Source of the DNA: Acididesulfobacillus acetoxydans
GTDB taxonomy: Bacteria > Bacillota > Desulfitobacteriia > Desulfitobacteriales > Desulfitobacteriaceae
Direction: 5' to 3'
Assembly (NCBI RefSeq): GCF_902729405.1
Contig: NZ_LR746496.1
Span: 2,046,001-2,110,000 of the forward strand
DNA: 64,000 bases
Made by a program: the position numbers and the translations under genes. Under the pieces are notes generated by a model. The model saw nothing but the letters and a program-made list of their open reading frames with translations. It did not search any database and was not told the origin of the DNA. Below, piece by piece: positions 1 through 64,000 of this stretch. Position 1 is the first letter of the stretch, and every line of letters starts with the position of its first letter.

Positions 1-1
1 C

Positions 2-769
2 TTGTTTACCTTACCGACAGAGGTTTTAAACCGCTGTGACCTCAGCAGCCTGCGCGTTGTGATCTCAGGGGGTGCACCTTTACACACCCCGACCAAGGCG
101 AAAATTAAACAATTCTTCCGGCAGGCTGAATTGCACGAATTCTACGGGAGCACCGAACTGGGTGTATCCACTGTTTTGCGGGACGAAGATCAGTTGCGCA
201 AGGAGCGCTGTGTGGGTAAACCGTTACAGGACGTGGAGCTTAAGTTATTTGACCGAGAAGGGAAAGCGGTTAAACCGGGTGAGGTGGGTATTCTCTATTC
301 GCGGGGGCTTTGTGGATTCCGAGGATATTGGAATAACCCGGAAGCTACGCGGGAGGCCTTTTTGAATGATGAATGGGCAACGGTCGGTGATATGGCACGG
401 CAGGATGATGAGGGATATTACTATCTTGTGGACAGGGCTAAGGATATGGTTATTTCAGGTGGAGTGAATGTTTATCCTGTGGAGATTGAAGAGGTTTTAC
501 TGCAGCTGGATGCGCTCCAGGATGCCGCAGTGATTGGTGTTCCTGATTCAGAGTGGGGGGAAGTCGTGAAAGCTATCGTAGTACTTAAGCCGGGTGCGGT
601 GCTCACGGCGGAAGCGCTTATCGGGTACTGCAAGGAACATCTGGCTCGGTTCAAGGTGCCAAAGTCGGTGGACTTTGTCGAGAGCATACCGCGCACGCAA
701 ACAGGGAAGATCCTCAAACGGGAGCTGCGCAAGAAATACTGGGGAGACGGGGGAATTCAGGTTTCTTAG
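2..769 (+). CDS. Acyl-CoA ligase (AMP-forming), C-terminal part, cut by window edge
   Basis: This is the C-terminal 255 residues of an AMP-dependent acyl-CoA synthetase; the true start lies before the window, so the first codon here is internal. Visible family motifs are the adenylate-binding FYGSTELG, the hinge region VGDMARQDDEGYYYLVDRAK, the segment ISGGVNVYPVEIEEV, and the catalytic lysine in PRTQTGKILKREL near the end. It would activate a carboxylic acid to its CoA ester in the cytoplasm. A second ligase gene follows 56 bp downstream on the same strand, so the two probably share a transcript. The substrate cannot be read from the sequence. The family call is secure. Confidence 0.9.
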   Translation: MFTLPTEVLNRCDLSSLRVVISGGAPLHTPTKAKIKQFFRQAELHEFYGSTELGVSTVLRDEDQLRKERCVGKPLQDVELKLFDREGKAVKPGEVGILYSRGLCGFRGYWNNPEATREAFLNDEWATVGDMARQDDEGYYYLVDRAKDMVISGGVNVYPVEIEEVLLQLDALQDAAVIGVPDSEWGEVVKAIVVLKPGAVLTAEALIGYCKEHLARFKVPKSVDFVESIPRTQTGKILKRELRKKYWGDGGIQVS

Positions 770-825
770 TCTTTTGAAATAAGGAATTATTCGAAACGGG
801 CTATTTCAGTTGAATGGAGGATTAT

Positions 826-2514
826 ATGAGTATTGAATGGTTTCCTCCTATACTGGAGGAGAAAAAAGGTTTTTATCCGCAAGACATTTATGAGGAAGCG
901 TTACAGCGTTATCCTACCGTTGCGGAGTTGGTAACTCGAAAAGCCGAAGAAAACGGGGATAAGATCTGGTTAATCTCTGGTGAAGAGAAATATAGCTTTA
1001 AAGAAGTTGACAGGCTGACAGATAATCTCGTAGCCGGTTTTTATGAGATGGGCATGAGAAGTGGGGATAAAATAGCGATCTTTGCTTTAAATTCCCCACA
1101 GTGGATATTTTCGTATTTTGCTATTTTGAAATTAGGAGCAATACCTGTCACGGTGAACACGGCTTTTATAAAGGAACCATTAATCTACAATCTAAAAGCT
1201 GCAGAAGCCAAATACCTGGTTCTGGATGCCCGTTTGTTAGAGGCTTATCGAGAGGTAGAAGAAGAACTTGATAATATACAAAGTTTGGTAATTATAGGCG
1301 AACACCAGAATGAGTCTTTCTCGAAGCTTCACAAAAAGTATCAATTTCTTGAAGCTTTACTGACAGTGACATCTAATCCAGCAGTAAAGGCAGTTGAATT
1401 GCCGAAAGATCCTTGTGCGATGATCCTGACGTCGGGGACGACGGGACGTTCTAAGGTTGTCGTGGACTCCAATGCGCAGTTTATTACGACGGCGTTGTTT
1501 ATGCTTGATGTAGGTGGAGTTACCGGGGATAGTGTCGTTTATGTATACCTTCCCCTATTTCACATTATGGCCTTGGATCTGGCAACCATTTCTTCCCTGC
1601 TTGCCAATGCCACAATGGTTCTCGTGGAGAAATTTTCTCCCGCAACGTTTTGGGATGAGATCAAGAAGTATCATATCACTCACTTTCATGCCGTAGGGCC
1701 CATATTGGAGATGCTTTTTAAGCTGCCGCCTTCCAGTTTAGAGCAGGAACACGGATCTCTGACGGCTATCGCCTATTCGTCTAAAGAAGTGTGGCTGGAG
1801 GCCAAGAGACGTTTTAATCTCTCGCTTACAGGCGGCTACGGGAGTACGGAGGTTGGTATTCCGATTTCGTCACCGTATGATATTGTGGTTGCCGGAGAGA
1901 ATCCGCCTGGGCGTTGTGGGCTGGTAGGTCCTCACGTTGAGGCACGTATTATGGATGAGCAGGGACATTTTCTACCGGTTGGAAGGACTGGTGAGATTGT
2001 GGTTAGGCCTAAGATTCCCTGGACGATATTTTTGGAATATTACGGTATGCCACAACAAACGGTGGAGGCTTTTAAAGGATTGTGGTTCCATACGGGTGAT
2101 GCCGGTTATTTTGACGAGGCTGGTTACTTGTATTTTGTCGATAGAGTGAAGGATGCCATCCGTCGGCGGGGAGAAAACATATCTTCTTACGATGTTGAGC
2201 AGCTGTTATTGAAAGACCCCCAGGTGGCGGAGGCAACAGTTATACCTGCTCCTTCTGAGGTGGGTGAGGATGAGGTTATGGCAGTCATCGTTCCGAAGGT
2301 CGGAGAAACGATTTCGCCGCAAGACATCATTGATTATTGTGTGGAAAACATGCCCTTCTTTTGGGTGCCGCGTTATATTAGGATCGTAGGCGGGCTTCCA
2401 CGTACGCCAACAGGAAGGATTGAGAAATTCAAGCTTCAAAATGAAGGTCTGACAGCAGATACGTTCGATCTGGCGGGTTATCGGTCAGAGAAGAGAAAAG
2501 GATTCAAGCATTAA
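826..2514 (+). CDS. Acyl-CoA ligase, crotonobetaine/carnitine-CoA ligase (CaiC)-like
   Basis: AMP-forming acyl-CoA synthetase of 562 residues, the normal length. Motifs are the phosphate loop ILTSGTTGRSKVV, the adenine motif GGYGSTEVG, the hinge aspartate in FHTGDAGYFDEAGYLYFVD, the stretch RVKDAIRRRGENIS typical of CaiC-type ligases, and the C-terminal lysine in PRTPTGRIEKFKL. The ATG at 826 is chosen because TGGAGG at 815-820 gives a good spacing; the in-frame ATG at 814 overlaps that site. The gene looks more AT-rich than most of its neighbours, which may point to separate acquisition. Its stop codon lies at the border of a short DUF362-like relic. The actual acid is unknown; the CaiC likeness is a subfamily guess. 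Confidence 0.88.
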   Translation: MSIEWFPPILEEKKGFYPQDIYEEALQRYPTVAELVTRKAEENGDKIWLISGEEKYSFKEVDRLTDNLVAGFYEMGMRSGDKIAIFALNSPQWIFSYFAILKLGAIPVTVNTAFIKEPLIYNLKAAEAKYLVLDARLLEAYREVEEELDNIQSLVIIGEHQNESFSKLHKKYQFLEALLTVTSNPAVKAVELPKDPCAMILTSGTTGRSKVVVDSNAQFITTALFMLDVGGVTGDSVVYVYLPLFHIMALDLATISSLLANATMVLVEKFSPATFWDEIKKYHITHFHAVGPILEMLFKLPPSSLEQEHGSLTAIAYSSKEVWLEAKRRFNLSLTGGYGSTEVGIPISSPYDIVVAGENPPGRCGLVGPHVEARIMDEQGHFLPVGRTGEIVVRPKIPWTIFLEYYGMPQQTVEAFKGLWFHTGDAGYFDEAGYLYFVDRVKDAIRRRGENISSYDVEQLLLKDPQVAEATVIPAPSEVGEDEVMAVIVPKVGETISPQDIIDYCVENMPFFWVPRYIRIVGGLPRTPTGRIEKFKLQNEGLTADTFDLAGYRSEKRKGFKH

Positions 2515-2590
2515 TCCAATGCTCATTCTCATGTCATCGGCCTACAAGAAAAAAGAAAGTGAACGTACCGTCATCCCGGAAATTACTTAA
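2515..2590 (+). pseudogene. Relic of a DUF362-type gene fused behind the ligase stop codon
   Basis: Bases 2512-2547 match 13388-13423, inside the intact DUF362 gene downstream, at 33 of 36 positions by hand alignment. Translated in the frame of the preceding ligase, the fragment reads NPMLILMSSAYK, against NPMLILLSSAYK in the intact protein, then runs through unrelated residues to a stop at 2588. No start or other part of the gene remains. It looks like debris from a deletion or recombination event. Confidence 0.6.
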
Positions 2591-2623
2591 AGAGTCAGTC
2601 AGAGAAAATCCGACTGACTCTTT
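2589..2623 (+). terminator. Hairpin terminator after the CaiC-like ligase
   Basis: A perfect 12-bp stem (AAAGAGTCAGTC pairing with GACTGACTCTTT) with an 11-base loop lies in the gap between the ligase and the next gene. The A-rich left arm and T-ending right arm suit a factor-independent terminator, possibly in both directions; the T-run after the stem is short. Confidence 0.6.
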
Positions 2624-2685
2624 GCATATTCCCAGAAATAGGGTAAGATAGAAAATAAGGATGTGATGATTTGGGGGCTGAATCC

Positions 2686-4407
2686 ATGAAGAAAAGAATC
2701 GCCATCGGCGTCAGCGATTTCCGGAAAATGCTCACAGGAGCTTACTACTATGTCGATAAGTCCTTATTTATAAAAGACATTCTCGAGGATGGCTCGGAGA
2801 TAATTCTCCTGCCCCGTCCACGCCGTTTTGGCAAAACCCTCAACATGTCCATGCTGCGCTATTTCTTTGAAAAATCAGCGCTGGATCAGAGTGCACTTTT
2901 CGAGAACCTGGCGATCAGCCGGCATGCGGACTGCATGGCTAAACAGGGGCAATACCCCGTGATCTATCTGACCTTTAAGGATCTTAAACATAATACCTGG
3001 GCAGTAACCTATGACAGCTTCGTGCAGTTAATCTATACGGAGTATAATCGGCACCTTTATTTGCTGGATTCCCCCGTTCTGAGCGATATGGATAAGAAGT
3101 ATTTTCGACGGGTCAGCATGGAGGAAGGCAGTGAAGCGGATTACGCTGGGAGCATTAAGAAATTATCGGAGTTTCTGACCAAACATCACGGTAAGAAGAC
3201 GGTCATCCTGATCGACGAATACGATGTCCCTATACAGCAGGCCTATCTCAAACAATACTATGATCCGCTTATCTCGTTCCTGCGCAATTTTATGACGGCT
3301 GCCTTAAAAGACAATAACTATTTGGAAAAGGCAGTCTTGACCGGCGTAATGCGGGTCGCGCGGGAGAGCCTTTTTTCAGGGCTCAATAATCTATCGGTGT
3401 GGACCCTATTAGATGAACCTTACTGTAAGCAGTTTGGCTTTCTGGAAACAGAGGTCGAAGAGCTCTTGAATTATTATGGAATAGAATCGCAGATAAATGA
3501 AGTTCGCAACTGGTATAACGGTTATATTTTTGGGAATGCCGTGATCTATAACCCCTGGTCGATTCTCAAATACGCGCAGAATTGGAAGGGTGGTTTGCAA
3601 CCCTATTGGGTCAACACCAGCGATAACGAATTGGTTCATCGCCTGATCAGCCGGGGCGGACCGGCTTTGAAGATGGTATTGGAAGATCTTTTGCAGGGCA
3701 CTGCCGTGGTGAAAACCATTAACCAGAATATCTCCATGGGCGACGTCGAGAAAAATGACCAAAACGTCTGGAGTTTTTTGCTTTTTACCGGTTATCTCAA
3801 GCCTATCAGCCGGGAAATCGTCGACGGAGAGATGGTCTGCAGTCTGGCGATACCGAATCGGGAAGTGCAGACGATTTATCGCGTGATCGTAAAATCCTGG
3901 TTTAGTGATTCTGTCCATTCAGAGTTTCTGAAGACTATGTTGAAAAGCTTGATCCGTGGGCAGATTGAAGTCTTTGCCAGCCACTTCCGGGAATATGTGC
4001 AAAGCAGCTTTAGCTACTTCGATACCGGCGGAAAAGTGCCGGAGAAAATCTATCATGCCTTTGTGCTGGGCCTCCTGGTAGGGCTGCGTTCTGATTATGA
4101 AATCAAGTCCAACCGCGAGGGCGGGTATGGACGCTATGATGTCATGGTCATCCCCCGGGATACGAGCCAGGCGGGCCTCATTCTCGAGTTTAAGAGTGTC
4201 GAGCCGGAGGAAGCCAAGGATCTGGAACCGATTGCAGAGCTCGCCTTACAGCAGATCGAAGCGAAGGGCTATCAGCAGGAACTGCTTGAGCTGGGAATCC
4301 AGAAGATCATCAAGCTGGGTATCGTCTTTCGGGGGAAAGAGGTATTCGTGAAGGCCAAGGACTGGCAGTCTGTGCCGGGTGTGCAGCCTTGTTTATCAGG
4401 GGAGTAG
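2686..4407 (+). CDS. AAA-ATPase-like / PD-(D/E)XK nuclease family protein
   Basis: Protein of 573 residues in the widespread family that joins an AAA-ATPase-like domain (Pfam AAA-ATPase_like) to a C-terminal PD-(D/E)XK nuclease-like domain. The N-terminus has YYVDKSLFIKDIL and the P-loop-like RPRRFGKTLNMSM, followed by the acidic motif VILIDEYDVPIQ. Near the C-terminus GRYDVMVIP and LILEFKSVE carry the aspartate and the E-x-K expected of the nuclease fold. The function of this family is unknown; many copies occur in gut and sediment anaerobes and have been suspected of DNA-related or mobile roles. ATG 2686 is preferred to TTG 2671 because GGGGG at 2673-2677 precedes it. It stands alone, with a terminator on its left. 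Confidence 0.85.
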   Translation: MKKRIAIGVSDFRKMLTGAYYYVDKSLFIKDILEDGSEIILLPRPRRFGKTLNMSMLRYFFEKSALDQSALFENLAISRHADCMAKQGQYPVIYLTFKDLKHNTWAVTYDSFVQLIYTEYNRHLYLLDSPVLSDMDKKYFRRVSMEEGSEADYAGSIKKLSEFLTKHHGKKTVILIDEYDVPIQQAYLKQYYDPLISFLRNFMTAALKDNNYLEKAVLTGVMRVARESLFSGLNNLSVWTLLDEPYCKQFGFLETEVEELLNYYGIESQINEVRNWYNGYIFGNAVIYNPWSILKYAQNWKGGLQPYWVNTSDNELVHRLISRGGPALKMVLEDLLQGTAVVKTINQNISMGDVEKNDQNVWSFLLFTGYLKPISREIVDGEMVCSLAIPNREVQTIYRVIVKSWFSDSVHSEFLKTMLKSLIRGQIEVFASHFREYVQSSFSYFDTGGKVPEKIYHAFVLGLLVGLRSDYEIKSNREGGYGRYDVMVIPRDTSQAGLILEFKSVEPEEAKDLEPIAELALQQIEAKGYQQELLELGIQKIIKLGIVFRGKEVFVKAKDWQSVPGVQPCLSGE

Positions 4408-4567
4408 GGGTCAAAGTTAGTTCGTCCCACCAGCAAAAGCGCGGTCTGTATGTTTAGTATACAGGAACACCGTCAAGACATCACTGCTTTATATACATTT
4501 CATACAAGTGTTGCAACCCTCTGCGGTCTGTTTGCCAGCCGGGAGGGTTTTCTGGGTTTTGACATGC

Positions 4568-4584
4568 TTGGCACGACTCTTGCA
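4568..4584 (+). promoter_or_regulatory. Sigma-54 (-24/-12) promoter for the dehydratase gene
   Basis: TTGGCAC, five bases, then TTGCA is an exact match to the sigma-54 consensus TGGCAC-N5-TTGCW. It lies about 190 bp before the dehydratase start in a gene-free stretch. A 10-bp inverted repeat (AGTGTTGCAA at 4507-4516 and its complement at 4580-4589) overlaps the -12 element. A sigma-54 promoter needs an enhancer-binding activator; none is encoded next to it. Confidence 0.8.
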
Positions 4585-4671
4585 ACACTAATTCTCGAAT
4601 TCTCGCATGACTTATGAGGAATAACCTATTTCCGAATAATGCGAAAAGAAGGGGGTCGGGCTTTCGCGTCA

Positions 4672-4701
4672 CCGGGTATTCATATCGCCGGGTATTCATA
4701 T
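4672..4701 (+). repeat. 14-bp direct repeat in the dehydratase leader
   Basis: CCGGGTATTCATAT occurs at 4672-4685 and again at 4688-4701, between the sigma-54 promoter and the dehydratase ribosome binding site. It would lie in the 5' untranslated region. Its role is unknown. The rest of the 4408-4773 gap shows no coding potential. Confidence 0.6.
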
Positions 4702-4773
4702 GTCGCGGCCTGCGGGCAAGCAACCCAAACGACAGCAGGGTCATTGACCACGAATTAGCAAAGGGGAATGAAT

Positions 4774-6246
4774 ATGAGAACAAGGGCTGAGTATATCGAA
4801 CGGTTAGGCAAAATGAACCATAACCTCTTCTTCAACGGTGAAAAGATCGATCGGCTGGATGAACGCCAGCAAGGTGCTCTTAACGTCATGGGCTTGACTT
4901 TTGACGCGGTTTGGGATCCCGCCAGTAAGGACCTCTGTACGGCGACTTCCCACATCACGGGGGAAACCATCAACCGCTTTAACCACATTCACCAGAACGC
5001 AGAAGACCTGCACAAGAAGCAAGATATGACCCGAATGCTCGTCAACAAAGTCGGACAGTGTATTCAACGCTGCATGGGGATTGACGCCGCTAATGCAATT
5101 CATGCGGTATCCTATGAGGCTCAGAAGTCTCCTAAGGCCAAAACGGCTTACCATGACAATTGGCTGAAGTGGCTGGAGCGCTTCCAGAGAGAAGACCTCG
5201 TAGCCAGCTGTGCGCAGACCGATGTCAAGGGCGAGCGCTTGAAACGGCCGGCTGAGCAGATTGACCCTGATATGTATGTGCATGTGGTGGAAGAGCGGAA
5301 TGACGGGATCGTTGTCCGCGGCTGCAAGGTTCATATTTCGGAGGCTTCGATCTCCGATGAGATCCTGGTGGTACCGAACAGAGCTCTGCAAAAGGGCGAA
5401 GAAGCTTATGCCCTGGCTTTTGCGGTTCCCTCAGACTATGAGGGGGTCAAACAGGTGGTCCATTTCCACAATTACCGCAAGCGCGACACCTATGAGAGAG
5501 GAATCGAATACGGCTATACGGATTCCTATGTCATCTTTGACGACTGCTTCATTCCCTGGGAACGAGTCTTTCTCTGCGGGGAAATCCGGCACGGCGGCAT
5601 CGCGGCTTCGCTGTTTGCCTTGTTCCACCGTCATTCTTACTCTGGCTGCAAACCGGCCATGCTCGATTATGTGATTGGTCTGGCGGCGCTGGCAGCGGAA
5701 ATTAATGGGATTGAGAAGACCCCGCATGTGCGCAACATGCTGTCTGAACTGATTATGACCGGGGAACTCGGATATGCAGCCGGCTACACGGCATCCGCCC
5801 TGGGCCAGCCCCAAGTCTACATGCCCGGGATGGGTCTTGTGCCATATGGCCCCGGCAGCTATATTCCGAACTCTATCTATGCCAATGTCGGCCGATGTCT
5901 GACCGGTGAGGCTGTGTTTCACGAGCAGGAGATTCTGTGCAATATTGCCGGGGGTATGCCTGCGACTTTCCCCTACGAAAAGGACTTGACCAACCCTGAA
6001 ACCAAAGCGCTGTTGGAGAAGTATCTCAACCGGAACCCGAAGATCCCCATCGAGGAGCAAATTAAGTTCTGGCTGAACTTCATCGATTTTGGCCTCTCCG
6101 GCTCTACGGGCTCCGTCCAGTATGGATCTTATCATGGGGGCGGATCCCCGATTATGGAGCAGATTGCCATCACCTCCCAGTATGACCTGGAGTCCAAGAA
6201 GGACATCGTCAGGGCTATCGCCGGTATGGAACCCAGGGCGAAGTAG
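4774..6246 (+). CDS. 4-hydroxybutyryl-CoA dehydratase family protein (4Fe-4S/FAD)
   Basis: Protein of 490 residues that resembles 4-hydroxybutyryl-CoA dehydratase (AbfD) along its length. That enzyme turns 4-hydroxybutyryl-CoA into crotonyl-CoA by a radical mechanism using FAD and an unusual 4Fe-4S cluster. All four known cluster ligands are visible: C96 and C100 in GQCIQRCMG, and H285 and C292 in FHRHSYSGCK. Their presence separates it from the flavin-only 4-hydroxyphenylacetate 3-hydroxylases of the same superfamily. ATG 4774 is used because AAAGGGG at 4760-4766 is correctly spaced; ATG 4768 is too close. A sigma-54 promoter lies upstream and an acyl-CoA ligase downstream. The natural substrate may be a different 4-hydroxyacyl-CoA. 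Confidence 0.85.
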   Translation: MRTRAEYIERLGKMNHNLFFNGEKIDRLDERQQGALNVMGLTFDAVWDPASKDLCTATSHITGETINRFNHIHQNAEDLHKKQDMTRMLVNKVGQCIQRCMGIDAANAIHAVSYEAQKSPKAKTAYHDNWLKWLERFQREDLVASCAQTDVKGERLKRPAEQIDPDMYVHVVEERNDGIVVRGCKVHISEASISDEILVVPNRALQKGEEAYALAFAVPSDYEGVKQVVHFHNYRKRDTYERGIEYGYTDSYVIFDDCFIPWERVFLCGEIRHGGIAASLFALFHRHSYSGCKPAMLDYVIGLAALAAEINGIEKTPHVRNMLSELIMTGELGYAAGYTASALGQPQVYMPGMGLVPYGPGSYIPNSIYANVGRCLTGEAVFHEQEILCNIAGGMPATFPYEKDLTNPETKALLEKYLNRNPKIPIEEQIKFWLNFIDFGLSGSTGSVQYGSYHGGGSPIMEQIAITSQYDLESKKDIVRAIAGMEPRAK

Positions 6247-6386
6247 AAGTAGGCTATAAGTTAAGTTAAGTTGGGCTAAGCCCAATTAATCTAAAGTCAA
6301 TTTAAATTGAGGGAGCGTCTGATTTCCAAAATAGCTGGGCTTAAAACCAAGTACTAATTTGTCGATTCTTGGAGGGAGGTTAAATT

Positions 6387-8063
6387 ATGATGAGGACTCG
6401 TCACTATGAATTTTGGCCTAAGCGCTTACCACTAAGTTTAATTGTACCGGAGACCAGCTTATGTGACAACCTTGCTGTCTCCGCGCGGAGGTATCCCGAC
6501 AAAATTGCCATCCATTATTACGGCGGTTCGGTTTCTTATCGGCGTTTTCAAGACGAAGTTGAAAAGTTGGCCGGCTTTTTGCAAATTAAGCTAGGAGTCG
6601 CCCCAAAGGATCGCATTCTGCTCTTTATGCAAAATTCACCGCAGTTTATGATCGCTTATTATGCCATTTTACGGGCAAGTGCCGTGGTGGTCCCTATGAG
6701 TCCGATGCATGTTACTGCTGATCTGGAGTTTTATATCAACGATTGCCAGGCAACGGTCGCTGTGGTTGGGCAAGAACTCTATGAACGCATTGCCCCGCTG
6801 CAGAAGAGCACTCACTTGCAGCACGTGATCATTGCCGCCTATTGTGATTATAGTTCACCCGATTTTGATTTGGAAATTCCTCCTGAAGTAGGGGCAGCAC
6901 GCCTGACCTTCGGGAATACCAAGGCAATTTACTGGAACGAGGCCATTTCCGGGGCTTTGGAACCGGGCCCGTCGACGGTCTCTCAGCCTGACATGGCGCT
7001 TCTGCCTTATACATCAGGGACAACCGGCATACCGAAAGGATGTGTTCACACCCATGGGACTGTAAACGCGAATACAGTCGGTTCAGCTGCATGGACCTCA
7101 ATGACGGCCAATACCACTTCTTTGACAACGTTACCGTTATTTCATGTGACTGGAATGCAACACAGCATGAACGCACCGATTTTTGCCGGGGGAACGATGG
7201 TGTTGCTGACCCGCTGGAACCGGGAGTTGGCCGCTGCTTTGATCGAGCGTTTCGGATGTACTCACTGGGTAAACATAGCGACCATGGTGGTAGATTTTCT
7301 GGCGAATCCCAACCTGAGTAAATATAATGTTAAATCTCTGGCGTTTGTGGGAGGCGGGGGTGCGCCTCTGCCGGAAGCAGTGGGTGAAAAGCTCTTTCAA
7401 CTCCTGGGGGTGAGATATGCAGAAGGATACGGTTTGAGTGAGACAGTTTCCCAAACCCATTTCAATCCACCGGACCGTCCGAAGTTGCAATGTTTGGGCA
7501 TTCCGTCTTTCGACGTTGATGCCAGGATTGTCGCTCCCGGGACGTTGGAAGAGTTGGGATGCGGGGTAGCAGGTGAAGTGGTCGTGAACGGGCCCCAAGT
7601 GATGAAAGAGTACTGGAACCGCCCGGATGAAACTAAGAAAGCTTTTATCACAATCGGAGGAAAACAGTTTTTCCGTACGGGCGACATTGCTAAATACGAT
7701 GAGGACGGGTATTTCTTTATGGTGGATCGGATCAAGCGCATGATTAATGCTGCCGGTTTTAAAGTTTGGCCCACGGAAGTCGAGTCTATCATGTTTAAAC
7801 ATCCGGCCATCCAGCAGGCCTGCGTAATTGGTGTAATGGACCCTAAAAGAGGAGAAACAGTCAAAGCCTATGTCATTTTGCATGAGGAAGAGCGAGGCAA
7901 GGTGACGGAACAAGAGATCATTGAGTGGACCAAGGACAAGATGTCGTCTTATAAATACCCGCGCAGCGTCCAATTTGTGGAGAGCCTTCCGGTCTCGGCC
8001 AGCGGCAAAGTCCTTTGGCGCAAGTTGCAGGAACAAGAAAGGGCGAGGGCTCAAGAAGGGTAA
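6387..8063 (+). CDS. Acyl-CoA ligase (AMP-forming), FadD-like
   Basis: AMP-forming acyl-CoA synthetase of 558 residues, with GGAGGGAGG ideally placed before ATG 6387. Motifs are the phosphate loop LLPYTSGTTGIPKGC, the adenine motif GYGLSETVSQTHF, the hinge FRTGDIAKYDEDGYFFMVD, the coenzyme A segment NAAGFKVWPTEVE, and the catalytic lysine in SASGKVLWRKL. It follows the dehydratase gene, and the lactonase-like gene begins 64 bp downstream, so it is the natural candidate to make the CoA ester that the dehydratase uses (inference). It is similar in layout to the ligase at 9190, suggesting an old duplication or parallel substrates. Confidence 0.9.
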   Translation: MMRTRHYEFWPKRLPLSLIVPETSLCDNLAVSARRYPDKIAIHYYGGSVSYRRFQDEVEKLAGFLQIKLGVAPKDRILLFMQNSPQFMIAYYAILRASAVVVPMSPMHVTADLEFYINDCQATVAVVGQELYERIAPLQKSTHLQHVIIAAYCDYSSPDFDLEIPPEVGAARLTFGNTKAIYWNEAISGALEPGPSTVSQPDMALLPYTSGTTGIPKGCVHTHGTVNANTVGSAAWTSMTANTTSLTTLPLFHVTGMQHSMNAPIFAGGTMVLLTRWNRELAAALIERFGCTHWVNIATMVVDFLANPNLSKYNVKSLAFVGGGGAPLPEAVGEKLFQLLGVRYAEGYGLSETVSQTHFNPPDRPKLQCLGIPSFDVDARIVAPGTLEELGCGVAGEVVVNGPQVMKEYWNRPDETKKAFITIGGKQFFRTGDIAKYDEDGYFFMVDRIKRMINAAGFKVWPTEVESIMFKHPAIQQACVIGVMDPKRGETVKAYVILHEEERGKVTEQEIIEWTKDKMSSYKYPRSVQFVESLPVSASGKVLWRKLQEQERARAQEG

Positions 8064-8127
8064 GCGTGGGAGTCACTTCCACTCACCTCCGCCTTTGCAA
8101 TCGGGTAACTATTTAAGAGAGGGTGAA

Positions 8128-9114
8128 ATGACCGTGATGGCTACAGTGAATACGGTGTTAGGTCCGGTAGGTGCGGATAAGTTGGGGAAAACCCTGGTTC
8201 ATGAACATTTTGTGTTTGGTTATGCCGGATTTGAAGGAGATACCACTTTAGGGGAATTCGACCCGGAAGCGGCCCTGCAGACGGGTATTGACGTGGCGGA
8301 AAAACTTAAAGTTCATGGGGTAAAAACGGTGGTGGACGCCACGACCAATGAGTGTGGCAGAAACCCGGATCTCTTAAGAAAAATTGCAGAAAAGACAGGA
8401 CTGCAAATTGTTTGTTCCACCGGTTATTACTATGAGGGAGAATCAGCCCCGGCCTACTTCAAATTCCGGGCCGGATTGGGGGATGCGGAAACTGAAGTTT
8501 ACCAAATGTTCGAAAAAGAACTGACTGAAGGGATTGGGAAAACGGGAATCAAAGCGGGGGTTATCAAACTGGCCTCCAGCAAAGATGTTATCACTGACTA
8601 TGAGAAGATGTTTTTCCGGGCAGCGGCCAAGGTCCAGAAGGAAACTGGAGTCACAATTATCACGCACACTCAGGAAGGGACCATGGGGGCTGAACAAGCG
8701 GAACTGCTCATTTCCGCTGGGGCCGATCCCAGCCGGATCTTGATTGGTCATATGTGTGGCAATACCCAGTTAGCCGATCATGTTCGTGTGCTAAAAACCG
8801 GGGTTTTTGTTGGCTTTGACCGCTTTGGCCTGGAAGGAGTGGTCGGAGCGCCTTTGGATGCGGTGCGGGAGGCAGTGCTGATTGGCTTAATGGGTACCGG
8901 GTATGGCAAACAAATTCTGCTGTCCCAGGACACAGTAAACTTTTGGTTAGGCAGACCCCTTGTTTTGCCCCCGGTTGTACAACAGATGCTGGCCCAATGG
9001 CATCCCACCCACATCTTTGAGGAAGTAATTCCGGTTCTGAAAAAGGCAGGAATTACCGACGAGCAGATAGACATGCTCCTGATAGAAAACCCCAGAAGGC
9101 TGTTCGGCGACTAG
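8128..9114 (+). CDS. Phosphotriesterase-family metal hydrolase (probable lactonase)
   Basis: Protein of 328 residues in the phosphotriesterase (PTE) amidohydrolase family, whose members are often lactonases. The complete binuclear metal site is visible: H25 and H27 in LVHEHF, the carboxylated lysine K147 in VIKLASS, H180 in ITHTQ, H208 in IGHMCG and D268 in LSQDTVN. In this catabolic context a lactonase producing a hydroxy acid for the neighbouring ligases fits better than phosphotriester hydrolysis; this is inference. GAGAGGG precedes ATG 8128 at good spacing. The ligase genes on both sides run the same way, so it is probably part of one operon. Confidence 0.85.
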   Translation: MTVMATVNTVLGPVGADKLGKTLVHEHFVFGYAGFEGDTTLGEFDPEAALQTGIDVAEKLKVHGVKTVVDATTNECGRNPDLLRKIAEKTGLQIVCSTGYYYEGESAPAYFKFRAGLGDAETEVYQMFEKELTEGIGKTGIKAGVIKLASSKDVITDYEKMFFRAAAKVQKETGVTIITHTQEGTMGAEQAELLISAGADPSRILIGHMCGNTQLADHVRVLKTGVFVGFDRFGLEGVVGAPLDAVREAVLIGLMGTGYGKQILLSQDTVNFWLGRPLVLPPVVQQMLAQWHPTHIFEEVIPVLKKAGITDEQIDMLLIENPRRLFGD

Positions 9115-9166
9115 GCAGGCAAAGAGGTGGATTTTTGCCGCGCGCGCTGAAAAGGAAGGAGTCCGT

Positions 9167-9193
9167 ATGACGGAAAGGGAGGAGTCCGTATGA
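9167..9193 (+). CDS. Possible 8-codon leader peptide coupled to the next ligase
   Basis: A reading frame of eight codons (MTEREESV) has its own ribosome binding site, AAGGAAGGAG, and its stop overlaps the start of the following ligase in an ATGA junction. The ribosome binding site and start region exist twice because AGGAGTCCGTATGA is duplicated at 9157-9170 and 9180-9193. The peptide could couple translation, or be a by-product of a 23-bp tandem duplication. Confidence 0.35.
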   Translation: MTEREESV

Positions 9194-10842
9194 ATCCAAA
9201 GAAAGGGTGGCCACGGTCTTTGTCTCAGGTTTTGGAGTACCGCCTGGGTGCCAAGCCACTGCCCGAGTACCTCCGGGAACATGCGCTGAGGACCCCAGAT
9301 AAGCCGGTGATTCAATGGTACGGCAGGGCCATTAGCTACAGCGAACTGGATGTTCTCAGTGACCGTTTCGCCGCTTTTCTGGCTGGTCTGGGGGTGAAGA
9401 AAGGGGATCGGGTGGCCCTCTTTCTGTCCAACTCACCTCAGTATTTTATCGTCCATTTTGGTATTCAGAAACTTGGGGCAATCGTTAGCCCATGCAGCCC
9501 TGCCTTCAAAGAATGGGAACTGGAGTATCAACTCAACGATCTTGACACTCAGGTTCTGGTGGCAGCAGACAGTCTTTACGGCGTAGTCGAAAAGATCAAG
9601 GATAAAACCGCGCTCAAACATATTATCTTGACCAGTTACGGGGACTTTTTACCGCTGGCTCCTCTGTTAAACGTTCCTGATGAACTTCGTGCGCCCAAAC
9701 GGCAGGTCCCCGGGACGTATGACCTGATGACAGTCCTTGCGGATGTGGCAGGCAGTGCGGCGCAAATGGCCCTATCGTTGGAGAAGTTGGCTCTTGATGA
9801 TTTGGCTCTAATGGTTTACACATCGGGGACCACCGGTAAACCGAAAGGAGCGATGTTAACCCATCGCAATGCGCTCTTCAAGGCAGCGGCCGCAGCTCAG
9901 AGCAATCAGGTAGGGGACAGCGATGTTCTGCTCTCCGTGGTTCCTCTGTATCACATTGCCGGAATGTTAATGGGACTCAATGTGACGGTTTATGCCGGAG
10001 CGACAACTGTTTTGCTGAACAGGTTTGACCCGGTCGCCGTTCTCCAGGCGATCCATCGCTATCATTGTACTTGGTGGTACAGTATCGCTCCCATGAATGT
10101 CGCCGTCATGCAGGTTCCTCAGGCCGGGGACTATGATCTCTCATCTCTTAAGAACAACATTGGCACCAGTTTTGGCATTACTCTGACGGAAGAACTCGAC
10201 CGGGCCTGGCGAAATTTTACAAGGGGGTGTCCTCTGCACGAGGCTGCTTATGGTTTAAGTGAAACCCATACCGGCGATACATTCATGCCTTCAGAAGCAG
10301 TGAAATGGGGAACCCAAGGTATACCGACCTACGAAACGGAGATCAAGATTATCGATCCGGAAACCGGGGCGGAGAAAGGTCCCGGAGAGACGGGGGAGAT
10401 ACTCGTCTCCAATCCGGGGGTTTTTCAAGGATACTGGCGCAGGCCTGAGGCCACAGCCGTGACACTGAGAGATGGTTGGGTTCACAGCGGAGATATGGGC
10501 CAACTGGATGAGGACGGATATCTGGTCTTTTGCGGGCGTTATAAGGAAATGATCAAGGTTTCCGGTTACAGTGTTTTTCCGGAGGAAGTCGAGGAAATGC
10601 TCATCCGCCATGATGCAATTGCCCAAGTGGCGGTGATCGGTGTGCCGGATCCGCAAAGAGGTGAAGCCGTGAAAGCCTTTGTGGTCTTAAAACCGGGGAA
10701 GAGTGTGTCAGAGGAAGGGATCATCGCCTGGGCCAGGGAGCGCATGTCCCACTATAAAGCCCCTCGTTCTGTGGAGCTTCGTCAGTCCCTTCCGGTGACA
10801 GGAGCGGGCAAATTGCTGCGCAGGCTGCTTAAGGACAGTTGA
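9190..10842 (+). CDS. Acyl-CoA ligase (AMP-forming)
   Basis: AMP-forming acyl-CoA synthetase of 550 residues. Motifs are VYTSGTTGKPKGAML (phosphate loop), AAYGLSETHTGDTF (adenine motif), VHSGDMGQLDEDGYLVF (hinge), KVSGYSVFPEEVEEM (coenzyme A region) and VTGAGKLLRRLL (catalytic lysine) at the C-terminus. Start ATG 9190 has GGGAGGAG upstream. It lies between the lactonase-like gene and the 3-hydroxyacyl-CoA dehydrogenase, all on one strand with short gaps, so co-transcription is likely. It is the fourth ligase in 11 kb, which suggests several related acids are handled or that each ligase serves a different pathway step. Confidence 0.9.
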   Translation: MNPKKGWPRSLSQVLEYRLGAKPLPEYLREHALRTPDKPVIQWYGRAISYSELDVLSDRFAAFLAGLGVKKGDRVALFLSNSPQYFIVHFGIQKLGAIVSPCSPAFKEWELEYQLNDLDTQVLVAADSLYGVVEKIKDKTALKHIILTSYGDFLPLAPLLNVPDELRAPKRQVPGTYDLMTVLADVAGSAAQMALSLEKLALDDLALMVYTSGTTGKPKGAMLTHRNALFKAAAAAQSNQVGDSDVLLSVVPLYHIAGMLMGLNVTVYAGATTVLLNRFDPVAVLQAIHRYHCTWWYSIAPMNVAVMQVPQAGDYDLSSLKNNIGTSFGITLTEELDRAWRNFTRGCPLHEAAYGLSETHTGDTFMPSEAVKWGTQGIPTYETEIKIIDPETGAEKGPGETGEILVSNPGVFQGYWRRPEATAVTLRDGWVHSGDMGQLDEDGYLVFCGRYKEMIKVSGYSVFPEEVEEMLIRHDAIAQVAVIGVPDPQRGEAVKAFVVLKPGKSVSEEGIIAWARERMSHYKAPRSVELRQSLPVTGAGKLLRRLLKDS

Positions 10843-10881
10843 GAAGGGTAGAAAATAACTTTGCGGAGGTGCATTGAAACG

Positions 10882-11748
10882 ATGAAAGTGGAAGATATCA
10901 AAAAAATATCTGTGGTGGGCGCCGGCAATATGGGGCATCAGATTGCCATCAGCGCCGCCCTGGCAGGTTATCAAGTCAGTGTAACCGACATTAGCTCCGG
11001 GATGCTCAGCCAAGCGGAGAATTTTGCCAAAAAATATCTCCCTGAACGGGTTACGAAGGGAAAGCTGTCCCAGGATATCGCTGAGCGTACCTTGGCCAAT
11101 CTGAAGTTTACCCTAAGTTTGGAAGAAGCAGTGAGCGACGCCGACTACGTCATTGAAGCGGCGGTGGAACAACTGGATGTCAAGCGCAAACTTTTTACAG
11201 ACATTGATAGATTGGCTCCATCCCATGCTATCTTGGCCACGAATAGCTCCTTTATCGTGAGCTCGAAAGTTGCCGACGCAACCAAACGCCCGGATAAAGT
11301 GTGCAACATGCATTTCTTCAATCCGGCTCTGGTCATGAAACTTGTGGAAGTCGTGCAGGGGCCCCATACCTCTGACGAGACAGCGCAGGTTACGGTGGAT
11401 TTGGCTGAAAAAATGGGCAAAACCCCCGTCTGGCTGAAGAAGGAAATTTACGGTTTCCTCGTCAACCGGATCCTGGCTGCTATCACCAACGAAGCTGTGT
11501 TTCTGGCGGACATGGGAATTGCCACCCCTGAGGAGATAGATACTGCGGTGACCCAGGCTTTGGGACATCCCATGGGACCGTTCCGTCTGATGGATTTAAC
11601 CGGCATCGATTTGGTGTATGACATCGGGATGGAGCGCTATCAGGAAACCAGGGACCCGAAAGACAAGCCGTCCCCTCTGATTGTTGAGAAATATGTCAAG
11701 AAGGAATGGGGCAAAAAAACTGGCCGAGGTTTCTACAGTTACGAGTAA
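10882..11748 (+). CDS. 3-hydroxyacyl-CoA dehydrogenase (3-hydroxybutyryl-CoA type)
   Basis: Single-function 3-hydroxyacyl-CoA dehydrogenase of 288 residues, the usual length for Hbd/PaaH proteins. The NAD-binding Rossmann motif GAGNMG is at residues 13-18, the catalytic histidine lies in MHFFNPALVMKLVEVV, and the C-terminal domain ends GRGFYSYE. It oxidises 3-hydroxyacyl-CoA to 3-oxoacyl-CoA with NAD. ATG 10882 follows GCGGAGGTG at 10863-10871; the upstream TTG at 10861 would include the binding site. It closes the ligase/lactonase run and would act after dehydratase and hydratase steps. The long gap after it holds an unusual repeat. Confidence 0.92.
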   Translation: MKVEDIKKISVVGAGNMGHQIAISAALAGYQVSVTDISSGMLSQAENFAKKYLPERVTKGKLSQDIAERTLANLKFTLSLEEAVSDADYVIEAAVEQLDVKRKLFTDIDRLAPSHAILATNSSFIVSSKVADATKRPDKVCNMHFFNPALVMKLVEVVQGPHTSDETAQVTVDLAEKMGKTPVWLKKEIYGFLVNRILAAITNEAVFLADMGIATPEEIDTAVTQALGHPMGPFRLMDLTGIDLVYDIGMERYQETRDPKDKPSPLIVEKYVKKEWGKKTGRGFYSYE

Positions 11749-11802
11749 GACCGTTCATCTTCTCGGTTGTCCCTCCCGCGGGCTAAGAGTTACCCACATA
11801 GG

Positions 11803-12085
11803 GTGAACTCGTTCAACAAAAGCTGAACATCACGATAGTGTCCTGTGGACACTATCGCCGAACCGCAAGCTTTCAAAGAATACTTGTGCGCTGAGGATGA
11901 CTTCGGTGACGATAGTCTCCGATGACGTTAGTTTCCAGTGGAGACTATCGCCGAAGCCGCACGCTGTCACAGGATGACCCGACGGCTGAGGATGACTATC
12001 GCTGCAGGCACTGGGCGTGTGAAATTATGCTTTTATGCCGAAGGCGTCATTGTCCGGTGGACAATGACGGCCGAAGGCTGAGTCT
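11803..12085. repeat. Hairpin-array intergenic element, long copy
   Basis: The first 110 bases match the element at 59118 without gaps and with nine mismatches by hand alignment. It contains 11-bp stems: 11833-11843 with 11847-11857 (loop TGT), 11910-11920 with 11940-11950, and 12045-12055 with 12059-12069 (loop GGT). Each stem starts or ends with CG and is followed by CCGAA, but the stem sequences differ. Both copies end with GCTGAGTCT. No protein is encoded. The strand cannot be assigned with certainty. Confidence 0.7.
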
Positions 12086-12106
12086 ACCCCCACCGACGCG
12101 GGGCAC

Positions 12107-12161
12107 GGGGTACCACTCCCACTTCATGGAGGTCCGGAGAAGTGGGAGTTTCACGCTTGGA
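12107..12161 (+). repeat. Palindromic element, copy 1 (IS200/IS605 end-like hairpin)
   Basis: ACTCCCACTTC at 12115-12125 pairs perfectly with GAAGTGGGAGT at 12139-12149. The flanks (ACC before, TTTCACGCTTGG after) recur around a matching hairpin at 56011-56051 on the opposite strand, so it is a dispersed repeat. A hairpin of this kind resembles the right ends and guide-RNA scaffolds of IS200/IS605 elements, but no transposase is present; that origin is a guess. The remaining bases up to 12422 show no gene. Confidence 0.5.
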
Positions 12162-12422
12162 TGAACCCACGCTTAAAACCTGAAGAAGGGTGGGTTGCTT
12201 GATTTGGAGGAGATGTCGGAGTAGAAAGAAGGAATTTGCCGGCGAATGCAGTAATTAGTAATAATACTCTAGGAACGGTGTGCAATGGGAACGGCCTGCT
12301 CTGGAAACGAAGTACCCTATAAACGTTTTGCTTAGCCGTAAGAGAAGCATTCATGATTTAACACCGTTTTTCCGCAAACAGGCTAAAGCTACTTTCAAAA
12401 TGCCAAGAAAGGACCTACGAAG

Positions 12423-13718
12423 ATGATGAAACCGAGGGTATCCCTGGTAAAATTCCAAGACCCTTATGAATCTGTACGAAGTGTGATTGAGCTGTGCGAT
12501 GGTTTGGCGGGGCTGAAAAGGGATGACAAGATCCTGATAAAACCGAATATTGTGAGCTGGGATTTCGATCTGCCCTTTCCGCCCTATGGGGTTGTAACCA
12601 CAACTACAGTGATGCAGGCTCTGGTCAGAGTGCTTAAAGAAGCGGGTTTTGATCACCTGACGATTGGTGAAGCACCTTTGCCTAACATACAAGTTAAGGA
12701 TAAATCGATCTTCGAGACGATTGGCTATGATAAGCTGGCCAAACGCTATGGGGTGCGGCTGGTTGATTTTAATCAGGAAAAATTCGAAGAAGTGGACTTT
12801 GGTTCCTTCAAACTCTCTTTGGCCAAAAGCGTTTTGGCAGCGGACAAGATTATCAATGTCCCCGTGCTGAAAACCCATAATCAGGCCAAGGTTTCCCTGG
12901 GTATCAAAAATTTGAAAGGGGTTCTCAACCGTAAATCGAAAATGTTCTGCCACGGCACGGGTGAATTTGACTTGCTCCTGACTTTTCCCAGGATCATTGA
13001 GAAGCTTCCCGTCGCTCTGACGCTCATTGACGGGGTTTACACTTTGGAAAAAGGACCCGGGCCCACGGGCAAAGCCTACCGTAAGAATCTGCTCATCGCC
13101 TCGCGGGATGCCTTGGCCTGTGATTTAGTGGGAGCCAATGTACTGGGCTATAAAGGGGAAGATGTTCCCTATCTGAGGGATTTTGCCGCACGGGCAGGGT
13201 ATGGCTTGAACCTCGGCGATATAGACATCAGAGGAGAGGACGTTGAGACCCAGCGTGAGTTCGTGGATTATGACTGGGAATGGACAGAAGACGACACGGG
13301 TCCGGCCGGTTTCAAGAAGCGGGGAATTGGCGGGCTCGCCATCCGGAAATACGATAATTCCCTCTGCACAGGCTGTTCGATGCAGTATAATCCCATGCTC
13401 ATTCTCCTGTCATCGGCCTATAAAGGAGTGCCCTTTCCCAATGTGGAACTGGTGAGCGGGAAGCAGCAAATGGCAGCCGCGGGTTTTGAGCACACGATTC
13501 TTTTTGGCCACTGCGCCGTGGCTCTGAATCAAGGGAATTCCCGGATCAAACATGCCATTGCTGTAAAAGGCTGCCCGCCGGACATGAAACAGTTTGCCGA
13601 AATTCTGCGCGGGGAAGGGATCGTCGTGGATGAGGCGGAATATATCAAATATCGCCACTATATTTTTAACCGTTACAAGGGGAAAGAGGAATTCGATTTA
13701 GACCACTGGACGTTGTAG
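12423..13718 (+). CDS. DUF362 domain-containing iron-sulfur protein
   Basis: Protein of 431 residues with the DUF362 signature: KPNIVSWDF near the N-terminus, NVPVLKTHNQAKVSLGIKNLKGVL in the middle (shown here only as the family hallmark), and a late NSLCTGCSMQYNPM with a C-x2-C pair that could bind iron-sulfur. The role of DUF362 proteins is unknown; several occur beside anaerobic acyl-CoA or corrinoid metabolism genes and a redox role has been guessed. AAGAAAGGA precedes ATG 12423. A 36-bp piece of its coding sequence has a near copy at 2512-2547, the remains of a second gene of this family. Confidence 0.8.
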   Translation: MMKPRVSLVKFQDPYESVRSVIELCDGLAGLKRDDKILIKPNIVSWDFDLPFPPYGVVTTTTVMQALVRVLKEAGFDHLTIGEAPLPNIQVKDKSIFETIGYDKLAKRYGVRLVDFNQEKFEEVDFGSFKLSLAKSVLAADKIINVPVLKTHNQAKVSLGIKNLKGVLNRKSKMFCHGTGEFDLLLTFPRIIEKLPVALTLIDGVYTLEKGPGPTGKAYRKNLLIASRDALACDLVGANVLGYKGEDVPYLRDFAARAGYGLNLGDIDIRGEDVETQREFVDYDWEWTEDDTGPAGFKKRGIGGLAIRKYDNSLCTGCSMQYNPMLILLSSAYKGVPFPNVELVSGKQQMAAAGFEHTILFGHCAVALNQGNSRIKHAIAVKGCPPDMKQFAEILRGEGIVVDEAEYIKYRHYIFNRYKGKEEFDLDHWTL

Positions 13719-13918
13719 GTCCGGCGTTTTTGGGATTCCGGACGAAAGGTGAGGCGGGCGGGTTTTTGCTCAGCAATGTGTCAGGGCGGCGGATACCTGA
13801 GTTAGCAGTGTGGATCTACGCCATGAGGGCAGGCTCGAATCGACGGTCGGCCGGGCGGAGGATTTGATGGGGACTAAGTCGCGTGAGGCGTCCCGAAGAA
13901 CCTGGAGAGAAGGAGTGA

Positions 13919-14725
13919 ATGGAGTCAATGGAGTTAACGAAGTTTACCACTTTGACCCTGGAAAAAAGGGAAGGAGTCGGCATTATTACTTTGAATAGAC
14001 CGGAAGTCTTGAACGCTCTCGATTTTGATATGAGCAGGGACTTAGGAGAAGCTGTCGTGCGGGTCCGCGATGATGAGGGGGTGCGAGCCGTTATCCTGAC
14101 CGGGGCAGGCCGGGCTTTTTGCTCCGGCGGAGACATCAAAGGCATGCTGGCGCGCTTAAGCCAGGGGGCCTCCGGCCGACGGGAGGCCCTGAAAACCGTC
14201 TACCGCTGGTTGCTCGAGCTCATCAATCTCGAGAAGCCGGTGATTGCGGCTGTCAACGGTTATGCCTACGGGGCCGGGTTAAGTATCGCTTTAGCGGCGG
14301 ATATTCTCATAGCCGCCGAATCAGCGGATTTTGCGCTTTCTTTTCTCAAACTCGGGTTAACACCTGATTTTGCCGGCGGGTATTTGCTTCCCAGAGCCAT
14401 TGGTCTCAACCGGGCCAAACTCTTCACCTTGACAGCCGACAGTTTCGGTGCTGAGATGGCCCGGGAGTTCGGCCTGGTGAGTAAAGTGGTGCCGGACGGG
14501 GAACTGCCGGCTGCGGCCTGGCAACTCGCCCGGCGTTTGGCTGACGGTCCGACGCGCGCTCTGGGTCTGACCAAGATAATGCTGAATAAGAGCCTGAATT
14601 TCAACTTGCTCGATTTTCTGGAATTGGAAGCTTCCTATCATGCCCTGAGCGGCGGGACTGAGGATTTTCAGGAAGCCGTAAAGGCATTTGGGGAAAAGAG
14701 AAAACCCGAGTTTAAAGGACGTTAG
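13919..14725 (+). CDS. Enoyl-CoA hydratase/isomerase (crotonase superfamily)
   Basis: Crotonase-fold protein of about 268 residues. The oxyanion-hole segments are AFCSGGDIKGM and NGYAYGAGLSIALAADI. The following motif reads LGLTPDFAGGYLLPR, with aspartate at the position where PaaG-type isomerases keep their acid, so an isomerase role is possible besides hydration. ATG 13919 and 13928 are both possible; the region has three 9-bp repeats of GGAGTNAAT that duplicate the binding-site pattern. It follows the DUF362 gene by 200 bp and precedes the Lrp-type regulator. It would supply the hydration step for the dehydrogenase upstream (inference). Confidence 0.87.
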   Translation: MESMELTKFTTLTLEKREGVGIITLNRPEVLNALDFDMSRDLGEAVVRVRDDEGVRAVILTGAGRAFCSGGDIKGMLARLSQGASGRREALKTVYRWLLELINLEKPVIAAVNGYAYGAGLSIALAADILIAAESADFALSFLKLGLTPDFAGGYLLPRAIGLNRAKLFTLTADSFGAEMAREFGLVSKVVPDGELPAAAWQLARRLADGPTRALGLTKIMLNKSLNFNLLDFLELEASYHALSGGTEDFQEAVKAFGEKRKPEFKGR

Positions 14726-14757
14726 GGGTGGTTTGGCGCCAGCCGAGTCTTCTTTGC

Positions 14758-14786
14758 TTGCAATTTGTTTAAATAGGAAGTATAAT
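14758..14786 (+). promoter_or_regulatory. Sigma-A promoter of the Lrp-type regulator
   Basis: TTGCAA, a 17-base spacer and TATAAT form a near-consensus vegetative promoter 36 bp before the regulator start. It shows that the regulator is transcribed separately from the catabolic genes to its left. Confidence 0.75.
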
Positions 14787-14821
14787 AGCTACATAAACAA
14801 AGGAAACAAAGGTGAGACGGC

Positions 14822-15304
14822 TTGGACGCTATCGATTTAAAGGCTATTTCCCAATTGACGGCAAATGCCCGCATATCATGGGCAGACCTTGCGGTTTGTC
14901 TTGGACTGTCGAGCCCCGCCGCAGCAGAACGTGTGCATCGTCTGGAGGAGCAAGGGATAATTAAGGGTTTTGCCGCTGTCGTCGATCCCGAAGCCGTCGG
15001 CTGTGGTCTGACGGCTTTCGTTGCGGTTACCTTGGAACGTCCGGAACACCGCCAGCCTTTTTTAGAAAAGATGGCGGAAATGCAAGAGGTGCAGGAATGC
15101 CACCATGTGGCCGGCGAGCATGATTACTTGCTAAAAGTACGGTGCAGAGGAACACGAGATTTGGAACGTGTGGTGAGTGATGAGCTCAAAAGCATACCCG
15201 GTGTCGCAAGAACCCGAACTGCCATCGTGATGAGTACGCCTAAAGAGACGCCGATACCTCCTGTGTTTCCGGAGCACGTCATTGATGCTTCGGCCCGAAG
15301 GTAG
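14822..15304 (+). CDS. Lrp/AsnC family transcriptional regulator
   Basis: Small regulator of 160 residues with an N-terminal winged helix (LKAISQLTANARISWADLAV through RVHRLEEQGIIKGF) and a C-terminal ligand-sensing RAM domain (FVAVTLERPEH, then HVAGEHDYLLKVRC). Members bind amino acids or small acids and assemble into octamers on DNA. The start is TTG 14822 behind GGTGAG; no ATG fits the domain start. It has its own strong promoter. It sits directly after the enoyl-CoA hydratase, so local control of catabolic genes is possible but unproven. A GGGCAGA/TCTGCCC hairpin follows at about 15311-15327, without a T-run. Confidence 0.88.
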   Translation: MDAIDLKAISQLTANARISWADLAVCLGLSSPAAAERVHRLEEQGIIKGFAAVVDPEAVGCGLTAFVAVTLERPEHRQPFLEKMAEMQEVQECHHVAGEHDYLLKVRCRGTRDLERVVSDELKSIPGVARTRTAIVMSTPKETPIPPVFPEHVIDASARR

Positions 15305-15437
15305 AAGGAGGGGCAGATTGTCTGCCCTCGTTATCATGGGGTTCGGAATTTTTGCTATCGCGAGCTCAAACGTAGAAAAAATGTTCAGGTAGAAAAGGTT
15401 TTATGGGTATCGGGCTGAGTTTGGAAGGGTGGATTCT

Positions 15438-18116
15438 TTGGCGAGCGGAACTAAAGAACTGATCGTATTAATCCGGCAGGAAGGATTCGAACTGGACTGG
15501 GAGATAGCGGGAGACGAACTCGACAACCGGCAAATACTTTGGCAGGAAGAATTGTACGAAAAATACCGGGAGGATCCCAAGAGATTTCTCCTTTTTCTCG
15601 GCTTTGCCGAGCCAACGGCACCACTGTCCGCTTCCCTTCGTTTTCTCAAAGCCTTGGCTGCTTCTTTTGTCAAAGCGCTTGCCCAAACTCCGGATCTGGA
15701 GTTCTTAAGAGAGCAGGCAGTTATTGAATCGGAAGGGAAAGACATTGAACGGATGTTAGGGGATGCCCCCTATATGAACGGCGCGGAGAATCTGAATCCG
15801 GATTGGCTGGAGACGCTTTGGCGCCAAATGAATGAGGTGTTTTGCGGAGAAATCAAGACTTACCGGGGGAGCGTCGCCCAATATTTTGCCGCCCAGAGCC
15901 CGGGGATACAGCCTGTGGGGCGGGTTTTCTTTCATCTGGTGGAAAGCAAGGAAGGGGATTATCCCTTTGCGTTTCTGGCTACCTACTCTTCCGGCGCGGG
16001 CCAAAAGGGAAAATCAAAGCATCTGCCGCTAAAAAATGCCTTGGTACAGTACAAGGAAGATAACAAGAAACTGCTGGAGCTTCTCGCAACGGTGAATAAG
16101 GCGGCGGAAAAAAGCGAGTTGATTGCCGACTTTGTGGACTCCGGGGAGATATTTCACCCACTCGGCCTGAGCGGCGTCGAAGCGTATACATTTCTGCGGG
16201 AAATCCCGCTCTATGAAGGCGCGGGGATTCTGTGCCGCATGCCTAACTGGTGGAAGACCAAAGCGAATTCCTTGCGCCTATCAGTGACCATCGGGAATAA
16301 AGTCCCTTCCCGTCTGGGGGCTGAGGCTTTGATCGACTTTGACGCCCGATTATCCTTGGGTGAAGAAGAGATGACGGTTGAGGAATTACGACAGCTGCTT
16401 TCCGAAACGGAGGGGCTGGCCTTTATCAAAGGCAAATGGGTGGAAGTGGACCACGAAAAACTGAAACAAACCTTAGCGGCTTATGAACGGGCCCTCAAGC
16501 TCAAGGACAAAACGGATCTGACCCTGGTGGAAGCTATGCGTTTTCAACTGCAAGCCGCCAAAATCCTAAACGTTCCCCAGGAAGCCTGCGAATTGGAAAT
16601 AAGCAACGGGGAGTGGCTGAGCACGGTCGTGACCCGGTTGACGCGTCCGGAAGAAATAAAACCTATAGCCGCGGGGGGGGATTTTCAGGCTCAACTGAGG
16701 ACCTACCAAGATAAAGGGCTGTCCTGGCTGAATTTCATGAAGTCTTTGGGACTGGGAGCTTGCCTGGCCGATGATATGGGACTGGGCAAAACGATCCAAG
16801 TGATCGCGCTTTTGAACTATCTGCGGACGCAGAAGCGCGACAAGGCGGAAGAAACGGAAAAGGCCCTGTTAGTCGTGCCGGCGTCCCTGATAGCCAATTG
16901 GGTGAAGGAGATTGGCAAATTTGCCCCTTCCTTGACATACTGTATTTTGCACCCTTCCGGGGAGAAACTGCCGGACGGCGCGGACATCTCCTCTTTTCTC
17001 AGGAAATATGATATATTTATCACGACTTATGGCATGCTCTTACGCTATGCTTGGCTGGCAGAGGTGACCTGGGATTCCCTGATCCTGGATGAAGCCCAGG
17101 CGATTAAGAACCCCGGAACTAAACAGACCAGAGCGGTGAAAAAAATCAAAGCGGCTCATAGAATAGCCCTCACCGGGACGCCGGTTGAAAACCGCCTAAC
17201 CGATCTCTGGTCCCTGTTCGACTTTTTAAACAAAGGGCTTTTAGGAAGTGCCAAGGAGTTTTCCGATTTTGCCAAAAAACTACAGGAAAGCCGGGCAGGT
17301 TATTCCCGGCTGAAAAAAGTGGTCAGCCCCTTCATCCTCAGAAGGTTAAAGACGGATAAAACGATAATCGCTGATTTGCCGGAAAAGATCGAAATGAAAG
17401 CATTTGCCGCGCTTACGAAAAAGCAGGCGGCCCTTTACAACGCCCTGGTCCGGGAAATAAAAAGAAAGCTTGAAGCGGGCGGACCGGGGATCGAGCGCAA
17501 AGGGCTGATCCTGGCTTCCCTTCTCAAATTCAAACAGATTTGCAACCATCCGGATCAATATCTGGGGCAGGATCTCTATGCGGAAAGCGAGAGCGGGAAA
17601 TATGCCCGGCTGCGGGAAATCTGCGAAACGATTTATGACAAAAGAGAAAGGGTCCTGGTGTTTACTCAGTTCAAAGAAATTACCGGACCGCTGCAAGAAT
17701 TCCTGGCGAGGGTCTTCCAGCATCAAGGGCTTGTTCTGCACGGAGAAACCCCTGTGAGCAAAAGGCAGCAGATTGTGGAGAAATTCCAGGGCCCGGAATA
17801 TGTGCCGTTCCTCGTCCTTTCGATTAAAGCCGGGGGTGTGGGCTTGAACCTGACTGCAGCCAACCATGTTATCCATTTTGACCGCTGGTGGAACCCGGCG
17901 GTGGAAAATCAGGCTACGGACAGGGCCTTCCGGATCGGGCAGCTAAAAAATGTCGTGGTCCATAAGTTTATAACTAAAGGGACAATCGAAGAAAAAATCG
18001 ATTTACTGATCGAGGAGAAGAGCAAATTGTCCCAGGAGATTATTCCGGACATCCAGGAAAACTGGCTTACGGGAATGGACAATCGGGAATTGATGGAGTT
18101 GTTCAGACTGAGTTAG
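15438..18116 (+). CDS. SNF2-family DEAD/DEAH helicase
   Basis: Swi2/Snf2-type ATPase of about 892 residues. The C-terminal half has all helicase motifs: LADDMGLGKT (motif I), LILDEAQAIKNPGTKQ (motif II), ALTGTPVENRL (III), VLVFTQFKEI (IV), LSIKAGGVGLNLTAA (V) and DRAFRIGQ (VI). The N-terminal half is the bacterial SNF2-associated region. Such proteins move along double-stranded DNA and displace bound protein. The start is uncertain: GTG 15429 lies inside the GGAAGGG binding site, so TTG 15438 is preferred. The SWIM zinc-finger gene follows, a pairing common in bacteria, probably with a role in DNA repair or protein removal. Confidence 0.9.
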   Translation: MASGTKELIVLIRQEGFELDWEIAGDELDNRQILWQEELYEKYREDPKRFLLFLGFAEPTAPLSASLRFLKALAASFVKALAQTPDLEFLREQAVIESEGKDIERMLGDAPYMNGAENLNPDWLETLWRQMNEVFCGEIKTYRGSVAQYFAAQSPGIQPVGRVFFHLVESKEGDYPFAFLATYSSGAGQKGKSKHLPLKNALVQYKEDNKKLLELLATVNKAAEKSELIADFVDSGEIFHPLGLSGVEAYTFLREIPLYEGAGILCRMPNWWKTKANSLRLSVTIGNKVPSRLGAEALIDFDARLSLGEEEMTVEELRQLLSETEGLAFIKGKWVEVDHEKLKQTLAAYERALKLKDKTDLTLVEAMRFQLQAAKILNVPQEACELEISNGEWLSTVVTRLTRPEEIKPIAAGGDFQAQLRTYQDKGLSWLNFMKSLGLGACLADDMGLGKTIQVIALLNYLRTQKRDKAEETEKALLVVPASLIANWVKEIGKFAPSLTYCILHPSGEKLPDGADISSFLRKYDIFITTYGMLLRYAWLAEVTWDSLILDEAQAIKNPGTKQTRAVKKIKAAHRIALTGTPVENRLTDLWSLFDFLNKGLLGSAKEFSDFAKKLQESRAGYSRLKKVVSPFILRRLKTDKTIIADLPEKIEMKAFAALTKKQAALYNALVREIKRKLEAGGPGIERKGLILASLLKFKQICNHPDQYLGQDLYAESESGKYARLREICETIYDKRERVLVFTQFKEITGPLQEFLARVFQHQGLVLHGETPVSKRQQIVEKFQGPEYVPFLVLSIKAGGVGLNLTAANHVIHFDRWWNPAVENQATDRAFRIGQLKNVVVHKFITKGTIEEKIDLLIEEKSKLSQEIIPDIQENWLTGMDNRELMELFRLS

Positions 18117-18299
18117 GAGGATCATTTTGAGCGGAGCGGCGGATCAACAAGGGCCTGAAGGGATGTTCGGCTGCGTTACGGAGCGGCGGGGGTGTGATTC
18201 AGGAACAACTCTGATGCCCTCGGGGTATGGCGTTGCCAAAGGGGCGTGGGAGTCAGACTCTCAAAGCGTGAGAGTTTTGGGCGAGGAGGAGGTATAGCG

Positions 18300-19040
18300 G
18301 TGGCTTACTATGGATTCCCGCAATATGTCTCGGTCGCGGAAAAACGAGCCAAGGCGCAAAAGAGTCTGGAGAAGCTGAGGAAGAAAAATCCGGAGATTGC
18401 CCCAGTCATCATAGAAGGTCGGAAACTGGCCCGGACGTGGTGGGGCAAAGCCTGGAACGACAACCTGGAAAGTTACTCAGATTATGCCAACCGCCTGGGA
18501 AGAGGACGCAGCTATGTTCGCCGCGGAGCCGTACTGGATTTGCGGATCGCGCCGGGTAAGGTCGCGGCTCTCGTCCAGGGAAGCTCAGCCAAGCCATATC
18601 GGGTCGAAATCACCGTTCAACCTCTGAGCAAGCGCAATTGGCTGGCCATTACCTCGGCTTGTGAAGGTAAAATAGATTCCTTGCCCGAACTGCTGGCAGG
18701 CAAGTTTCCCAAAGCGCTGGCCGAATTGTTTACGGTCCAGGGGAAGGGATTGTTCCCGGCTCCCAAAGAAATATCACTGAGTTGCAGCTGTCCGGATTGG
18801 GCGACGATGTGCAAGCATGTAGCGGCAGTGCTTTATGGCGTCGGTGTCCGCTTGGACGAGGATCCCGCTCTCTTTTTCGTCTTGCGCAATCTGAAGGTTG
18901 AAGAACTAGTCACCCAGGCAATTGTGCGCAAATCAGAGACCCTGCTTAAGAAATCAGGCCGCAAGAGCGGGCGGATTATCGATAACGGGGATCTGGCCGG
19001 GATGTTTGGCATTGAGATGGAAACGGAAGATAAAGAGTGA
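18300..19040 (+). CDS. SWIM zinc-finger protein
   Basis: Protein of 246 residues with a central-to-C-terminal SWIM zinc finger, SCSCPDWATMCKHVAAV, giving the C-x-C and C-x-H zinc ligands. The N-terminus MAYYGFPQYVSVAEKR and the stretch LARTWWGKAWNDNLE are typical of the SWIM proteins that accompany SNF2 helicases. SWIM domains bind DNA or proteins. GTG 18300 is chosen because GAGGAGGAGGT lies just upstream; the longer frame from 18246 would read through a hairpin. Function with the helicase is inferred from gene order only. Confidence 0.88.
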   Translation: MAYYGFPQYVSVAEKRAKAQKSLEKLRKKNPEIAPVIIEGRKLARTWWGKAWNDNLESYSDYANRLGRGRSYVRRGAVLDLRIAPGKVAALVQGSSAKPYRVEITVQPLSKRNWLAITSACEGKIDSLPELLAGKFPKALAELFTVQGKGLFPAPKEISLSCSCPDWATMCKHVAAVLYGVGVRLDEDPALFFVLRNLKVEELVTQAIVRKSETLLKKSGRKSGRIIDNGDLAGMFGIEMETEDKE

Positions 19041-19073
19041 TTATAGATTAAAAAAAAGATAGAAGGTTTGCTC

Positions 19074-20045
19074 ATGCTGGTACACGAAGGACTGAGAATT
19101 TACCAAATCAGGCTTCCTCTGCCTTTTCGGCTGAACCATGTCAACAGTTACGCGATCAAAGGCCAAGAGGGCTGGTGGTTGGTCGACACAGGCTTAAACA
19201 CAGAACCCAGTCGGCAAGTCTGGCAGCGATTTATGAAGGAAGAAAACATCGCAGCGCGGGATGTCTTGGGGATCTACATCACTCATGCTCACCCGGACCA
19301 TTTCGGAGCCGCGGGTTGGCTGCAGGGTCTGACGCAGGCTCCGGTGTTCATCAGTACCGTGGATAAGGCAGCCGTTGACAGGATATGGCGGGACAAAAGT
19401 CAGAAAATGGTGGATGCGGTCAGCGCAATGTTTAAGGCCAACGGCATGCCGGCCCCTATAACCAAAGAAGCCACTTTGACGATGCATACGTTGGCGGCCG
19501 GGACGGATCCACTGCCGCGGTTCAGTACGCTGGAAGGCGGCAGTAGGGTGAGATTGGGCGATTTTGAGTACCGGACGATTCTGACCCCCGGCCATGCGGA
19601 CGGGCATATTTGTTACCTGAATGAAGAGTTCGGTCTTCTGCTCTCCGGTGATCACCTGCTGCCAAAGATCACTTCGAATATCAGTCTCTGGCCGGGCGGC
19701 AGCCCGGATCCGCTGGCCGACTATCTGCAGTCGTTACGGGACAGCCTTCGCTTGCCTGTCGAATTGGACTTTCCCGCTCACGGTCAGCCCTTTAAGAACG
19801 TGAGAGAGCGGATTCATGAACTGCTCACCCATCATCAAGAAAGACTGAATCTAATGAAAGGGCTGGTAAGCGGGGAGACAACCGTGTACACTGTCTGCCG
19901 CCAGGTTTTTGGCGACGCTTTGAGTGCACATGAGGTGAGGTTTGCCATGGCCGAGACAGCGGCCCATTTAGTGTACATGGTTCATCGGGGAGAACTTGTC
20001 GCCGAAGAAAGGGAAAGCGTCTTTAGGTACCGAAAGTCTTCTTAA
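19074..20045 (+). CDS. Metallo-beta-lactamase fold hydrolase
   Basis: MBL-fold protein of 323 residues. The zinc motif reads ITHAHPDHFGAAGW (H-x-H-x-D-H), with later ligands in LTPGHADGHICYL, LLLSGDHLLP and DFPAHGQPFKN. Such proteins hydrolyse thioesters, lactones or phosphoesters; the substrate is not evident. ATG 19074 follows AGAAGG; TTG 19068 is less well spaced. The last codons and stop lie inside the first unit of a 20-bp tandem repeat, so the present C-terminus (RYRKSS) may be a recent product of repeat expansion. Confidence 0.88.
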   Translation: MLVHEGLRIYQIRLPLPFRLNHVNSYAIKGQEGWWLVDTGLNTEPSRQVWQRFMKEENIAARDVLGIYITHAHPDHFGAAGWLQGLTQAPVFISTVDKAAVDRIWRDKSQKMVDAVSAMFKANGMPAPITKEATLTMHTLAAGTDPLPRFSTLEGGSRVRLGDFEYRTILTPGHADGHICYLNEEFGLLLSGDHLLPKITSNISLWPGGSPDPLADYLQSLRDSLRLPVELDFPAHGQPFKNVRERIHELLTHHQERLNLMKGLVSGETTVYTVCRQVFGDALSAHEVRFAMAETAAHLVYMVHRGELVAEERESVFRYRKSS

Positions 20046-20089
20046 GATGCCGAAAGTCTTCTTAAGACACCGAAAGTCTTCTTGGGATG
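20030..20089 (+). repeat. Three 20-bp tandem repeats over the hydrolase stop codon
   Basis: CCGAAAGTCTTCTTAAGATG and two close variants follow each other at 20030, 20050 and 20070. The stop codon of the hydrolase lies in the first unit. Copy number may vary between strains. Confidence 0.8.
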
Positions 20090-20152
20090 CCCTGGCTGCT
20101 TGGCTGGGATTCACTGCCCGTCTTAGGTACGAGGACTGTGATCTGATGATTC

Positions 20153-20491
20153 TCACAGACCCAATAATATTTGGATTCTGTCCTCCACAAGTTCTATGGC
20201 AGCAGGGGACAGCGCTCCCAGCCTGTTGGCCAGTCTATTCTTAGAAACAGAGCGTATGTCCTCACACTTGACATAACTGGTTGATGTCAAACCACCTTCC
20301 GGCGGCTGGACCTCAACATGAAAGGGTATCCCTTTGGACCGGGTCGTTATAGGTAGGACAACTACCAGCCCGGCGGGACCGCAGTTAAATAAATCGACAG
20401 AGAAAATCAAAGCGGGCCTTGTACCAGACTGTTCATGTCCTCGAACAGGGTTTAAATTAACCAACCAAACATCTCCGCGCCTGGGATTCAT
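20153..20491 (-). CDS. MazF/PemK-family endoribonuclease toxin
   Basis: Toxin of 112 residues. The start MNPRRGDVWLVNLNP, the central RPALIFSVDLFN and the later VLPITTRSK are characteristic of the MazF/PemK/Kid ribonucleases, which cut mRNA at short motifs when the antitoxin is lost. Its start overlaps the stop of the upstream antitoxin gene in an ATGA junction, as usual in such modules. The module is transcribed against the flanking catabolic genes. Confidence 0.9.
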   Translation of the reverse strand: MNPRRGDVWLVNLNPVRGHEQSGTRPALIFSVDLFNCGPAGLVVVLPITTRSKGIPFHVEVQPPEGGLTSTSYVKCEDIRSVSKNRLANRLGALSPAAIELVEDRIQILLGL

Positions 20492-20739
20492 CGATTATCC
20501 TCCCATAAATCATCGTTACAGGTTGTTTCCCATTCCTGGCGTTCAGACAATTCCTCTTGCCATAGCTCGGGCTTTTTTTGCAGTTCTGCAAAGGCATTAT
20601 TTGCCTGTTGCAGAAAAACCTGCCTGCGGTATGCTTCTATGGCTTTGTCTAAGGTGGTTTGCGTAGGTTCTCCGGTTTGCAGGGCGATCTGCTTTAACAC
20701 CTGTAATGTAGAGGAATTGATTCTTATGGTTGTGGACAT
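20488..20739 (-). CDS. MazE-like antitoxin, ribbon-helix-helix type
   Basis: Protein of 83 residues starting MSTTIRINSSTLQVLKQIA, a ribbon-helix-helix DNA-binding start, followed by an acidic, tryptophan-containing C-terminus (ELWQEELSERQEW, then CNDDLWEDNR) suited to wrapping the toxin. It should neutralise the toxin and repress its own promoter. The start is set at the methionine behind GAGGAGG rather than the longer frame. The toxin gene overlaps its end by four bases. Confidence 0.85.
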   Translation of the reverse strand: MSTTIRINSSTLQVLKQIALQTGEPTQTTLDKAIEAYRRQVFLQQANNAFAELQKKPELWQEELSERQEWETTCNDDLWEDNR

Positions 20740-20902
20740 GATAACGCCTCCTCGGTCGGCTGGTGGCTTCGCCAAAAGGCCCGGCGGAAGCCGAGTTTTT
20801 TTCTAAAGTGTGCCTTGTAAGCGAGTCCGGAACTCCCGGTCGCATTGATCGCATTTTCACTGTGTTTTCGGAACGGACCGCTCATGACCATTTCTTTGCC
20901 TT

Positions 20903-20932
20903 AGTATACGTACTTGTATACTGAAATGTCAA
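20903..20932 (-). promoter_or_regulatory. Promoter and operator of the toxin-antitoxin operon
   Basis: On the minus strand TTGACA (20932-20927), an 18-base spacer and TATACT (20908-20903) form a strong promoter. The palindrome AGTATAC-N6-GTATACT at 20903-20922 overlaps the -10 region and is the likely antitoxin operator. Confidence 0.65.
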
Positions 20933-20934
20933 TC

Positions 20935-20970
20935 AAGATGTTAACTAAGATGTGAACCAAGATGTTGACT
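20935..20970. repeat. Three 12-bp tandem repeats beside the toxin-antitoxin promoter
   Basis: AAGATGTTAACT, AAGATGTGAACC and AAGATGTTGACT follow without gap, just upstream of the -35 box of the module. They may be regulator binding sites. Confidence 0.6.
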
Positions 20971-21089
20971 GAATATTTTCTTACCGTCCGCCTAGGGATA
21001 TCGGCTGCTTAATGAGATTTTTCGGCGACTCGGCGCCAAACTCTGGCACAAAATGTGGTGAGAGGTTAAAATAAACATATGCCCTAAGC

Positions 21090-21102
21090 GGAACACAGTT
21101 CC
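21090..21102 (+). promoter_or_regulatory. Candidate IclR-type operator before the enoyl-CoA hydratase
   Basis: GGAACACAGTTCC is an inverted repeat of the form GGAAC-N3-GTTCC. It has the same half-sites as GGAACATTGTTCC upstream of the iclR-type gene at 27506. It lies about 150 bp before the hydratase start in a 513-bp gap that otherwise holds only the toxin-antitoxin promoter and repeats. Confidence 0.45.
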
Positions 21103-21252
21103 AGTTAACGGAACGTGGAAAATTGAGGAGCCGGCCTCGGTTAAAACTTGTGCCGAGGTTGTTTTCCGACACTGAGGAAAGCATGGTTTGGCCGGGGATA
21201 TGGGATTTTGGGACGAAATTGGGTGCTAGAGAGCAAAGGGAGGAAAAATAAC

Positions 21253-22089
21253 ATGGCCGAAACTAACCAACATTTGCTGTATGAGAAACAAGGTTACATC
21301 GCCAGAATTATTCTGAATAGGCCGGAGGCCTTGAATGCCTTTTCTTTGCCGATGATCCGGGGATGGGCTAAGGCCTTGGCGGATGCTGAGGAGGATCCTA
21401 AAATTAGGGTCGTGGTCCTGACAGCCAGGGGAAAAGCGTTCTGTGCCGGAGGGGATACTAAGACCATGCTGGCGGGCAGAGGGTTTATTGCCGGGGACGA
21501 AGAAGGCGAGAGCTGGGGGCCCAAAGCGCTGGATCGTAAGCACTCCTTAACACAGCACATTCATAAAGTGGCCCTTACGCTGGAGAGGATGGACAAACCG
21601 GTTATCTGTGGGATTCAAGGTGCAGCGGTGGGGGCCGGTCTGGACATGGCCTTGATGTGTGATTTGCGTTTGGCGGCTGAGAGCGCCAAATTGTCAGCCG
21701 GATATGTCAAAGTTGGCCTCGTGCCGGGTGATGGAGGCGCATTTTTCCTGCCGCGCTTGATTGGTACGGCTAGAGCTTTAGAACTATTATGGACCGGTGA
21801 TTTTGTGACCGCCGCGGAAGCCGCGGCAATGGGCTTGGTCAACAGGGTGGTGCCTGATGAAGCACTGGAACAGAGCACTCTGGCCTTGGCAGGGAAAATT
21901 GCCCAGTCCCCTCCGGTTTCTGTACGCATGATTAAACGGGCGGTCTATTCCGCGCAGCGAACCCAGGATTTGCGCACGGCTCTGGATTTGATTTCATCTC
22001 AAATGGCCATCGTCACTGAACTTGAGGATTACCGCGAGGGTCTAGTGGCACTGACCGAGAAACGGCCTCCGGTTTTCCAAGGAAAGTGA
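21253..22089 (+). CDS. Enoyl-CoA hydratase/isomerase
   Basis: Crotonase-family protein of 278 residues. Oxyanion-hole segments are AFCAGGDTKTMLAG and QGAAVGAGLDMALMCDL, followed by VGLVPGDGGAFFLPRLIG. The last motif has aspartate in place of the glutamate seen in classical hydratases, as in CaiD-like and other variant enzymes. ATG 21253 follows GGGAGGAAAA. It would hydrate or isomerise a 2-enoyl-CoA made by the acyl-CoA dehydrogenase that comes next. A candidate IclR operator lies upstream. Confidence 0.88.
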   Translation: MAETNQHLLYEKQGYIARIILNRPEALNAFSLPMIRGWAKALADAEEDPKIRVVVLTARGKAFCAGGDTKTMLAGRGFIAGDEEGESWGPKALDRKHSLTQHIHKVALTLERMDKPVICGIQGAAVGAGLDMALMCDLRLAAESAKLSAGYVKVGLVPGDGGAFFLPRLIGTARALELLWTGDFVTAAEAAAMGLVNRVVPDEALEQSTLALAGKIAQSPPVSVRMIKRAVYSAQRTQDLRTALDLISSQMAIVTELEDYREGLVALTEKRPPVFQGK

Positions 22090-22268
22090 GCTTATTTGAC
22101 TAAAGATGAATTAGCCAATTAATTTGTTGATTTTAGCTTAAGCTGGACGAGTTTACGGATGTATTAATAGCTTAAAAAGGGACCTTCGCCGAGGATCAGG
22201 GATAAATTTTGGGCACCAATATTCCTAGGCCCAGGGGACCCATTAGTTCAAAAAGAGGGGGAGCGATA

Positions 22269-23426
22269 ATGGAATTTACCTTATCGGAAGAGCAGAAGAT
22301 GTTACAGGACGCGGTGCGCAAGTTTGCCGAGCGGGAAATACGCCCCACGATGGAGGAGGATCTTAAAAACCACGTTTTCCGTCCGGAAATCGTCAAGAAA
22401 ATGGGGGACGCCGGTTTTCTCGGTTGTGCGATTCCGGAGGAGTACGGGGGAAACGGCATGGGAATCCTTGAATCCGTACTCATAGGCGAGGAACTGGCTA
22501 AACTCAACGCCTCCTGGCGGCTGCCCCTGAACATGCAAAACATTGGTCCGGCGCTGACGGTCAATCAATTCGGCACAGCGGAGCAAAAAGCTGGGTATCT
22601 GCCCGGTTGGGTCAGCGGAGAGAAGCTTGGTTTTTTTGCCATTACCGAAGCCAATACCGGTTCAGACGTCGTCAGCATGCAGACGACGGCGGCGGACCGT
22701 GGGGATCATTGGGAAATCAATGGCAGCAAGATGTGGATTTCGCAAGCGTCTTACGGGGATTATGGCCTGCTCTATGCCTATACGGATCGGAGCAAGAAAC
22801 ACAAAGGGATTACCTGTTTCATCGTGAATTTAAAGGAAACGCCCGGAATTACCGTTCGCGACATTACGACCAAGATGGGGTTGGCCAACGCACCGACGGG
22901 TGAAATCGTCTTTGATGGGGCCAAGATTGGAAAAGATTCTGTGCTGGGGAACGTGGGTGACGGGTTTAAGATCTGCATGTGGCAGTTGAACAACACTCGG
23001 ATCAGTTGTGCCGCCGGAGCCATCGGTGTGAGCGGCGCGGCTCTGGAGGCGGCGGTTCAGTACGCGAATGAAAGGACGCAATTTGGGCAGAAAATCGGCG
23101 CCTTTCAAATGATCAAGTCTTCTATTGCCGAAATGACGGCGGAACACCATGCCGCTCAACTCTTGGTCTACCGGGCGGCGTGGCTCAAAGATCAGGGTTT
23201 GCCCAATCAGTTCGAAACTTCCATCGCCAAGTATTTTTCCGCGGAGTCTGCCGTGCACATTGCAAACGAAGCCATGAAGATTCTCGGTTCCTTTGGCTAT
23301 TCTTCGGAATACCCGGTGGAGCGTTATCTGCGGGACGCCAAGTCCTTCCAGGTCGTGGAAGGAACATCTAATATCCAAAAGCTGATTATTTCGGGTGTGG
23401 CTTTGGGAGAAGCCCCCAACCGTTAA
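22269..23426 (+). CDS. Acyl-CoA dehydrogenase
   Basis: FAD-dependent acyl-CoA dehydrogenase of 385 residues. The N-terminal MEFTLSEEQKMLQDAVRKFA, the flavin-binding FFAITEANTGSDV and WISQASYGDYG, and the C-terminal VVEGTSNIQKL with the catalytic glutamate are all present. It oxidises an acyl-CoA to a 2,3-enoyl-CoA and passes electrons to electron-transfer flavoprotein, not encoded here. The likeness to glutaryl-CoA and crotonobetainyl-CoA reductase-type members is a loose impression. ATG 22269 is preceded by AGAGGGGGAG. It follows the hydratase by 180 bp on the same strand and is closed by a strong hairpin. Confidence 0.92.
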   Translation: MEFTLSEEQKMLQDAVRKFAEREIRPTMEEDLKNHVFRPEIVKKMGDAGFLGCAIPEEYGGNGMGILESVLIGEELAKLNASWRLPLNMQNIGPALTVNQFGTAEQKAGYLPGWVSGEKLGFFAITEANTGSDVVSMQTTAADRGDHWEINGSKMWISQASYGDYGLLYAYTDRSKKHKGITCFIVNLKETPGITVRDITTKMGLANAPTGEIVFDGAKIGKDSVLGNVGDGFKICMWQLNNTRISCAAGAIGVSGAALEAAVQYANERTQFGQKIGAFQMIKSSIAEMTAEHHAAQLLVYRAAWLKDQGLPNQFETSIAKYFSAESAVHIANEAMKILGSFGYSSEYPVERYLRDAKSFQVVEGTSNIQKLIISGVALGEAPNR

Positions 23427-23570
23427 GAGCACCCGGAGCAGTCTATCACATGCGCGAAGGATCGGCGATATTCTCCATGAAGCCACCGCCTCTTAGCCAA
23501 CGCATAGGCGGCGGAGATTCTGCTACCTGAAGGAGAACCGAGGGAAGGGCTCATCTTGGAGTTATAGGGA

Positions 23571-23608
23571 TTGTTTAAGGACCACCCGCAGCGGTGGTCC
23601 TTAAACAA
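23571..23608. terminator. Bidirectional terminator between convergent catabolic genes
   Basis: A perfect 16-bp stem (23571-23586 with 23593-23608, loop CGCAGC) has A- and T-rich outer ends on both sides. It lies between the plus-strand dehydrogenase and the minus-strand CoA-transferase and can serve both. Confidence 0.75.
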
Positions 23609-23722
23609 TGGCTAGGTAATAAGGTTGGGGTTGCGTAAATCCTTTGAGCTGCGTGAGTTCGATGACGGGCTGGTTTATTGGGGGGCCAAGTTATAACGGG
23701 GAGGGTCAAGTTCCTGGGAGAG

Positions 23723-24907
23723 CTAAATGACACCTTTGCTGCGCAGTTCGGTGATGAGCTCATCGGAGTATCCCAATTCCCTCAGCACTTCCTCGGTGTG
23801 TTGTCCGAGCAAGGGGGGATGCAGACGATACTGGGGTGGGGTACGTGAAAGCTTAATCGGATTGCCCAGGACTTTAATTCTGCCGGCTTTGAGGTGTCCC
23901 ATTTCCACGACCATTTGACGGTGTTGCGTCTGAGGATGATTCACGACTTGGGAAATCGTATTAACCAGTCCGCAGGGTACGCGGGCGGCTTGCAGAAGAT
24001 TGATCCAGTCTTGGGCATTTTTCTCCAGGAACAGTTTGTAAAGGATTTCATTGAGGCTCTCGCGGTTCTGAACCCGGTCCGTATTGGTGATAAATTTCGG
24101 ATCGTTCTCCAAAGTCAGCCCGACGGCCGTACAGAAGCGCTGCCAGATGGCGTCATTGCCAACGGCCAAGACGAAGTATTGATCCTTGGCCGGGTAAGCT
24201 TGATAGGGAACGATGGTGGGATGGGCGGAACCCATGCGTATTGGGTCTTTTCCCGTGGCAAAGTAATTTGTGGCCATGTAGGTAAGCCAAGATGTTTCGG
24301 TATCCAGAAGGGAAATGTCGACATACTGCCCTTTCCCGGTTGCCTTTTTGACCATGAGAGCGGACATGATGCCTAAGGCTGCGTACATGCCGGCTCCGAT
24401 ATCAATGAGAGCCACCCCAACGCGGACCGGCGCGCCGTTTTTTTCTCCGGTGATGGACATGAGTCCTCCCAGGCCCTGCATCATCAGATCGTAGGCCGGG
24501 ACGCTCTTAAAGGGTCCATCCTGACCGAATCCTGATATTGAACAGTAAATGATTTCCGGATTAACCCGGCGCACCGCTTCGTAGTCAATGCCCAGACGGC
24601 CGACCGTGCCCGGCAGAAAATTTTCGACGATGACGTCGGATTCTGAGGCCAGTTTGAGCAAGATCTCCTTTCCCTTTTCGCTTTTCAGATCCAGGGTTAT
24701 GCTCCGTTTATTTCTATTGATACTCAGGTAATAGGAACTTTCGCCTGCAACAAAGGGTGGGCCCCACGCTCTGGTCTCGTCGCCTTTTACCGGCATTTCG
24801 ACCTTGAGTACTTCCGCTCCTAAATCTCCTAAGAGCATAGTACAAAACGGACCGGTCAACACCCTGGATATGTCCAAAATCTTTATTCCCTCTAACGGCG
24901 CATACAC
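23723..24907 (-). CDS. Class III CoA-transferase (CaiB/BaiF family)
   Basis: Family III CoA-transferase of about 394 residues. N-terminal PLEGIKILDISRVLTGPFC and GAEVLKVEMP, then FGQDGPFKSVPAYDLMMQG with the catalytic aspartate that forms a mixed anhydride with the acyl group, then MGSAHPTIVPYQAY. It moves CoA between carboxylic acids. ATG 24928 lacks a binding site; GTG 24907 has GGAAAGGGG nine bases upstream and is preferred. The MFS transporter gene lies just upstream on the same strand, so import and CoA activation are probably co-expressed. Confidence 0.88.
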   Translation of the reverse strand: MYAPLEGIKILDISRVLTGPFCTMLLGDLGAEVLKVEMPVKGDETRAWGPPFVAGESSYYLSINRNKRSITLDLKSEKGKEILLKLASESDVIVENFLPGTVGRLGIDYEAVRRVNPEIIYCSISGFGQDGPFKSVPAYDLMMQGLGGLMSITGEKNGAPVRVGVALIDIGAGMYAALGIMSALMVKKATGKGQYVDISLLDTETSWLTYMATNYFATGKDPIRMGSAHPTIVPYQAYPAKDQYFVLAVGNDAIWQRFCTAVGLTLENDPKFITNTDRVQNRESLNEILYKLFLEKNAQDWINLLQAARVPCGLVNTISQVVNHPQTQHRQMVVEMGHLKAGRIKVLGNPIKLSRTPPQYRLHPPLLGQHTEEVLRELGYSDELITELRSKGVI

Positions 24908-24981
24908 TGAAGACGACCCCTTTCCCATCCCGACACGATTAGTGTTGGGGTATTTCTCTCACCGGTAGCACGGGCTATGTC

Positions 24982-26226
24982 TTAAAGTGACATGTCCATG
25001 TCTCGTGTTTCCCGCCAGATCCAGGTCATAATGATGAGGAATACGGCTGAACTCAAAACGCCCACAGTCATCAGGACGCCAAACCCGTATTGGACGGACA
25101 AGAGTCCGATGATAACAGGAGTGAGCATACCCCCGAGGAAATTTCCCCCGTTGTAGGTAAGACCGTGGCCGGCGGAGCGCATGCTCAGGGGAAAGTGCTC
25201 TGCCGTATAGGAGGCATTCACGCTCCAAACCCCCCCGGGGCCGAAAAAGCCAATGATAACTGCCCCAATAACTAAGAGTCCAGTATTATGGAGGATGACA
25301 AACAAAGGCGCGCCAAGCATGCTGCCAACGGCGGAAATCGTGATGGTCCAACGCCTGCCGATCTTGTCTGACCAGAAACCGAAAACTATACTGCCTATGG
25401 CAGCGGCTAAGTTCAATAAAATGGTAATCAAACTCACCATACCAACGCTGAAATGATGTTGTTCTTTTAAGAACGTCGGATACCAGGCGGCAATGGAATA
25501 ATACAAGACGAGGAAGCCGGTATTGACCAGAATCGAGTGCACGGTATCCCAGAGTTGCCGTCCGCTGAAGAGATTTATAATCGGTATTTTATTAATACCT
25601 TGTTCTTGTTTCCGCTTTTCCAGCCAGGCTTTTGATTCCCGTAACGTGAACAATGCATAAATACCGAGTATAATACCCGGAATAGCGGCAATGTAAAACA
25701 TAGGACGCCAGCCACCATTTGAATATATGGCAGCGTAAAGGAGACTGGCTAGAATACCGCCGACCGGGAAACCTATCTCGACTAAGCCGGAGGCAAGCCC
25801 CCTTCTATTAGACGGTACCGTTTCCATCAAAAGGGGTACTCCGATCGAGTACATTGATCCCATGCCCAGTCCGAATAGGAATCTAAAAAGATAGAGAAGA
25901 GTGAAGGTGGGTGAAAGTCCGGTTATAAACTGGAAAATTCCGTACCAGAGGAGGGATGTAATCAAGGGTATGCGACGTCCCCACTTGTCAGCGAAGACTC
26001 CGCCGAGTGCCCCGCCGAACAATCTGGCTAGGACTGTGACGGAGATAACGGAGCCAAACACCGCGGCTGTAACGTTGAAATTTTTCATTATATCGATTGC
26101 GATATAAGTTAACATCAGATAGTCAAAAGCGTCCAAAACCCAGCCGAGAGTAACGATGATTAATATATTCCTTTGCGTTTTCTTCGGAACGCCCCCGTCT
26201 TGTATTGTCTGTGTGGTGATAGCCAT
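24982..26226 (-). CDS. MFS transporter, aromatic acid/carboxylate:H+ symporter type
   Basis: Major facilitator of 414 residues with about twelve membrane segments. Motif A is seen as GGVFADKWGRRIP after helix 2 and again as FGFWSDKIGRRWT in the second half. The N-terminus ILIIVTLGWVLDAFDYLMLTY is like the AAHS/sialate family, which brings in organic acids with protons. ATG 26226 has GGAAGAAG upstream. It is followed by the CoA-transferase and preceded by the IclR regulator on the same strand. The gene looks AT-richer than its surroundings. Confidence 0.88.
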   Translation of the reverse strand: MAITTQTIQDGGVPKKTQRNILIIVTLGWVLDAFDYLMLTYIAIDIMKNFNVTAAVFGSVISVTVLARLFGGALGGVFADKWGRRIPLITSLLWYGIFQFITGLSPTFTLLYLFRFLFGLGMGSMYSIGVPLLMETVPSNRRGLASGLVEIGFPVGGILASLLYAAIYSNGGWRPMFYIAAIPGIILGIYALFTLRESKAWLEKRKQEQGINKIPIINLFSGRQLWDTVHSILVNTGFLVLYYSIAAWYPTFLKEQHHFSVGMVSLITILLNLAAAIGSIVFGFWSDKIGRRWTITISAVGSMLGAPLFVILHNTGLLVIGAVIIGFFGPGGVWSVNASYTAEHFPLSMRSAGHGLTYNGGNFLGGMLTPVIIGLLSVQYGFGVLMTVGVLSSAVFLIIMTWIWRETRDMDMSL

Positions 26227-26536
26227 TCACTTCTTCTTCCTTTCTAAAAGGTTCTAATTTTATAGGTTCTAATTTCCAGATAGGCTTTTCAAATAGGGTC
26301 TCCTGAGCGGATCTTCCCTGGAATAGGTTTCTAAGAACCACTCCCTTAAGACATTGTCTTGAATCACTAGAGTAGAAAAGCACGTGTGAGGACTGGCTTT
26401 GACGGACATGCGGGAACATTCAGAAAGACAATTCTCCAGCCGATACTCAGATCCCGGGCATTAGTCGCACCCCCTTTCCATCGGGTCCAACTCACCTGGT
26501 TTGGTAACCCGGCTCTGGTATTAATATCAATAGCCG

Positions 26537-26583
26537 GGAAGGCTTTCCGGAATAACTGATTCCGCAATATGGAATGGTGTTCC
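26537..26583. promoter_or_regulatory. Cluster of GGAA...TTCC inverted repeats before the transporter operon
   Basis: Three inverted repeats follow one another: GGAAGGCTTTCC (26537-26548), GGAATAACTGATTCC (26549-26563) and GGAATGGTGTTCC (26571-26583). The third has the GGAA-N5-TTCC layout seen before the iclR-type gene. They lie in the 402-bp gap between that gene and the transporter. The rest of the gap (26227-26536) holds two copies of an AGAACC motif near the transporter start and no gene. Confidence 0.45.
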
Positions 26584-26628
26584 GCCATTTTGGGACATAA
26601 AATTTACGCGCCCAATGGTCGAACAGAT

Positions 26629-27501
26629 CTACTTCTTGCTAATGCAGCCTAATTTATCGGAAATTGTTGCGGCGGCCTGTTTGGCCAGCTGAGACAAAGT
26701 TGCTAAGTTTTCCGGAGTGAAGCGGAACGAGGGTCCACCGATGCTCAAACCGGCGATAATCTTTCTATGTTCATTGAAGATGGGTGTGGCCAAGGCTGTG
26801 ACTCCCAGGTCGACTTCACCAAAAGTGACGGCAATCCCCTTCTCGCGGATATAAGCCAGTTCTTCTCGAAGTGCTTCCGCCTGCATGAGTTTCTGATCAC
26901 TCAACCTGACCAAGGACTCACTTTTCAGGTACTGCTCAATAAATTCGGGTGGCTGAAAAGCTAGGAGTATTTTTTTAGAGGCCCCACAGTGGAGCGGTAA
27001 GTTGTTGCCCAAGGATGTTTTCCAGGTTATAGCTTGGGTTCCTTCGACAATTTCGATAGCTACCCCGGACATCCCGTCCTGAATGGTCAGAATCACCGAT
27101 TCTCCCGAAAGATCCGCCAGGTTCTGCATCACAGGCAGGGAAACCTTGCGCAGGGACATTTGATTGGCGGCTATGCGTCCGAGCACGAGAGCTTTGGGGC
27201 CTAAGCTGTACTTCCTCGTCACGGGGTCTGCCTCTACAAAACCATAGTGCTGAAGCGAGGACAGCAGACGATGGATTATGCTTTTGGCTAGTCCGAATTC
27301 TTGGCTGAGTTCTGTTATGCCCCAAACGGGCTTCTCGTTCGTGAAGGCCAGTAACACCATTAAGGCTCTGTCAACCGTTTGCAAACGCTCTGATCCCTTG
27401 TTTATGGCTATTTCCCCCAATGTGTGACTTTTTGTGAGCTTGGCAGCTCGTGCCGCATTGCTAAGTCCGTCACAGTATGATACCGGTGTGACCGTTCCCA
27501 T
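26629..27501 (-). CDS. IclR family transcriptional regulator
   Basis: IclR-type regulator with an N-terminal winged helix (LQTVDRALMVLLAFTNEK, WGITELSQEFGLAKSIIHRLL) and a C-terminal effector-binding domain (KILLAFQPPEFIEQYL, GIAVTFGEVDLGVTALATPI). The longest frame gives 290 residues, about 35-40 more than usual; a TTG at 27384 behind AAGGGA would give the typical 251-residue protein. A palindromic operator lies directly before ATG 27501, which makes the shorter start attractive. It probably controls the transporter, CoA-transferase and nearby hydratase genes and itself (inference from position and shared palindromes). Confidence 0.88.
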   Translation of the reverse strand: MGTVTPVSYCDGLSNAARAAKLTKSHTLGEIAINKGSERLQTVDRALMVLLAFTNEKPVWGITELSQEFGLAKSIIHRLLSSLQHYGFVEADPVTRKYSLGPKALVLGRIAANQMSLRKVSLPVMQNLADLSGESVILTIQDGMSGVAIEIVEGTQAITWKTSLGNNLPLHCGASKKILLAFQPPEFIEQYLKSESLVRLSDQKLMQAEALREELAYIREKGIAVTFGEVDLGVTALATPIFNEHRKIIAGLSIGGPSFRFTPENLATLSQLAKQAAATISDKLGCISKK

Positions 27502-27505
27502 AAGA

Positions 27506-27518
27506 GGAACATTGTTCC
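27506..27518 (-). promoter_or_regulatory. Candidate IclR autoregulatory operator
   Basis: GGAACATTGTTCC is a perfect inverted repeat around a central base, just upstream of the longest iclR-type frame. The same half-sites recur at 21090-21102. Confidence 0.5.
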
Positions 27519-27639
27519 GTTACCAATTTATATTAACAGATTTTCTTGGACAGATCACTATTTTCCTGCTCAATGGTTGAACCCGCGGCCTGACCGGTGG
27601 AAGTGGTCGTGTGAGCGGCGTCCATAACGCCCAGGGCTC

Positions 27640-27668
27640 TTGACAAACACAGTTGATTTTAGTAAAGT
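27640..27668 (+). promoter_or_regulatory. Promoter of the tRNA-Arg gene
   Basis: TTGACA, a 17-base spacer and TAAAGT lie 31 bp before the tRNA. The exact -35 box and spacer make a strong vegetative promoter. Confidence 0.75.
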
Positions 27669-27699
27669 AATGGAGCGGGTTAAAAGGATAGGCGTTTAA

Positions 27700-27775
27700 G
27701 CGCTCGTAGCTCAGTGGATAGAGTGACGGTTTCCGAGGCCGGAGGTCGCAGGTTCAAATCCTGCCGGGCGCACCA
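27700..27775 (+). tRNA. tRNA-Arg (anticodon CCG)
   Basis: A 76-base cloverleaf can be folded by hand. The acceptor stem GCGCTCG pairs with CGGGCGC, the D arm is GCTC/GAGT, the anticodon loop TTCCGAG has CCG at positions 34-36, the T arm is GCAGG/CCTGC with loop TTCAAAT, and the CCA end is encoded. The anticodon stem has one A-G mismatch at its outer pair. It reads the CGG arginine codon. Its own promoter and terminator make it a single-gene unit. Confidence 0.95.
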
Positions 27776-27845
27776 CATTGTCACCGCGAGGGTTTCAGGG
27801 CATGGCTCCCAACTTCCATGGTCAAAAGAACGGGGCGATCGAGGG

Positions 27846-27890
27846 GGCTCTTCAAAAATGTGGAAGAGTCGTTTTGTGTTTTGGTTTTTT
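27846..27890 (+). terminator. Terminator of the tRNA transcript
   Basis: GGCTCTTC (27846-27853) pairs with GAAGAGTC (27863-27870) with one G-T pair, followed by a long T-rich tract. Confidence 0.7.
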
Positions 27891-27939
27891 GTGTTTTAAA
27901 GAAAGATGATGTAATACGGGTATATTACCCAGAAGCCGG

Positions 27940-27976
27940 CGGCCTTTCTGAACAAAGTTCAGGAAGACCGTTTTGA
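27940..27976 (+). terminator. Second hairpin terminator after the tRNA
   Basis: A 14-base stem (27940-27953 with 27957-27970, one mismatch, loop AAA) is followed by TTTT. No gene lies between it and the first terminator, so it may be a back-up. Confidence 0.55.
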
Positions 27977-28221
27977 GTTATCGGGCGTAAAGCATCTGCC
28001 ACGACTTGACTCCGGCCCCGCTCAAGATATCGCCCCCGTCGCGAATGAAGAAAATGGCTGCCCCGACCACGTGGACCTCTGATCGCCGCCGATACGGTCT
28101 TCTTGCCGAATGCTGCCCGATGGTACATAATGAAAGCGGATGAGATACCCGCCCCGGCCCCCATCTACCGCATAAAGGGGCACCGGCCGAAGGGGAAAAC
28201 GAGTGACAAGGAGGACCGAAG
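27977..28221. other. Gap before the YitT gene with no recognised feature
   Basis: Short open frames exist on the minus strand but none has a ribosome binding site or recognisable protein sequence. The only clear element is the AAGGAGG binding site of the next gene at 28208-28214. Confidence 0.5.
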
Positions 28222-29091
28222 GTGTTCCGGCAGAGGTTAAGAAACGCTTTTTCCTGGAAAACACTTGAGTACTTTTTAGGGGTCACTTTTGGGGCTGTTG
28301 TCGTCGGGATTAGTATGAATACCTTTATTATTCCCAACCGGATCGCAGACGGCGGAGTGACAGGAATAGCGATTATCCTGCACTATTTGTATCAATGGCC
28401 CGTGGGTTGGGTCGTCTTCATTTTGAATGTTCCCCTGTTCGTGCTGGGTTTAAAATTGGTCGGGAGGAAGTTCTTGATTCTGAGCTTTTGGGGCGTGGGG
28501 CTCTTGTCTTTGACTTTGCAAGTCACGACCCACATGCCGGTGTTGACGAAAGATACCCTTTTGTCCGCTATTTTCGGCGGTGTTCTGACCGGGGTGGGGA
28601 TGGGGGTTATCTTTCGTTCCAGGGGGTCTTTGGGGGGAACTGACATTTTGGCGGTGTTTCTCAGCCGTACGACGCCGCTCAGCGTGGGGCAAATCCTGCT
28701 GGGCATGGATGCCCTTATTTTTACGGCGACGGCCATACTCTTTCGCCCGGAAGCCGCCATGTATGCGGCAATCTATATGTTTATCGCCACCCGGGTTATT
28801 GATCTGGTCCAGGAAGGGATGAGTCATTCCAAGGCAGTGATGGTGATTACGCGAGAACCCGGCGCCGTGGCAGGGGAAATTATGGCAAAACTGGGGAGAG
28901 GCGTCACTCTTTTTCAAGCGGAAGGAGCCTATTCCGGTGAAGCAAAAAAGGTTGTCTACTGTGTCGTCGGCCGTACCGAACTGACCCAGGTGAAAGAAAT
29001 TGTCCATAAGCTCGATCCCGAGGCCTTTTTAACGGTTTCGGAAGTTCCGGAAGTGGTAGGCGAAGGGTTTGCCTCCTGGAAAGGGCATTAA
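28222..29091 (+). CDS. YitT family membrane protein (DUF161/DUF2179)
   Basis: Integral membrane protein of 289 residues. About five hydrophobic helices (for example YFLGVTFGAVVVGISMN, GWVVFILNVPLFVLGL) fill the first 200 residues, with the family motif NRIADGGVTGIAIIL. The last 90 residues form the soluble DUF2179 domain (VMVITREPGAVAGEIM, VYCVVGRTELTQVKEIV). The family is common in Firmicutes with several paralogues per genome; function is unknown. GTG 28222 has AAGGAGG seven bases upstream. It faces the deacetylase gene end to end. Confidence 0.9.
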   Translation: MFRQRLRNAFSWKTLEYFLGVTFGAVVVGISMNTFIIPNRIADGGVTGIAIILHYLYQWPVGWVVFILNVPLFVLGLKLVGRKFLILSFWGVGLLSLTLQVTTHMPVLTKDTLLSAIFGGVLTGVGMGVIFRSRGSLGGTDILAVFLSRTTPLSVGQILLGMDALIFTATAILFRPEAAMYAAIYMFIATRVIDLVQEGMSHSKAVMVITREPGAVAGEIMAKLGRGVTLFQAEGAYSGEAKKVVYCVVGRTELTQVKEIVHKLDPEAFLTVSEVPEVVGEGFASWKGH

Positions 29092-29138
29092 GAGTTCACC
29101 CCTCGCCAAGACAATAATTTAAGTGAGCCCAGCGGCTC

Positions 29139-29984
29139 TCAAGGGGAGGGCACCCCGGGCTGGGTTTTGTCAGTGTTTCCAGCCGGAGTGTTGTCTGCCT
29201 TGGGCGGGTTGCCGTTTTCTTTAAGGTTGCTCTCCGGTGGCCAGGTGCCGGTTGCTTCGGACAAAAGCTGCCCGACCGGCATTAGGACATATCCTTTTGC
29301 TTTCAAAGCTTTGATGACTTCCGGCAATGCTTTGATCGTGTCGGGAGCGGAATCGGAGGCATGGAAAAGGATGATCGAACCGGGCTTTACCCCAGCGCCG
29401 GGACGGATTCCGTTGAGTACGTTGTTAACGACGGCGGCCGGACCGGGGCGTTTCCAGTCCAGGGAATCGACGCTCCATTGAATGACTCGGTAGCCCAGGC
29501 GGTCGGCAACGCTGATGACTTTGTTGTCGTAGGCTCCGTTGGGAACGCGGATGAGGCGGACTTTTTGTCCCGAGATTCTTTCCAGAACGGCCTGAGCCGA
29601 GGTGATCTCTTTGGCGATTTCCTCGGGGCTCAGGGTATTTAAGTCGATATGCCGGTTGCCGTGGGAACCGATCTCGTCACCATCGGCCACCATGCGTTTG
29701 ACCAATTCAGGATGTTTTTCCGCCCAGGGGCTGGAGAGGAAAAATGTGGCATGCACGCCTTCTTGTTTCAGTATATCCAGGATAGGAAGGGCAGTTTTTT
29801 CTCCCCAACTGATGTCAAAAGTAAGACCTACGGCCTTGGTAGTAACGTTGGCGGAATAAATCGGCTTGAGCTTCCCGGAAAAGACTGAGATGACATTGTC
29901 GCGATAAGCCAGGAAGACAAAAAGCAGAACTCCCCAGAGGACGAGGTTGCGCCAGGGCGGGCGGCGCATTATGATGACTTTCAT
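29139..29984 (-). CDS. Polysaccharide deacetylase, PdaB-like
   Basis: NodB-type deacetylase of 281 residues with an N-terminal membrane anchor (LVLWGVLLFVFLAYRDNV). Catalytic motifs are LTFDISWG (base and metal aspartates), GSHGNRHIDLN (metal histidines) and IRVPNGAYD. The motif order and the phrase AVGLTFDISWG match sporulation-linked PdaB proteins, which act on peptidoglycan outside the membrane. The last 35 residues are a low-complexity tail rich in proline, asparagine and glycine. GGGAGGAG precedes ATG 29984. A role in spore cortex formation is inferred from family. Confidence 0.87.
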   Translation of the reverse strand: MKVIIMRRPPWRNLVLWGVLLFVFLAYRDNVISVFSGKLKPIYSANVTTKAVGLTFDISWGEKTALPILDILKQEGVHATFFLSSPWAEKHPELVKRMVADGDEIGSHGNRHIDLNTLSPEEIAKEITSAQAVLERISGQKVRLIRVPNGAYDNKVISVADRLGYRVIQWSVDSLDWKRPGPAAVVNNVLNGIRPGAGVKPGSIILFHASDSAPDTIKALPEVIKALKAKGYVLMPVGQLLSEATGTWPPESNLKENGNPPKADNTPAGNTDKTQPGVPSP

Positions 29985-30167
29985 CGGGCACTCCTCCCTT
30001 TGCCTAAAACATATTCAGAGTGCCCACGGTTCATGACCCGATAGGGACTTGGCGGTACTTAAGCAACATGTTCTAAGCGCGCCTATTCACGGTTGCATGA
30101 TTTTTGGCAAGAACCGGCTCGTTCCGCTTAGACGGGAGTCTTGCGCTGAGTGCAAAGTGCAATAAAA

Positions 30168-30196
30168 GAACACCCACTTGAGGGTGCTTTTTCTTT
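30168..30196. terminator. Terminator after the small membrane-protein gene
   Basis: CACCC-ACTTGA-GGGTG with T-rich tracts on both sides works on either strand. It probably ends the minus-strand gene at 30290-30544. The bases from 29985 to here hold no recognisable gene. Confidence 0.55.
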
Positions 30197-30289
30197 CGGG
30201 ATATATCATCGTGTGCACGAGTCACAATTGGTGTGCAACGCAGCTTTGTATCTTTCCTCAAATGGTGGGGCGGTGGCGCCGAAAAGGTC

Positions 30290-30544
30290 TTAACGCCTGG
30301 AACGATTACCGAAAACAAAGTGATAAAGGTCAAAGCCGAAGAGAAGTTTGAGCAACAAATGTGCCACAATAACGACAAGGGCAATGAAGGCGACCACTTT
30401 GACGATGGCAAAAACAAGCGCCAGGAGCCAGAAAAAGACTTTGCCCAAAACAAAAATGGACAGGAGGAGCGCAACGATCAAGATACAGATTTTCAGCGCC
30501 GTTATCCAGTAATTAGAAGGTTCGGTTGAGCGGTACGCGTTCAC
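30290..30544 (-). CDS. Small membrane protein, unknown
   Basis: Hypothetical protein of 84 residues with two close hydrophobic helices (ALKICILIVALLLSIFVLG and LLALVFAIVKVVAFIALVVI) and a basic end, FGNRSRR. GTG 30544 is chosen because GAGGAGG lies nine bases upstream; the longer TTG frame starts inside that site. It is divergent from the TPR gene. No family is recognised. Confidence 0.65.
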   Translation of the reverse strand: MNAYRSTEPSNYWITALKICILIVALLLSIFVLGKVFFWLLALVFAIVKVVAFIALVVIVAHLLLKLLFGFDLYHFVFGNRSRR

Positions 30545-30686
30545 GATGATACACCTCCTCAACTAACAGATTACCACATTTCGACTCGGGTGTCTAGATT
30601 CCAAGCTTTCTTGAGTTAAAGCTCGTCTTGTGCCGAAAAACCGTCCCCCGCATATGCTGAAGAAGACGCGAAGGGGATGGTACGCG

Positions 30687-31961
30687 ATGGACGAACACCT
30701 ACTGGACTTTTGGCGCCGTGTTATGGATGAAGGGACCCGCCGTTTGGGCCGGGCAGAGTATAAAGAGGCGGAAAGTTTTTTTAGACAGGGGGCTTCGACG
30801 GCTGAGCAGCTGGAAGCTCCGGAGGTCCTGGCTTTTTCCGTACGCTTGCTGGCGACCGTTCGGGTGAAACTGGGGGAGTTGGAGAGTGCCGAAACGGGGT
30901 TTCGCCAGGCCTTGGGAATCTGCCAAAAGGTGGACAATGCTAAGGGCATGGCTGAGGCTTGGGCCGGCTTAGCCAGCGTATCTTTGGGCAGGGGTTCGTT
31001 CGCCCAAGCCGCGCAGTACTGTGAACTGGCAATTTCCGTATATCCGCCCACTTCTCCTCCTCTAAGGCTGGGCATGTTGTACTCCGATTTGGGTCAGGCC
31101 TATGCTCAGCTCGAACTTTGGGAAAAGGCGCTGAAGGCTTATGACCGGGCCCAGGACCTGTGTCATCGCTACGGCTATCCCAAGGGGGAGGGGGAATTAA
31201 AGGTACTTATGGGGGAAATTTGCTACCGCCGGGGTGACAAGAAAAAAGCGGAGGATTGGTTCAAGGAGGCGTGCCGGATTTTTGCCGGCCTTGGCGACCC
31301 CGCCACTCTGGCCAATGCCCTGCAATATATGGCTTTCATCTATTATGACCAAAACCGGATGGAGCTTGCCGAAGAAATCTTGCGCAGAGCCGTTGCCCTG
31401 TGGCTGAAGTGCGACATGCCGGCGGAGGCCAGTGAATCTTGTTATTTCTTAAGTAAGATCGAACAGAATCTTGGCGCCGGCAGCGAGGCGGAAGCGTATA
31501 TAGAACTTTCTATTAAGCTTTATGAAAAAGAGGATATCGGCTTGGCTTTGCGGTATCAAAGTCTCGCCGGAATCGCCTTGACGGACCTGGAACTGGTCAA
31601 GGCGGAGAAGTATTTTTTGCAAGCACTGAACCGGTTCCAGGCTCTTGGGGATAATAACAAAGCAGGGGAGATCTTTCAGACCCTGGCCGTGCTGGCTGAT
31701 CTCGACGAGCGCAGGACAGAGGCTCTGGGCTACCATGAGAAAGCGATAGAGACGCTGTCAGCGGCGGATTCTCCGGCGGTGGAAGCAAGGCAAGGTCTCG
31801 CCCTCTTTTATGAAAAACATCATAATTACCGCAAAGCACTTGAGACTTTCTGGACGGCTTTACAAATCGCCCGTGAAAACGGTTTAGACAGTGGGGAACT
31901 GGAAACAGCCATCCAGCGCGTTTCTCGCCTGCTGCGCAAGAAAGGAAGAGGTACAGGCTGA
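30687..31961 (+). CDS. Tetratricopeptide repeat protein
   Basis: Protein of 424 residues made almost wholly of tetratricopeptide repeats. Repeated patterns such as ARY-KEAESFFRQGAS, GELESAETGFRQALGIC, ELWEKALKAYDRAQDLC and HNYRKALETFWTALQIA give about ten helix pairs. It has no signal peptide or catalytic domain, so it is probably a cytoplasmic scaffold or peptide binder, perhaps of the response-regulator-aspartate-phosphatase style, but no such partner gene is near. AAGGGG precedes ATG 30687. Confidence 0.8.
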   Translation: MDEHLLDFWRRVMDEGTRRLGRAEYKEAESFFRQGASTAEQLEAPEVLAFSVRLLATVRVKLGELESAETGFRQALGICQKVDNAKGMAEAWAGLASVSLGRGSFAQAAQYCELAISVYPPTSPPLRLGMLYSDLGQAYAQLELWEKALKAYDRAQDLCHRYGYPKGEGELKVLMGEICYRRGDKKKAEDWFKEACRIFAGLGDPATLANALQYMAFIYYDQNRMELAEEILRRAVALWLKCDMPAEASESCYFLSKIEQNLGAGSEAEAYIELSIKLYEKEDIGLALRYQSLAGIALTDLELVKAEKYFLQALNRFQALGDNNKAGEIFQTLAVLADLDERRTEALGYHEKAIETLSAADSPAVEARQGLALFYEKHHNYRKALETFWTALQIARENGLDSGELETAIQRVSRLLRKKGRGTG

Positions 31962-32204
31962 CATCAAGATACCCTTGCAGAATATTGAAGGCCCCAACGG
32001 CATTCGCGTTGGCCGCTTGACCGACCGCGGCTTCGAGTTCCCGCCAAGAGGGTTTGAGCGGTGTTGCTCCTATCCGCAAACGTGATTTCGGGAAATGTTC
32101 TGAGAGTACTGGGAAGATGGGTCATTTTCCGGTAAAATGAAGAAAGTGGCGGAATAAAGCGAGGGCAGGGGTAACTTTATTCTTAAAGTGCGGGGGGTGG
32201 ACAA

Positions 32205-32648
32205 GTGGGGAAGGTTAAGGAGAACACTTTGCGCAAAGTAGAAGACTTTTTTGTCCGGGAAACTGCGATGCGCGGCAGTTCCGAGATCCAAGTCACGATG
32301 GAGGATTTGCGCAGGGAAACCAAGCTCTCCTTAGTGACGATCTACAAAGCTATCGACGACTTAATAGACGGCGGAAAATTGACGGTGACCGACATGGGAA
32401 CGCGCCGCTCGCCCAGGATGTACCGTTATCGGTCTTCGCCCGGCCCTGAAGGACCCAGGATTAACGCGGGGGAAATGGCCGAAGTGGCCAAAGCCTTGGA
32501 AGAGCTGGTTCACGAACTGGCGGTCAAGGATCAGGTGATTGAAGCTTTGCGCACGAAACTGACAGCGTTGGAGTCGCAGGAATCCCAGGTTCTTTATAGG
32601 CTGAGGGTTAGCGAGGATACGGAAGTTATTGTGCGCAAAAAATCTTAA
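32205..32648 (+). CDS. Winged-helix protein with coiled-coil tail, unknown
   Basis: Hypothetical protein of 147 residues. Residues 1-75 look like a winged helix (MEDLRRETKLSLVTIYKAID, then GGKLTVTDMGTRRSP as the wing). Residues 90-130 are a likely coiled coil (EVAKALEELVHELAVKDQVI and following). It is probably a DNA-binding regulator. GTG 32205 follows a GGGGGGTGG tract. It precedes another unknown gene and the cobalamin adenosyltransferase, with a triple repeat in the gap. Confidence 0.6.
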   Translation: MGKVKENTLRKVEDFFVRETAMRGSSEIQVTMEDLRRETKLSLVTIYKAIDDLIDGGKLTVTDMGTRRSPRMYRYRSSPGPEGPRINAGEMAEVAKALEELVHELAVKDQVIEALRTKLTALESQESQVLYRLRVSEDTEVIVRKKS

Positions 32649-32704
32649 AGACGGGTATCATATGCCAATCTATGCTATACTAATACTATAAACGGGCTTT
32701 GCGC

Positions 32705-32749
32705 TTAAGGTATCACGATTTAGGGTATTGCGGTTTAAAGTGTTACGCT
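32705..32749. repeat. Three 15-bp tandem repeats (iteron-like)
   Basis: TTAAGGTATCACGAT, TTAGGGTATTGCGGT and TTAAAGTGTTACGCT follow without gap, about 75 bp before the next start. They vary at six positions but keep a common skeleton, as protein binding sites would. Confidence 0.65.
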
Positions 32750-32821
32750 TTTAAGCACGGTGGGGTAAGGGTCCACGCTTTGATCATCGCGTTTCGGACA
32801 TTATGATGCTGGAGGGATAAC

Positions 32822-33352
32822 GTGCGCGAAGAGGATTCGGTCGTACTTGAATGCTTGGAGGATGTCCATTATGCTTTAGCAGAAGCCCTCAAGCGGATCG
32901 GCAAGGTGCGCACGGTCCATGTCGCCATGCTGGAAAATAACCTGGCCGACCTGCGCAGCCTCCGCCGCACCATTGAGGAGGTTTCCGCACCGGCCCGCCT
33001 GATAGTGGAGCATCTTTTGGAAGCGTGGCTGAACGGCTGGCTGGTGGCCTTGGAGACAGAATCCCTCAGGCTGGGCTACGTCAGAGTACGTTCGGTGAAA
33101 GTGGAGCCATTTGGCAACATTTGCGTATCTCTGGGCGATTTGGACATTACCTGGCGGGACGAAAGTGTTTCCTACTATTTTTATCCCGACAAAGTCGAAC
33201 TGCGGGCGGCGGACGAAAAGTCGGGTATTAAGTTTTTCTTTGCCTTAGCTTTTGCGATGCAGAACGTGAGGAGGTTTCCCGATCTTCCCGGTTCGCTCCA
33301 GGTGGCATATATTCATCCGCAGATGGAACAATGGATCAAGAAGGTGTTGTAA
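32822..33352 (+). CDS. Hypothetical protein before cobalamin adenosyltransferase
   Basis: Protein of 176 residues with no recognised family. The first 70 residues are predicted helical and charged (VVLECLEDVHYALAEALKRI), and the rest looks like beta-sheet (SLGDLDITWRDESVSYYFYP). No membrane segment or metal motif is seen. GTG 32822 follows GGAGGG. Its stop is directly followed by the GTG start of the next gene, so the two are tightly coupled in translation. Confidence 0.6.
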   Translation: MREEDSVVLECLEDVHYALAEALKRIGKVRTVHVAMLENNLADLRSLRRTIEEVSAPARLIVEHLLEAWLNGWLVALETESLRLGYVRVRSVKVEPFGNICVSLGDLDITWRDESVSYYFYPDKVELRAADEKSGIKFFFALAFAMQNVRRFPDLPGSLQVAYIHPQMEQWIKKVL

Positions 33353-33886
33353 GTGTCGCGTTTAAAACAGGGATTGGTTCAGTTGTATACGGGGAATAGT
33401 AAGGGCAAGACGACGGCCGCTTTTGGCTTGGCTGTACGGGCTGTGGGTCACGGTTTTCATGTCTGTATTATTCAATTCATGAAAGGCCGGGACGACTACG
33501 GAGAACTCGCCGGCTTCAAACGCCTGGAACCAGAATGCTGCCTGGAGCACTTCGGCACAGCCGGGTGGGTGAGGAAGGGACAGGCGTCCGACGAAGACAT
33601 CCGGGAAGCCCGGCGGGCCTGGACCAGAGCGGTGGAAGTTGTCATGTCCGGCGAATGGGACATTGTGGTTTTGGATGAAGTTGTCAACGCCATATGGTTC
33701 GAGCTTTTGCCGGAAGAGGAGATACTTCACCTTTTAGGTCAGAAACCGGACCGGGTCGAGGTCGTTCTTACCGGCCGGAATGCCTCGGAGACTCTGATAG
33801 CCGCAGCCGACCTAGTGACAGAGATGGTTCAGATCAAACATCCGTATGAGAAAGGAATACCCGCGCGAGAAGGCATAGAATTTTAA
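33353..33886 (+). CDS. cobO: Cob(I)alamin adenosyltransferase, CobA/CobO/BtuR type
   Basis: Protein of 177 residues with the P-loop YTGNSKGKTTAAFGLAVRA (G14-T21) and the family motifs IIQFMKGRDDYGE and DIVVLDEVVNAI. It transfers the adenosyl group of ATP to reduced corrinoid in adenosylcobalamin synthesis or salvage. No other cobalamin gene is near. It begins directly at the stop of the preceding unknown gene and lies 68 bp before glnA. The gene symbol is by family; the related symbol cobA or btuR may be used elsewhere. Confidence 0.9.
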   Translation: MSRLKQGLVQLYTGNSKGKTTAAFGLAVRAVGHGFHVCIIQFMKGRDDYGELAGFKRLEPECCLEHFGTAGWVRKGQASDEDIREARRAWTRAVEVVMSGEWDIVVLDEVVNAIWFELLPEEEILHLLGQKPDRVEVVLTGRNASETLIAAADLVTEMVQIKHPYEKGIPAREGIEF

Positions 33887-33954
33887 CCGGCTGAGATTGG
33901 GACCGGCGGCAAGACAGGAACCGAATGTCATACGAGAAGGGGGATACATAGGCC

Positions 33955-35280
33955 TTGGTGACGAAAGAAGATGTCTTAAAAGAAGCGGCGGAAAAAGGGG
34001 TAAAATTCATCAGGCTCCAGTTCACGGATATTTTCGGTGTTCTGAAAAACGTGGCTATTACCGTGGAACAGTTGGAGAAGGCCTTGGAAGGAGAACTCAT
34101 GTTTGACGGTTCTTCCATCGAAGGTTTTGTTCGCATCGAAGAATCGGATATGTATCTGCGCCCCGATCCCGATACTTTTGTCGTTTTTCCCTGGCGGCCA
34201 AAAGAAGGGGCGGTAGCCCGCTTAATTTGCGATGTTTACAATCCGGACGGAACACCCTTTGCGGGAGACCCCCGCAACGCTTTAAAACGGGTCTTGGCTG
34301 AGGCCGCCGAAATGGGGTATTCTCTCAACGTGGGCCCCGAACTGGAGTTTTTCCTTTTTCACACGGATAATGAGGGGCGGCCTACGACCGTCACGCATGA
34401 CCGGGCCAGCTATTTCGATCTGACGCCGGTGGATTTGGGCGAAAACGCTCGGCGGGATATGGTGTTAACCTTGGAGCAGCTGGGTTTTGAGATTGAGGCC
34501 TCTCACCATGAGGTGGCGCCGGGTCAGCACGAAATTGATTTTAAGTATTCGGATGCCCTGGATATTGCGGATAAGGTTGAAACCTTTCGTTTTGTCGTCC
34601 GCACGGTGGCCCAGCAGCATGGTCTGTACGCGACCTTTATGCCCAAACCGCTTCAGGGAATCAACGGTTCGGGCATGCATTCCAACCAATCCCTTTTCAG
34701 TAAGGGAAAGAACGCTTTTTACGATGCTCAGGGGCCCTTGGAGCTTTCCCCGACCGCCTATTACTATATCGCGGGTTTATTGAAACACGCCCGCTCCTAC
34801 ACCGCCATCACGAATCCCACGATTAATTCGTACAAACGGCTGGTTCCCGGTTATGAGGCCCCTTGCTATATCGCTTGGTCGGGACGGAACCGCTCACCGC
34901 TCATCCGGATCCCGGCGAAACGCGGTTCTTCAACCCGGATTGAGCTGCGCAGCCCTGATCCCTCAGGCAACCCTTATTTGTCGTTGGCGGTTCAGTTGAA
35001 AGCGGGTTTGGATGGAATCAAGCGCCGACTCACCCCTCCGGCCGCCGTCGATTTGAATATTTTTGCCATGAGCGGGGAGGAGCGTCTGGCCCATGGGATT
35101 GATGCTTTGCCGGCCAGCTTGGAAGAAGCATTGACTGAGTTGAGCAAGGACAGTGTCATGAAGGATGCCTTGGGCGAACATATTTATCAACGGTTTACGG
35201 AAGCCAAGACGAAGGAATGGGACAGTTATCGCCTGGCCGTGCACCAATGGGAAATTGACGAATATTTGGCGACATATTGA
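33955..35280 (+). CDS. glnA: Glutamine synthetase type I
   Basis: Glutamine synthetase of 441 residues, the size of the short GSI-alpha form of Firmicutes. Motifs are [18 protein letters not shown], the glutamate/metal site GPELEFFLF, the ATP region [10 protein letters not shown] and [20 protein letters not shown]. It joins ammonia to glutamate. The adenylylation tyrosine motif of GSI-beta enzymes is not seen, so feedback inhibition rather than covalent control is expected. TTG 33955 behind GAAGGGGG is the best start. The GSIII gene follows after a strong hairpin. Confidence 0.95.
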
Positions 35281-35436
35281 CCTTCACCCGGCAGCGGAGT
35301 CCTGCGGGCCCGCAGCTCGTTCAGATCTAGGTGCCGCCCGACAGATCCAAAATTATATATTGTATACCGCCGAGCGAAAGTATTGCCAGAAAAACCGGGA
35401 TGTGTTATCTTAATATCAGGCTTGAAGGGGAGCAAT

Positions 35437-35475
35437 GGTGCTCTTAAAAGATCCAGTGGATCTTTTAAGAGCACC
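35437..35475. terminator. 18-bp perfect hairpin between glnA and glnN
   Basis: Two 18-base arms (35437-35454 and 35458-35475) pair perfectly around AGT and are followed by a T-rich stretch. It should end the glnA transcript; by sitting 70 bp before glnN it could also act as an attenuator. Confidence 0.65.
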
Positions 35476-35546
35476 TGTTTGTTTTACTAGGCTAATTATG
35501 CCAAAAATGGCGCAAGATTCAAGGATAATGAGGTGAAAGGGGATAC

Positions 35547-37640
35547 ATGGGGATGGATCTTTTTGGCGTGAATGTTTTTAATGATTCGGTTATGAAAGAG
35601 CGCTTGCCCAAGAATACTTACAAGGCTTTGCGCCGGACGATTGATGAGGGGCTGGCCCTGGATCCGAGCGTGGCGGAAGTGGTCGCGAATGCGATGAAGG
35701 ATTGGGCCATCGAAAAAGGCGCTACCCATTTTACCCATTGGTTTCAGCCCATGACCGGCCTTACGGCGGAGAAGCATGATTCGTTCATTTCCCCCACAGC
35801 GGACGGCCGGGTCATTATGGAGTTCTCAGGCAAAGAGCTTGTCAAAGGGGAACCGGATGCTTCTTCCTTTCCCAGCGGGGGGATTCGGGCCACATTCGAG
35901 GCCCGCGGCTACACGGCCTGGGATGCCACCAGTCCGGCATTTCTTAAAGAGGACGAGGGCGGCGTTGTCTTGTGCATTCCCACCGCCTTCTGTGCCTACA
36001 CCGGAGAAGCGTTGGACAAAAAAACGCCTTTATTGCGTTCGATGGAGGCTCTGTCCAAGCAAGCGCTGCGCCTTCTGCGTCTTTTTGGCAATACGACCAG
36101 CAAGCAGGTCAAGAGTACGGTTGGCCCGGAACAAGAGTATTTCCTGATTGACAAGAAATTTTATGAGCAACGTCTGGACCTTCTTCTGACGGGGCGCACG
36201 CTTTTCGGGGCTCCGGCGCCGAAGGGGCAGGAAATGGAGGACCATTATTTCGGCAGCCTTAAAGAGCGGATCTCGCGATTCATGAAAGATCTAAATATCG
36301 AGCTTTGGAAACTGGGTATTCCGGCCAAGACCCAGCACAAGGAGGTAGCTCCGGCTCAGTATGAGATTGCGCCGGTCTTCGAAACGGCGAACATTGCTAC
36401 TGATCACAATCAACTCGTGATGGATACCTTGCAAAAGGTTGCTCTCAGGCACGATCTGGTCTGCCTGTTGCATGAAAAACCGTTTGCAGGGGTCAACGGC
36501 TCCGGCAAGCACAACAACTGGTCCATGACCACAGATGACGGGCTTAACCTACTGGATCCGGGACGCACGCCCCATGACAATGCCCAATTTCTTTCTTTCC
36601 TTTGCGCCGTCATCAAGGCGGTCGATGAGTATGCCGACGTACTCAGGGTTGCGGCAGCAAATCCCGGCAATGACCACCGCTTGGGGGCGAATGAGGCTCC
36701 GCCCGCCATTATCTCTGTCTTTTTAGGGGAGCAGTTGAGCGACGTTTTCGCCCAACTTGGAAACGGCGGGCCGAAAAGTTCAAAACAGGGAGGTCACCTC
36801 ACTATAGGGGTTACAACTCTCCCTGCCTTGGCCAAGGATTCCACGGACCGCAACCGGACCTCGCCCTTTGCTTTCACCGGGAACAAATTTGAATTTCGCA
36901 TGGTGCCCTCGTCTCTCTCGATCTCCGGGCCTAACATCGTCTTGAACACGATAGTGGCGGAAGCTCTGGCCCAGATCGCCGACCGGCTGGAAAAAGCGTC
37001 AGATTTCCAAGCCGAACTCAGGCTGATCCTGAAACAAATCGTGAATGAACACGGTCGGGTCGTCTTTGACGGCAACAACTATGCGGACGACTGGATTGCC
37101 GAGGCTGAACGGCGCGGCTTGCCCAACATCCGTTCCATGGTAGAAGCGATTCCTGTCTTGATCAGTGACAAGACCGTTGCCCTTTATGAGAAACACGGTG
37201 TGTTTTCACGGGTCGAATTACACTCCCGTTACGAAATCCTGTTGGAGCAGTACGCCAAAAACGTTAATATCGAGGCTCAAACCATGATTCACATGGTGAA
37301 ACGCCAAATCCTCCCGGCAGGCATGAAATATGCGGCGGAATTGGCACAGGGAATCGGAGCTATTAAGGCTGTTTCCCAGGCCTCGGTTTCCGTCCAAGAA
37401 GGCAAACTGCGTGAGGTTTCGGCAGCACTTGCCTCCGTTCAGCAGAAATTGTCCGAGCTGGAGAAAGCCTGCGAAGAGGCAAAATCCGTTGCGGACACCT
37501 ACGCTCAAGGGGTCTTTTACAGGGATGTGGTCTTTAAAGCCATGGGTTCCTTGCGAGCGGATACGGATCGCCTGGAGATGCAAGTGGATGCCGAACTCTG
37601 GCCTTTGCCGACTTATGCCGAGATGCTCTTTTTGCTGTAA
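35547..37640 (+). CDS. glnN: Glutamine synthetase type III
   Basis: Large glutamine synthetase of 697 residues, as expected for GSIII. Motifs are [47 protein letters not shown] and [16 protein letters not shown], with a C-terminal coiled-coil-like region ([19 protein letters not shown]). GSIII enzymes are dodecamers found in anaerobes and cyanobacteria and are often induced by nitrogen limitation. ATG 35547 and 35553 are both possible behind AAAGGGG. TTGCCA at 35383 and TTATCT about 16 bases later could be its promoter, weakly. Confidence 0.93.
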
Positions 37641-37947
37641 GTCCTATCTGGCTTCCCTGGTTATTGTACAGGGGGTCCGGGCAGCCGGCCGGGATGATCG
37701 GGGACCATGGGTATTTGTTGGGGATAGGGCGGAATACAAGGACTTTTCGGCTGGGCTTACAGTTGCGGAAGGCCGGATACGACCGGCCCTCCGCGCGGGG
37801 GCACGTTGAAGTGCGCGCGGGTGCGAGGTTCCGGCATAATAAAGGTTTAGAATTGTGCAAACTTTCCCTGGATCTTTAATAGTCAGTATGGTAAAATCAA
37901 ATCAAGAAAGAGCAAAAAATCACTTTCACATGAAAGGAGGTTTGATT
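37641..37947. other. Gap after glnN, GC-rich hairpins only
   Basis: The gap contains GC-rich inverted repeats such as AGGCCGG/CCGGCCC near 37771-37790, but no T-run terminator and no gene with a ribosome binding site before the AAAGGAGG at 37933. Confidence 0.45.
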
Positions 37948-38157
37948 ATGTTGGCAGTGAAGAGGGACACCCAGACTTCCCCAGCCTTTCGCCGGCGAAG
38001 CCGCTTTCAAGTGGGAGACAGGGTCATCACTTGCAATTGCCGTCTCGGTACGGTGGTAAGGACTGACAGGGATGAGTTGGGGGAATATGTCGTGGTGCGT
38101 CTGGATATCCTACCGGGTGAATTTGCCTATGATCCTTGGGATGTGGAAAAAGTTTGA
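37948..38157 (+). CDS. Small basic hypothetical protein
   Basis: Protein of 69 residues with an excellent AAAGGAGG site seven bases before ATG 37948. The sequence FQVGDRVITCNCRLGTVV, followed by YVVVRLDILPGEFAYDPWD, suggests a small SH3-like or KOW-like beta barrel, of the sort that binds nucleic acid or a protein. A terminator follows, so it is transcribed alone or with glnN. No family is recognised. Confidence 0.7.
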   Translation: MLAVKRDTQTSPAFRRRSRFQVGDRVITCNCRLGTVVRTDRDELGEYVVVRLDILPGEFAYDPWDVEKV

Positions 38158-38240
38158 ATGTTCTTCTTGCTCGTACGGTAATTTGGACGTTTCGTTGGTA
38201 GGCATTTGAGAGATAATTCAGCCCGGTGGAAGGGGTTAGC

Positions 38241-38276
38241 AGAGGACACTTTGTGAAGGTGTTCTCTTTTTCTTTT
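38241..38276 (+). terminator. Terminator after the small hypothetical gene
   Basis: AGAGGACAC pairs with GTGTTCTCT (nine pairs, one G-T) and is followed by TTTTTCTTTT. Confidence 0.8.
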
Positions 38277-38618
38277 ATAGCGTCAATATTACTTTGAGAC
38301 AACTGATGACATCGGAGGGGTTTTGCTCAGATAAGTGAGGTGCCGGCATTTTAATTCCTTTGGGACAAGTGATGTCGGAGAAGGCCGCAGAGCGAGAGAG
38401 GGACGGATCCCGGCAAAGAGAGCGGATGAAGAGGAATATTGTGGCTTTAGGGAAATTTATGCCGCAGAAGGCGAAAGGACAGGCCGCGGCAGGGAGAATC
38501 TGCGGCTTTTTTGAATTTTAAGGCAGGCGGAAGGTCTGGGCAATGTCTCATCTCTTGGGGAAAAGCATATAGTTAAGTATGGCTGTGACTTGTAAGAAAA
38601 AGCGAAAGGGGGGCTATC
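38277..38618. other. prkA upstream region, possible sigma-E-type promoter
   Basis: No gene is seen. GTCTCAT near 38545 and CATATAGT at 38566-38573, 14 bases apart, loosely resemble the -35 and -10 boxes of the sporulation factor sigma-E, which drives prkA in Bacillus subtilis. The match is weak and needs a transcript start to support it. Confidence 0.3.
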
Positions 38619-40520
38619 ATGGAAGTCATTCAATGGTTGAGAGACTATCGGGAAAGCGAAGCCGGTTTAGCCTGGCAGGGAACTTTTGCCGAATACCTGC
38701 CGCTGGTTACGCAGAACCCTCATCTTGCCATGCATGCCCATGCACGTATTTATGAGATGATCCGCAGTGCTGGTATAGAAACGGGCGGCCCGTACAAAAA
38801 GTACAAATTCTTTAACCAGGAACTTTTCGGGCTTGACAAGACTCTGGATAAGTTAGTTGAAGACTATTTTCATTCGGCTGCTAAACGCTTGGATGTGCGG
38901 AAACGCATTCTCCTGCTCATGGGGCCTGTCAGCGGCGGCAAGTCCACGATCGTCGCTCTGCTCAAACGGGGCTTGGAGGACTTTTCCCGCACGCCGGACG
39001 GTGCGGTGTATGCCATCGACGGCTGCCCCATGCATGAAGATCCTCTGCACCTTGTGCCTCTGACTCTGCGCCCGAAGTTTGAAGAAGCCTATGGCATAAA
39101 AATCGAGGGCAATCTTTGTCCGGTCTGCCGTCTTCGCCTCGAGGAGGAATTCGGGGGAGAGGTTGAGAAAGTCCCGGTCAAACGCATTGCGTTTTCAGAA
39201 GAGGAACGAGTCGGTATCGGCACTTTTACTCCTTCAGATCCCAAGTCACAGGACATTGCCGATCTGACGGGAAGCATTGATTTTTCGACTATCACGGAGT
39301 ATGGTTCAGAATCGGACCCCAGAGCGTATCGTTTTGACGGGGAGTTGAACAAAGCCAACCGCGGTTTGATGGAATTCCAGGAGATGTTGAAATCCGATGA
39401 GAAGTTCCTCTGGAATCTGCTGAGTTTGTCCCAGGAGGGGAATTTCAAGGCCGGGCGGTTTGCCTTGATCTCGGCGGACGAACTGGTTGTCGCCCACACC
39501 AACGAGAATGAATACCGGGCTTTTGTCTCCAATAAGAAGAATGAAGCGCTCCAATCCCGGATCATTGTTCTGCCCATTCCCTACAACCTGAAAGTGTCTG
39601 AGGAGGTAAAGATTTACGAGAAGCTGATCCGGCAGAGTGATCTGTCATCCGTGCATTTGGCGCCCCACGGTCTGTGGACGGCCTCGGTCTTCAGTATTCT
39701 CTCCCGCCTGAAACCGTCGAAAAAGCAGGGCATGGACCTCGTGAAAAAGCTGCGCCTCTACGATGGGGAAGATGTGGAAGGGTTTAACCAGAAGGATCTG
39801 AAAGACCTGATGCAGGAAGGAGACGAAGAGGGCGAGGGCATGAGCGGCGTGGATCCGCGTTATGTGATTAATCGTATCTCTACCGCCTTGATTCGGGATG
39901 AGCATTCCTGTATCAACGCTTTGGATATTCTGAGGGCACTGAAAGACGGTTTGTCTCAGCACACCTCAATTACCAAAGAGGAGAAAGAGAACCTAGTCAA
40001 TCTCATCGCTGTGGCGCGTAAAGAGTATGACGAAGTGGCGAAAAAAGAAGTACAAAAGGCCTTTGTTTATGCCTATGAGGAGTCTGCCAAATCCTTGCTC
40101 AACAATTACTTGGACAATGTGGAGGCCTTTTGCAACTCGTCCAAGTTGACGGATCCTATTACCGGCGAAGAACTGGACCCGGACGAGCAATTGATGCGCA
40201 GCATCGAGGAACAAATCGGAGTTTCGGAAAATGCCAAGAAGGCCTTTCGGGAAGAAATTCTCATTCGCATTTCCATGTTCGCCCGCAAGGGCAAGGCTTT
40301 CCAGTATTCATCCCACGAACGGCTGAAGGAAGCGATTGAGAAAAAGATGTTTGCTGACCTAAAGGACATTGTCAAGGTGACGACATCTGTGACCCATCCC
40401 GACCAAGAGCAGCTCAGGCGCATCAACGACGTAACAGACCGCCTCATCAGTCAGCATGGGTACTGCCCGATTTGCGCCAACGAGATTGTCAAATATGTCG
40501 GTTCCCTTCTCAATCGTTAG
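38619..40520 (+). CDS. prkA: Serine protein kinase/AAA+ protein PrkA
   Basis: Protein of 633 residues with the full PrkA layout: an N-terminal AAA+ domain with Walker A LMGPVSGGKSTIVALL, the acidic SDPKSQDIADLTGSIDFSTI region, the later SADELVVAHTNENEY, and a C-terminal kinase-like domain. It is required for normal sporulation in Bacillus subtilis, and recent work treats the homologue as a protease-like AAA+ protein. ATG 38619 follows AAAGGGGGG. The yhbH and spoVR genes follow closely, forming the conserved trio. Confidence 0.93.
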   Translation: MEVIQWLRDYRESEAGLAWQGTFAEYLPLVTQNPHLAMHAHARIYEMIRSAGIETGGPYKKYKFFNQELFGLDKTLDKLVEDYFHSAAKRLDVRKRILLLMGPVSGGKSTIVALLKRGLEDFSRTPDGAVYAIDGCPMHEDPLHLVPLTLRPKFEEAYGIKIEGNLCPVCRLRLEEEFGGEVEKVPVKRIAFSEEERVGIGTFTPSDPKSQDIADLTGSIDFSTITEYGSESDPRAYRFDGELNKANRGLMEFQEMLKSDEKFLWNLLSLSQEGNFKAGRFALISADELVVAHTNENEYRAFVSNKKNEALQSRIIVLPIPYNLKVSEEVKIYEKLIRQSDLSSVHLAPHGLWTASVFSILSRLKPSKKQGMDLVKKLRLYDGEDVEGFNQKDLKDLMQEGDEEGEGMSGVDPRYVINRISTALIRDEHSCINALDILRALKDGLSQHTSITKEEKENLVNLIAVARKEYDEVAKKEVQKAFVYAYEESAKSLLNNYLDNVEAFCNSSKLTDPITGEELDPDEQLMRSIEEQIGVSENAKKAFREEILIRISMFARKGKAFQYSSHERLKEAIEKKMFADLKDIVKVTTSVTHPDQEQLRRINDVTDRLISQHGYCPICANEIVKYVGSLLNR

Positions 40521-40534
40521 TGAGGTGGAAACGG

Positions 40535-41893
40535 GTGAGCGACGAGATTATCGTGAGTCGAGAGGATTGGAGCCTGCAACGCAAAGGATACCTTGACCAG
40601 AGCCGGCATAAGGAAAAAGTCCAGGAGGCCGTCAAACAACAGCTGGGGGATCTGATCGTCGATGAAAGCATCATTCTGAGTGACGGGAAGAAAGCGATCA
40701 AAATCCCTATGCGATCCTTGGAAGAGTTTCGTTTTCGTTACGATTACAACAAGAAAAAGAATACCGGCCAGAGCAGCGAAAAAGTGTCGCCGGGCGACAT
40801 TCTGGGCCGGGAAGCGGCAAAAGGGAAAGGGAACGGGAATGAAAGCGGCGCCGGGGAGGAGCCGGGTGTTGACATTTACGAAGCCGAAATCACTTATGAC
40901 GACTTGGCCGAGATCCTGTTCGAAGAACTGAGGCTGCCTAATTTGGACGATAAAAAGCGGCCCAAGATTTCCCATGATCGCCCGGAGTTCAACGATGTGC
41001 GTAAGAAGGGTTTAATGGCCAACGTGGACAAAAAACGCACCCTGCTGGAAAGCATTAAGCGGCAGGCGCGTGAAAGCCACGGGGTGGTTGTGACCGCGGA
41101 CAGGACTGAGGCGGAAAGCGGGCAGGGTCATCCGGTTGGAAACAGCGCCTCCGAACCGGGCCTGGCTCATATTCTCGGGTCGGGGTGGGACAGCGGCTCC
41201 GGACTCGAGCCCGGAGCCGCCGCCGGAGCGGGATTAGGCACCGAGGGGGGATCCGGGAGCGACCCGCAGGACTCCGAGAGCAACCCGGAGGCCGTGCGGG
41301 TCGAGCCCAAGCGCAGTCTGCGCATAACGCCGGAAGACCTTCGCTTTAAGACCTGGGAGACGCGGCCCAATTTCGAAACAAATGCCGTGATCCTGGCTAT
41401 GATGGACACTTCCGGTTCAATGGGGCAATTTGAGAAATATATTTCCCGCACGTTTTTTTTCTGGATGGTTCGTTTTCTGCGCACGAAGTATAAGAACGTT
41501 GAGATGCGCTTTCTCGCTCACCATACGGAGGCGAAAGAAGTGAGCGAAGAAGAATTTTTCACACGGGGGGAGAGCGGAGGCACGCGCTGCTCGTCTGTTT
41601 ATAAGCTGGCTTTGGATCTGATCGAAGCGGATTATCCCCCGGAACACTACAACATCTATCCCGTGCATTTTACAGACGGAGACAATATAGGTTCGGACAA
41701 TGCCCGGGCGCTCGGCCTCATGCAGCAATTGGTGGATGCCAGCCGGGTCGTGGGCTACGGGGAAATATTGCGGACACATTACTCCAGTACGTTGATGGCA
41801 ACCCTGAAGCGGATTACGGATCCCAAATTGCGGCTGGTAACGATCAGAGACCGCAATGAGGTCTATCCGGCGCTGAAAACGGTTTTCTCCTGA
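40535..41893 (+). CDS. yhbH: YhbH/YeaH family protein (DUF444, VWA-like)
   Basis: DUF444 protein of 452 residues. The C-terminal half is a von Willebrand A-like domain with the metal-site motif MMDTSGSMGQFE and later SGGTRCSSVYKLAL. A Gly/Ser/Ala/Glu-rich linker at roughly residues 190-260 (GSGWDSGSGLEPGAAAGAG) makes it longer than the B. subtilis protein. GTG 40535 behind GAGGTGG is preferred; the longer frame would overlap prkA. It is the middle gene of the prkA-yhbH-spoVR stress and sporulation operon. Confidence 0.92.
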   Translation: MSDEIIVSREDWSLQRKGYLDQSRHKEKVQEAVKQQLGDLIVDESIILSDGKKAIKIPMRSLEEFRFRYDYNKKKNTGQSSEKVSPGDILGREAAKGKGNGNESGAGEEPGVDIYEAEITYDDLAEILFEELRLPNLDDKKRPKISHDRPEFNDVRKKGLMANVDKKRTLLESIKRQARESHGVVVTADRTEAESGQGHPVGNSASEPGLAHILGSGWDSGSGLEPGAAAGAGLGTEGGSGSDPQDSESNPEAVRVEPKRSLRITPEDLRFKTWETRPNFETNAVILAMMDTSGSMGQFEKYISRTFFFWMVRFLRTKYKNVEMRFLAHHTEAKEVSEEEFFTRGESGGTRCSSVYKLALDLIEADYPPEHYNIYPVHFTDGDNIGSDNARALGLMQQLVDASRVVGYGEILRTHYSSTLMATLKRITDPKLRLVTIRDRNEVYPALKTVFS

Positions 41894-41918
41894 CGGGGGT
41901 TCGGAAAGGAGGGAGTGA

Positions 41919-43289
41919 ATGGACGAGGAAAGCAGAGAACTCAGCCGGATTGCCCGTGAAATCGAGGACGTGGCGAAAGGTATGGGGTTGGATTTTTATC
42001 CGGTCCATTTCGAGATTTGTCCGCCCGAAACGCTCTACACTTTTGGGGCTTACGGTATGCCGGTGCGCTTCACCCACTGGAGCTTCGGCAAAGCTTTCTA
42101 CCGGCTCAAAATGCAGTATGACCTTAACTTGAGCCGGATTTACGAATTGGTCATAAACTCCGACCCCGCCTATGCTTTTTTGCTGGAAGGTAACAAGCTG
42201 GTGCAAAACAAGTTGGTGATCGGGCATGTCTATGCTCATGTCGATTTTTTTAAAAACAACCACTATTTCAGCCGGACGCCCAAAGACATGGTTGAGCGCA
42301 TGGCAGCCCACGCCGAACAGATCCGTGAGTATGAAACCCGGTATGGCAGGGACAAGGTGGAACGAACGCTCGACGCGGTCCTCTCCATTCAGGAACATGT
42401 GGATTTTCGCTCTCATATCGCCCGGCGTCCGGAGAACAAGGGAAAAAGTCCCAAGGCGAGCCGGACGCGCTCTCCTTTTTTGGAGAAGTATGCCGACCTT
42501 TTTCCCGAAGACCCTATGAAAGAAGTTAAAGACGCGGGGAGCCGGAGAGAAGCAGAAGATTTGGTCGGATACCTGATTATGCGAGCCCCGAGAATTGAAC
42601 CCTGGCAACGGGATATTTTGAGCATGGTTCGGGCGGAGTCTCTTTATTTCTATCCGCAGATCGAAACCAAAATCATCAACGAGGGATGGGCCTCTTTCTG
42701 GCATGCCAAAATTATGAGGGAGATCCAACTCAGCGCAGGCGAGTCTTTGGATTTTGCCGTTATGCACAGCCAGGTTCTGCAACCCTCGCGCTACTCGTTG
42801 AACCCGTATTACTTGGGCTACAAGATATGGGAAAGTTTGGAGAAGGAAAAGGGACTTGACACACTGTTCGAACTGCGCGAAACGGAGAACGATCTCTCTT
42901 TCGTGCGCAATTATTTGGACCGAGAATTGGTGGAAGAGCTCAACTTGTTCAATTTTCGCAAAGTCGGAGCACATTGGCAAGTTACGGATACGGATTGGGA
43001 AAAGGTGCGCGACAACCTGGTGCAGGGACTGGTCCACGGCGGGCATCCGCGTATGGTGGTCAGTGACGGGGATTATGAAGGCCGGGGGGCATTGAAAATC
43101 AGGCATTGTCACGAGGGGCTGGACCTCGACCTCGTTTATCTGGAAAAGACTTTGGCTCACGTGCAATTCCTATGGCAGAAGCCGGTCTATTTGGAGACGG
43201 TTCTGGATGGGAAAAAGGTTCTTTTTGAATGTGACAATGGGCTTGTTACCAGGCATCAGACGGGGGAGGAGGGAGAAAAGAAAGTCTAG
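41919..43289 (+). CDS. spoVR: SpoVR family protein
   Basis: SpoVR family protein of 456 residues. Characteristic segments are YTFGAYGMPVRFTHWSFGK, VYAHVDFFKNNHYFS, EGWASFWHAKIMREI and NPYYLGYKIWESLE. The family affects spore cortex formation in Bacillus, and the E. coli homologue works with YeaG and YeaH; its chemistry is unknown, though conserved histidines suggest a metal site. ATG 41919 follows AAAGGAGGG. It ends the operon and is followed by a clear terminator. Confidence 0.93.
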   Translation: MDEESRELSRIAREIEDVAKGMGLDFYPVHFEICPPETLYTFGAYGMPVRFTHWSFGKAFYRLKMQYDLNLSRIYELVINSDPAYAFLLEGNKLVQNKLVIGHVYAHVDFFKNNHYFSRTPKDMVERMAAHAEQIREYETRYGRDKVERTLDAVLSIQEHVDFRSHIARRPENKGKSPKASRTRSPFLEKYADLFPEDPMKEVKDAGSRREAEDLVGYLIMRAPRIEPWQRDILSMVRAESLYFYPQIETKIINEGWASFWHAKIMREIQLSAGESLDFAVMHSQVLQPSRYSLNPYYLGYKIWESLEKEKGLDTLFELRETENDLSFVRNYLDRELVEELNLFNFRKVGAHWQVTDTDWEKVRDNLVQGLVHGGHPRMVVSDGDYEGRGALKIRHCHEGLDLDLVYLEKTLAHVQFLWQKPVYLETVLDGKKVLFECDNGLVTRHQTGEEGEKKV

Positions 43290-43354
43290 CGGAGTGATAC
43301 CGGCTCCGAGCCCGACGGCCCTTCCCTGTGGGCAGGCCAATACGGGGTACATCG

Positions 43355-43396
43355 GTCTTCCTAACCCTCATCGAGGGAAAGGAAGACTTTTCTTTA
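43355..43396 (+). terminator. Terminator of the prkA-yhbH-spoVR operon
   Basis: GTCTTCCT and AGGAAGAC pair over an AA/AA internal loop and an inner CCCT/AGGG stem, followed by TTTTCTTT. Confidence 0.8.
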
Positions 43397-43416
43397 GAGG
43401 GTGGGGAGGATTTTCA

Positions 43417-43464
43417 ATGCCGGAGAGAGAATCTCTTAAGCAAGAGGGAGAATCTCTTGAGTAA
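43417..43464 (+). CDS. Possible 15-residue peptide encoded by tandem repeats
   Basis: ATG 43417 has GGGGAGGA six bases upstream and reads MPERESLKQEGESLE before a stop. The peptide arises from the first units of a 21-bp repeat. It may be a chance frame. Confidence 0.25.
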   Translation: MPERESLKQEGESLE

Positions 43465-43508
43465 CAGGTAGAATCTCTTGAGCAAAATCTCTTGAGCAAA
43501 AGGTAGAA
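43429..43508 (+). repeat. Imperfect tandem repeats of GAATCTCTTGAGCAA
   Basis: Units start at 43429, 43450, 43471 and 43485; the first two are 21 bp apart and the last pair is shortened. They lie after the spoVR terminator. The rest of the gap to 43649 shows no gene. Confidence 0.7.
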
Positions 43509-43649
43509 GCTTCCAGAAGTAAAATTAGCTCTGGGGCGGCTCAAGGCGGGAAGACAAAACCCCGCTGAGTTCCGTAGAACCCGCGAGTGTCGGTACTGCT
43601 GCTGCCTTCAGGTATCCGCCTTTTGATCCCGGGTTTTGAGGAGGACAGT

Positions 43650-44546
43650 ATGAGAACGCACAAACTCAATGAACGCGTTTTTTTATTTATGGATGATGGC
43701 CACCACCATGAGAACGTCGTGGTCATTTGGACACCTTCGGGTCCCGTGGTGGTGGATTCCTTCCGTTTTCCCAGCCAGTTTCAAGCGGTTGAGGAACACA
43801 TGCGGGAAAGGGGGTGTTCCCGGCCCCTGGCCCAAATCTTTACCCACTGGCACCCGAATCATACGCTGGGAAATCGGAATTTAGCCGGAACCCGCGTTGT
43901 GGCGCAGAGGTTGACCTGGGAGTTCATGTTAGGCGGCCGTCTGGCGGGACAACTGGGTCAAGAGGAACTGCAGTGGATGCAAGGAGGCGGTTGGCCGGGG
44001 CCCGAAGACAGGAAGGTTGTTGAGAAAGAGTTAAACTTAAGCATAGGCGGAATGAGTTTGCGCTTATTGCATGTGGCGGGCCACACAGCGGATTCACTCA
44101 TCGTGCAGATTCCGGAATATCGCCTGGTCATCGCGGGGGATAATCTGGTCGGTCCGGAAGTTGAATTTTTCTTTCCCAGCGGCCCCACCCGCAAGCGTAC
44201 TCCGGAATTGGATGGGTTGGCTCTGGTTTACCGGCACATACGCCTTCTGGCGCCGAAAATTGTCGTTCCCGGTCACGGTTGGGTGCTGCCGCCGGAGGAG
44301 ATGCTTTCCCTCAATGAGCACCGCTTAAAAAGTGTTCTCAGGCGCAGCGCCGAAATTGCCCAGAGGCTGTTGACGTGGTCGGAAAGCGGTGGGCCGGAGG
44401 GTTTTAATGAATATTTAATCAAGACGTGGTTGAGTCAGGCCAATGCCTGCGTTACGATGGATGAGCAGGAGGCGCTCAAAGAAAGTGTCGGCCGGGTTTT
44501 AAACCAACTCGGTGAGGCCTTTGCGCATGGGGTCCTGCGTGAGTAG
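43650..44546 (+). CDS. Metallo-beta-lactamase fold hydrolase
   Basis: MBL-fold protein of 298 residues. The zinc motif is FTHWHPNHTLGNRNL, where the usual aspartate of H-x-H-x-D-H is replaced by asparagine; later ligands are in HVAGHTADSLIV, VIAGDNLVGPEV and VVPGHGWVLPPEE. An asparagine at that position is unusual and may change metal binding. Substrate unknown. ATG 43650 follows GAGGAGG. It precedes the DedA genes but no functional link is evident. Confidence 0.85.
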   Translation: MRTHKLNERVFLFMDDGHHHENVVVIWTPSGPVVVDSFRFPSQFQAVEEHMRERGCSRPLAQIFTHWHPNHTLGNRNLAGTRVVAQRLTWEFMLGGRLAGQLGQEELQWMQGGGWPGPEDRKVVEKELNLSIGGMSLRLLHVAGHTADSLIVQIPEYRLVIAGDNLVGPEVEFFFPSGPTRKRTPELDGLALVYRHIRLLAPKIVVPGHGWVLPPEEMLSLNEHRLKSVLRRSAEIAQRLLTWSESGGPEGFNEYLIKTWLSQANACVTMDEQEALKESVGRVLNQLGEAFAHGVLRE

Positions 44547-44618
44547 GTGTGGCGCGGCCGGGGGGAATGTGATAAAATCAGCGTGGTTCTTTCTGCCGGC
44601 GGACAGTTGCCGGAGTAA

Positions 44619-45260
44619 GTGGGAGAGCACGTCGTTGGGGGTACGGATTTGACAACTTTGATTGCGCATCTGGGCGCGTTTGTGATTCGAATTATATCCA
44701 CCCTGGGTTATGCCGGAGTCTTTGCGGCTATGGCACTGGAAAGCGCCTGCATTCCCTTGCCCAGTGAAATCATTCTGCCTTTTACGGGCTATATGGTCTT
44801 TTTGGGACGGTTTGGGCTCTGGCAGGCTACCCTCGCTGCCACCCTGGGCAACCTCTTTGGGGCTATGGTGGCCTATTATGTGGGGGTTTGGGGTGGACGG
44901 CCCTTTCTCAAACGCTATGGACGCTACTTTTTTTTCAATGAGCGTGAATTCGCCGGGACCGAGAGAATATTTGCCCGGCATGGGGAAATTACGGTTTTCC
45001 TGGGGAGGGTGCTGCCGGTTGTGCGCACCTTCATTTCCCTGCCGGCGGGAATAGCCCGCATGAACCCGCTCAAAGTGGCGCTCTATTCTCTCTTGGGGGC
45101 GCTTCCCTGGTGTTTCTTGCTGATTCTGACCGGGGAAAGGCTAGGGGCCAAATGGAATGCCTTAAAACCTTTGTTTCACCGTTTTGACCTTGTGATCGGG
45201 GTCTTCGTCGTTCTCGCTCTGGCCTTCTGGATTTGGCGGCATGTGCAAAAGAGAAACTAG
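44619..45260 (+). CDS. DedA family membrane protein
   Basis: DedA/SNARE-associated (VTT) protein of about 213 residues. The hallmark LESACIPLPSEIILPFTGY near the first helix and the loop FARHGEITVFLGRVLPVVRTF with conserved arginines are clear. DedA proteins act as lipid flippases, some for undecaprenyl phosphate. GTG 44619 has only a weak, close GGAG; TTG 44649 behind TTGGGGG is an alternative start. A second DedA gene follows closely. Confidence 0.9.
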   Translation: MGEHVVGGTDLTTLIAHLGAFVIRIISTLGYAGVFAAMALESACIPLPSEIILPFTGYMVFLGRFGLWQATLAATLGNLFGAMVAYYVGVWGGRPFLKRYGRYFFFNEREFAGTERIFARHGEITVFLGRVLPVVRTFISLPAGIARMNPLKVALYSLLGALPWCFLLILTGERLGAKWNALKPLFHRFDLVIGVFVVLALAFWIWRHVQKRN

Positions 45261-45325
45261 AGAAGTCCGATGAGCGGAGGCGGCGGAATAAGAGACGCGG
45301 ATACCGGGCGAGGGAGGAAAGTGCG

Positions 45326-45937
45326 GTGCACGGTCTGGAGCATATCGTCTATTCGATTATCTATCACTATCGCTATGCCGGCTTGTTTGTGCTTCTCTCC
45401 CTGGGCATGCTCGGCATACCGGTGCCGGATGAGTTTCTGATGACGTTCAGCGGTTTTCAAACTACGGTGGGACACATGGCTTTTGGCGAGACACTTGTCT
45501 TGGCCTCCCTGGGGAGCTTCGTCGGCATGAATTTGAGTTATTGGATTGGCAGGGTTCTCGGCACTCCTTTTCTCCGCAAAATTACCCCCTGGCTGCATAT
45601 GAACGAGAAACGCGTCGCCCGGGCCGAACACTGGTTCAACAGGTATGGTGATCGGCTCATCGTGGTAGGATATTTTTTCCCGGGATTTCGCCACTTCATA
45701 GCTTACTTTGCCGGCATGAGCGAAGTTTTTTATGGACGGTACGCGGTGCTGACAGGTATCGGAGCACTTCTCTGGTCTGCGGCTTTCATTTCCTTGGGGC
45801 GCGTGCTGGGTGTGCACTGGAGAATGATCACCGCTCTCTTACACCGCTACCTGGTCAGCGGTGCTTTGCTTTTAGCCCTGATCGTCATCCTCGTCTATAT
45901 TTTCAGCGTGAGACGGGGCAAGGCGGATTTGGATTAG
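45326..45937 (+). CDS. DedA family membrane protein, second copy
   Basis: VTT-domain protein of 203 residues and a distant paralogue of the preceding gene: GMLGIPVPDEFLMTFSGF and WFNRYGDRLIVVGYFFPGFRHF match the two hallmark regions, with phenylalanine replacing valine in the second. GTG 45326 is chosen because GGGAGG lies eight bases upstream; longer frames would overlap the first gene. The pair may act on different lipids or together. Confidence 0.88.
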   Translation: MHGLEHIVYSIIYHYRYAGLFVLLSLGMLGIPVPDEFLMTFSGFQTTVGHMAFGETLVLASLGSFVGMNLSYWIGRVLGTPFLRKITPWLHMNEKRVARAEHWFNRYGDRLIVVGYFFPGFRHFIAYFAGMSEVFYGRYAVLTGIGALLWSAAFISLGRVLGVHWRMITALLHRYLVSGALLLALIVILVYIFSVRRGKADLD

Positions 45938-45974
45938 CGCCGGGTTAGCGTACACGCATTCAAGGAGGATATCT

Positions 45975-46910
45975 ATGCTCGATCTCCTTAAACTTTTCAC
46001 TCAGGTGGTGGAAGAGCAAAGCTTCACTGCCACTGCCCGCCACTTGGGGGTCAGCCAACCGGCTGTCTCCAATCAAATGCGGGCTCTGGAGGACAAACTC
46101 GGGGTCAAATTGCTCTTGCGCCGCGGCAAAGCCCTGGTCCTGACGGCGGAAGGAGAAATTGTTTTGCGTCAGGCACGGCGGATTCTGGACAATTGGGACG
46201 AACTTCTGGAGCAAATCGGGACGGCCGGCCCGGAATGTTCCGGGCTCGTGCGCTTGGGAGCTTCCCATATCCCGGGGGAATATCTCTTGCCCGCACTCTT
46301 GGCAGACTTTCAACACGAATTTGCCAAGGTCCAGCTTAAGCTGGTGGTCGGGGACAGCCTGGAAATGGCAAATAAAGTTTCGGAACGGGAAGTGGATTTC
46401 GCCGTCGTGGGTTCCTCCTTTGACAGTGAAAAGCTGGCGTCGGAATTCTGGCAATGGGATGAATTGATGCTGGTTTTGCCGGAGGGCCACCCGCTGGCCG
46501 GCCAAAGGGAGATCCGGCTGTCTGATCTTCTGCCCTATCCCATGATTGTCCGGGAAGAAGGTTCCGGACACCGACGGGCTTTGGAAGAGACCCTGGCGGG
46601 GTTGGGTCTTTCTCTGCCGGACTTTCGTATCAGTTTGGAGGCCGGCAGTATTGAGGCGATCAAAAACTCCGTCAGGGCGGATCTCGGTTACTCGTTTATC
46701 TCCCGCTCGGCTTTGGGGGTTTCCGCGGAGGGAATGAGAGTATGCCGCTTGCAAGACATCAATATCAGGCGCGGTTTTTACTTGGTCACTCAGCGCCATA
46801 AGCCTTTGCCGGTTTCTTCCCAGGTGTGTTATACCCAAATCAGAAACTGCAAGCGGAGTGCGGTGCCTGCCGAAAGCGGAACGGGGTGCCTGCCGCGGAT
46901 CAAAGACTGA
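45975..46910 (+). CDS. LysR family transcriptional regulator
   Basis: LysR regulator of 311 residues. The N-terminal helix-turn-helix (LLKLFTQVVEEQSFTATARH, SQPAVSNQMRALEDKLG) is followed by the substrate-binding-like domain (RLGASHIPGEYLLPALLADF and onward). CAAGGAGG precedes ATG 45975. LysR targets are often divergent neighbours, but here the next genes run the same way; an own-promoter or DedA target is possible. The C-terminal 20 residues are not typical and may be a drifted tail. Confidence 0.9.
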   Translation: MLDLLKLFTQVVEEQSFTATARHLGVSQPAVSNQMRALEDKLGVKLLLRRGKALVLTAEGEIVLRQARRILDNWDELLEQIGTAGPECSGLVRLGASHIPGEYLLPALLADFQHEFAKVQLKLVVGDSLEMANKVSEREVDFAVVGSSFDSEKLASEFWQWDELMLVLPEGHPLAGQREIRLSDLLPYPMIVREEGSGHRRALEETLAGLGLSLPDFRISLEAGSIEAIKNSVRADLGYSFISRSALGVSAEGMRVCRLQDINIRRGFYLVTQRHKPLPVSSQVCYTQIRNCKRSAVPAESGTGCLPRIKD

Positions 46911-46980
46911 GTATCAAGCACTGAACAGCAAACGTCAAACACGGAACATACACATCCAAACATTGAACATCAAACGTACA

Positions 46981-47033
46981 TCGAACATGACGTCAAACAT
47001 CGAACATGACGTCAAACATCGGACGTCAGACAT
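46981..47033. repeat. 19-bp tandem repeat with TGACGTCA core
   Basis: TCGAACATGACGTCAAACA occurs twice in a row (46981 and 47000) with degenerate pieces on both sides (from about 46925). It lies between the LysR and DnaA-like genes. Confidence 0.7.
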
Positions 47034-47053
47034 AGCCCGACGGGAGGAAAGTC

Positions 47054-48043
47054 ATGAAGTTCTTTGTCAGCGATTTTAATGTCTCGGCCTGGCAAGCGGT
47101 TAAGGGCTTTACTCCTGAAAAGTGGCCTCAGGTCACCCTTCTCTACGGGCCTCCGGGAACCGGCAAGAGCACCCTTTTGCACCTGTTCTACCGGCGCGCC
47201 CTGCGCAGCGAGCGGGGCTCTGTGCTGGCTGAGGCCCGCAGGTTTGCCAGGGACTATGCCTTGGCGGCTCAGGAAAGCGCGTTGGGGCGTTTCCGCCGGT
47301 ATTACCGAACCGCTCCTTATCTCTTCCTCGATGATCTTCAGGTGCTCAGCGGCAAGAAGAAGACCATTGAGGAACTTCTGCATACTTTTGAACATAGGCT
47401 GGAGTACGAATATAAGGTTTTTGTAACTCTGGAGTCTGAGAAGCCCGATCTGGAGTTTTTGGGGCGAAGACTGGCCTCGCGTTTCCTGAGCGGACTTACT
47501 TTACCGTTGTATCAGCCCAAGGCGGGGGAAATCAGGGATTTCATCAGGGGCGATTTGGCGCAAAGGCTGGCCCTGGTCGAGCCGGCGCTCGTCGACGGCT
47601 TGGCGGAACGGGCGGCCAACCTGACAGAGGCTAAGAACCTGATTCGGGAATTCGGCATTTACATCGATCAAAGGGCGGCTGCTTTCACCCTGGAAGGTTT
47701 CCGGGAGTTTTGGCAAGTATGGGAGTGCCGGCAGAAAACGAAACCCGTCCCTCGGAATGTCATTCGGATAACGTCGCAGGTTACCGGCATTCCCGCAGAA
47801 GAAATTTTGGGTTCCGGGCGCCCGGCTCCGCTGGTAGAAGCCAGGCACTTGGCTATGTATGCGGTCAGGGAAATCTGTGGGTGCGGTTATGCCGAGATCG
47901 GACGGATTTTCGGCAAGGAACATGGGGCAGTGATCCGGGCTTGCCGGTCCGTTGCGGTTAAACTGGAGAAGAACGAAGACCTGAGGGAAAGATTCAGGTA
48001 CATTGGCCAAGCATTTGCATCTTCCGGGCCGGATGGAGGTTGA
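47054..48043 (+). CDS. DnaA-like AAA+ ATPase lacking domains I and II
   Basis: Protein of 329 residues that resembles DnaA domains III and IV only. Walker A is GPPGTGKST (residues 32-40) and Walker B LFLDDLQ (90-96). The last 90 residues match the DnaA DNA-binding domain: HLAMYAVREICGCGYAEIG and then FGKEHGAVIRACRSV, against the DnaA signature around DHTTVIHAC. Domains I and II, used for helicase loading and DnaB or DiaA contact, are absent. It might regulate initiation or another origin; Hda and DnaA-like phage proteins are alternatives, but the DNA-binding domain argues against Hda. GGGAGGAAAG precedes ATG 47054. Confidence 0.75.
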   Translation: MKFFVSDFNVSAWQAVKGFTPEKWPQVTLLYGPPGTGKSTLLHLFYRRALRSERGSVLAEARRFARDYALAAQESALGRFRRYYRTAPYLFLDDLQVLSGKKKTIEELLHTFEHRLEYEYKVFVTLESEKPDLEFLGRRLASRFLSGLTLPLYQPKAGEIRDFIRGDLAQRLALVEPALVDGLAERAANLTEAKNLIREFGIYIDQRAAAFTLEGFREFWQVWECRQKTKPVPRNVIRITSQVTGIPAEEILGSGRPAPLVEARHLAMYAVREICGCGYAEIGRIFGKEHGAVIRACRSVAVKLEKNEDLRERFRYIGQAFASSGPDGG

Positions 48044-48082
48044 CGAAGCGGAAAAAAGGTGATAGATTGTGCTTGACAAAAT

Positions 48083-48236
48083 TCTTCGTTAGGTGAGGCT
48101 TCTACACAGACACAGGCCGCTGCCCGGAAATGTCGAGAGACGCTAACGGGTCAACAGGTATTACCGGATTAAGGTTTTACTTAACGTGGCTGGGAACAAT
48201 CTCTAGCTGTGTACGTGCTAAAACTCAGACGAGTGG
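48083..48236 (+). ncRNA. M-box (ykoK leader) magnesium riboswitch
   Basis: The consensus blocks are all present in order: CTTCGTTAGGTGAGGCTTCT, then ACAGGCCGCTGCCCGGAAAT, GTCGAGAGACGC, GGGTCAACAGG, and near the end GTACGTGCTAAAACTCAGAC. This class binds Mg2+ and shuts off expression of Mg2+ transport genes when magnesium is high. A terminator-like hairpin follows, so control is by transcription ending. The controlled gene is the MgtE-like protein downstream. Confidence 0.9.
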
Positions 48237-48250
48237 GGAAAGGGCAAGTT

Positions 48251-48283
48251 GAGGGTTGGCCTTTCGAGGGCTGATTTTTTTTA
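48251..48283 (+). terminator. Expression-platform terminator of the M-box
   Basis: A short wobble-containing hairpin (GGTTGGCC with GGGCTGAT region, loop TTTCGA) leads into a run of eight T. When Mg2+ is bound the riboswitch would let it form. Confidence 0.65.
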
Positions 48284-48289
48284 GCTCCG

Positions 48290-48363
48290 TCCGGTCTGCG
48301 GGGGGAAAACCTGACGTGCCCAACTGAAGATGATGTAAGTCGGTATACTCAGCGCAGACCGGA
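48290..48363 (+). repeat. 11-bp inverted repeat in the MgtE-like leader
   Basis: TCCGGTCTGCG (48290-48300) and CGCAGACCGGA (48353-48363) are perfect complements 52 bases apart and enclose a possible -10 box TATACT at 48344. They could fold the leader or flank a second promoter. Confidence 0.55.
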
Positions 48364-48393
48364 ACGGCCGGGAGACGGATTACACGAACGGGA

Positions 48394-48445
48394 GGTGGTT
48401 TAATGGACGCTGGTCCTGAACGAAGTAATTTAACATTAAACCACC
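48394..48445 (+). promoter_or_regulatory. Hairpin hiding a leader ribosome binding site and start
   Basis: GGTGGTTTAATG (48394-48405) pairs perfectly with CATTAAACCACC (48434-48445). The left arm covers the ribosome binding site and ATG of a 30-codon upstream frame; the right arm ends eight bases before the binding site of the MgtE-like gene. Confidence 0.55.
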
Positions 48446-48495
48446 GAAACGGGAGTGATCAGAATGGAGTTATTGACAGATCTTTACGTGAGTGA
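48403..48495 (+). CDS. Possible 30-residue leader peptide overlapping the MgtE-like gene
   Basis: ATG 48403 with GGAGGTGG upstream opens a frame of 30 codons (MDAGPERSNLTLNHRN at its start) that ends within the MgtE-like gene, 32 bases after that gene's start. Translation through it would unfold the hairpin and could affect initiation of the downstream gene. It may be a chance frame. Confidence 0.35.
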   Translation: MDAGPERSNLTLNHRNGSDQNGVIDRSLRE

Positions 48496-49702
48496 ACTCA
48501 TCGGTAAGCCTGTCATGGACCGCGGCGGGCGCCGGCTCGGGAAGGTCCGGGATATTGTGGTGGAGCGGGAGTCCTTGTTTCCTTCGGTTCGAGGCTTGGT
48601 GGTCGGCAAAAAGGGGGATTTCAAAGAGATCCCCTGGCCGGATATTTATTTATTAAGCCGCAAGTTCGTGGCCTTGCAAGTGGCGGAACCTGACGTACAC
48701 TATGCGCCCGTGAAGGAGGACGCCTATCGTACAAGTATGATCTTGGACCAGCAAATTGTGGATATCAACGGGGCCAAAGTGGTGCGGGTCAACGATATCA
48801 AGCTGGCGGGAGACGGAAATGACGCCCATATCGTGTCGGTCGATGTCGGGGTAGCGGGTTTGATCCGCAGATTTTTGGCCGGCCGCCTGGGTGGAGAACA
48901 GAGCGGCAAATGGGTGAGACCGCAGCTCATCCGCTGGGATGTTCTGCAACCCCTGCCTAAACAAGGGGAGCATCTGGCCCTCAAAGTGTCCGCAGACAAG
49001 CTGGCCAAGATGCATCCCGTCGATTTGGCCGATATTGTGGAGAACCTGAGTCATCACGAACGGCGGGAGCTCTTCGAACAGCTGGATCCGGAGGTGGCTG
49101 CCGACACTTTGGCCGAAGTCGAGATGGATGTTCAGGTTTCCATCCTCAAAGGTTTGGACAAAGAGCGGGCAGCCGATATATTGGAAGAGATGGAGCAGGA
49201 CGAGGCCGTAGACCTGCTCTCGGAATTGACGGATGAGGATTCCGATCAATTGCTGAACCTGATGGATCACGAGGAAGCTTCTGATCTGCGGGGACTTCTC
49301 GAGTATGAGGAAGGGACGGCCGGAAGTATGATGACCACGGATTTCCTGGCTTTTGCGGAAGAACTGACCTGCGACGCTGTGATCGAGCGCCTGCGTGAAT
49401 TGGCCCCTGACGCGGATTATGTGTATTACCTGTACGTGATCGATGGCCGGGGGCGGCTGAGCGGGGTGGTGTCTTTGCGTGAACTTATTGTCAGCCCGCC
49501 TGAGCGGAAGATCGGGGAAATCATGCGCAGAAGGGTTATTTCCGTGACTGCGGAGGAAGAGGAGAAACAGATCCGCCGCCTGTTCACGAAATACAGTCTT
49601 TTGGCTTTGCCGGTGGTGGATGATGCGGGCAAGCTGATAGGGATCATTACGGTTGACGACGTGCTGTCCTTGCCGATTAACAGCCGTGGCCTTAAAATGT
49701 AG
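48464..49702 (+). CDS. PRC-barrel/MgtE N-domain/CBS protein without membrane domain
   Basis: Protein of 412 residues. Two PRC-barrel-like units (residues 1-165; GKPVMDRGGRRLGKVRDIVV, IVDINGAKVVRVNDIKLAG) precede an MgtE_N superhelix (HPVDLADIVENLSHHERREL and onward) and a CBS pair ending LIGIITVDDVLSLP. In MgtE the transmembrane pore follows here, but this gene stops. It is therefore a cytosolic Mg2+-sensing-like protein rather than a channel by itself. In related Firmicutes such a gene precedes an NRAMP-like metal transporter, which is absent here. An M-box controls it. ATG 48464 follows GGGAG. Confidence 0.85.
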   Translation: MELLTDLYVSELIGKPVMDRGGRRLGKVRDIVVERESLFPSVRGLVVGKKGDFKEIPWPDIYLLSRKFVALQVAEPDVHYAPVKEDAYRTSMILDQQIVDINGAKVVRVNDIKLAGDGNDAHIVSVDVGVAGLIRRFLAGRLGGEQSGKWVRPQLIRWDVLQPLPKQGEHLALKVSADKLAKMHPVDLADIVENLSHHERRELFEQLDPEVAADTLAEVEMDVQVSILKGLDKERAADILEEMEQDEAVDLLSELTDEDSDQLLNLMDHEEASDLRGLLEYEEGTAGSMMTTDFLAFAEELTCDAVIERLRELAPDADYVYYLYVIDGRGRLSGVVSLRELIVSPPERKIGEIMRRRVISVTAEEEEKQIRRLFTKYSLLALPVVDDAGKLIGIITVDDVLSLPINSRGLKM

Positions 49703-49760
49703 CGGGGAACGTTGTCAATGGAGCGGAGAGTGCGCTCAGACTTAGCAGGGAGTGAAGAGA

Positions 49761-50732
49761 ATGGCAGAGGAAGTCAAAAGGATCGCCGTCTTGACCAGCG
49801 GCGGGGATGCGCCGGGAATGAATGCCGCCATCCGGGCTGTTGTGCGTAAGGGTATCTATCACGGCCTGACTGTTTACGGTGTGGAGCGGGGATATGAAGG
49901 GCTGATTCATGGGGAATTTCGGGAAATGAGCCTCGGTTCTGTGGCCGACATCATCCATAGAGGGGGTACGACTCTGAGGACGGCCCGTTCCAAGGAAATG
50001 CTGACGGCGGAAGGACAGGCCGCCGCGGCGGCGCAATTACGCGAACGCGGGATCGATGCCTTAATTGTCATCGGCGGAGACGGGTCATACAGGGGTGCCC
50101 AGACTCTTGCCGCGTTGGGGATCAAGATCGTCGGCATTCCGGGAACGATTGACAATGATATTCCGGGCACGGACTTGACGATCGGTTTCGACACGGCCAT
50201 CAATACGGTGGTTGAAGCGGTCAGCAAGATCCGGGATACGGCCACTTCTCACGAAAGGACTTTTCTGGTGGAAGTGATGGGGCGGACCTGCGGAAACATT
50301 GCCCTCCAGGCCGGTCTGGCCTGTGGGGCCGAATCCATTCTGGTGCCGGAGATTCCCTTTGATCTGGATGAAGTGGTTGCCAAACTGCGCCGGGGGCATG
50401 AACGGGGCAAGAATCACAGTATCATTCTGGTGGCGGAGGGAGTCGGAGGCGCCTACGAAATGGGCGAGGAACTGCGCAGACGTTCGGGTTTTGAGACAAG
50501 GGTGACGATTCTCGGACATCTGCAGCGGGGCGGCAACCCCAGCGCGCTTGACGCCGTAATTGCCTCGGCGATGGGAGGAAAAGCGGTTGAGGTTCTTATG
50601 AGAGGGGAGACAAACCAGATGACCGCTTATGTGAATCAGGAGGTCATTGCGTGTCCGATTGAGGCGGCTTACGGTCCCCGCCCGCCCTTTAACAAAAACC
50701 TGTATGATTTAGCCGAACAATTATCAATCTAA
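49761..50732 (+). CDS. pfkA: ATP-dependent 6-phosphofructokinase
   Basis: Phosphofructokinase of 323 residues, the bacterial length. Motifs are LTSGGDAPGMNAAIR, VIGGDGSYRGAQTL, the active-site PGTIDNDIPGTDLTIGFDTA, and VEVMGRTCGNIAL; GGDGS with the following residues fits ATP rather than pyrophosphate use. It phosphorylates fructose 6-phosphate in glycolysis. ATG 49761 behind GGGAG is preferred to GTG 49752. The pgi gene follows, so upper glycolysis is grouped. Confidence 0.93.
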   Translation: MAEEVKRIAVLTSGGDAPGMNAAIRAVVRKGIYHGLTVYGVERGYEGLIHGEFREMSLGSVADIIHRGGTTLRTARSKEMLTAEGQAAAAAQLRERGIDALIVIGGDGSYRGAQTLAALGIKIVGIPGTIDNDIPGTDLTIGFDTAINTVVEAVSKIRDTATSHERTFLVEVMGRTCGNIALQAGLACGAESILVPEIPFDLDEVVAKLRRGHERGKNHSIILVAEGVGGAYEMGEELRRRSGFETRVTILGHLQRGGNPSALDAVIASAMGGKAVEVLMRGETNQMTAYVNQEVIACPIEAAYGPRPPFNKNLYDLAEQLSI

Positions 50733-50845
50733 AGGCAGAGGCCGGATGTGCGCTTGCGTTGGAATGAGGGGAATTTAGCAACGAAGCTCATGCTTAAGCT
50801 GTTCATCCGAAGGCCAGCCGGCCGTTGAAGTGAGGGGGACTGTAT

Positions 50846-52252
50846 ATGCTTGGCACGGAGAATTTTCTCAAAATCGATTATACCGGGGTCATGAAAGGAG
50901 AACACCATCCTCAAGGATGGACGGAAGAGGATCTGTTAGCCTTGGAGCCCAGCCTGAATGCGGCTCAGGATGCGCTCGAACAGCGGAGGAAAACAGGGGG
51001 GCTGGACTTTTCCTTCCTGCTCGAAGACATGCGCGGGCAAGCGGGGAAGATTCGGGATTTTGCCGATTCCCTGAGAGACAGAATTGACAACTTCGTGGTT
51101 TTGGGTATCGGCGGCTCGGCGTTGGGACCCCAGGCTGTGCAACTTGCCCTCAACCCCTATTATTTCAATGAATTGCCTGTTGAAGAACGCCGGCGCCCGC
51201 GCCTCTATGTTTTGGACAATATCGATCCCAGCCGGTTCGCCCACTTGTTGGACATGCTTGATTTACATAAGACCGTGTTCAACGTCATCACGAAGTCCGG
51301 CAGCACTTCGGAAACCATGGCTCAGTTTCTGATCGTCCGGGAAAGGCTGCGGCAAGCCTGCGGCGCCGATTATGCGAATCACATCGTGGTCACGACCGAT
51401 CACGAAAAAGGGAACCTCCTTCCCATTGCCCGCCGGGAGGGGTACGTGCGTTTTGTCATTCCGGCAGGGGTCGGCGGGCGTTTTTCCGAGCTGACTCCGG
51501 TGGGACTTTTGCCGGCGGCCGTGTGCGGTATCGACATCGGGACACTTTTGGCAGGGGCCTTGGCCATGGACCAGAAAATTCGTGAGAGCCGGGGGATAAC
51601 GGTTAATCCGGCTCAATTGATGGCGGGCATAAGCCACGCGGCTTGGCGAGAAGGAAAAAACGTTTCTGTATTTATGCCTTACGCAGACAGTCTCAAAATG
51701 ATGGCGGATTGGTATGCCCAGCTTTGGGCGGAAAGCTTGGGCAAGCGCCTGAACCGTGAGGGACAGGAAGTCCGGCTGGGGCAGACTCCGGTCAAAGCCC
51801 TGGGAGTGACGGACCAGCATTCCCAGGTTCAGCTCTACGCGGAGGGGCCGGACGACAAGATGTTTACTTTTGTCAGTGTGGCGCACCTGGGGCCTGAGGT
51901 GCCGATTCCGACCGACGAGAGCCTGCCTGAGAGCGTTCGTTTCCTCGGCGGACATACTTTGGGCGAACTCCTGGCCGCGGAAGAACGGGCCACAGAATAC
52001 GCCTTGACCTTGGCGGGCCGTCCGCACCGCCGGATTATCCTGCCTGAGGTTAACGCGTACTGCCTGGGTCAGCTTCTGCTTCTGTTGGAGTGGGAAACCG
52101 CTTACATGGGGGAATTGCTCAATATCAATGCCTTTGACCAGCCTGGGGTCGAAGAGGGCAAGCGGGGGACATATGCCTTAATGGGACGTCCGGGCTTTGA
52201 GGAAAAGCGCAGGGCGATCGAAGGTATGGGCGAACGCCGCTTCATCGTCTGA
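50846..52252 (+). CDS. pgi: Glucose-6-phosphate isomerase
   Basis: Isomerase of 468 residues, within the bacterial range. Motifs are VVLGIGGSALGPQAV (sugar-phosphate binding), ITKSGSTSETMAQFL, the active-site GVGGRFSELTPVGLLPA, and the C-terminal catalytic region FDQPGVEEGKRGTYAL. It converts glucose 6-phosphate to fructose 6-phosphate, one step before the phosphofructokinase encoded upstream. GAGGGGGA precedes ATG 50846. The FtsA-like gene starts about 55 bp after its stop. Confidence 0.95.
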   Translation: MLGTENFLKIDYTGVMKGEHHPQGWTEEDLLALEPSLNAAQDALEQRRKTGGLDFSFLLEDMRGQAGKIRDFADSLRDRIDNFVVLGIGGSALGPQAVQLALNPYYFNELPVEERRRPRLYVLDNIDPSRFAHLLDMLDLHKTVFNVITKSGSTSETMAQFLIVRERLRQACGADYANHIVVTTDHEKGNLLPIARREGYVRFVIPAGVGGRFSELTPVGLLPAAVCGIDIGTLLAGALAMDQKIRESRGITVNPAQLMAGISHAAWREGKNVSVFMPYADSLKMMADWYAQLWAESLGKRLNREGQEVRLGQTPVKALGVTDQHSQVQLYAEGPDDKMFTFVSVAHLGPEVPIPTDESLPESVRFLGGHTLGELLAAEERATEYALTLAGRPHRRIILPEVNAYCLGQLLLLLEWETAYMGELLNINAFDQPGVEEGKRGTYALMGRPGFEEKRRAIEGMGERRFIV

Positions 52253-52307
52253 GCGGTTGGCAGGATTTCTTCCCTTCTGGTCGAATTCAAGAAGGGAGGT
52301 GGAAGGA

Positions 52308-54410
52308 ATGGAACCGCTGTTTGCGTTGGATATCGGTACAAGGGTCGTCATAGGCCTCTTGATTGGCAAAGAGGGTGACGACTATGAAATACTGGCGAGC
52401 GCCCGCACGGAACACCGCCAGCGCGCCATGTACGACGGGCAGGTGCATGATGTCGGGGAGGTGGCCCGGGCGGTTCGTCGGGTGAAAGAAGAACTGGAAG
52501 AGCGCACGGGGAGTTGCCTGAGGGAGGTCGCTGTGGCTGCCGCGGGAAGGGCTCTGTGCACAGAGACGGCCGAAAGCGAACGGCGGGAGATGTTCCCGAT
52601 CCGGTGGGAACGGGAAGACGTCTTAGCGCTGGAGATGGAGGCGGTCCAATTCGCCCTGCGTAAAAAGGGCCATGGCGAGGGCGAGGGCTGGGCCCCTTAT
52701 CACTGTGTCGGGTATGACACTGTTGCTCAGTGGCTGGAGGGGGAGCCAATCGGCAGCTTGGCGGGACAGAGGGGGAAGAGCGCCAAGGTCACGGTGATCG
52801 CGACCTTTTTGCCTCGGACGGTTGTCGACGGTTTGGCAGCGGTGCTGGACCGGGTCGGCTTGGTTATGGGGAGCCTGACTCTGGAGCCGATTGCGGCCGG
52901 GCAGGTGGCGATTCCTCCCGACATGCGCCGGCTTAACTTGGCCCTGGTTGACGTCGGCGCCGGAACAGCGGATATCGCCTTGACGAAAAACGGCGCCTTT
53001 TTTGCTTACGGTATGGTGCCTATGGCCGGGGATGAAGTGACTGAGGCGCTTTGCGCCCATTATCTGCTCGATTTTCAGACGGGCGAGACCGTCAAGCGGC
53101 AGTTGACGCAAAAAAAGTCCGTTGTCTTTTCTGACTTTTTCGGCCGTAAGACCAGAGTTGCCGGAGATGCCGTTAAGCATTCTTTCGAGCCGATCGTGGC
53201 CAAGCTGGCCGAGAAAATCAGCGAAGAAATTATTTCTTTAAACCAGAGTCTGCCCCAGGCGATTATCTTGATTGGCGGAGGCAGCTTAACTCCCGGTCTG
53301 CCCGAACACTTGGCGGAGAAAATGGGTCTTCCGCCAACCCGGGTGGGTCTGAGGCTTAGGGAGCACCTCAGTCACGTCAAAGGGACTGAAGTGCCTCCGG
53401 GACCCGAAGGAATCACTCCGATCGGGATAGGGGTCGCGGCCTTCGAAGGCAGAGGGCTGCATTATTATACCGTTTCCGTCAACGGCCGTCAGGTTCCCAT
53501 TTTCGAACTTGAACTGGCGACCGTGGCAGAAGCACTCTTGGCGGCAGGGGTTCATCCGGCGGCCTTTTTGGGTCGGCCCGGGCGGGCTTTGACGTACGAG
53601 ATAAACGGAGAGATGAAGGTGATCAAAGGGGAGTTGGGCCGGCCGGCGCGAATTTTGCTCAATGGGCGTGAGAGCCGTCTGGAGGAAACTGTGGCGGCGG
53701 GAGACGCTATCGAGTTTACTCCCGGTCAGGCGGGACGGGATGCTGGGGCGTCCGTGGCTGAGATTTGGCCGGACAGAAGAAGCAAGAAGATTTTTTGGCA
53801 AGGGCGGGAGGAGGATTTTGCTCCCCTGCTCTTCCTTAACGGCCGCCCGGCGCTCCCCGCGGAGGAAGTACCTGACGGGGCCAAATTTGCGTACTTTGCC
53901 AACGAGGATTTGTTCAGCTTGCTGCGGCGGAAAGGATACCGTCCGGAGGAAGGGCTGTCCTTGCGGGTACGTGTCAACGGTCAAGAACGGAGAGTGGAAC
54001 GGCCGATCCGGGTCAGGTTAAACGGAACCGAGGTGCAAGAAAACCGACCCCTGGTCGCGGGTGACCGGGTTGAGCCGGCGGAAGAGGAAATCCCGCTTTC
54101 GGCTTTGGAGCTGGAAAGCGGGACTTTGCCCTTTTATGTCAACGGTGAAGCAGTCCTTTACAAACCTCCCGAGCTTGCGGTCTTCTGGCGGGATAAGCGC
54201 TTGGCACCGGACTCCGTGCTGAGGGATGGGATGGATTTGCACACAGAAGTTCCCATGCCCATTTTGTCCGAGGTGCTTGCCCAAAGCATGGTCCCGCCCC
54301 AAGTGCCACCCGGTTCCAGACTCTCCCTGACGGTGAATGGGCGGGAGGCAGAATTTACAACTGTGCTTTGCCCCGGTGACCGGGTTAACATCGTTTGGCA
54401 GCGGACCTGA
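52308..54410 (+). CDS. FtsA/PilM-like actin-fold protein with long repeat-rich C-terminus
   Basis: Protein of 700 residues. Residues 1-360 have the FtsA/PilM actin fold: phosphate motif LFALDIGTRVVIGLLIG, second phosphate motif LVDVGAGTADIAL, and adenosine motif IILIGGGSLTPGL. Residues about 388-700 hold a series of small units carrying the pattern (V/L)xxNG(R/Q/E): VSVNGRQVPIF, ILLNGRESRLEETVAAGD, RVRVNGQERRVERP, FYVNGEAVLY and LTVNGREAEFTTVLCPGDR, like ThiS- or SLBB-type beta-grasp folds. Classical FtsA is about 420 residues, so it is not the housekeeping cell-division gene. ATG 52308 follows GAAGGGAGG. Confidence 0.8.
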   Translation: MEPLFALDIGTRVVIGLLIGKEGDDYEILASARTEHRQRAMYDGQVHDVGEVARAVRRVKEELEERTGSCLREVAVAAAGRALCTETAESERREMFPIRWEREDVLALEMEAVQFALRKKGHGEGEGWAPYHCVGYDTVAQWLEGEPIGSLAGQRGKSAKVTVIATFLPRTVVDGLAAVLDRVGLVMGSLTLEPIAAGQVAIPPDMRRLNLALVDVGAGTADIALTKNGAFFAYGMVPMAGDEVTEALCAHYLLDFQTGETVKRQLTQKKSVVFSDFFGRKTRVAGDAVKHSFEPIVAKLAEKISEEIISLNQSLPQAIILIGGGSLTPGLPEHLAEKMGLPPTRVGLRLREHLSHVKGTEVPPGPEGITPIGIGVAAFEGRGLHYYTVSVNGRQVPIFELELATVAEALLAAGVHPAAFLGRPGRALTYEINGEMKVIKGELGRPARILLNGRESRLEETVAAGDAIEFTPGQAGRDAGASVAEIWPDRRSKKIFWQGREEDFAPLLFLNGRPALPAEEVPDGAKFAYFANEDLFSLLRRKGYRPEEGLSLRVRVNGQERRVERPIRVRLNGTEVQENRPLVAGDRVEPAEEEIPLSALELESGTLPFYVNGEAVLYKPPELAVFWRDKRLAPDSVLRDGMDLHTEVPMPILSEVLAQSMVPPQVPPGSRLSLTVNGREAEFTTVLCPGDRVNIVWQRT

Positions 54411-54478
54411 GCCCGAAATTCCGTTCCCTGCTTAAGCGGGCTTGAGACAGGGGGAAATGCGGCCGAGGCTCGGGCCCC

Positions 54479-55837
54479 TCAAAGGCTGTGGCCGTAGCGC
54501 TGCAGGCGGCTGTAAAGGGTCGCCCGGGTAATCCCCAAAATCCTGGCGGCCTGGGACTTGTTCCCTTTGGCTTGGCTCAGGGCCTGCAGAAGCCTTTGCT
54601 TTTCTGGGTCTTCCCGGTCGGGCGCGGAGGCCGGGGAGAAATGCGGGGGGCCCGTTTCGTCCGGCGGAGGCAGGGCGAGGTCGGCCGGCAGGATCGTGTC
54701 TCCCTCACTCAGGATGACTGCGCGTTCGACGACATTGCGCAATTCGCGCAGGTTTCCCGGCCAATCGTATTCCATGAGGACGTTGAGAGCGGCCGGACTG
54801 AGCCGGGGAGCGGGCTTTCCGTACTGAAAGGCAAACTGTTGCATCAGGAATTCGGTGATAGCCGGAATGTCTTCCGGCCGTTGGCGCAGGGGGGGGATGC
54901 GCAGACTGATGACATTGAGGCGGAAGTAGAGGTCGCGGCGGAAGGAGCCCCTCTTCATCATCTCTTCCAGCGAACGGTTGGTGGCCGCCAAGATACGCGC
55001 TTCGAGGCGCAGAGGGGCGGTGCCGCCCAAACGGTAGTAGGACTGTTCCTGCAGGACCCGCAGGAGTTTTACTTGCAAATCGAGGGCCAGGTCGCCGATT
55101 TCGTCGAGAAAGAGGGTTCCCCTTTTGGCCAAGGTCAATTTCCCCGGGTTGCCTTTGGGTTCCGCTCCGGTAAAAGCGCCCCTTTCATAACCGAATAACT
55201 CGCTCTCAAAGAGAGCAGCCGGGATGGCGCCGCAGTTGAGGGCAACGAAGGGTCCCTGATGATAGGGAGAGGCCGCGTGAATCGCTCGGGCAAACAATTC
55301 TTTGCCCACGCCGCTCTCGCCGGTGATGAGTACGGTGGCATCGGTCAAGGCCACTTTTTGGGCCATGCGGATAGCCTCTTTAATCGCGGGGCTTTCACCT
55401 TGAATATGGTCGAAAGCACCGCTGGGACCATGGCTTTTAACCGCTTTTTCCAAACGCTCCAGGTTGAAATTAGCCGTGGTCAAATCATTATAAAGATTAA
55501 TGAGTTGCGTAATGTCCTGTTCACTCGCCACAGCTCCGAGAAGTTCGCCGTTTTGGAAGATCGGCCGGGCATTAATCAGGACATGGCGGTCTCCCCTGGG
55601 GCGATGATAAGAGCGGTATACCGGTTGCCCCGTTTCCAGGACCGTGAGCACGATCAGGTCATCTTGGCGGAAGAAGTCACGCAAAGGCCGCCCTAGGATC
55701 TCGTTTTCAGGGATGCCGTAAAGCTCCGTGGCGACAGCGTTCCAATGGGTCACAAGTCCCCGGACATCCACCCCGGTGACGGCGACCGGAACAATATCCA
55801 ATAAAGCTCTGAGATAGGGAACTGAATCTTGCGACAT
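54479..55837 (-). CDS. Sigma-54-dependent activator with PAS domain (RocR-like)
   Basis: Enhancer-binding protein of 452 residues. An N-terminal PAS domain (residues about 1-115) senses a signal; the AAA+ domain has Walker A GESGVGKE (173-180), the sigma-54 contact GAFTGA (220-225) and Walker B TLFLDEIGD (241-249); a Fis-type helix-turn-helix ends the protein (NKSQAARILGITRATLYSRL). It has no receiver domain, so it probably answers to a small molecule such as an amino acid. It is divergent from the proline dehydrogenase gene, with a palindromic enhancer and a sigma-54 promoter between them, so proline catabolism is its likely target. Confidence 0.92.
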   Translation of the reverse strand: MSQDSVPYLRALLDIVPVAVTGVDVRGLVTHWNAVATELYGIPENEILGRPLRDFFRQDDLIVLTVLETGQPVYRSYHRPRGDRHVLINARPIFQNGELLGAVASEQDITQLINLYNDLTTANFNLERLEKAVKSHGPSGAFDHIQGESPAIKEAIRMAQKVALTDATVLITGESGVGKELFARAIHAASPYHQGPFVALNCGAIPAALFESELFGYERGAFTGAEPKGNPGKLTLAKRGTLFLDEIGDLALDLQVKLLRVLQEQSYYRLGGTAPLRLEARILAATNRSLEEMMKRGSFRRDLYFRLNVISLRIPPLRQRPEDIPAITEFLMQQFAFQYGKPAPRLSPAALNVLMEYDWPGNLRELRNVVERAVILSEGDTILPADLALPPPDETGPPHFSPASAPDREDPEKQRLLQALSQAKGNKSQAARILGITRATLYSRLQRYGHSL

Positions 55838-55893
55838 TTTGGCTGACCACCTGTTCTTTCTTTGAGGCTCTGATCACAATTTAGCATGCCGGG

Positions 55894-55943
55894 GCAAAAC
55901 TGTCTAGACAATTGTCTAGACAGTTTTGCGATGTTGTCTAGAC
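55894..55943. promoter_or_regulatory. Palindromic enhancer (three TGTCTAGAC sites)
   Basis: Bases 55894-55929 are a perfect 36-bp palindrome holding TGTCTAGACA at 55901-55910 and 55913-55922. A third copy, TGTCTAGAC, is at 55935-55943. The sites are 12 and 22 bp apart centre to centre, near whole helix turns. They lie between the activator gene and the sigma-54 promoter, as upstream activator sites should. Confidence 0.8.
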
Positions 55944-56010
55944 GATCCGCTTTGGGTGCGATTTTTGGGGGAGTAAAGGCAGTGGATGCGCAAGTGAACC
56001 GCGGCTTCCT

Positions 56011-56051
56011 CCAATCGTGAGACTCCCGCTTCTACAAGTGGGAGTGGTTCC
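56011..56051 (-). repeat. Palindromic element, copy 2 (IS200/IS605 end-like hairpin)
   Basis: ACTCCCGCTT (56022-56031) pairs with AAGTGGGAGT (56036-56045) around CTAC. Its complement matches the element at 12107, including flanking ACC and CTCACGATTGG. It lies between the enhancer and the sigma-54 promoter and may have been inserted there. Confidence 0.5.
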
Positions 56052-56127
56052 CTGTACTCTGATTCGGCGGTGGGCGGACTCCCCCGCCGAGCCGCCAGCC
56101 AAGTCTTTTTTTGCTATTGGGCCGGAT

Positions 56128-56144
56128 TTGGCACGGCTTTTGCT
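56128..56144 (+). promoter_or_regulatory. Sigma-54 promoter of the proline-utilisation genes
   Basis: TTGGCAC, five bases, then TTGCT matches the -24/-12 consensus exactly, 91 bp before the proline dehydrogenase start and 185 bp from the nearest activator site. Confidence 0.85.
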
Positions 56145-56234
56145 ATGTATGAGAACCAGGGCGCCGCGGCGGGCTGCTTAATCCTCTGGCGGCAGGCTCC
56201 GGCGAGCGGAAAGCAAAATGAGGGAGGGAAAAAC

Positions 56235-57140
56235 ATGGAAGCAACACGTACTTTTTTCTTAGCGCTGGCCAAGAATCGTCCGGCCAGAAACATGGCTGCG
56301 AAGTACGGCTTGCGTTTCGGAGCTAAGCGTTTTGTCGCCGGGGAAACCCTGCCGGAAGCCCTGGAACAAATAAAACGGCTAAACCGGGAGGGGATAGCGG
56401 CTACGCTGGATCGTTTGGGTGAGTTTGTCAGTACCCGGGAAGAAGCGGAGCGGGCCGCGGGCTGGTCTTTGGAAACCCTGGAGGGAATCGCCCGCAGCGG
56501 CGTTGAGTCACACCTTTCACTGAAGCTGACGCAATTGGGGCTGGACCTCGGTTCGGGAATCTGCGAGAAGAATTTACGGCAAATTCTGACACGCGCGGCC
56601 CAACATAAGATTTTTGTCCGTATCGACATGGAAGATTTTCCGCGCTGTCAGGCCACGATCGATCTCTTTCAAACAATGCGCCGCGATTTTCCTTTGATAG
56701 GTTTGGTCCTGCAATCTTATCTTTATCGTTCGGAACAGGATGTTTTGGACTTAAAGGCCAATCTCCGTCTGGTCAAAGGAGCTTACAAAGAGCCCGCCAG
56801 TGTCGCCTTTCCGGAAAAGGCCAAGGTGGACGGCAATTTGCTGCGCCTGGTCCGCCTGCAGCTGGACAACGGCTGGTATGTCGGAGTTGCCTCACATGAC
56901 GAAAAGATTATCGCCTCGACCAAAGACTATGTGAGAGAGCACAATATTGACAAGGAGTGCTTTGAGTTCCAGATGCTCTATGGGATTAAGACAGAAGTGC
57001 AGAAGAAGTTGGCCCAGGAAGGATATAAGGTGCGCGTTTACGTGCCCTACGGTACGGATTGGTATGGTTATTTTATGCGTCGCCTGGCGGAACGTCCGGC
57101 CAATGTGTGGTTTATAGTGAAGAACTTTTTTAAGAAATAA
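56235..57140 (+). CDS. Proline dehydrogenase
   Basis: Single-function proline dehydrogenase of 301 residues, as in Bacillus PutB/FadM. Motifs are HLSLKLTQLGLDLG, VRIDMEDFPRC, LRLVKGAYKEPASVAFP, CFEFQMLYGI and YVPYGTDWYGYFMRRLAERP, which line the flavin and proline site. It oxidises proline to pyrroline-5-carboxylate. GAGGGAGGGAAAA precedes ATG 56235; the longer frame from 56070 would include the promoter. The P5C dehydrogenase follows, so both steps of proline use are together. Confidence 0.95.
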   Translation: MEATRTFFLALAKNRPARNMAAKYGLRFGAKRFVAGETLPEALEQIKRLNREGIAATLDRLGEFVSTREEAERAAGWSLETLEGIARSGVESHLSLKLTQLGLDLGSGICEKNLRQILTRAAQHKIFVRIDMEDFPRCQATIDLFQTMRRDFPLIGLVLQSYLYRSEQDVLDLKANLRLVKGAYKEPASVAFPEKAKVDGNLLRLVRLQLDNGWYVGVASHDEKIIASTKDYVREHNIDKECFEFQMLYGIKTEVQKKLAQEGYKVRVYVPYGTDWYGYFMRRLAERPANVWFIVKNFFKK

Positions 57141-57291
57141 TTGGCTGAGTTATGGCGAGTTTTAGCTTTGTTTGGAGAAGGCCGAAGGCGCTGGAAGCTA
57201 ACCGGGAGCGAATTCGGCGCGGAAACTTGTGTAGGCTCTTATGTGAAGCATAGACTGAGATTTCTTTGAGCGAAAGAGGAGGGGATTTATC

Positions 57292-58836
57292 ATGATGGTA
57301 CCGTTTGTCAATGAAACCTTGGTTGATTTCCGTCAGGAAAGCAACCGGGACAAGATGCAAGAGGCTCTGCACTCGGTTGAAGCGGAGTTCGGCCGGGAGT
57401 ATCCCCTGGTTATCGGCGGGGAAAGGATTTGGACGGAGCGAAAGATCGCTTCCAATAATCCAAGCCGGAAAAACGAGGTCGTGGGATATGTGGCTCAAGC
57501 CGGGCGGGCGGAGGTCGAACGGGCTCTTGCCTCGGCCGCGCTGGCTTGGGGTTCTTGGCAAAAGACCGATCCGGCCGCCAGGGCAGCCGTGCTGTTCAAA
57601 GCGGCGGCGTTGTTACGCCGGCGCAAATTTGAGTTCTCAGCCTGGATGGTTTACGAGGAAGGCAAGAATTGGGTGGAGGCGGATGCGGATACCGCCGAAG
57701 CCATCGATTTTATGGAGTATTACGGACGCGAGATGGTGCGTCTGTCGGTGTCTCAACCCACGACGCCCCTGGCGGGAGAGGACAACCGCCTGACCTACAT
57801 TCCCTTGGGAGTAGGGGCGGTCATTGCTCCCTGGAATTTTCCCTTGGCCATTTTGCTGGGGATGACCACGGCCGCCATCGTCGCGGGTAACACGGTTTTG
57901 CTCAAACCTGCCAGCACTGCCCCGGTCATTGCCTATAAAGCGGTGGAACTCCTGGCCGAGGCGGGACTTCCGGCCGGGGTCGTCAACTACCTGCCCGGGG
58001 ACGGAGGGGAGATCGGGGATTTTCTGGTCAGCCATCCGCAAATTCGTTTCGTTTCGTTTACGGGCTCGCGCGCCGTGGGGCTGCGCATCAATGAACTGGC
58101 GGCTAAGCCTAACGCCGGGCAGATCTGGCTCAAACGGGTCGTGGCGGAAATGGGGGGCAAAGACGCCGTTTTGGTGGACGAGGATGCGGACTTGGACGCC
58201 GCGGCGGAAGGAATCGTGGCTTCCGCGTTCGGGTTTCAGGGGCAAAAGTGTTCCGCCGGGTCGCGGGCGATTATTCACGAAAAAGTTTATGATGCTTTAA
58301 GTGAAAAAATCGTGGCGCGGACCAGGGCTTTGGAGCAAGGTCCGGCCGACGCCAACTTTGCCTCAGGTCCCGTGATTGACGCGAAAGCGCTGGAGAAAGT
58401 ACTGAACTATATAGAGATTGGGAAAAAAGAGGGAAAACTTCTGCTTGGGGGAGAGGCGGGGGCTCCGGACGGATATTATGTCCGTCCGACGATTTTCGGG
58501 GATGTGCCGCCGCAGGCCAGGATAGCCCAAGAAGAGATTTTCGGACCGGTCTTGGCGCTGATTAAGGCCAGAGATTTCGCGCAAGGTTTGGAGATTTTCA
58601 ATGGCACGGAATATGGCTTGACTGGCTCTTTTTACTCCGGAAATAGGGAGCACTTGGAAATCGCCAGACGGGAGATGCATGTGGGCAATCTCTACTTTAA
58701 CCGGAAGTGTACGGGCGCACTGGTCGGGGTCCATCCTTTCGGAGGGTTCAACATGTCGGGAACGGATTCGAAAGCGGGAGGGCCCGACTACCTGTTGCTT
58801 TTCACCCAGGCTAAATCCGTTTCCGAGAAGTTTTAG
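57292..58836 (+). CDS. L-glutamate gamma-semialdehyde (P5C) dehydrogenase
   Basis: Aldehyde dehydrogenase of 514 residues in the RocA/PutC group. Motifs are APWNFPLAILLGMTTAAIVAG, SFTGSRAVG (cofactor binding), EMGGKDAVLVDEDADLDAA, and FQGQKCSAGSRAI with the catalytic cysteine near residue 319. It turns glutamate semialdehyde into glutamate with NAD. AGAGGAGGGG precedes ATG 57292. It shares the sigma-54-driven transcript with proline dehydrogenase; the glutamate formed could feed the glutamine synthetases encoded elsewhere in the window. Confidence 0.94.
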   Translation: MMVPFVNETLVDFRQESNRDKMQEALHSVEAEFGREYPLVIGGERIWTERKIASNNPSRKNEVVGYVAQAGRAEVERALASAALAWGSWQKTDPAARAAVLFKAAALLRRRKFEFSAWMVYEEGKNWVEADADTAEAIDFMEYYGREMVRLSVSQPTTPLAGEDNRLTYIPLGVGAVIAPWNFPLAILLGMTTAAIVAGNTVLLKPASTAPVIAYKAVELLAEAGLPAGVVNYLPGDGGEIGDFLVSHPQIRFVSFTGSRAVGLRINELAAKPNAGQIWLKRVVAEMGGKDAVLVDEDADLDAAAEGIVASAFGFQGQKCSAGSRAIIHEKVYDALSEKIVARTRALEQGPADANFASGPVIDAKALEKVLNYIEIGKKEGKLLLGGEAGAPDGYYVRPTIFGDVPPQARIAQEEIFGPVLALIKARDFAQGLEIFNGTEYGLTGSFYSGNREHLEIARREMHVGNLYFNRKCTGALVGVHPFGGFNMSGTDSKAGGPDYLLLFTQAKSVSEKF

Positions 58837-58856
58837 GCAGAAGGACCCCTAAGAGC

Positions 58857-58931
58857 AAGAAAACTTGGCTGCCGCCGCGATCGCCCGAGTGGGCGATCAT
58901 TCCCTCGGCTGGCGCAAGTTTTCTTCTTCTT
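58857..58931 (+). terminator. Two-tier hairpin terminator of the proline genes
   Basis: An outer 11-bp stem (AAGAAAACTTG with CAAGTTTTCTT) encloses an inner 8-bp stem (GATCGCCC with GGGCGATC). The outer right arm ends in a T-rich stretch. Confidence 0.75.
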
Positions 58932-58958
58932 TCGGAAAACTCGAACTTGCAGAGACAA

Positions 58959-58984
58959 TAAAAAATCCCCATCGGTGATGGGGA
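58959..58984 (-). terminator. Terminator for a minus-strand transcript
   Basis: TCCCCATC and GATGGGGA pair around GGT. On the minus strand the stem is followed by TTTTTTATT. No minus-strand protein gene lies to its right, so it would end an unannotated RNA or antisense transcript from the hairpin-array region. Confidence 0.6.
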
Positions 58985-59117
58985 AGGGGCCGTTAGGCCC
59001 GGGTGGAAAAGGGTAGAGGAGTGTTTGAACAGAGTATACGCGCGAGTGAAGTTTTTGTCAGGGAAAATGTGCCCAAAGGTTTAATTTGGAATGTGAACGG
59101 TTGTTTTCCCCGCTGGA

Positions 59118-59266
59118 GTGAACTCGTTCAGCTTAAGCTGAACATCACGATAGTGTCCTGTGGATACTGTCGCCGAACCGCAAGCCTTCAAACAATACCT
59201 GTGCGGTGAGGATGACTTCGGTGACGAAAGTGTCCGGTGGACACTTTTGCCGAAAGTGCTGAGTCT
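59118..59266. repeat. Hairpin-array intergenic element, short copy
   Basis: It matches the start and the end of the element at 11803-12085 but lacks the latter's middle part. An 18-bp palindrome at the left (GTTCAGCTTAAGCTGAAC) is followed by stems 59148-59158 with 59162-59172 and 59225-59235 with 59239-59249, loops TGT and GGT. Two changes in the first stem against the other copy become G-T pairs, so folding is kept. Confidence 0.7.
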
Positions 59267-59374
59267 TTAGCGAATACTATCGCGGAAGAGTCAACCGTTC
59301 TTGGAGGACTTAGAGGACGAAAAGACTTGACAAACCTTGCACAGACCATAGAATGGTAATGGAGGTGTGATGTG

Positions 59375-59566
59375 ATGCTGAATTTAGTTGTAGGCCTTGT
59401 TGCCCTTTTGGCCTTGTTTTTTGTGGTTTTATCGGACTTCTGGACCGGCAAACACTCCGGCTATTTCCAGTCGGTCCAAAAACCCAGCGGCAAGCAGGAA
59501 CGCAATCCCGTTATCCCCGATGCTTCCGGCCATGATGAATGGTTTCACAAACTCAATTCACTCTAG
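59375..59566 (+). CDS. Small single-span membrane protein, unknown
   Basis: Hypothetical protein of 63 residues with one N-terminal helix (LNLVVGLVALLALFFVVLSD) and a hydrophilic tail (SGKQERNPVIPDASGHDEWF). ATG 59375 follows GGAGG at nine bases. A strong terminator follows at once, so it is a single-gene unit. No family is recognised; such small proteins are common in spore formers. Confidence 0.65.
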   Translation: MLNLVVGLVALLALFFVVLSDFWTGKHSGYFQSVQKPSGKQERNPVIPDASGHDEWFHKLNSL

Positions 59567-59576
59567 AGGTTTTTCG

Positions 59577-59606
59577 GCCTGATGCCAAGCGGTATCAGGC
59601 TTTTTC
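59577..59606 (+). terminator. Terminator after the small membrane protein
   Basis: GCCTGATGCC pairs with GGTATCAGGC (ten pairs, one G-T) around AAGC, followed by TTTTT. Confidence 0.85.
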
Positions 59607-59759
59607 CGCTAATCAGAAAGCATGAGCCGGCGGCCGCGCAACCAAACCTGTGGCACTCTCCTCTCTAAGTCAACCGGTCGTTTGCCTGAGCGAGCGCGGG
59701 CGCCGGCCGCTTGTCTGTTGTAAGGAAGTGTCAGATACGTACATAGGGAGGACTTAAAC

Positions 59760-60962
59760 ATGAATCCACACATGCCCTTGGAGGGCCTGAAGGTCATTGA
59801 CTGTGCTACTATGATGGCGGCGCCGTGGGCGGCCACCTACCTGGCCGATTACGGGGCCGAAGTTTTGAAAATTGAGCATCCTAAAACCGGAGATCAGTCT
59901 CGTAAATTTGGCGCCGTCAAAGATGGGGTAGGCATCTTCTGGAAGACACTTTCGCGCAACAAAAAATGCGTCACCTTGAATCTTAATTCGGGGCGGGGCA
60001 AGGAATTGTTTCTCCGACTCGTTCGGGATGCGGATATCCTGATTGAAAATTTCCGCCCGGGGACGCTGGAAAAATGGGGCCTGGGCTGGGAGACCTTAGA
60101 AAGTGTCAATCCCCGCCTGATCATGTTGCGGGTTACCGGTTTCGGCCAGGAGGGTCCTTATGCCAGCCGGGGCGGTTTCGGTACCATAGCCGAGGGAATG
60201 AGCGGCTTCGCTTCCATGAACGGCTATCCGGACGGCCCGCCCACCTTGCCGCCGATTCCTTTGGCAGACGGTGTCACGGGGATTTATGCGGCGATGGCGG
60301 TGATGATGGCCGTTTACGAAAGGGACGTCGCGGGCAGCGGGCGGGGCCAGGTCATCGACATGAGCTTGTACGAGCCTCTCATGCGTTTGATGGAAGCTTC
60401 CATTGTCGAGCACAGTGTTTTGGGCACCGTGCCGGCACGGGTGGGGAACCGTATTAATTCCGCCGCCCCGCGCAACGTTTATAAGGCCCGGGACGGGCGC
60501 TGGATAGCTTTATCCGCCAGTTCACAGCCGATAGCCGAAAAAGTCTTTCAGGCCATGGGGCGACCCGAGTTGATTGAAGATCCCCGTTTCCGGGATAACC
60601 CGGCCCGGGTGCAGAACGTTGAGGTCTTGGACAAAATCATCGGCGCCTGGTTTGCCGAGCGGGACATGCAGGAGGCGGTGGACCTTCTCTTGGCGGCCGG
60701 CGCCGTGGTGGGGCCTATTTACGATATCGATCAACTTGCCGGAGATGCGCAGATCCGGGCCCGCGCGTCGATTATCGAACTGAAGGACGAGGATTTCGGA
60801 ACGGTGGCCATGCCGAATGTCGTGGCCAAGTTTTCTCGGACTCCGGGTGCCGTCAAATTCACGGGTCCGAGCCGTGGGGCGCATAATCGGGAGATCTATG
60901 GGGAAAGGCTGGGCTTGTCTGAGGAAGAATTGGCAACACTCAAAGAAGCAGGGATTATTTAG
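59760..60962 (+). CDS. Class III CoA-transferase family protein, variant active site
   Basis: Family III CoA-transferase of 400 residues: PLEGLKVIDCATMMAAPWAA, GAEVLKIEHPKTGDQ, FRPGTLEKWGLGWETL and FGQEGPYASRGGFGTIAEGM. At the position where the catalytic aspartate normally stands (YD before the helix, as in the protein at 23723) it reads FG, so the usual nucleophile is missing. This variant group, with FGTIAEA-type motifs, is widespread but poorly tested. AGGGAGGAC precedes ATG 59760. The Lgt-type gene follows by about 140 bp. Confidence 0.85.
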   Translation: MNPHMPLEGLKVIDCATMMAAPWAATYLADYGAEVLKIEHPKTGDQSRKFGAVKDGVGIFWKTLSRNKKCVTLNLNSGRGKELFLRLVRDADILIENFRPGTLEKWGLGWETLESVNPRLIMLRVTGFGQEGPYASRGGFGTIAEGMSGFASMNGYPDGPPTLPPIPLADGVTGIYAAMAVMMAVYERDVAGSGRGQVIDMSLYEPLMRLMEASIVEHSVLGTVPARVGNRINSAAPRNVYKARDGRWIALSASSQPIAEKVFQAMGRPELIEDPRFRDNPARVQNVEVLDKIIGAWFAERDMQEAVDLLLAAGAVVGPIYDIDQLAGDAQIRARASIIELKDEDFGTVAMPNVVAKFSRTPGAVKFTGPSRGAHNREIYGERLGLSEEELATLKEAGII

Positions 60963-61103
60963 CCGGGATTCAGGCGATGATGATCGCAGCAAACCTTGAG
61001 ACAGAATCCCCCAGTTATTCGAGCCGGGGCCGATGGCCCGAGACACACTGCGATGGGCCTGGGACCTTCCGGAAAGACGGATCCGCAAAAGGAGATGAAC
61101 CTT

Positions 61104-61919
61104 ATGCACCAGTACTGGTTTTTTATCGGCAACTTTCCCATTCGGGCGTACAGCACGCTGTTTGCGCTGGCGTTCATCTTGGGCGTGGGTGTGACACTTT
61201 ATTTTACCAAAGCCTCCGGTAAAGAGGGATACCTTGACAATATGATGGATTTAGCCCCTTTGCTTCTCATCGGCGGGCTGGTGGGAGCGCGTTTCTGGCA
61301 GGTTTTCTTCTTTGATTGGCATTTTTACAGTCACCACCCCGGCCAGATCATCGCCATTTGGCACGGGGGGCTTTCCATCCAAGGGGGCGTGGTGGGGGCT
61401 CTGATCGCGGGCTGGATCTATGCCCGGAAGAAGAAACTGCCTTTTTGGGAACTGGCCGATTTAGCCGCACCGGGTTTGATTTTGGCCCAGGCCATCGGCC
61501 GGGATGCGAATTTGATGAACGGAGACGCTTTCGGCGGACCGACCGGTGGGAACTTCGGCCTGCTCTACCCGGCGGGGACCATTGCCCGAGATACTTTCGG
61601 CAACAAACCGCTCTGGCCGGCTGAGGTCTGGGAGGGCCAGTTTGATGTGATCCTGTTCGCTTTCCTGGTCATTCTTAAACTGCGCAAGTGGCCGTCCGGG
61701 GTGCTCTTCCTGACTTATATCGCGCTCTACAATCTGGCCCGCTTTTTCCTGGAGTATTTGCGCGGGGACAGTCCGCGTTTCCTCTTTCACTGGACCGCGG
61801 CCCAGTGGAGCAGTGTGGTGGCCGTAGTACTGGCGGTCATTCTCATGATTTGGCGCATTTACCGGGCACGGGGGGAAAAGGGAGCGGCAGGCGGGGAACA
61901 GCCCGACGATCAGAATTGA
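61104..61919 (+). CDS. lgt: Prolipoprotein diacylglyceryl transferase (Lgt) family
   Basis: Integral membrane protein of 271 residues with about seven helices. Family motifs are GGLSIQGGVVGALIAG and GRDANLMNGDAFGG, equivalent to the GRxGNxxN signature of Lgt. It transfers diacylglycerol from phosphatidylglycerol to the cysteine of lipoproteins. The usual P-T-Q-L-Y-E region is altered to WPAEVWEGQFD, so it could be a paralogue with changed selectivity. AAAAGGAG gives ATG 61104 good spacing; longer frames overlap the upstream gap. Confidence 0.85.
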   Translation: MHQYWFFIGNFPIRAYSTLFALAFILGVGVTLYFTKASGKEGYLDNMMDLAPLLLIGGLVGARFWQVFFFDWHFYSHHPGQIIAIWHGGLSIQGGVVGALIAGWIYARKKKLPFWELADLAAPGLILAQAIGRDANLMNGDAFGGPTGGNFGLLYPAGTIARDTFGNKPLWPAEVWEGQFDVILFAFLVILKLRKWPSGVLFLTYIALYNLARFFLEYLRGDSPRFLFHWTAAQWSSVVAVVLAVILMIWRIYRARGEKGAAGGEQPDDQN

Positions 61920-62086
61920 GTTTTAGCTTATGGACCTTAATGTCCCTGTGGAGCCTTTCGCCAGTGCGGTTGAAACGGCTCCTTTTTTCCCTTAGCCCGA
62001 TTCAACCGGGTGCTGACTTGGGCGTTCGCGGCGCGGGGGGAGTTTTCCGGAGAAGCTGAAAAAACCGAACAATAAACACATAAACA

Positions 62087-62115
62087 TTTACATTGTACGG
62101 AAATATAGGTATGAT
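62087..62115 (+). promoter_or_regulatory. Promoter of purL with long GC-rich leader
   Basis: TTTACA, a 17-base spacer and TATGAT lie 178 bp before the purL start. The leader between them can form a hairpin of TGCTCCGGC with GCCGGGAGCA, but no known purine, ZTP or other riboswitch consensus is recognised. The gap 61920-62086 shows nothing else. Confidence 0.6.
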
Positions 62116-62292
62116 TAGAGGTGTCCAGTTAAATTGGGAAGTCTCCGGACGAGGAGAAAGCCAAAGGAGGCAGCCGGGGGTTTCGGTACAAAGGGCGTGC
62201 TCCGGCAGAAGGATGCCCTGGCGGCGGATGGCCGGGAGCAGCGCACGGGTCACGCTTGTCAAGTAGGGGAAGGAATTGTTCAGGAGGATGAT

Positions 62293-64000
62293 ATGGGTCT
62301 GAAACGAATTTTCGTGGAGAAAAGGCCGGGATATGATGTCGAAGCCCAGGGACTTTTTCGGGATCTGGCGGAAAACCTAGGCCTGGCCGGGCTGCAACGG
62401 GTCCGAATCGTTAATCGCTACGATATTGAAGGGATTTCGGACGAAGAATACCGCAGGGCGCGCGGCACGGTTTTTGCCGAACCGCCGGTGGACCTGGTCT
62501 ACGACGAGGAGTTGCCTATCCCGTCAGGGGATCGGGTCCTGGCCATGGAGTACATTCCCGGCCAGTATGATCAGCGTTCCGACTCGGCGGCCCAGTGCTT
62601 GCAGATTATTACGCAAGGAGAAAGGCCGTCGCTGGCCTCCGCCAAAATCATTGTGCTCAGCGGCAAATTAAGTGATCGCGATTTTGCCCGGGTTAAAGAT
62701 TATTGCCTTAATCCGGTGGAAGCGCGGGAGGCGTCTCCGGAAAAACCGGTCAGTCTGGAGTTCAGGGCGCCTTCTCCGCCTAATGTGGAAATTCTCAACG
62801 GTTTCAGGCGGAAGAACCCGGAGGAACTGGAGCAATTCCGGCTGAGTGCGGGTCTGGCTATGAGTGCGGCAGACTTAGCGTTCTGTCAGGAGTATTTCCG
62901 GGCCACGGAAAAGAGAGATCCCTCCCTGACGGAGATCAGAGTGATTGATACTTATTGGTCTGATCATTGCAGGCATACGACTTTCCAGACCCGGATCACG
63001 GCGGTCGCTTTTGCACCGGGGGAGTCGTCCCGTCCGCTCCGCCTGGCCTATGATGAGTATTTGGCGGCACGCCGTTCCCTTTACGCCGGGGAGGCTGAGA
63101 AACGGGATATTTGCTTAATGGATATCGCGACCGCCGGCATGAAAGAACTCAAGAAAAAAGGATTGCTTCAAGATTTGGATGAATCGCCGGAGATCAATGC
63201 CTGCAGCATCATCGTCGACGCTAAGGTGGACGGGCGCACGGAAGAGTGGCTGGTGATGTTCAAAAATGAGACCCACAACCATCCCACCGAGATCGAGCCT
63301 TTCGGCGGGGCGGCCACTTGTTTAGGAGGGGCGATCAGAGATCCTTTGTCCGGGCGGACCTATGTTTATCAGGCCATGCGCTTCAGCGGCAGCGGGGATC
63401 CCCGCCGGCCTCTGGGCGAGACCCTGCCGGGTAAACTTCCCCAGCGGAAGATCACCACCGGGGCGGCGGCCGGGTACAGCTCGTACGGGAACCAGATCGG
63501 TCTCGCCACCGGGCAGGTGGCCGAAGTCTATGACGAAGGATTTATGGCTAAACGGATGGAAATAGGGGCTGTCATCGGGGCGGCTCCGCGTCACCATGTC
63601 GTGCGCGCCCAGCCGCTGCCGGGCGACGTCGTGCTCTTGGTGGGGGGGCGTACCGGACGGGACGGTTGCGGCGGGGCCACCGGGTCCTCGAAGGAACATA
63701 CGGCCGAATCCCTCCTGACTTGCGGGGCGGAGGTGCAAAAAGGCAACCCGCCGACGGAACGCAAGCTCCAGAGACTTTTCCGCCGGCGTGAGGTCAGTAC
63801 CTTGATCAAGAGATGCAACGACTTCGGCGCAGGCGGGGTGTCTGTCGCCATGGGCGAGTTGGCGGATGGGTTGGACATTGATTTGGACGCGATCCCGAAA
63901 AAGTATGAGGGGTTGGACGGAACGGAACTGGCGATCTCCGAGTCACAGGAGCGCATGGCGGTGGTGGTTGCGCGGGAGGATGCGGCGAGGTTTGTCATCT
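62293..64000 (+). CDS. purL: Phosphoribosylformylglycinamidine synthase PurL, N-terminal part
   Basis: The first 569 codons of a large FGAM synthase; the gene runs off the window. The N-terminal region (LKRIFVEKRPGYDVEAQGLF) and the signature DTYWSDHCRHTTF, followed by FKNETHNHPTEIEPFGGAAT and GRTGRDGCGGATGSS, show the long PurL type that is about 1200 residues or more in clostridia and often carries the glutaminase at its end. It makes FGAM from FGAR, glutamine and ATP in purine synthesis. GGAGG precedes ATG 62293. The frame is open to the window edge. Confidence 0.93.
   Translation, partial: MGLKRIFVEKRPGYDVEAQGLFRDLAENLGLAGLQRVRIVNRYDIEGISDEEYRRARGTVFAEPPVDLVYDEELPIPSGDRVLAMEYIPGQYDQRSDSAAQCLQIITQGERPSLASAKIIVLSGKLSDRDFARVKDYCLNPVEAREASPEKPVSLEFRAPSPPNVEILNGFRRKNPEELEQFRLSAGLAMSAADLAFCQEYFRATEKRDPSLTEIRVIDTYWSDHCRHTTFQTRITAVAFAPGESSRPLRLAYDEYLAARRSLYAGEAEKRDICLMDIATAGMKELKKKGLLQDLDESPEINACSIIVDAKVDGRTEEWLVMFKNETHNHPTEIEPFGGAATCLGGAIRDPLSGRTYVYQAMRFSGSGDPRRPLGETLPGKLPQRKITTGAAAGYSSYGNQIGLATGQVAEVYDEGFMAKRMEIGAVIGAAPRHHVVRAQPLPGDVVLLVGGRTGRDGCGGATGSSKEHTAESLLTCGAEVQKGNPPTERKLQRLFRRREVSTLIKRCNDFGAGGVSVAMGELADGLDIDLDAIPKKYEGLDGTELAISESQERMAVVVAREDAARFVI

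Follow-up and report, generated by a model that had tools for sequence, protein, structure and literature searches.

Insertion by IS200/IS605 transposases takes place 3' of a short target, and the elements possess subterminal hairpins (PMC5934647, PMC6006769). In the structure of IS608, target bases T-3 and T-4 are paired with A+16 and A+17, respectively, the guides lying 5' of the hairpin foot (PMC5934647). Canonical REPs carry GTAG or GTGG at the foot of the hairpin (PMC6006769). Elements of Haloquadratum termed PATEs lack terminal inverted repeats and do not duplicate their target; their near-terminal palindromes are like those of IS605-type transposons, and the small mobile repeats SMR-A insert in the palindromes of PATE/IS605 elements (PMC3119063). 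One PATE-like sequence is on record in Halanaerobium (PMC7290912). Here, we describe a family of hairpin repeats of which a literature search, covering repeats of Desulfosporosinus as well, found no description. We present evidence that it is very probably a non-autonomous, non-coding transposable family, moved as single-stranded DNA by a trans-acting Y1 (HUH) transposase of the IS200/IS605 superfamily.

The window, a stretch of 64,000 nucleotides comprising bases 2,046,001-2,110,000 of a one-contig 4.52-Mb genome (G000), contains the following parts of the family.

11803-12160, + strand: copy 1, a complete element in the orientation of the initial annotation, its limits set by the aligned ends of the family (78 left, 45 right) and by the empty sites found for other copies
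11811-11828, + strand: end hairpin GTTCAAC-AAAA-GCTGAAC, the right-end hairpin in canonical orientation; GTGAAC is near-invariant in about 160 copies
11833-11857, + strand: hairpin module A, 11-bp perfect stem, loop TGT
11858-11899, + strand: CCGAA linker with a second hairpin (CCGCAAG...CTTGTGCG) and GAGGATG junction, read from the sequence and the fold
11910-11950, + strand: nested module B, two 16-nt 5' arms and a central hairpin with loop AGT
11951-12008, + strand: 51-nt 3' repeat unit (CCGAAGCCG...GGCTGAGGAT) and a second 3' arm, GACTATCG
12045-12069, + strand: hairpin module C, 11-bp perfect stem, loop GGT
12115-12149, + strand: the other end hairpin, ACTCCCACTT...AAGTGGGAGT, the left-end hairpin in canonical orientation, overlooked by the initial annotation
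12150-12155, + strand: guide region TTCACG, in canonical orientation CGTGAA directly 5' of the left-end hairpin, g2 = G
12161-12165, + strand: target pentanucleotide ATGAA (canonical TTCAT), host DNA kept at insertion, from empty-site alignments of other copies
59118-59284, + strand: copy 2, truncated, with an intact GTGAAC end, two 11-bp hairpins and a partial further module
56010-56089, - strand: third copy, degenerate, with its canonical left end on the + strand; a remnant is shared with a congener
22126-22160 (about), - strand: remnant of a GTGAAC end (canonical AGCTTAAGCTGGACGAGTTTAC on the + strand), from a weak match at 22132-22156 and sequence reading

The canonical IS200/IS605 top strand of copy 1 is the reverse complement of 11803-12160 (+), and its cleavage sequence TTCAC appears as GTGAA at 11803-11807 (+), beside the end hairpin at 11811-11828. 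The initial annotation had described a block shared by two copies at 11803 and 59118, and this block aligns at 90% identity across 122 nt. Its 11-bp stems with 3-nt loops are also present, three in copy 1 and two in copy 2 (59148-59172 and 59225-59249), each followed by CCGAA, with one extra G first after the third hairpin; the stem of the hairpin at 11926-11950 comprises nine Watson-Crick pairs and one G-T pair. Both regions fold far more stably than shuffled sequence (z = -5.9 for copy 1, -5.8 for copy 2). The boundaries and the number of copies had to be revised. Copy 1 does not stop at 12085 and extends past the hairpin at 12115-12149 to 12160, and copy 2 lacks this right end, which is the canonical left end. 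Rather than two copies, the window holds two more degenerate pieces and the genome at least 93 non-redundant element places, nearly evenly distributed on both strands, a count obtained from searches with the body and each end and subsequent clustering of the fetched stretches. The window also contains an M-box (magnesium) riboswitch at 48078-48244 (147 bits) and a tRNA gene at 27700-27772.

The end pattern has 79 matches in the window genome, versus none for a reversed control. Carrier genomes possess about 90 to 240 copies, with 155 end-pattern matches in G006, 161 in G024, 151 in G003 and 242, the highest number, in G065. Among 74 genomes of the order, matches to the pattern come from the majority of the window's family and from a single genus of a second family, the remaining genomes having none or almost none; nine genomes of another family of the same class yielded none. 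The repeat family thus spans several bacterial genera in two families of one order.

The ends of the element are precise. In the aligned 78 left and 45 right ends, information content is at most 0.15 bit outside and about 1.7-1.9 bits inside at both ends, and the edges are sharp, one being AGTGAACTCG and the opposite one ..TTGGATRAA. Copies with both ends measure 86-364 nt. A minimal complete copy of about 117-122 nt consists of an end hairpin, an internal hairpin (CTTCGGTGGGGG-AGTCTA-CCCCCACCGAAG) and the other end hairpin, and longer copies, up to 364 nt with both ends, contain extra modules between unchanged ends. Hairpins, that is, subterminal palindromes, lie near both ends; on reading the sequence, GTGAAC.. 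and ..TTGG are not inverted repeats of each other, no copy with both ends (86-364 nt) encloses a transposase gene, and no target duplication was found in 38 intact copies.

The homology of the copy 2 locus to a congener (G001) ends at 59116, where the congener has unrelated sequence instead. Because the window thus yields little, 26 other copies were used instead: their flanks, once joined, served as queries against G001, where several of these flanks were too diverged to inform. The empty sites recovered were AATAAA (twice), CATAAA, AATGAA, CAAATAAA and one containing AATCAA, and their occupied counterparts in the window genome read A[GTGAAC...TTGG]ATAAA, ATGAA or ATCAA, the element standing in brackets. 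Three pairs of empty and occupied sites illustrate this arrangement:

..CTCTC AATAAA TGGCGG.. (empty) and ..CTCTC A[GTAAAC..TTTGG]ATAAA TGGCGG.. (occupied)
..CGGG AATAAA GGCA.. (empty) and ..CGGG A[GTGAAC..TTTGG]ATAAA GGCA.. (occupied)
..CCAG AATGAA CAAAC.. (empty) and ..CCAG A[GTGAAC..TTGG]ATGAA CAAGC.. (occupied)

Two sites are irregular: one aligned empty site has C versus A on the element side, and the AATCAA site carries extra bases. Insertion therefore takes place between A and ATRAA (or ATCAA), and the last five "conserved" bases are the target. On the other strand, insertion is directly 3' of TTTAT, TTCAT or TTGAT, a pentanucleotide that pre-exists in the empty site. Insertion 3' of a pentanucleotide, together with a hairpin near each end, is by analogy the signature of IS200/IS605 single-strand transposition. 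In our own reading the right end in canonical orientation has the same layout, with a guide CGAT 5' of the hairpin and the cleavage sequence TTCAC. In that orientation the entire element reads TTXAT^CCAA..CGYRAG-[left-end hairpin]-modules-CGAT-[right-end hairpin]-GAGTTCAC^T. Both end hairpins would serve as binding sites for the transposase, and the bases directly 5' of the left hairpin would pair with the target TTXAT and set the insertion point.

Guide and target vary together among natural copies. The foot of the left-end hairpin is CGTAAG, CGTGAG or CGCAAG (CGYRAG), such that the four bases before the hairpin in canonical orientation are TAAG, TGAG or CAAG. With A+16 and A+17 of IS608 taken as the second and third guide bases of this element, every scored copy has A as the third guide base, and T predominates at target position -4. 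At target position -3 and guide base g2, the window genome contains 21 T-A, 5 T-G, 2 C-A and 15 C-G combinations (Fisher 9.8e-6); 36 of 49 guide-target combinations matched, a number never reached in 20,000 permutations. The other genomes alone show coupling in the same direction that is not significant (n=12, p = 0.13), and pooling them with the window genome gives 29/6/3/17 (1.5e-6). Shared ancestry of the elements would not on its own produce this association, because each insertion is a separate target choice. The TTGAT group, whose pentanucleotide is also the target of ISDra2, is small (3 copies) and its pairing is less regular. The bases 5' of the hairpin foot co-vary with the target and thus probably have a role in setting it. 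Among the copies, a different guide base goes with a matching difference in target, which makes the family a natural experiment on how DNA guides the choice of target, and this coupling lends support from nature to the pairing rule derived from IS608 crystals and re-targeting experiments.

The interior of the element is a mosaic of hairpin modules. Forty-seven distinct module hairpins were picked by their central motif and the following CCGA, not by pairing at the outer eight positions; 94.4% of the cells in their stems are paired, and 8 of the 11 pairs have changed on both sides. The covariation score is 0.299, versus 0.106 for shuffled and at most 0.074 for slid alignments, and one end hairpin exhibits weaker covariation (0.245 versus 0.183). 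Variable stems on a constant frame with pairing kept, as the initial annotation proposed, are thus confirmed by module covariation. Its further suggestion that mismatches turn into G-T pairs did not extend to the family: G-T and A-C mismatches number 18 and 10 in the modules, 22 and 13 in one end hairpin and 21 and 33 in the other, with no significant excess, and wobble pairs have no strand preference.

Modules also occur nested within one another. At G000:3185327 an array of nested helices is formed by three 5' arms of 16 nt and three 3' arms spaced by 51 nt; the array at G000:1064744 has nine 5' arms of 16 nt and six 3' arms of 51 nt, the latter being tandem copies of the repeat unit found at 11951-12008. 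One nesting level is what would be expected from insertion of a module of about 67 nt into the loop of an existing hairpin: each time a module entered the loop of another, the array would gain a 5' arm of 16 nt and a 3' arm of 51 nt. The arm counts are unequal, and slippage or recombination must therefore also be at work. At G000:564144-564315 the same site holds an element in both congeners (L301 in G001) with different internal modules, and interiors are therefore exchanged or sites re-used. We think that the modules are selfish cargo, which would grow while the element is single-stranded and be tolerated in intergenic DNA.

The covariation of the interior stems may have arisen by mutation rather than selection, through template switching in palindromes that copies one arm to the other, an origin that we regard as possible though not favored and that is compatible with movement of the element as a single-strand transposon. 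The arms within one array are nearly identical (CGTTAGTC/GACTAACG throughout the array at 13739, CGATAGTC/GACTATCG at 1064744), and correction at the DNA level is compatible with the absence of a G-T excess over A-C; however, an end hairpin, which is expected to contact the transposase, covaries too, and stems remain paired in copies from several genera. We also consider, tentatively and with some doubt, that the hairpin module is itself mobile, a unit of about 67 nt (a TCC-NGT-GGA-capped hairpin and a second hairpin) that enters the apical loop of its own kind. If true, such mobility would lead to the Russian-doll arrays and to lodging in other repeats of relatives, including 5S rRNA-like sequence.

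Module-like hairpins were observed outside the element as well. At window positions 35437-35475 lies a perfect 18-bp hairpin, GGTGCTCTTAAAAGATCC-AGT-GGATCTTTTAAGAGCACC, with a module-like TCC-AGT-GGA cap outside any element, perhaps a terminator or a solitary module. A solitary hairpin, GATACAGTCC-GGT-GGACTGTATC, capped like the modules but with its own stem, lies outside any element at G000:C1:1041080 (locus L172). Locus L155 holds the 3' half of a 5S rRNA-like sequence and, after it, a decayed copy that also resembles 5S (identity judged by eye); several hairpins that share the module cap but differ in stem, one of them the CGATAGTC module, interrupt this decayed copy. In a many-species genus, the same modules are found in other repeat families with different ends, which share sequence among themselves (L141, L142, L150-L154 and L156).

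Genes for Y1 transposases are common in carriers and belong to two classes, IS200-type TnpA (NF033573) and RAYT-like (NF047646), as assigned from match range and open-frame length with three examples checked. No autonomous copy with the ends of the element was found beside any Y1 or TnpB gene examined; end searches around the fetched TnpA/RAYT and TnpB genes returned isolated neighbors only (L319, L363 and L360). The multi-copy IS200 of G065 (solo tnpA) was rejected as a parent, its TTTAAT-like left target and TTTAGT right end being unlike those of the element. Because no examined Y1 gene is flanked by the element's ends and carriers differ in Y1 class, we infer the enzyme from the mechanism; action in trans and a single-strand circle as the intermediate are also inferences.

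It is rather improbable that the mobilizing enzyme is a RAYT (TnpA_REP) and that the elements are large composite REP/BIME-like repeats instead of IS200-type minielements. RAYT-like genes are present in many carriers, they are the only Y1 genes of G024 with its roughly 160 end-pattern matches, and in G003 an element copy begins about 27 nt past the end of such a gene (L363:2468-3504). Yet no single Y1 class is found in all copy-rich genomes: G065, with 242 matches, has IS200-type genes only, neither G022 nor the window genome has an intact RAYT, and G004 and G018 possess a RAYT-like gene and lack the element. The foot CGYRAG differs from the GTAG/GTGG of canonical REPs (PMC6006769), and the two dissimilar end hairpins, together with insertion 3' of a pentanucleotide matched by the guide, resemble IS200. 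Simple REP identity was rejected on the foot motif and on the requirement for RAYT in all carriers.

The placement of the elements relative to genes is likewise consistent with a dispersed IS200/IS605-type element. Among long reading frames that enter the GTGAAC end, one phase accounts for 13 of 21 in the window genome and 19 of 23 in other genomes (pooled 32/44, p = 1e-7 versus one third). In this favored phase the insertion converts the gene's NAA TAA(A) or NAA TGA(A) to NAG TGA AC, and the protein is unchanged because the element's own stop codon replaces that of the target; at G000:915021 the protein ends ..KLENRE* in both genomes. The end sequence thus makes stop-codon insertions silent, and insertions in the other two phases, which would lengthen or disrupt proteins, are presumably purged. 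By rough gene calls based on longest open frames, 86 of 93 copies lie outside long reading frames. Flanking genes, which the initial annotation had proposed to count, are variable (51 codirectional, 17 divergent and 14 convergent pairs), and the element is parallel to both neighbors in 30 cases and opposite in 21, with no preferred sense. This lack of a fixed gene context or sense favors a dispersed mobile element over a regulatory RNA. Insertion at replication forks would be expected to leave an orientation bias; relative to replication, 54 of 93 copies are in one sense, which is not significant (p = 0.15; p = 0.08 for better-preserved copies) and at most suggestive. From G000:2315250 onward, a short tandem repeat, GGATTGAGAACGAAAAA, directly follows an element.

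A family of structured RNAs, whether cis-regulatory or small RNAs, would account for the very stable folds and the real covariation but is very unlikely, given no Rfam match at gathering score, inconsistent gene context and orientation, no wobble strand bias, interchangeable interior content, and insertion at a fixed target and at stop codons. The initial annotation had offered a structured RNA or a protein-bound DNA repeat, of which the DNA alternative pointed in the right direction; it had also recognized no known family. Many copies and stem covariation, the two observations that it named as support, were both obtained, but both point to a mobile element that uses a known mechanism, single-strand DNA transposition of IS200/IS605 type. 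Movement of this kind would explain abundant intergenic hairpin repeats of one bacterial order that can be mistaken for RNA genes, and would mean that genomes can become filled with the self-nesting hairpins of an IS200/IS605-type element (up to 242 end-pattern matches).

In their architecture the elements recall the BOX elements of Streptococcus pneumoniae, in which fixed ends likewise enclose a variable number of folding internal modules; the BOX sequence is not known to be related, and the mobilization signature of this family is of IS200/IS605 type. The hairpin modules seem to share with SMR-A the insertion into palindromes; SMR-A are longer than the modules (about 110 bp) and have terminal inverted repeats, with no self-nesting array reported in the text consulted. 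With REP, BIME and REPIN repeats and their RAYTs the elements have in common intergenic palindromes, high copy number, composite hairpins and the Y1 enzyme family, and differ in lacking a GT[AG]G foot, in their transposon-like ends and target, and in that RAYT is not found in all carriers. Like IS200/IS605 elements such as IS608 (target TTAC), they insert 3' of the target, have subterminal hairpins and keep the guide-target register, but they contain neither tnpA nor tnpB, use the pentanucleotide TTXAT and have two different end hairpins. PATEs are likewise short, non-coding and of high copy number, with near-terminal palindromes and no inverted repeats or duplication; some of them have the same ends as known IS605 transposons or originated through deletion of the core, whereas no parent was found here, and the present family is distinguished by its nested-module mosaic interior, by a guide that has diverged together with the target, and by its bacterial hosts. 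What is new is thus a modular variant of the non-autonomous IS200/IS605-type (PATE-like) elements, and not a structured RNA gene.
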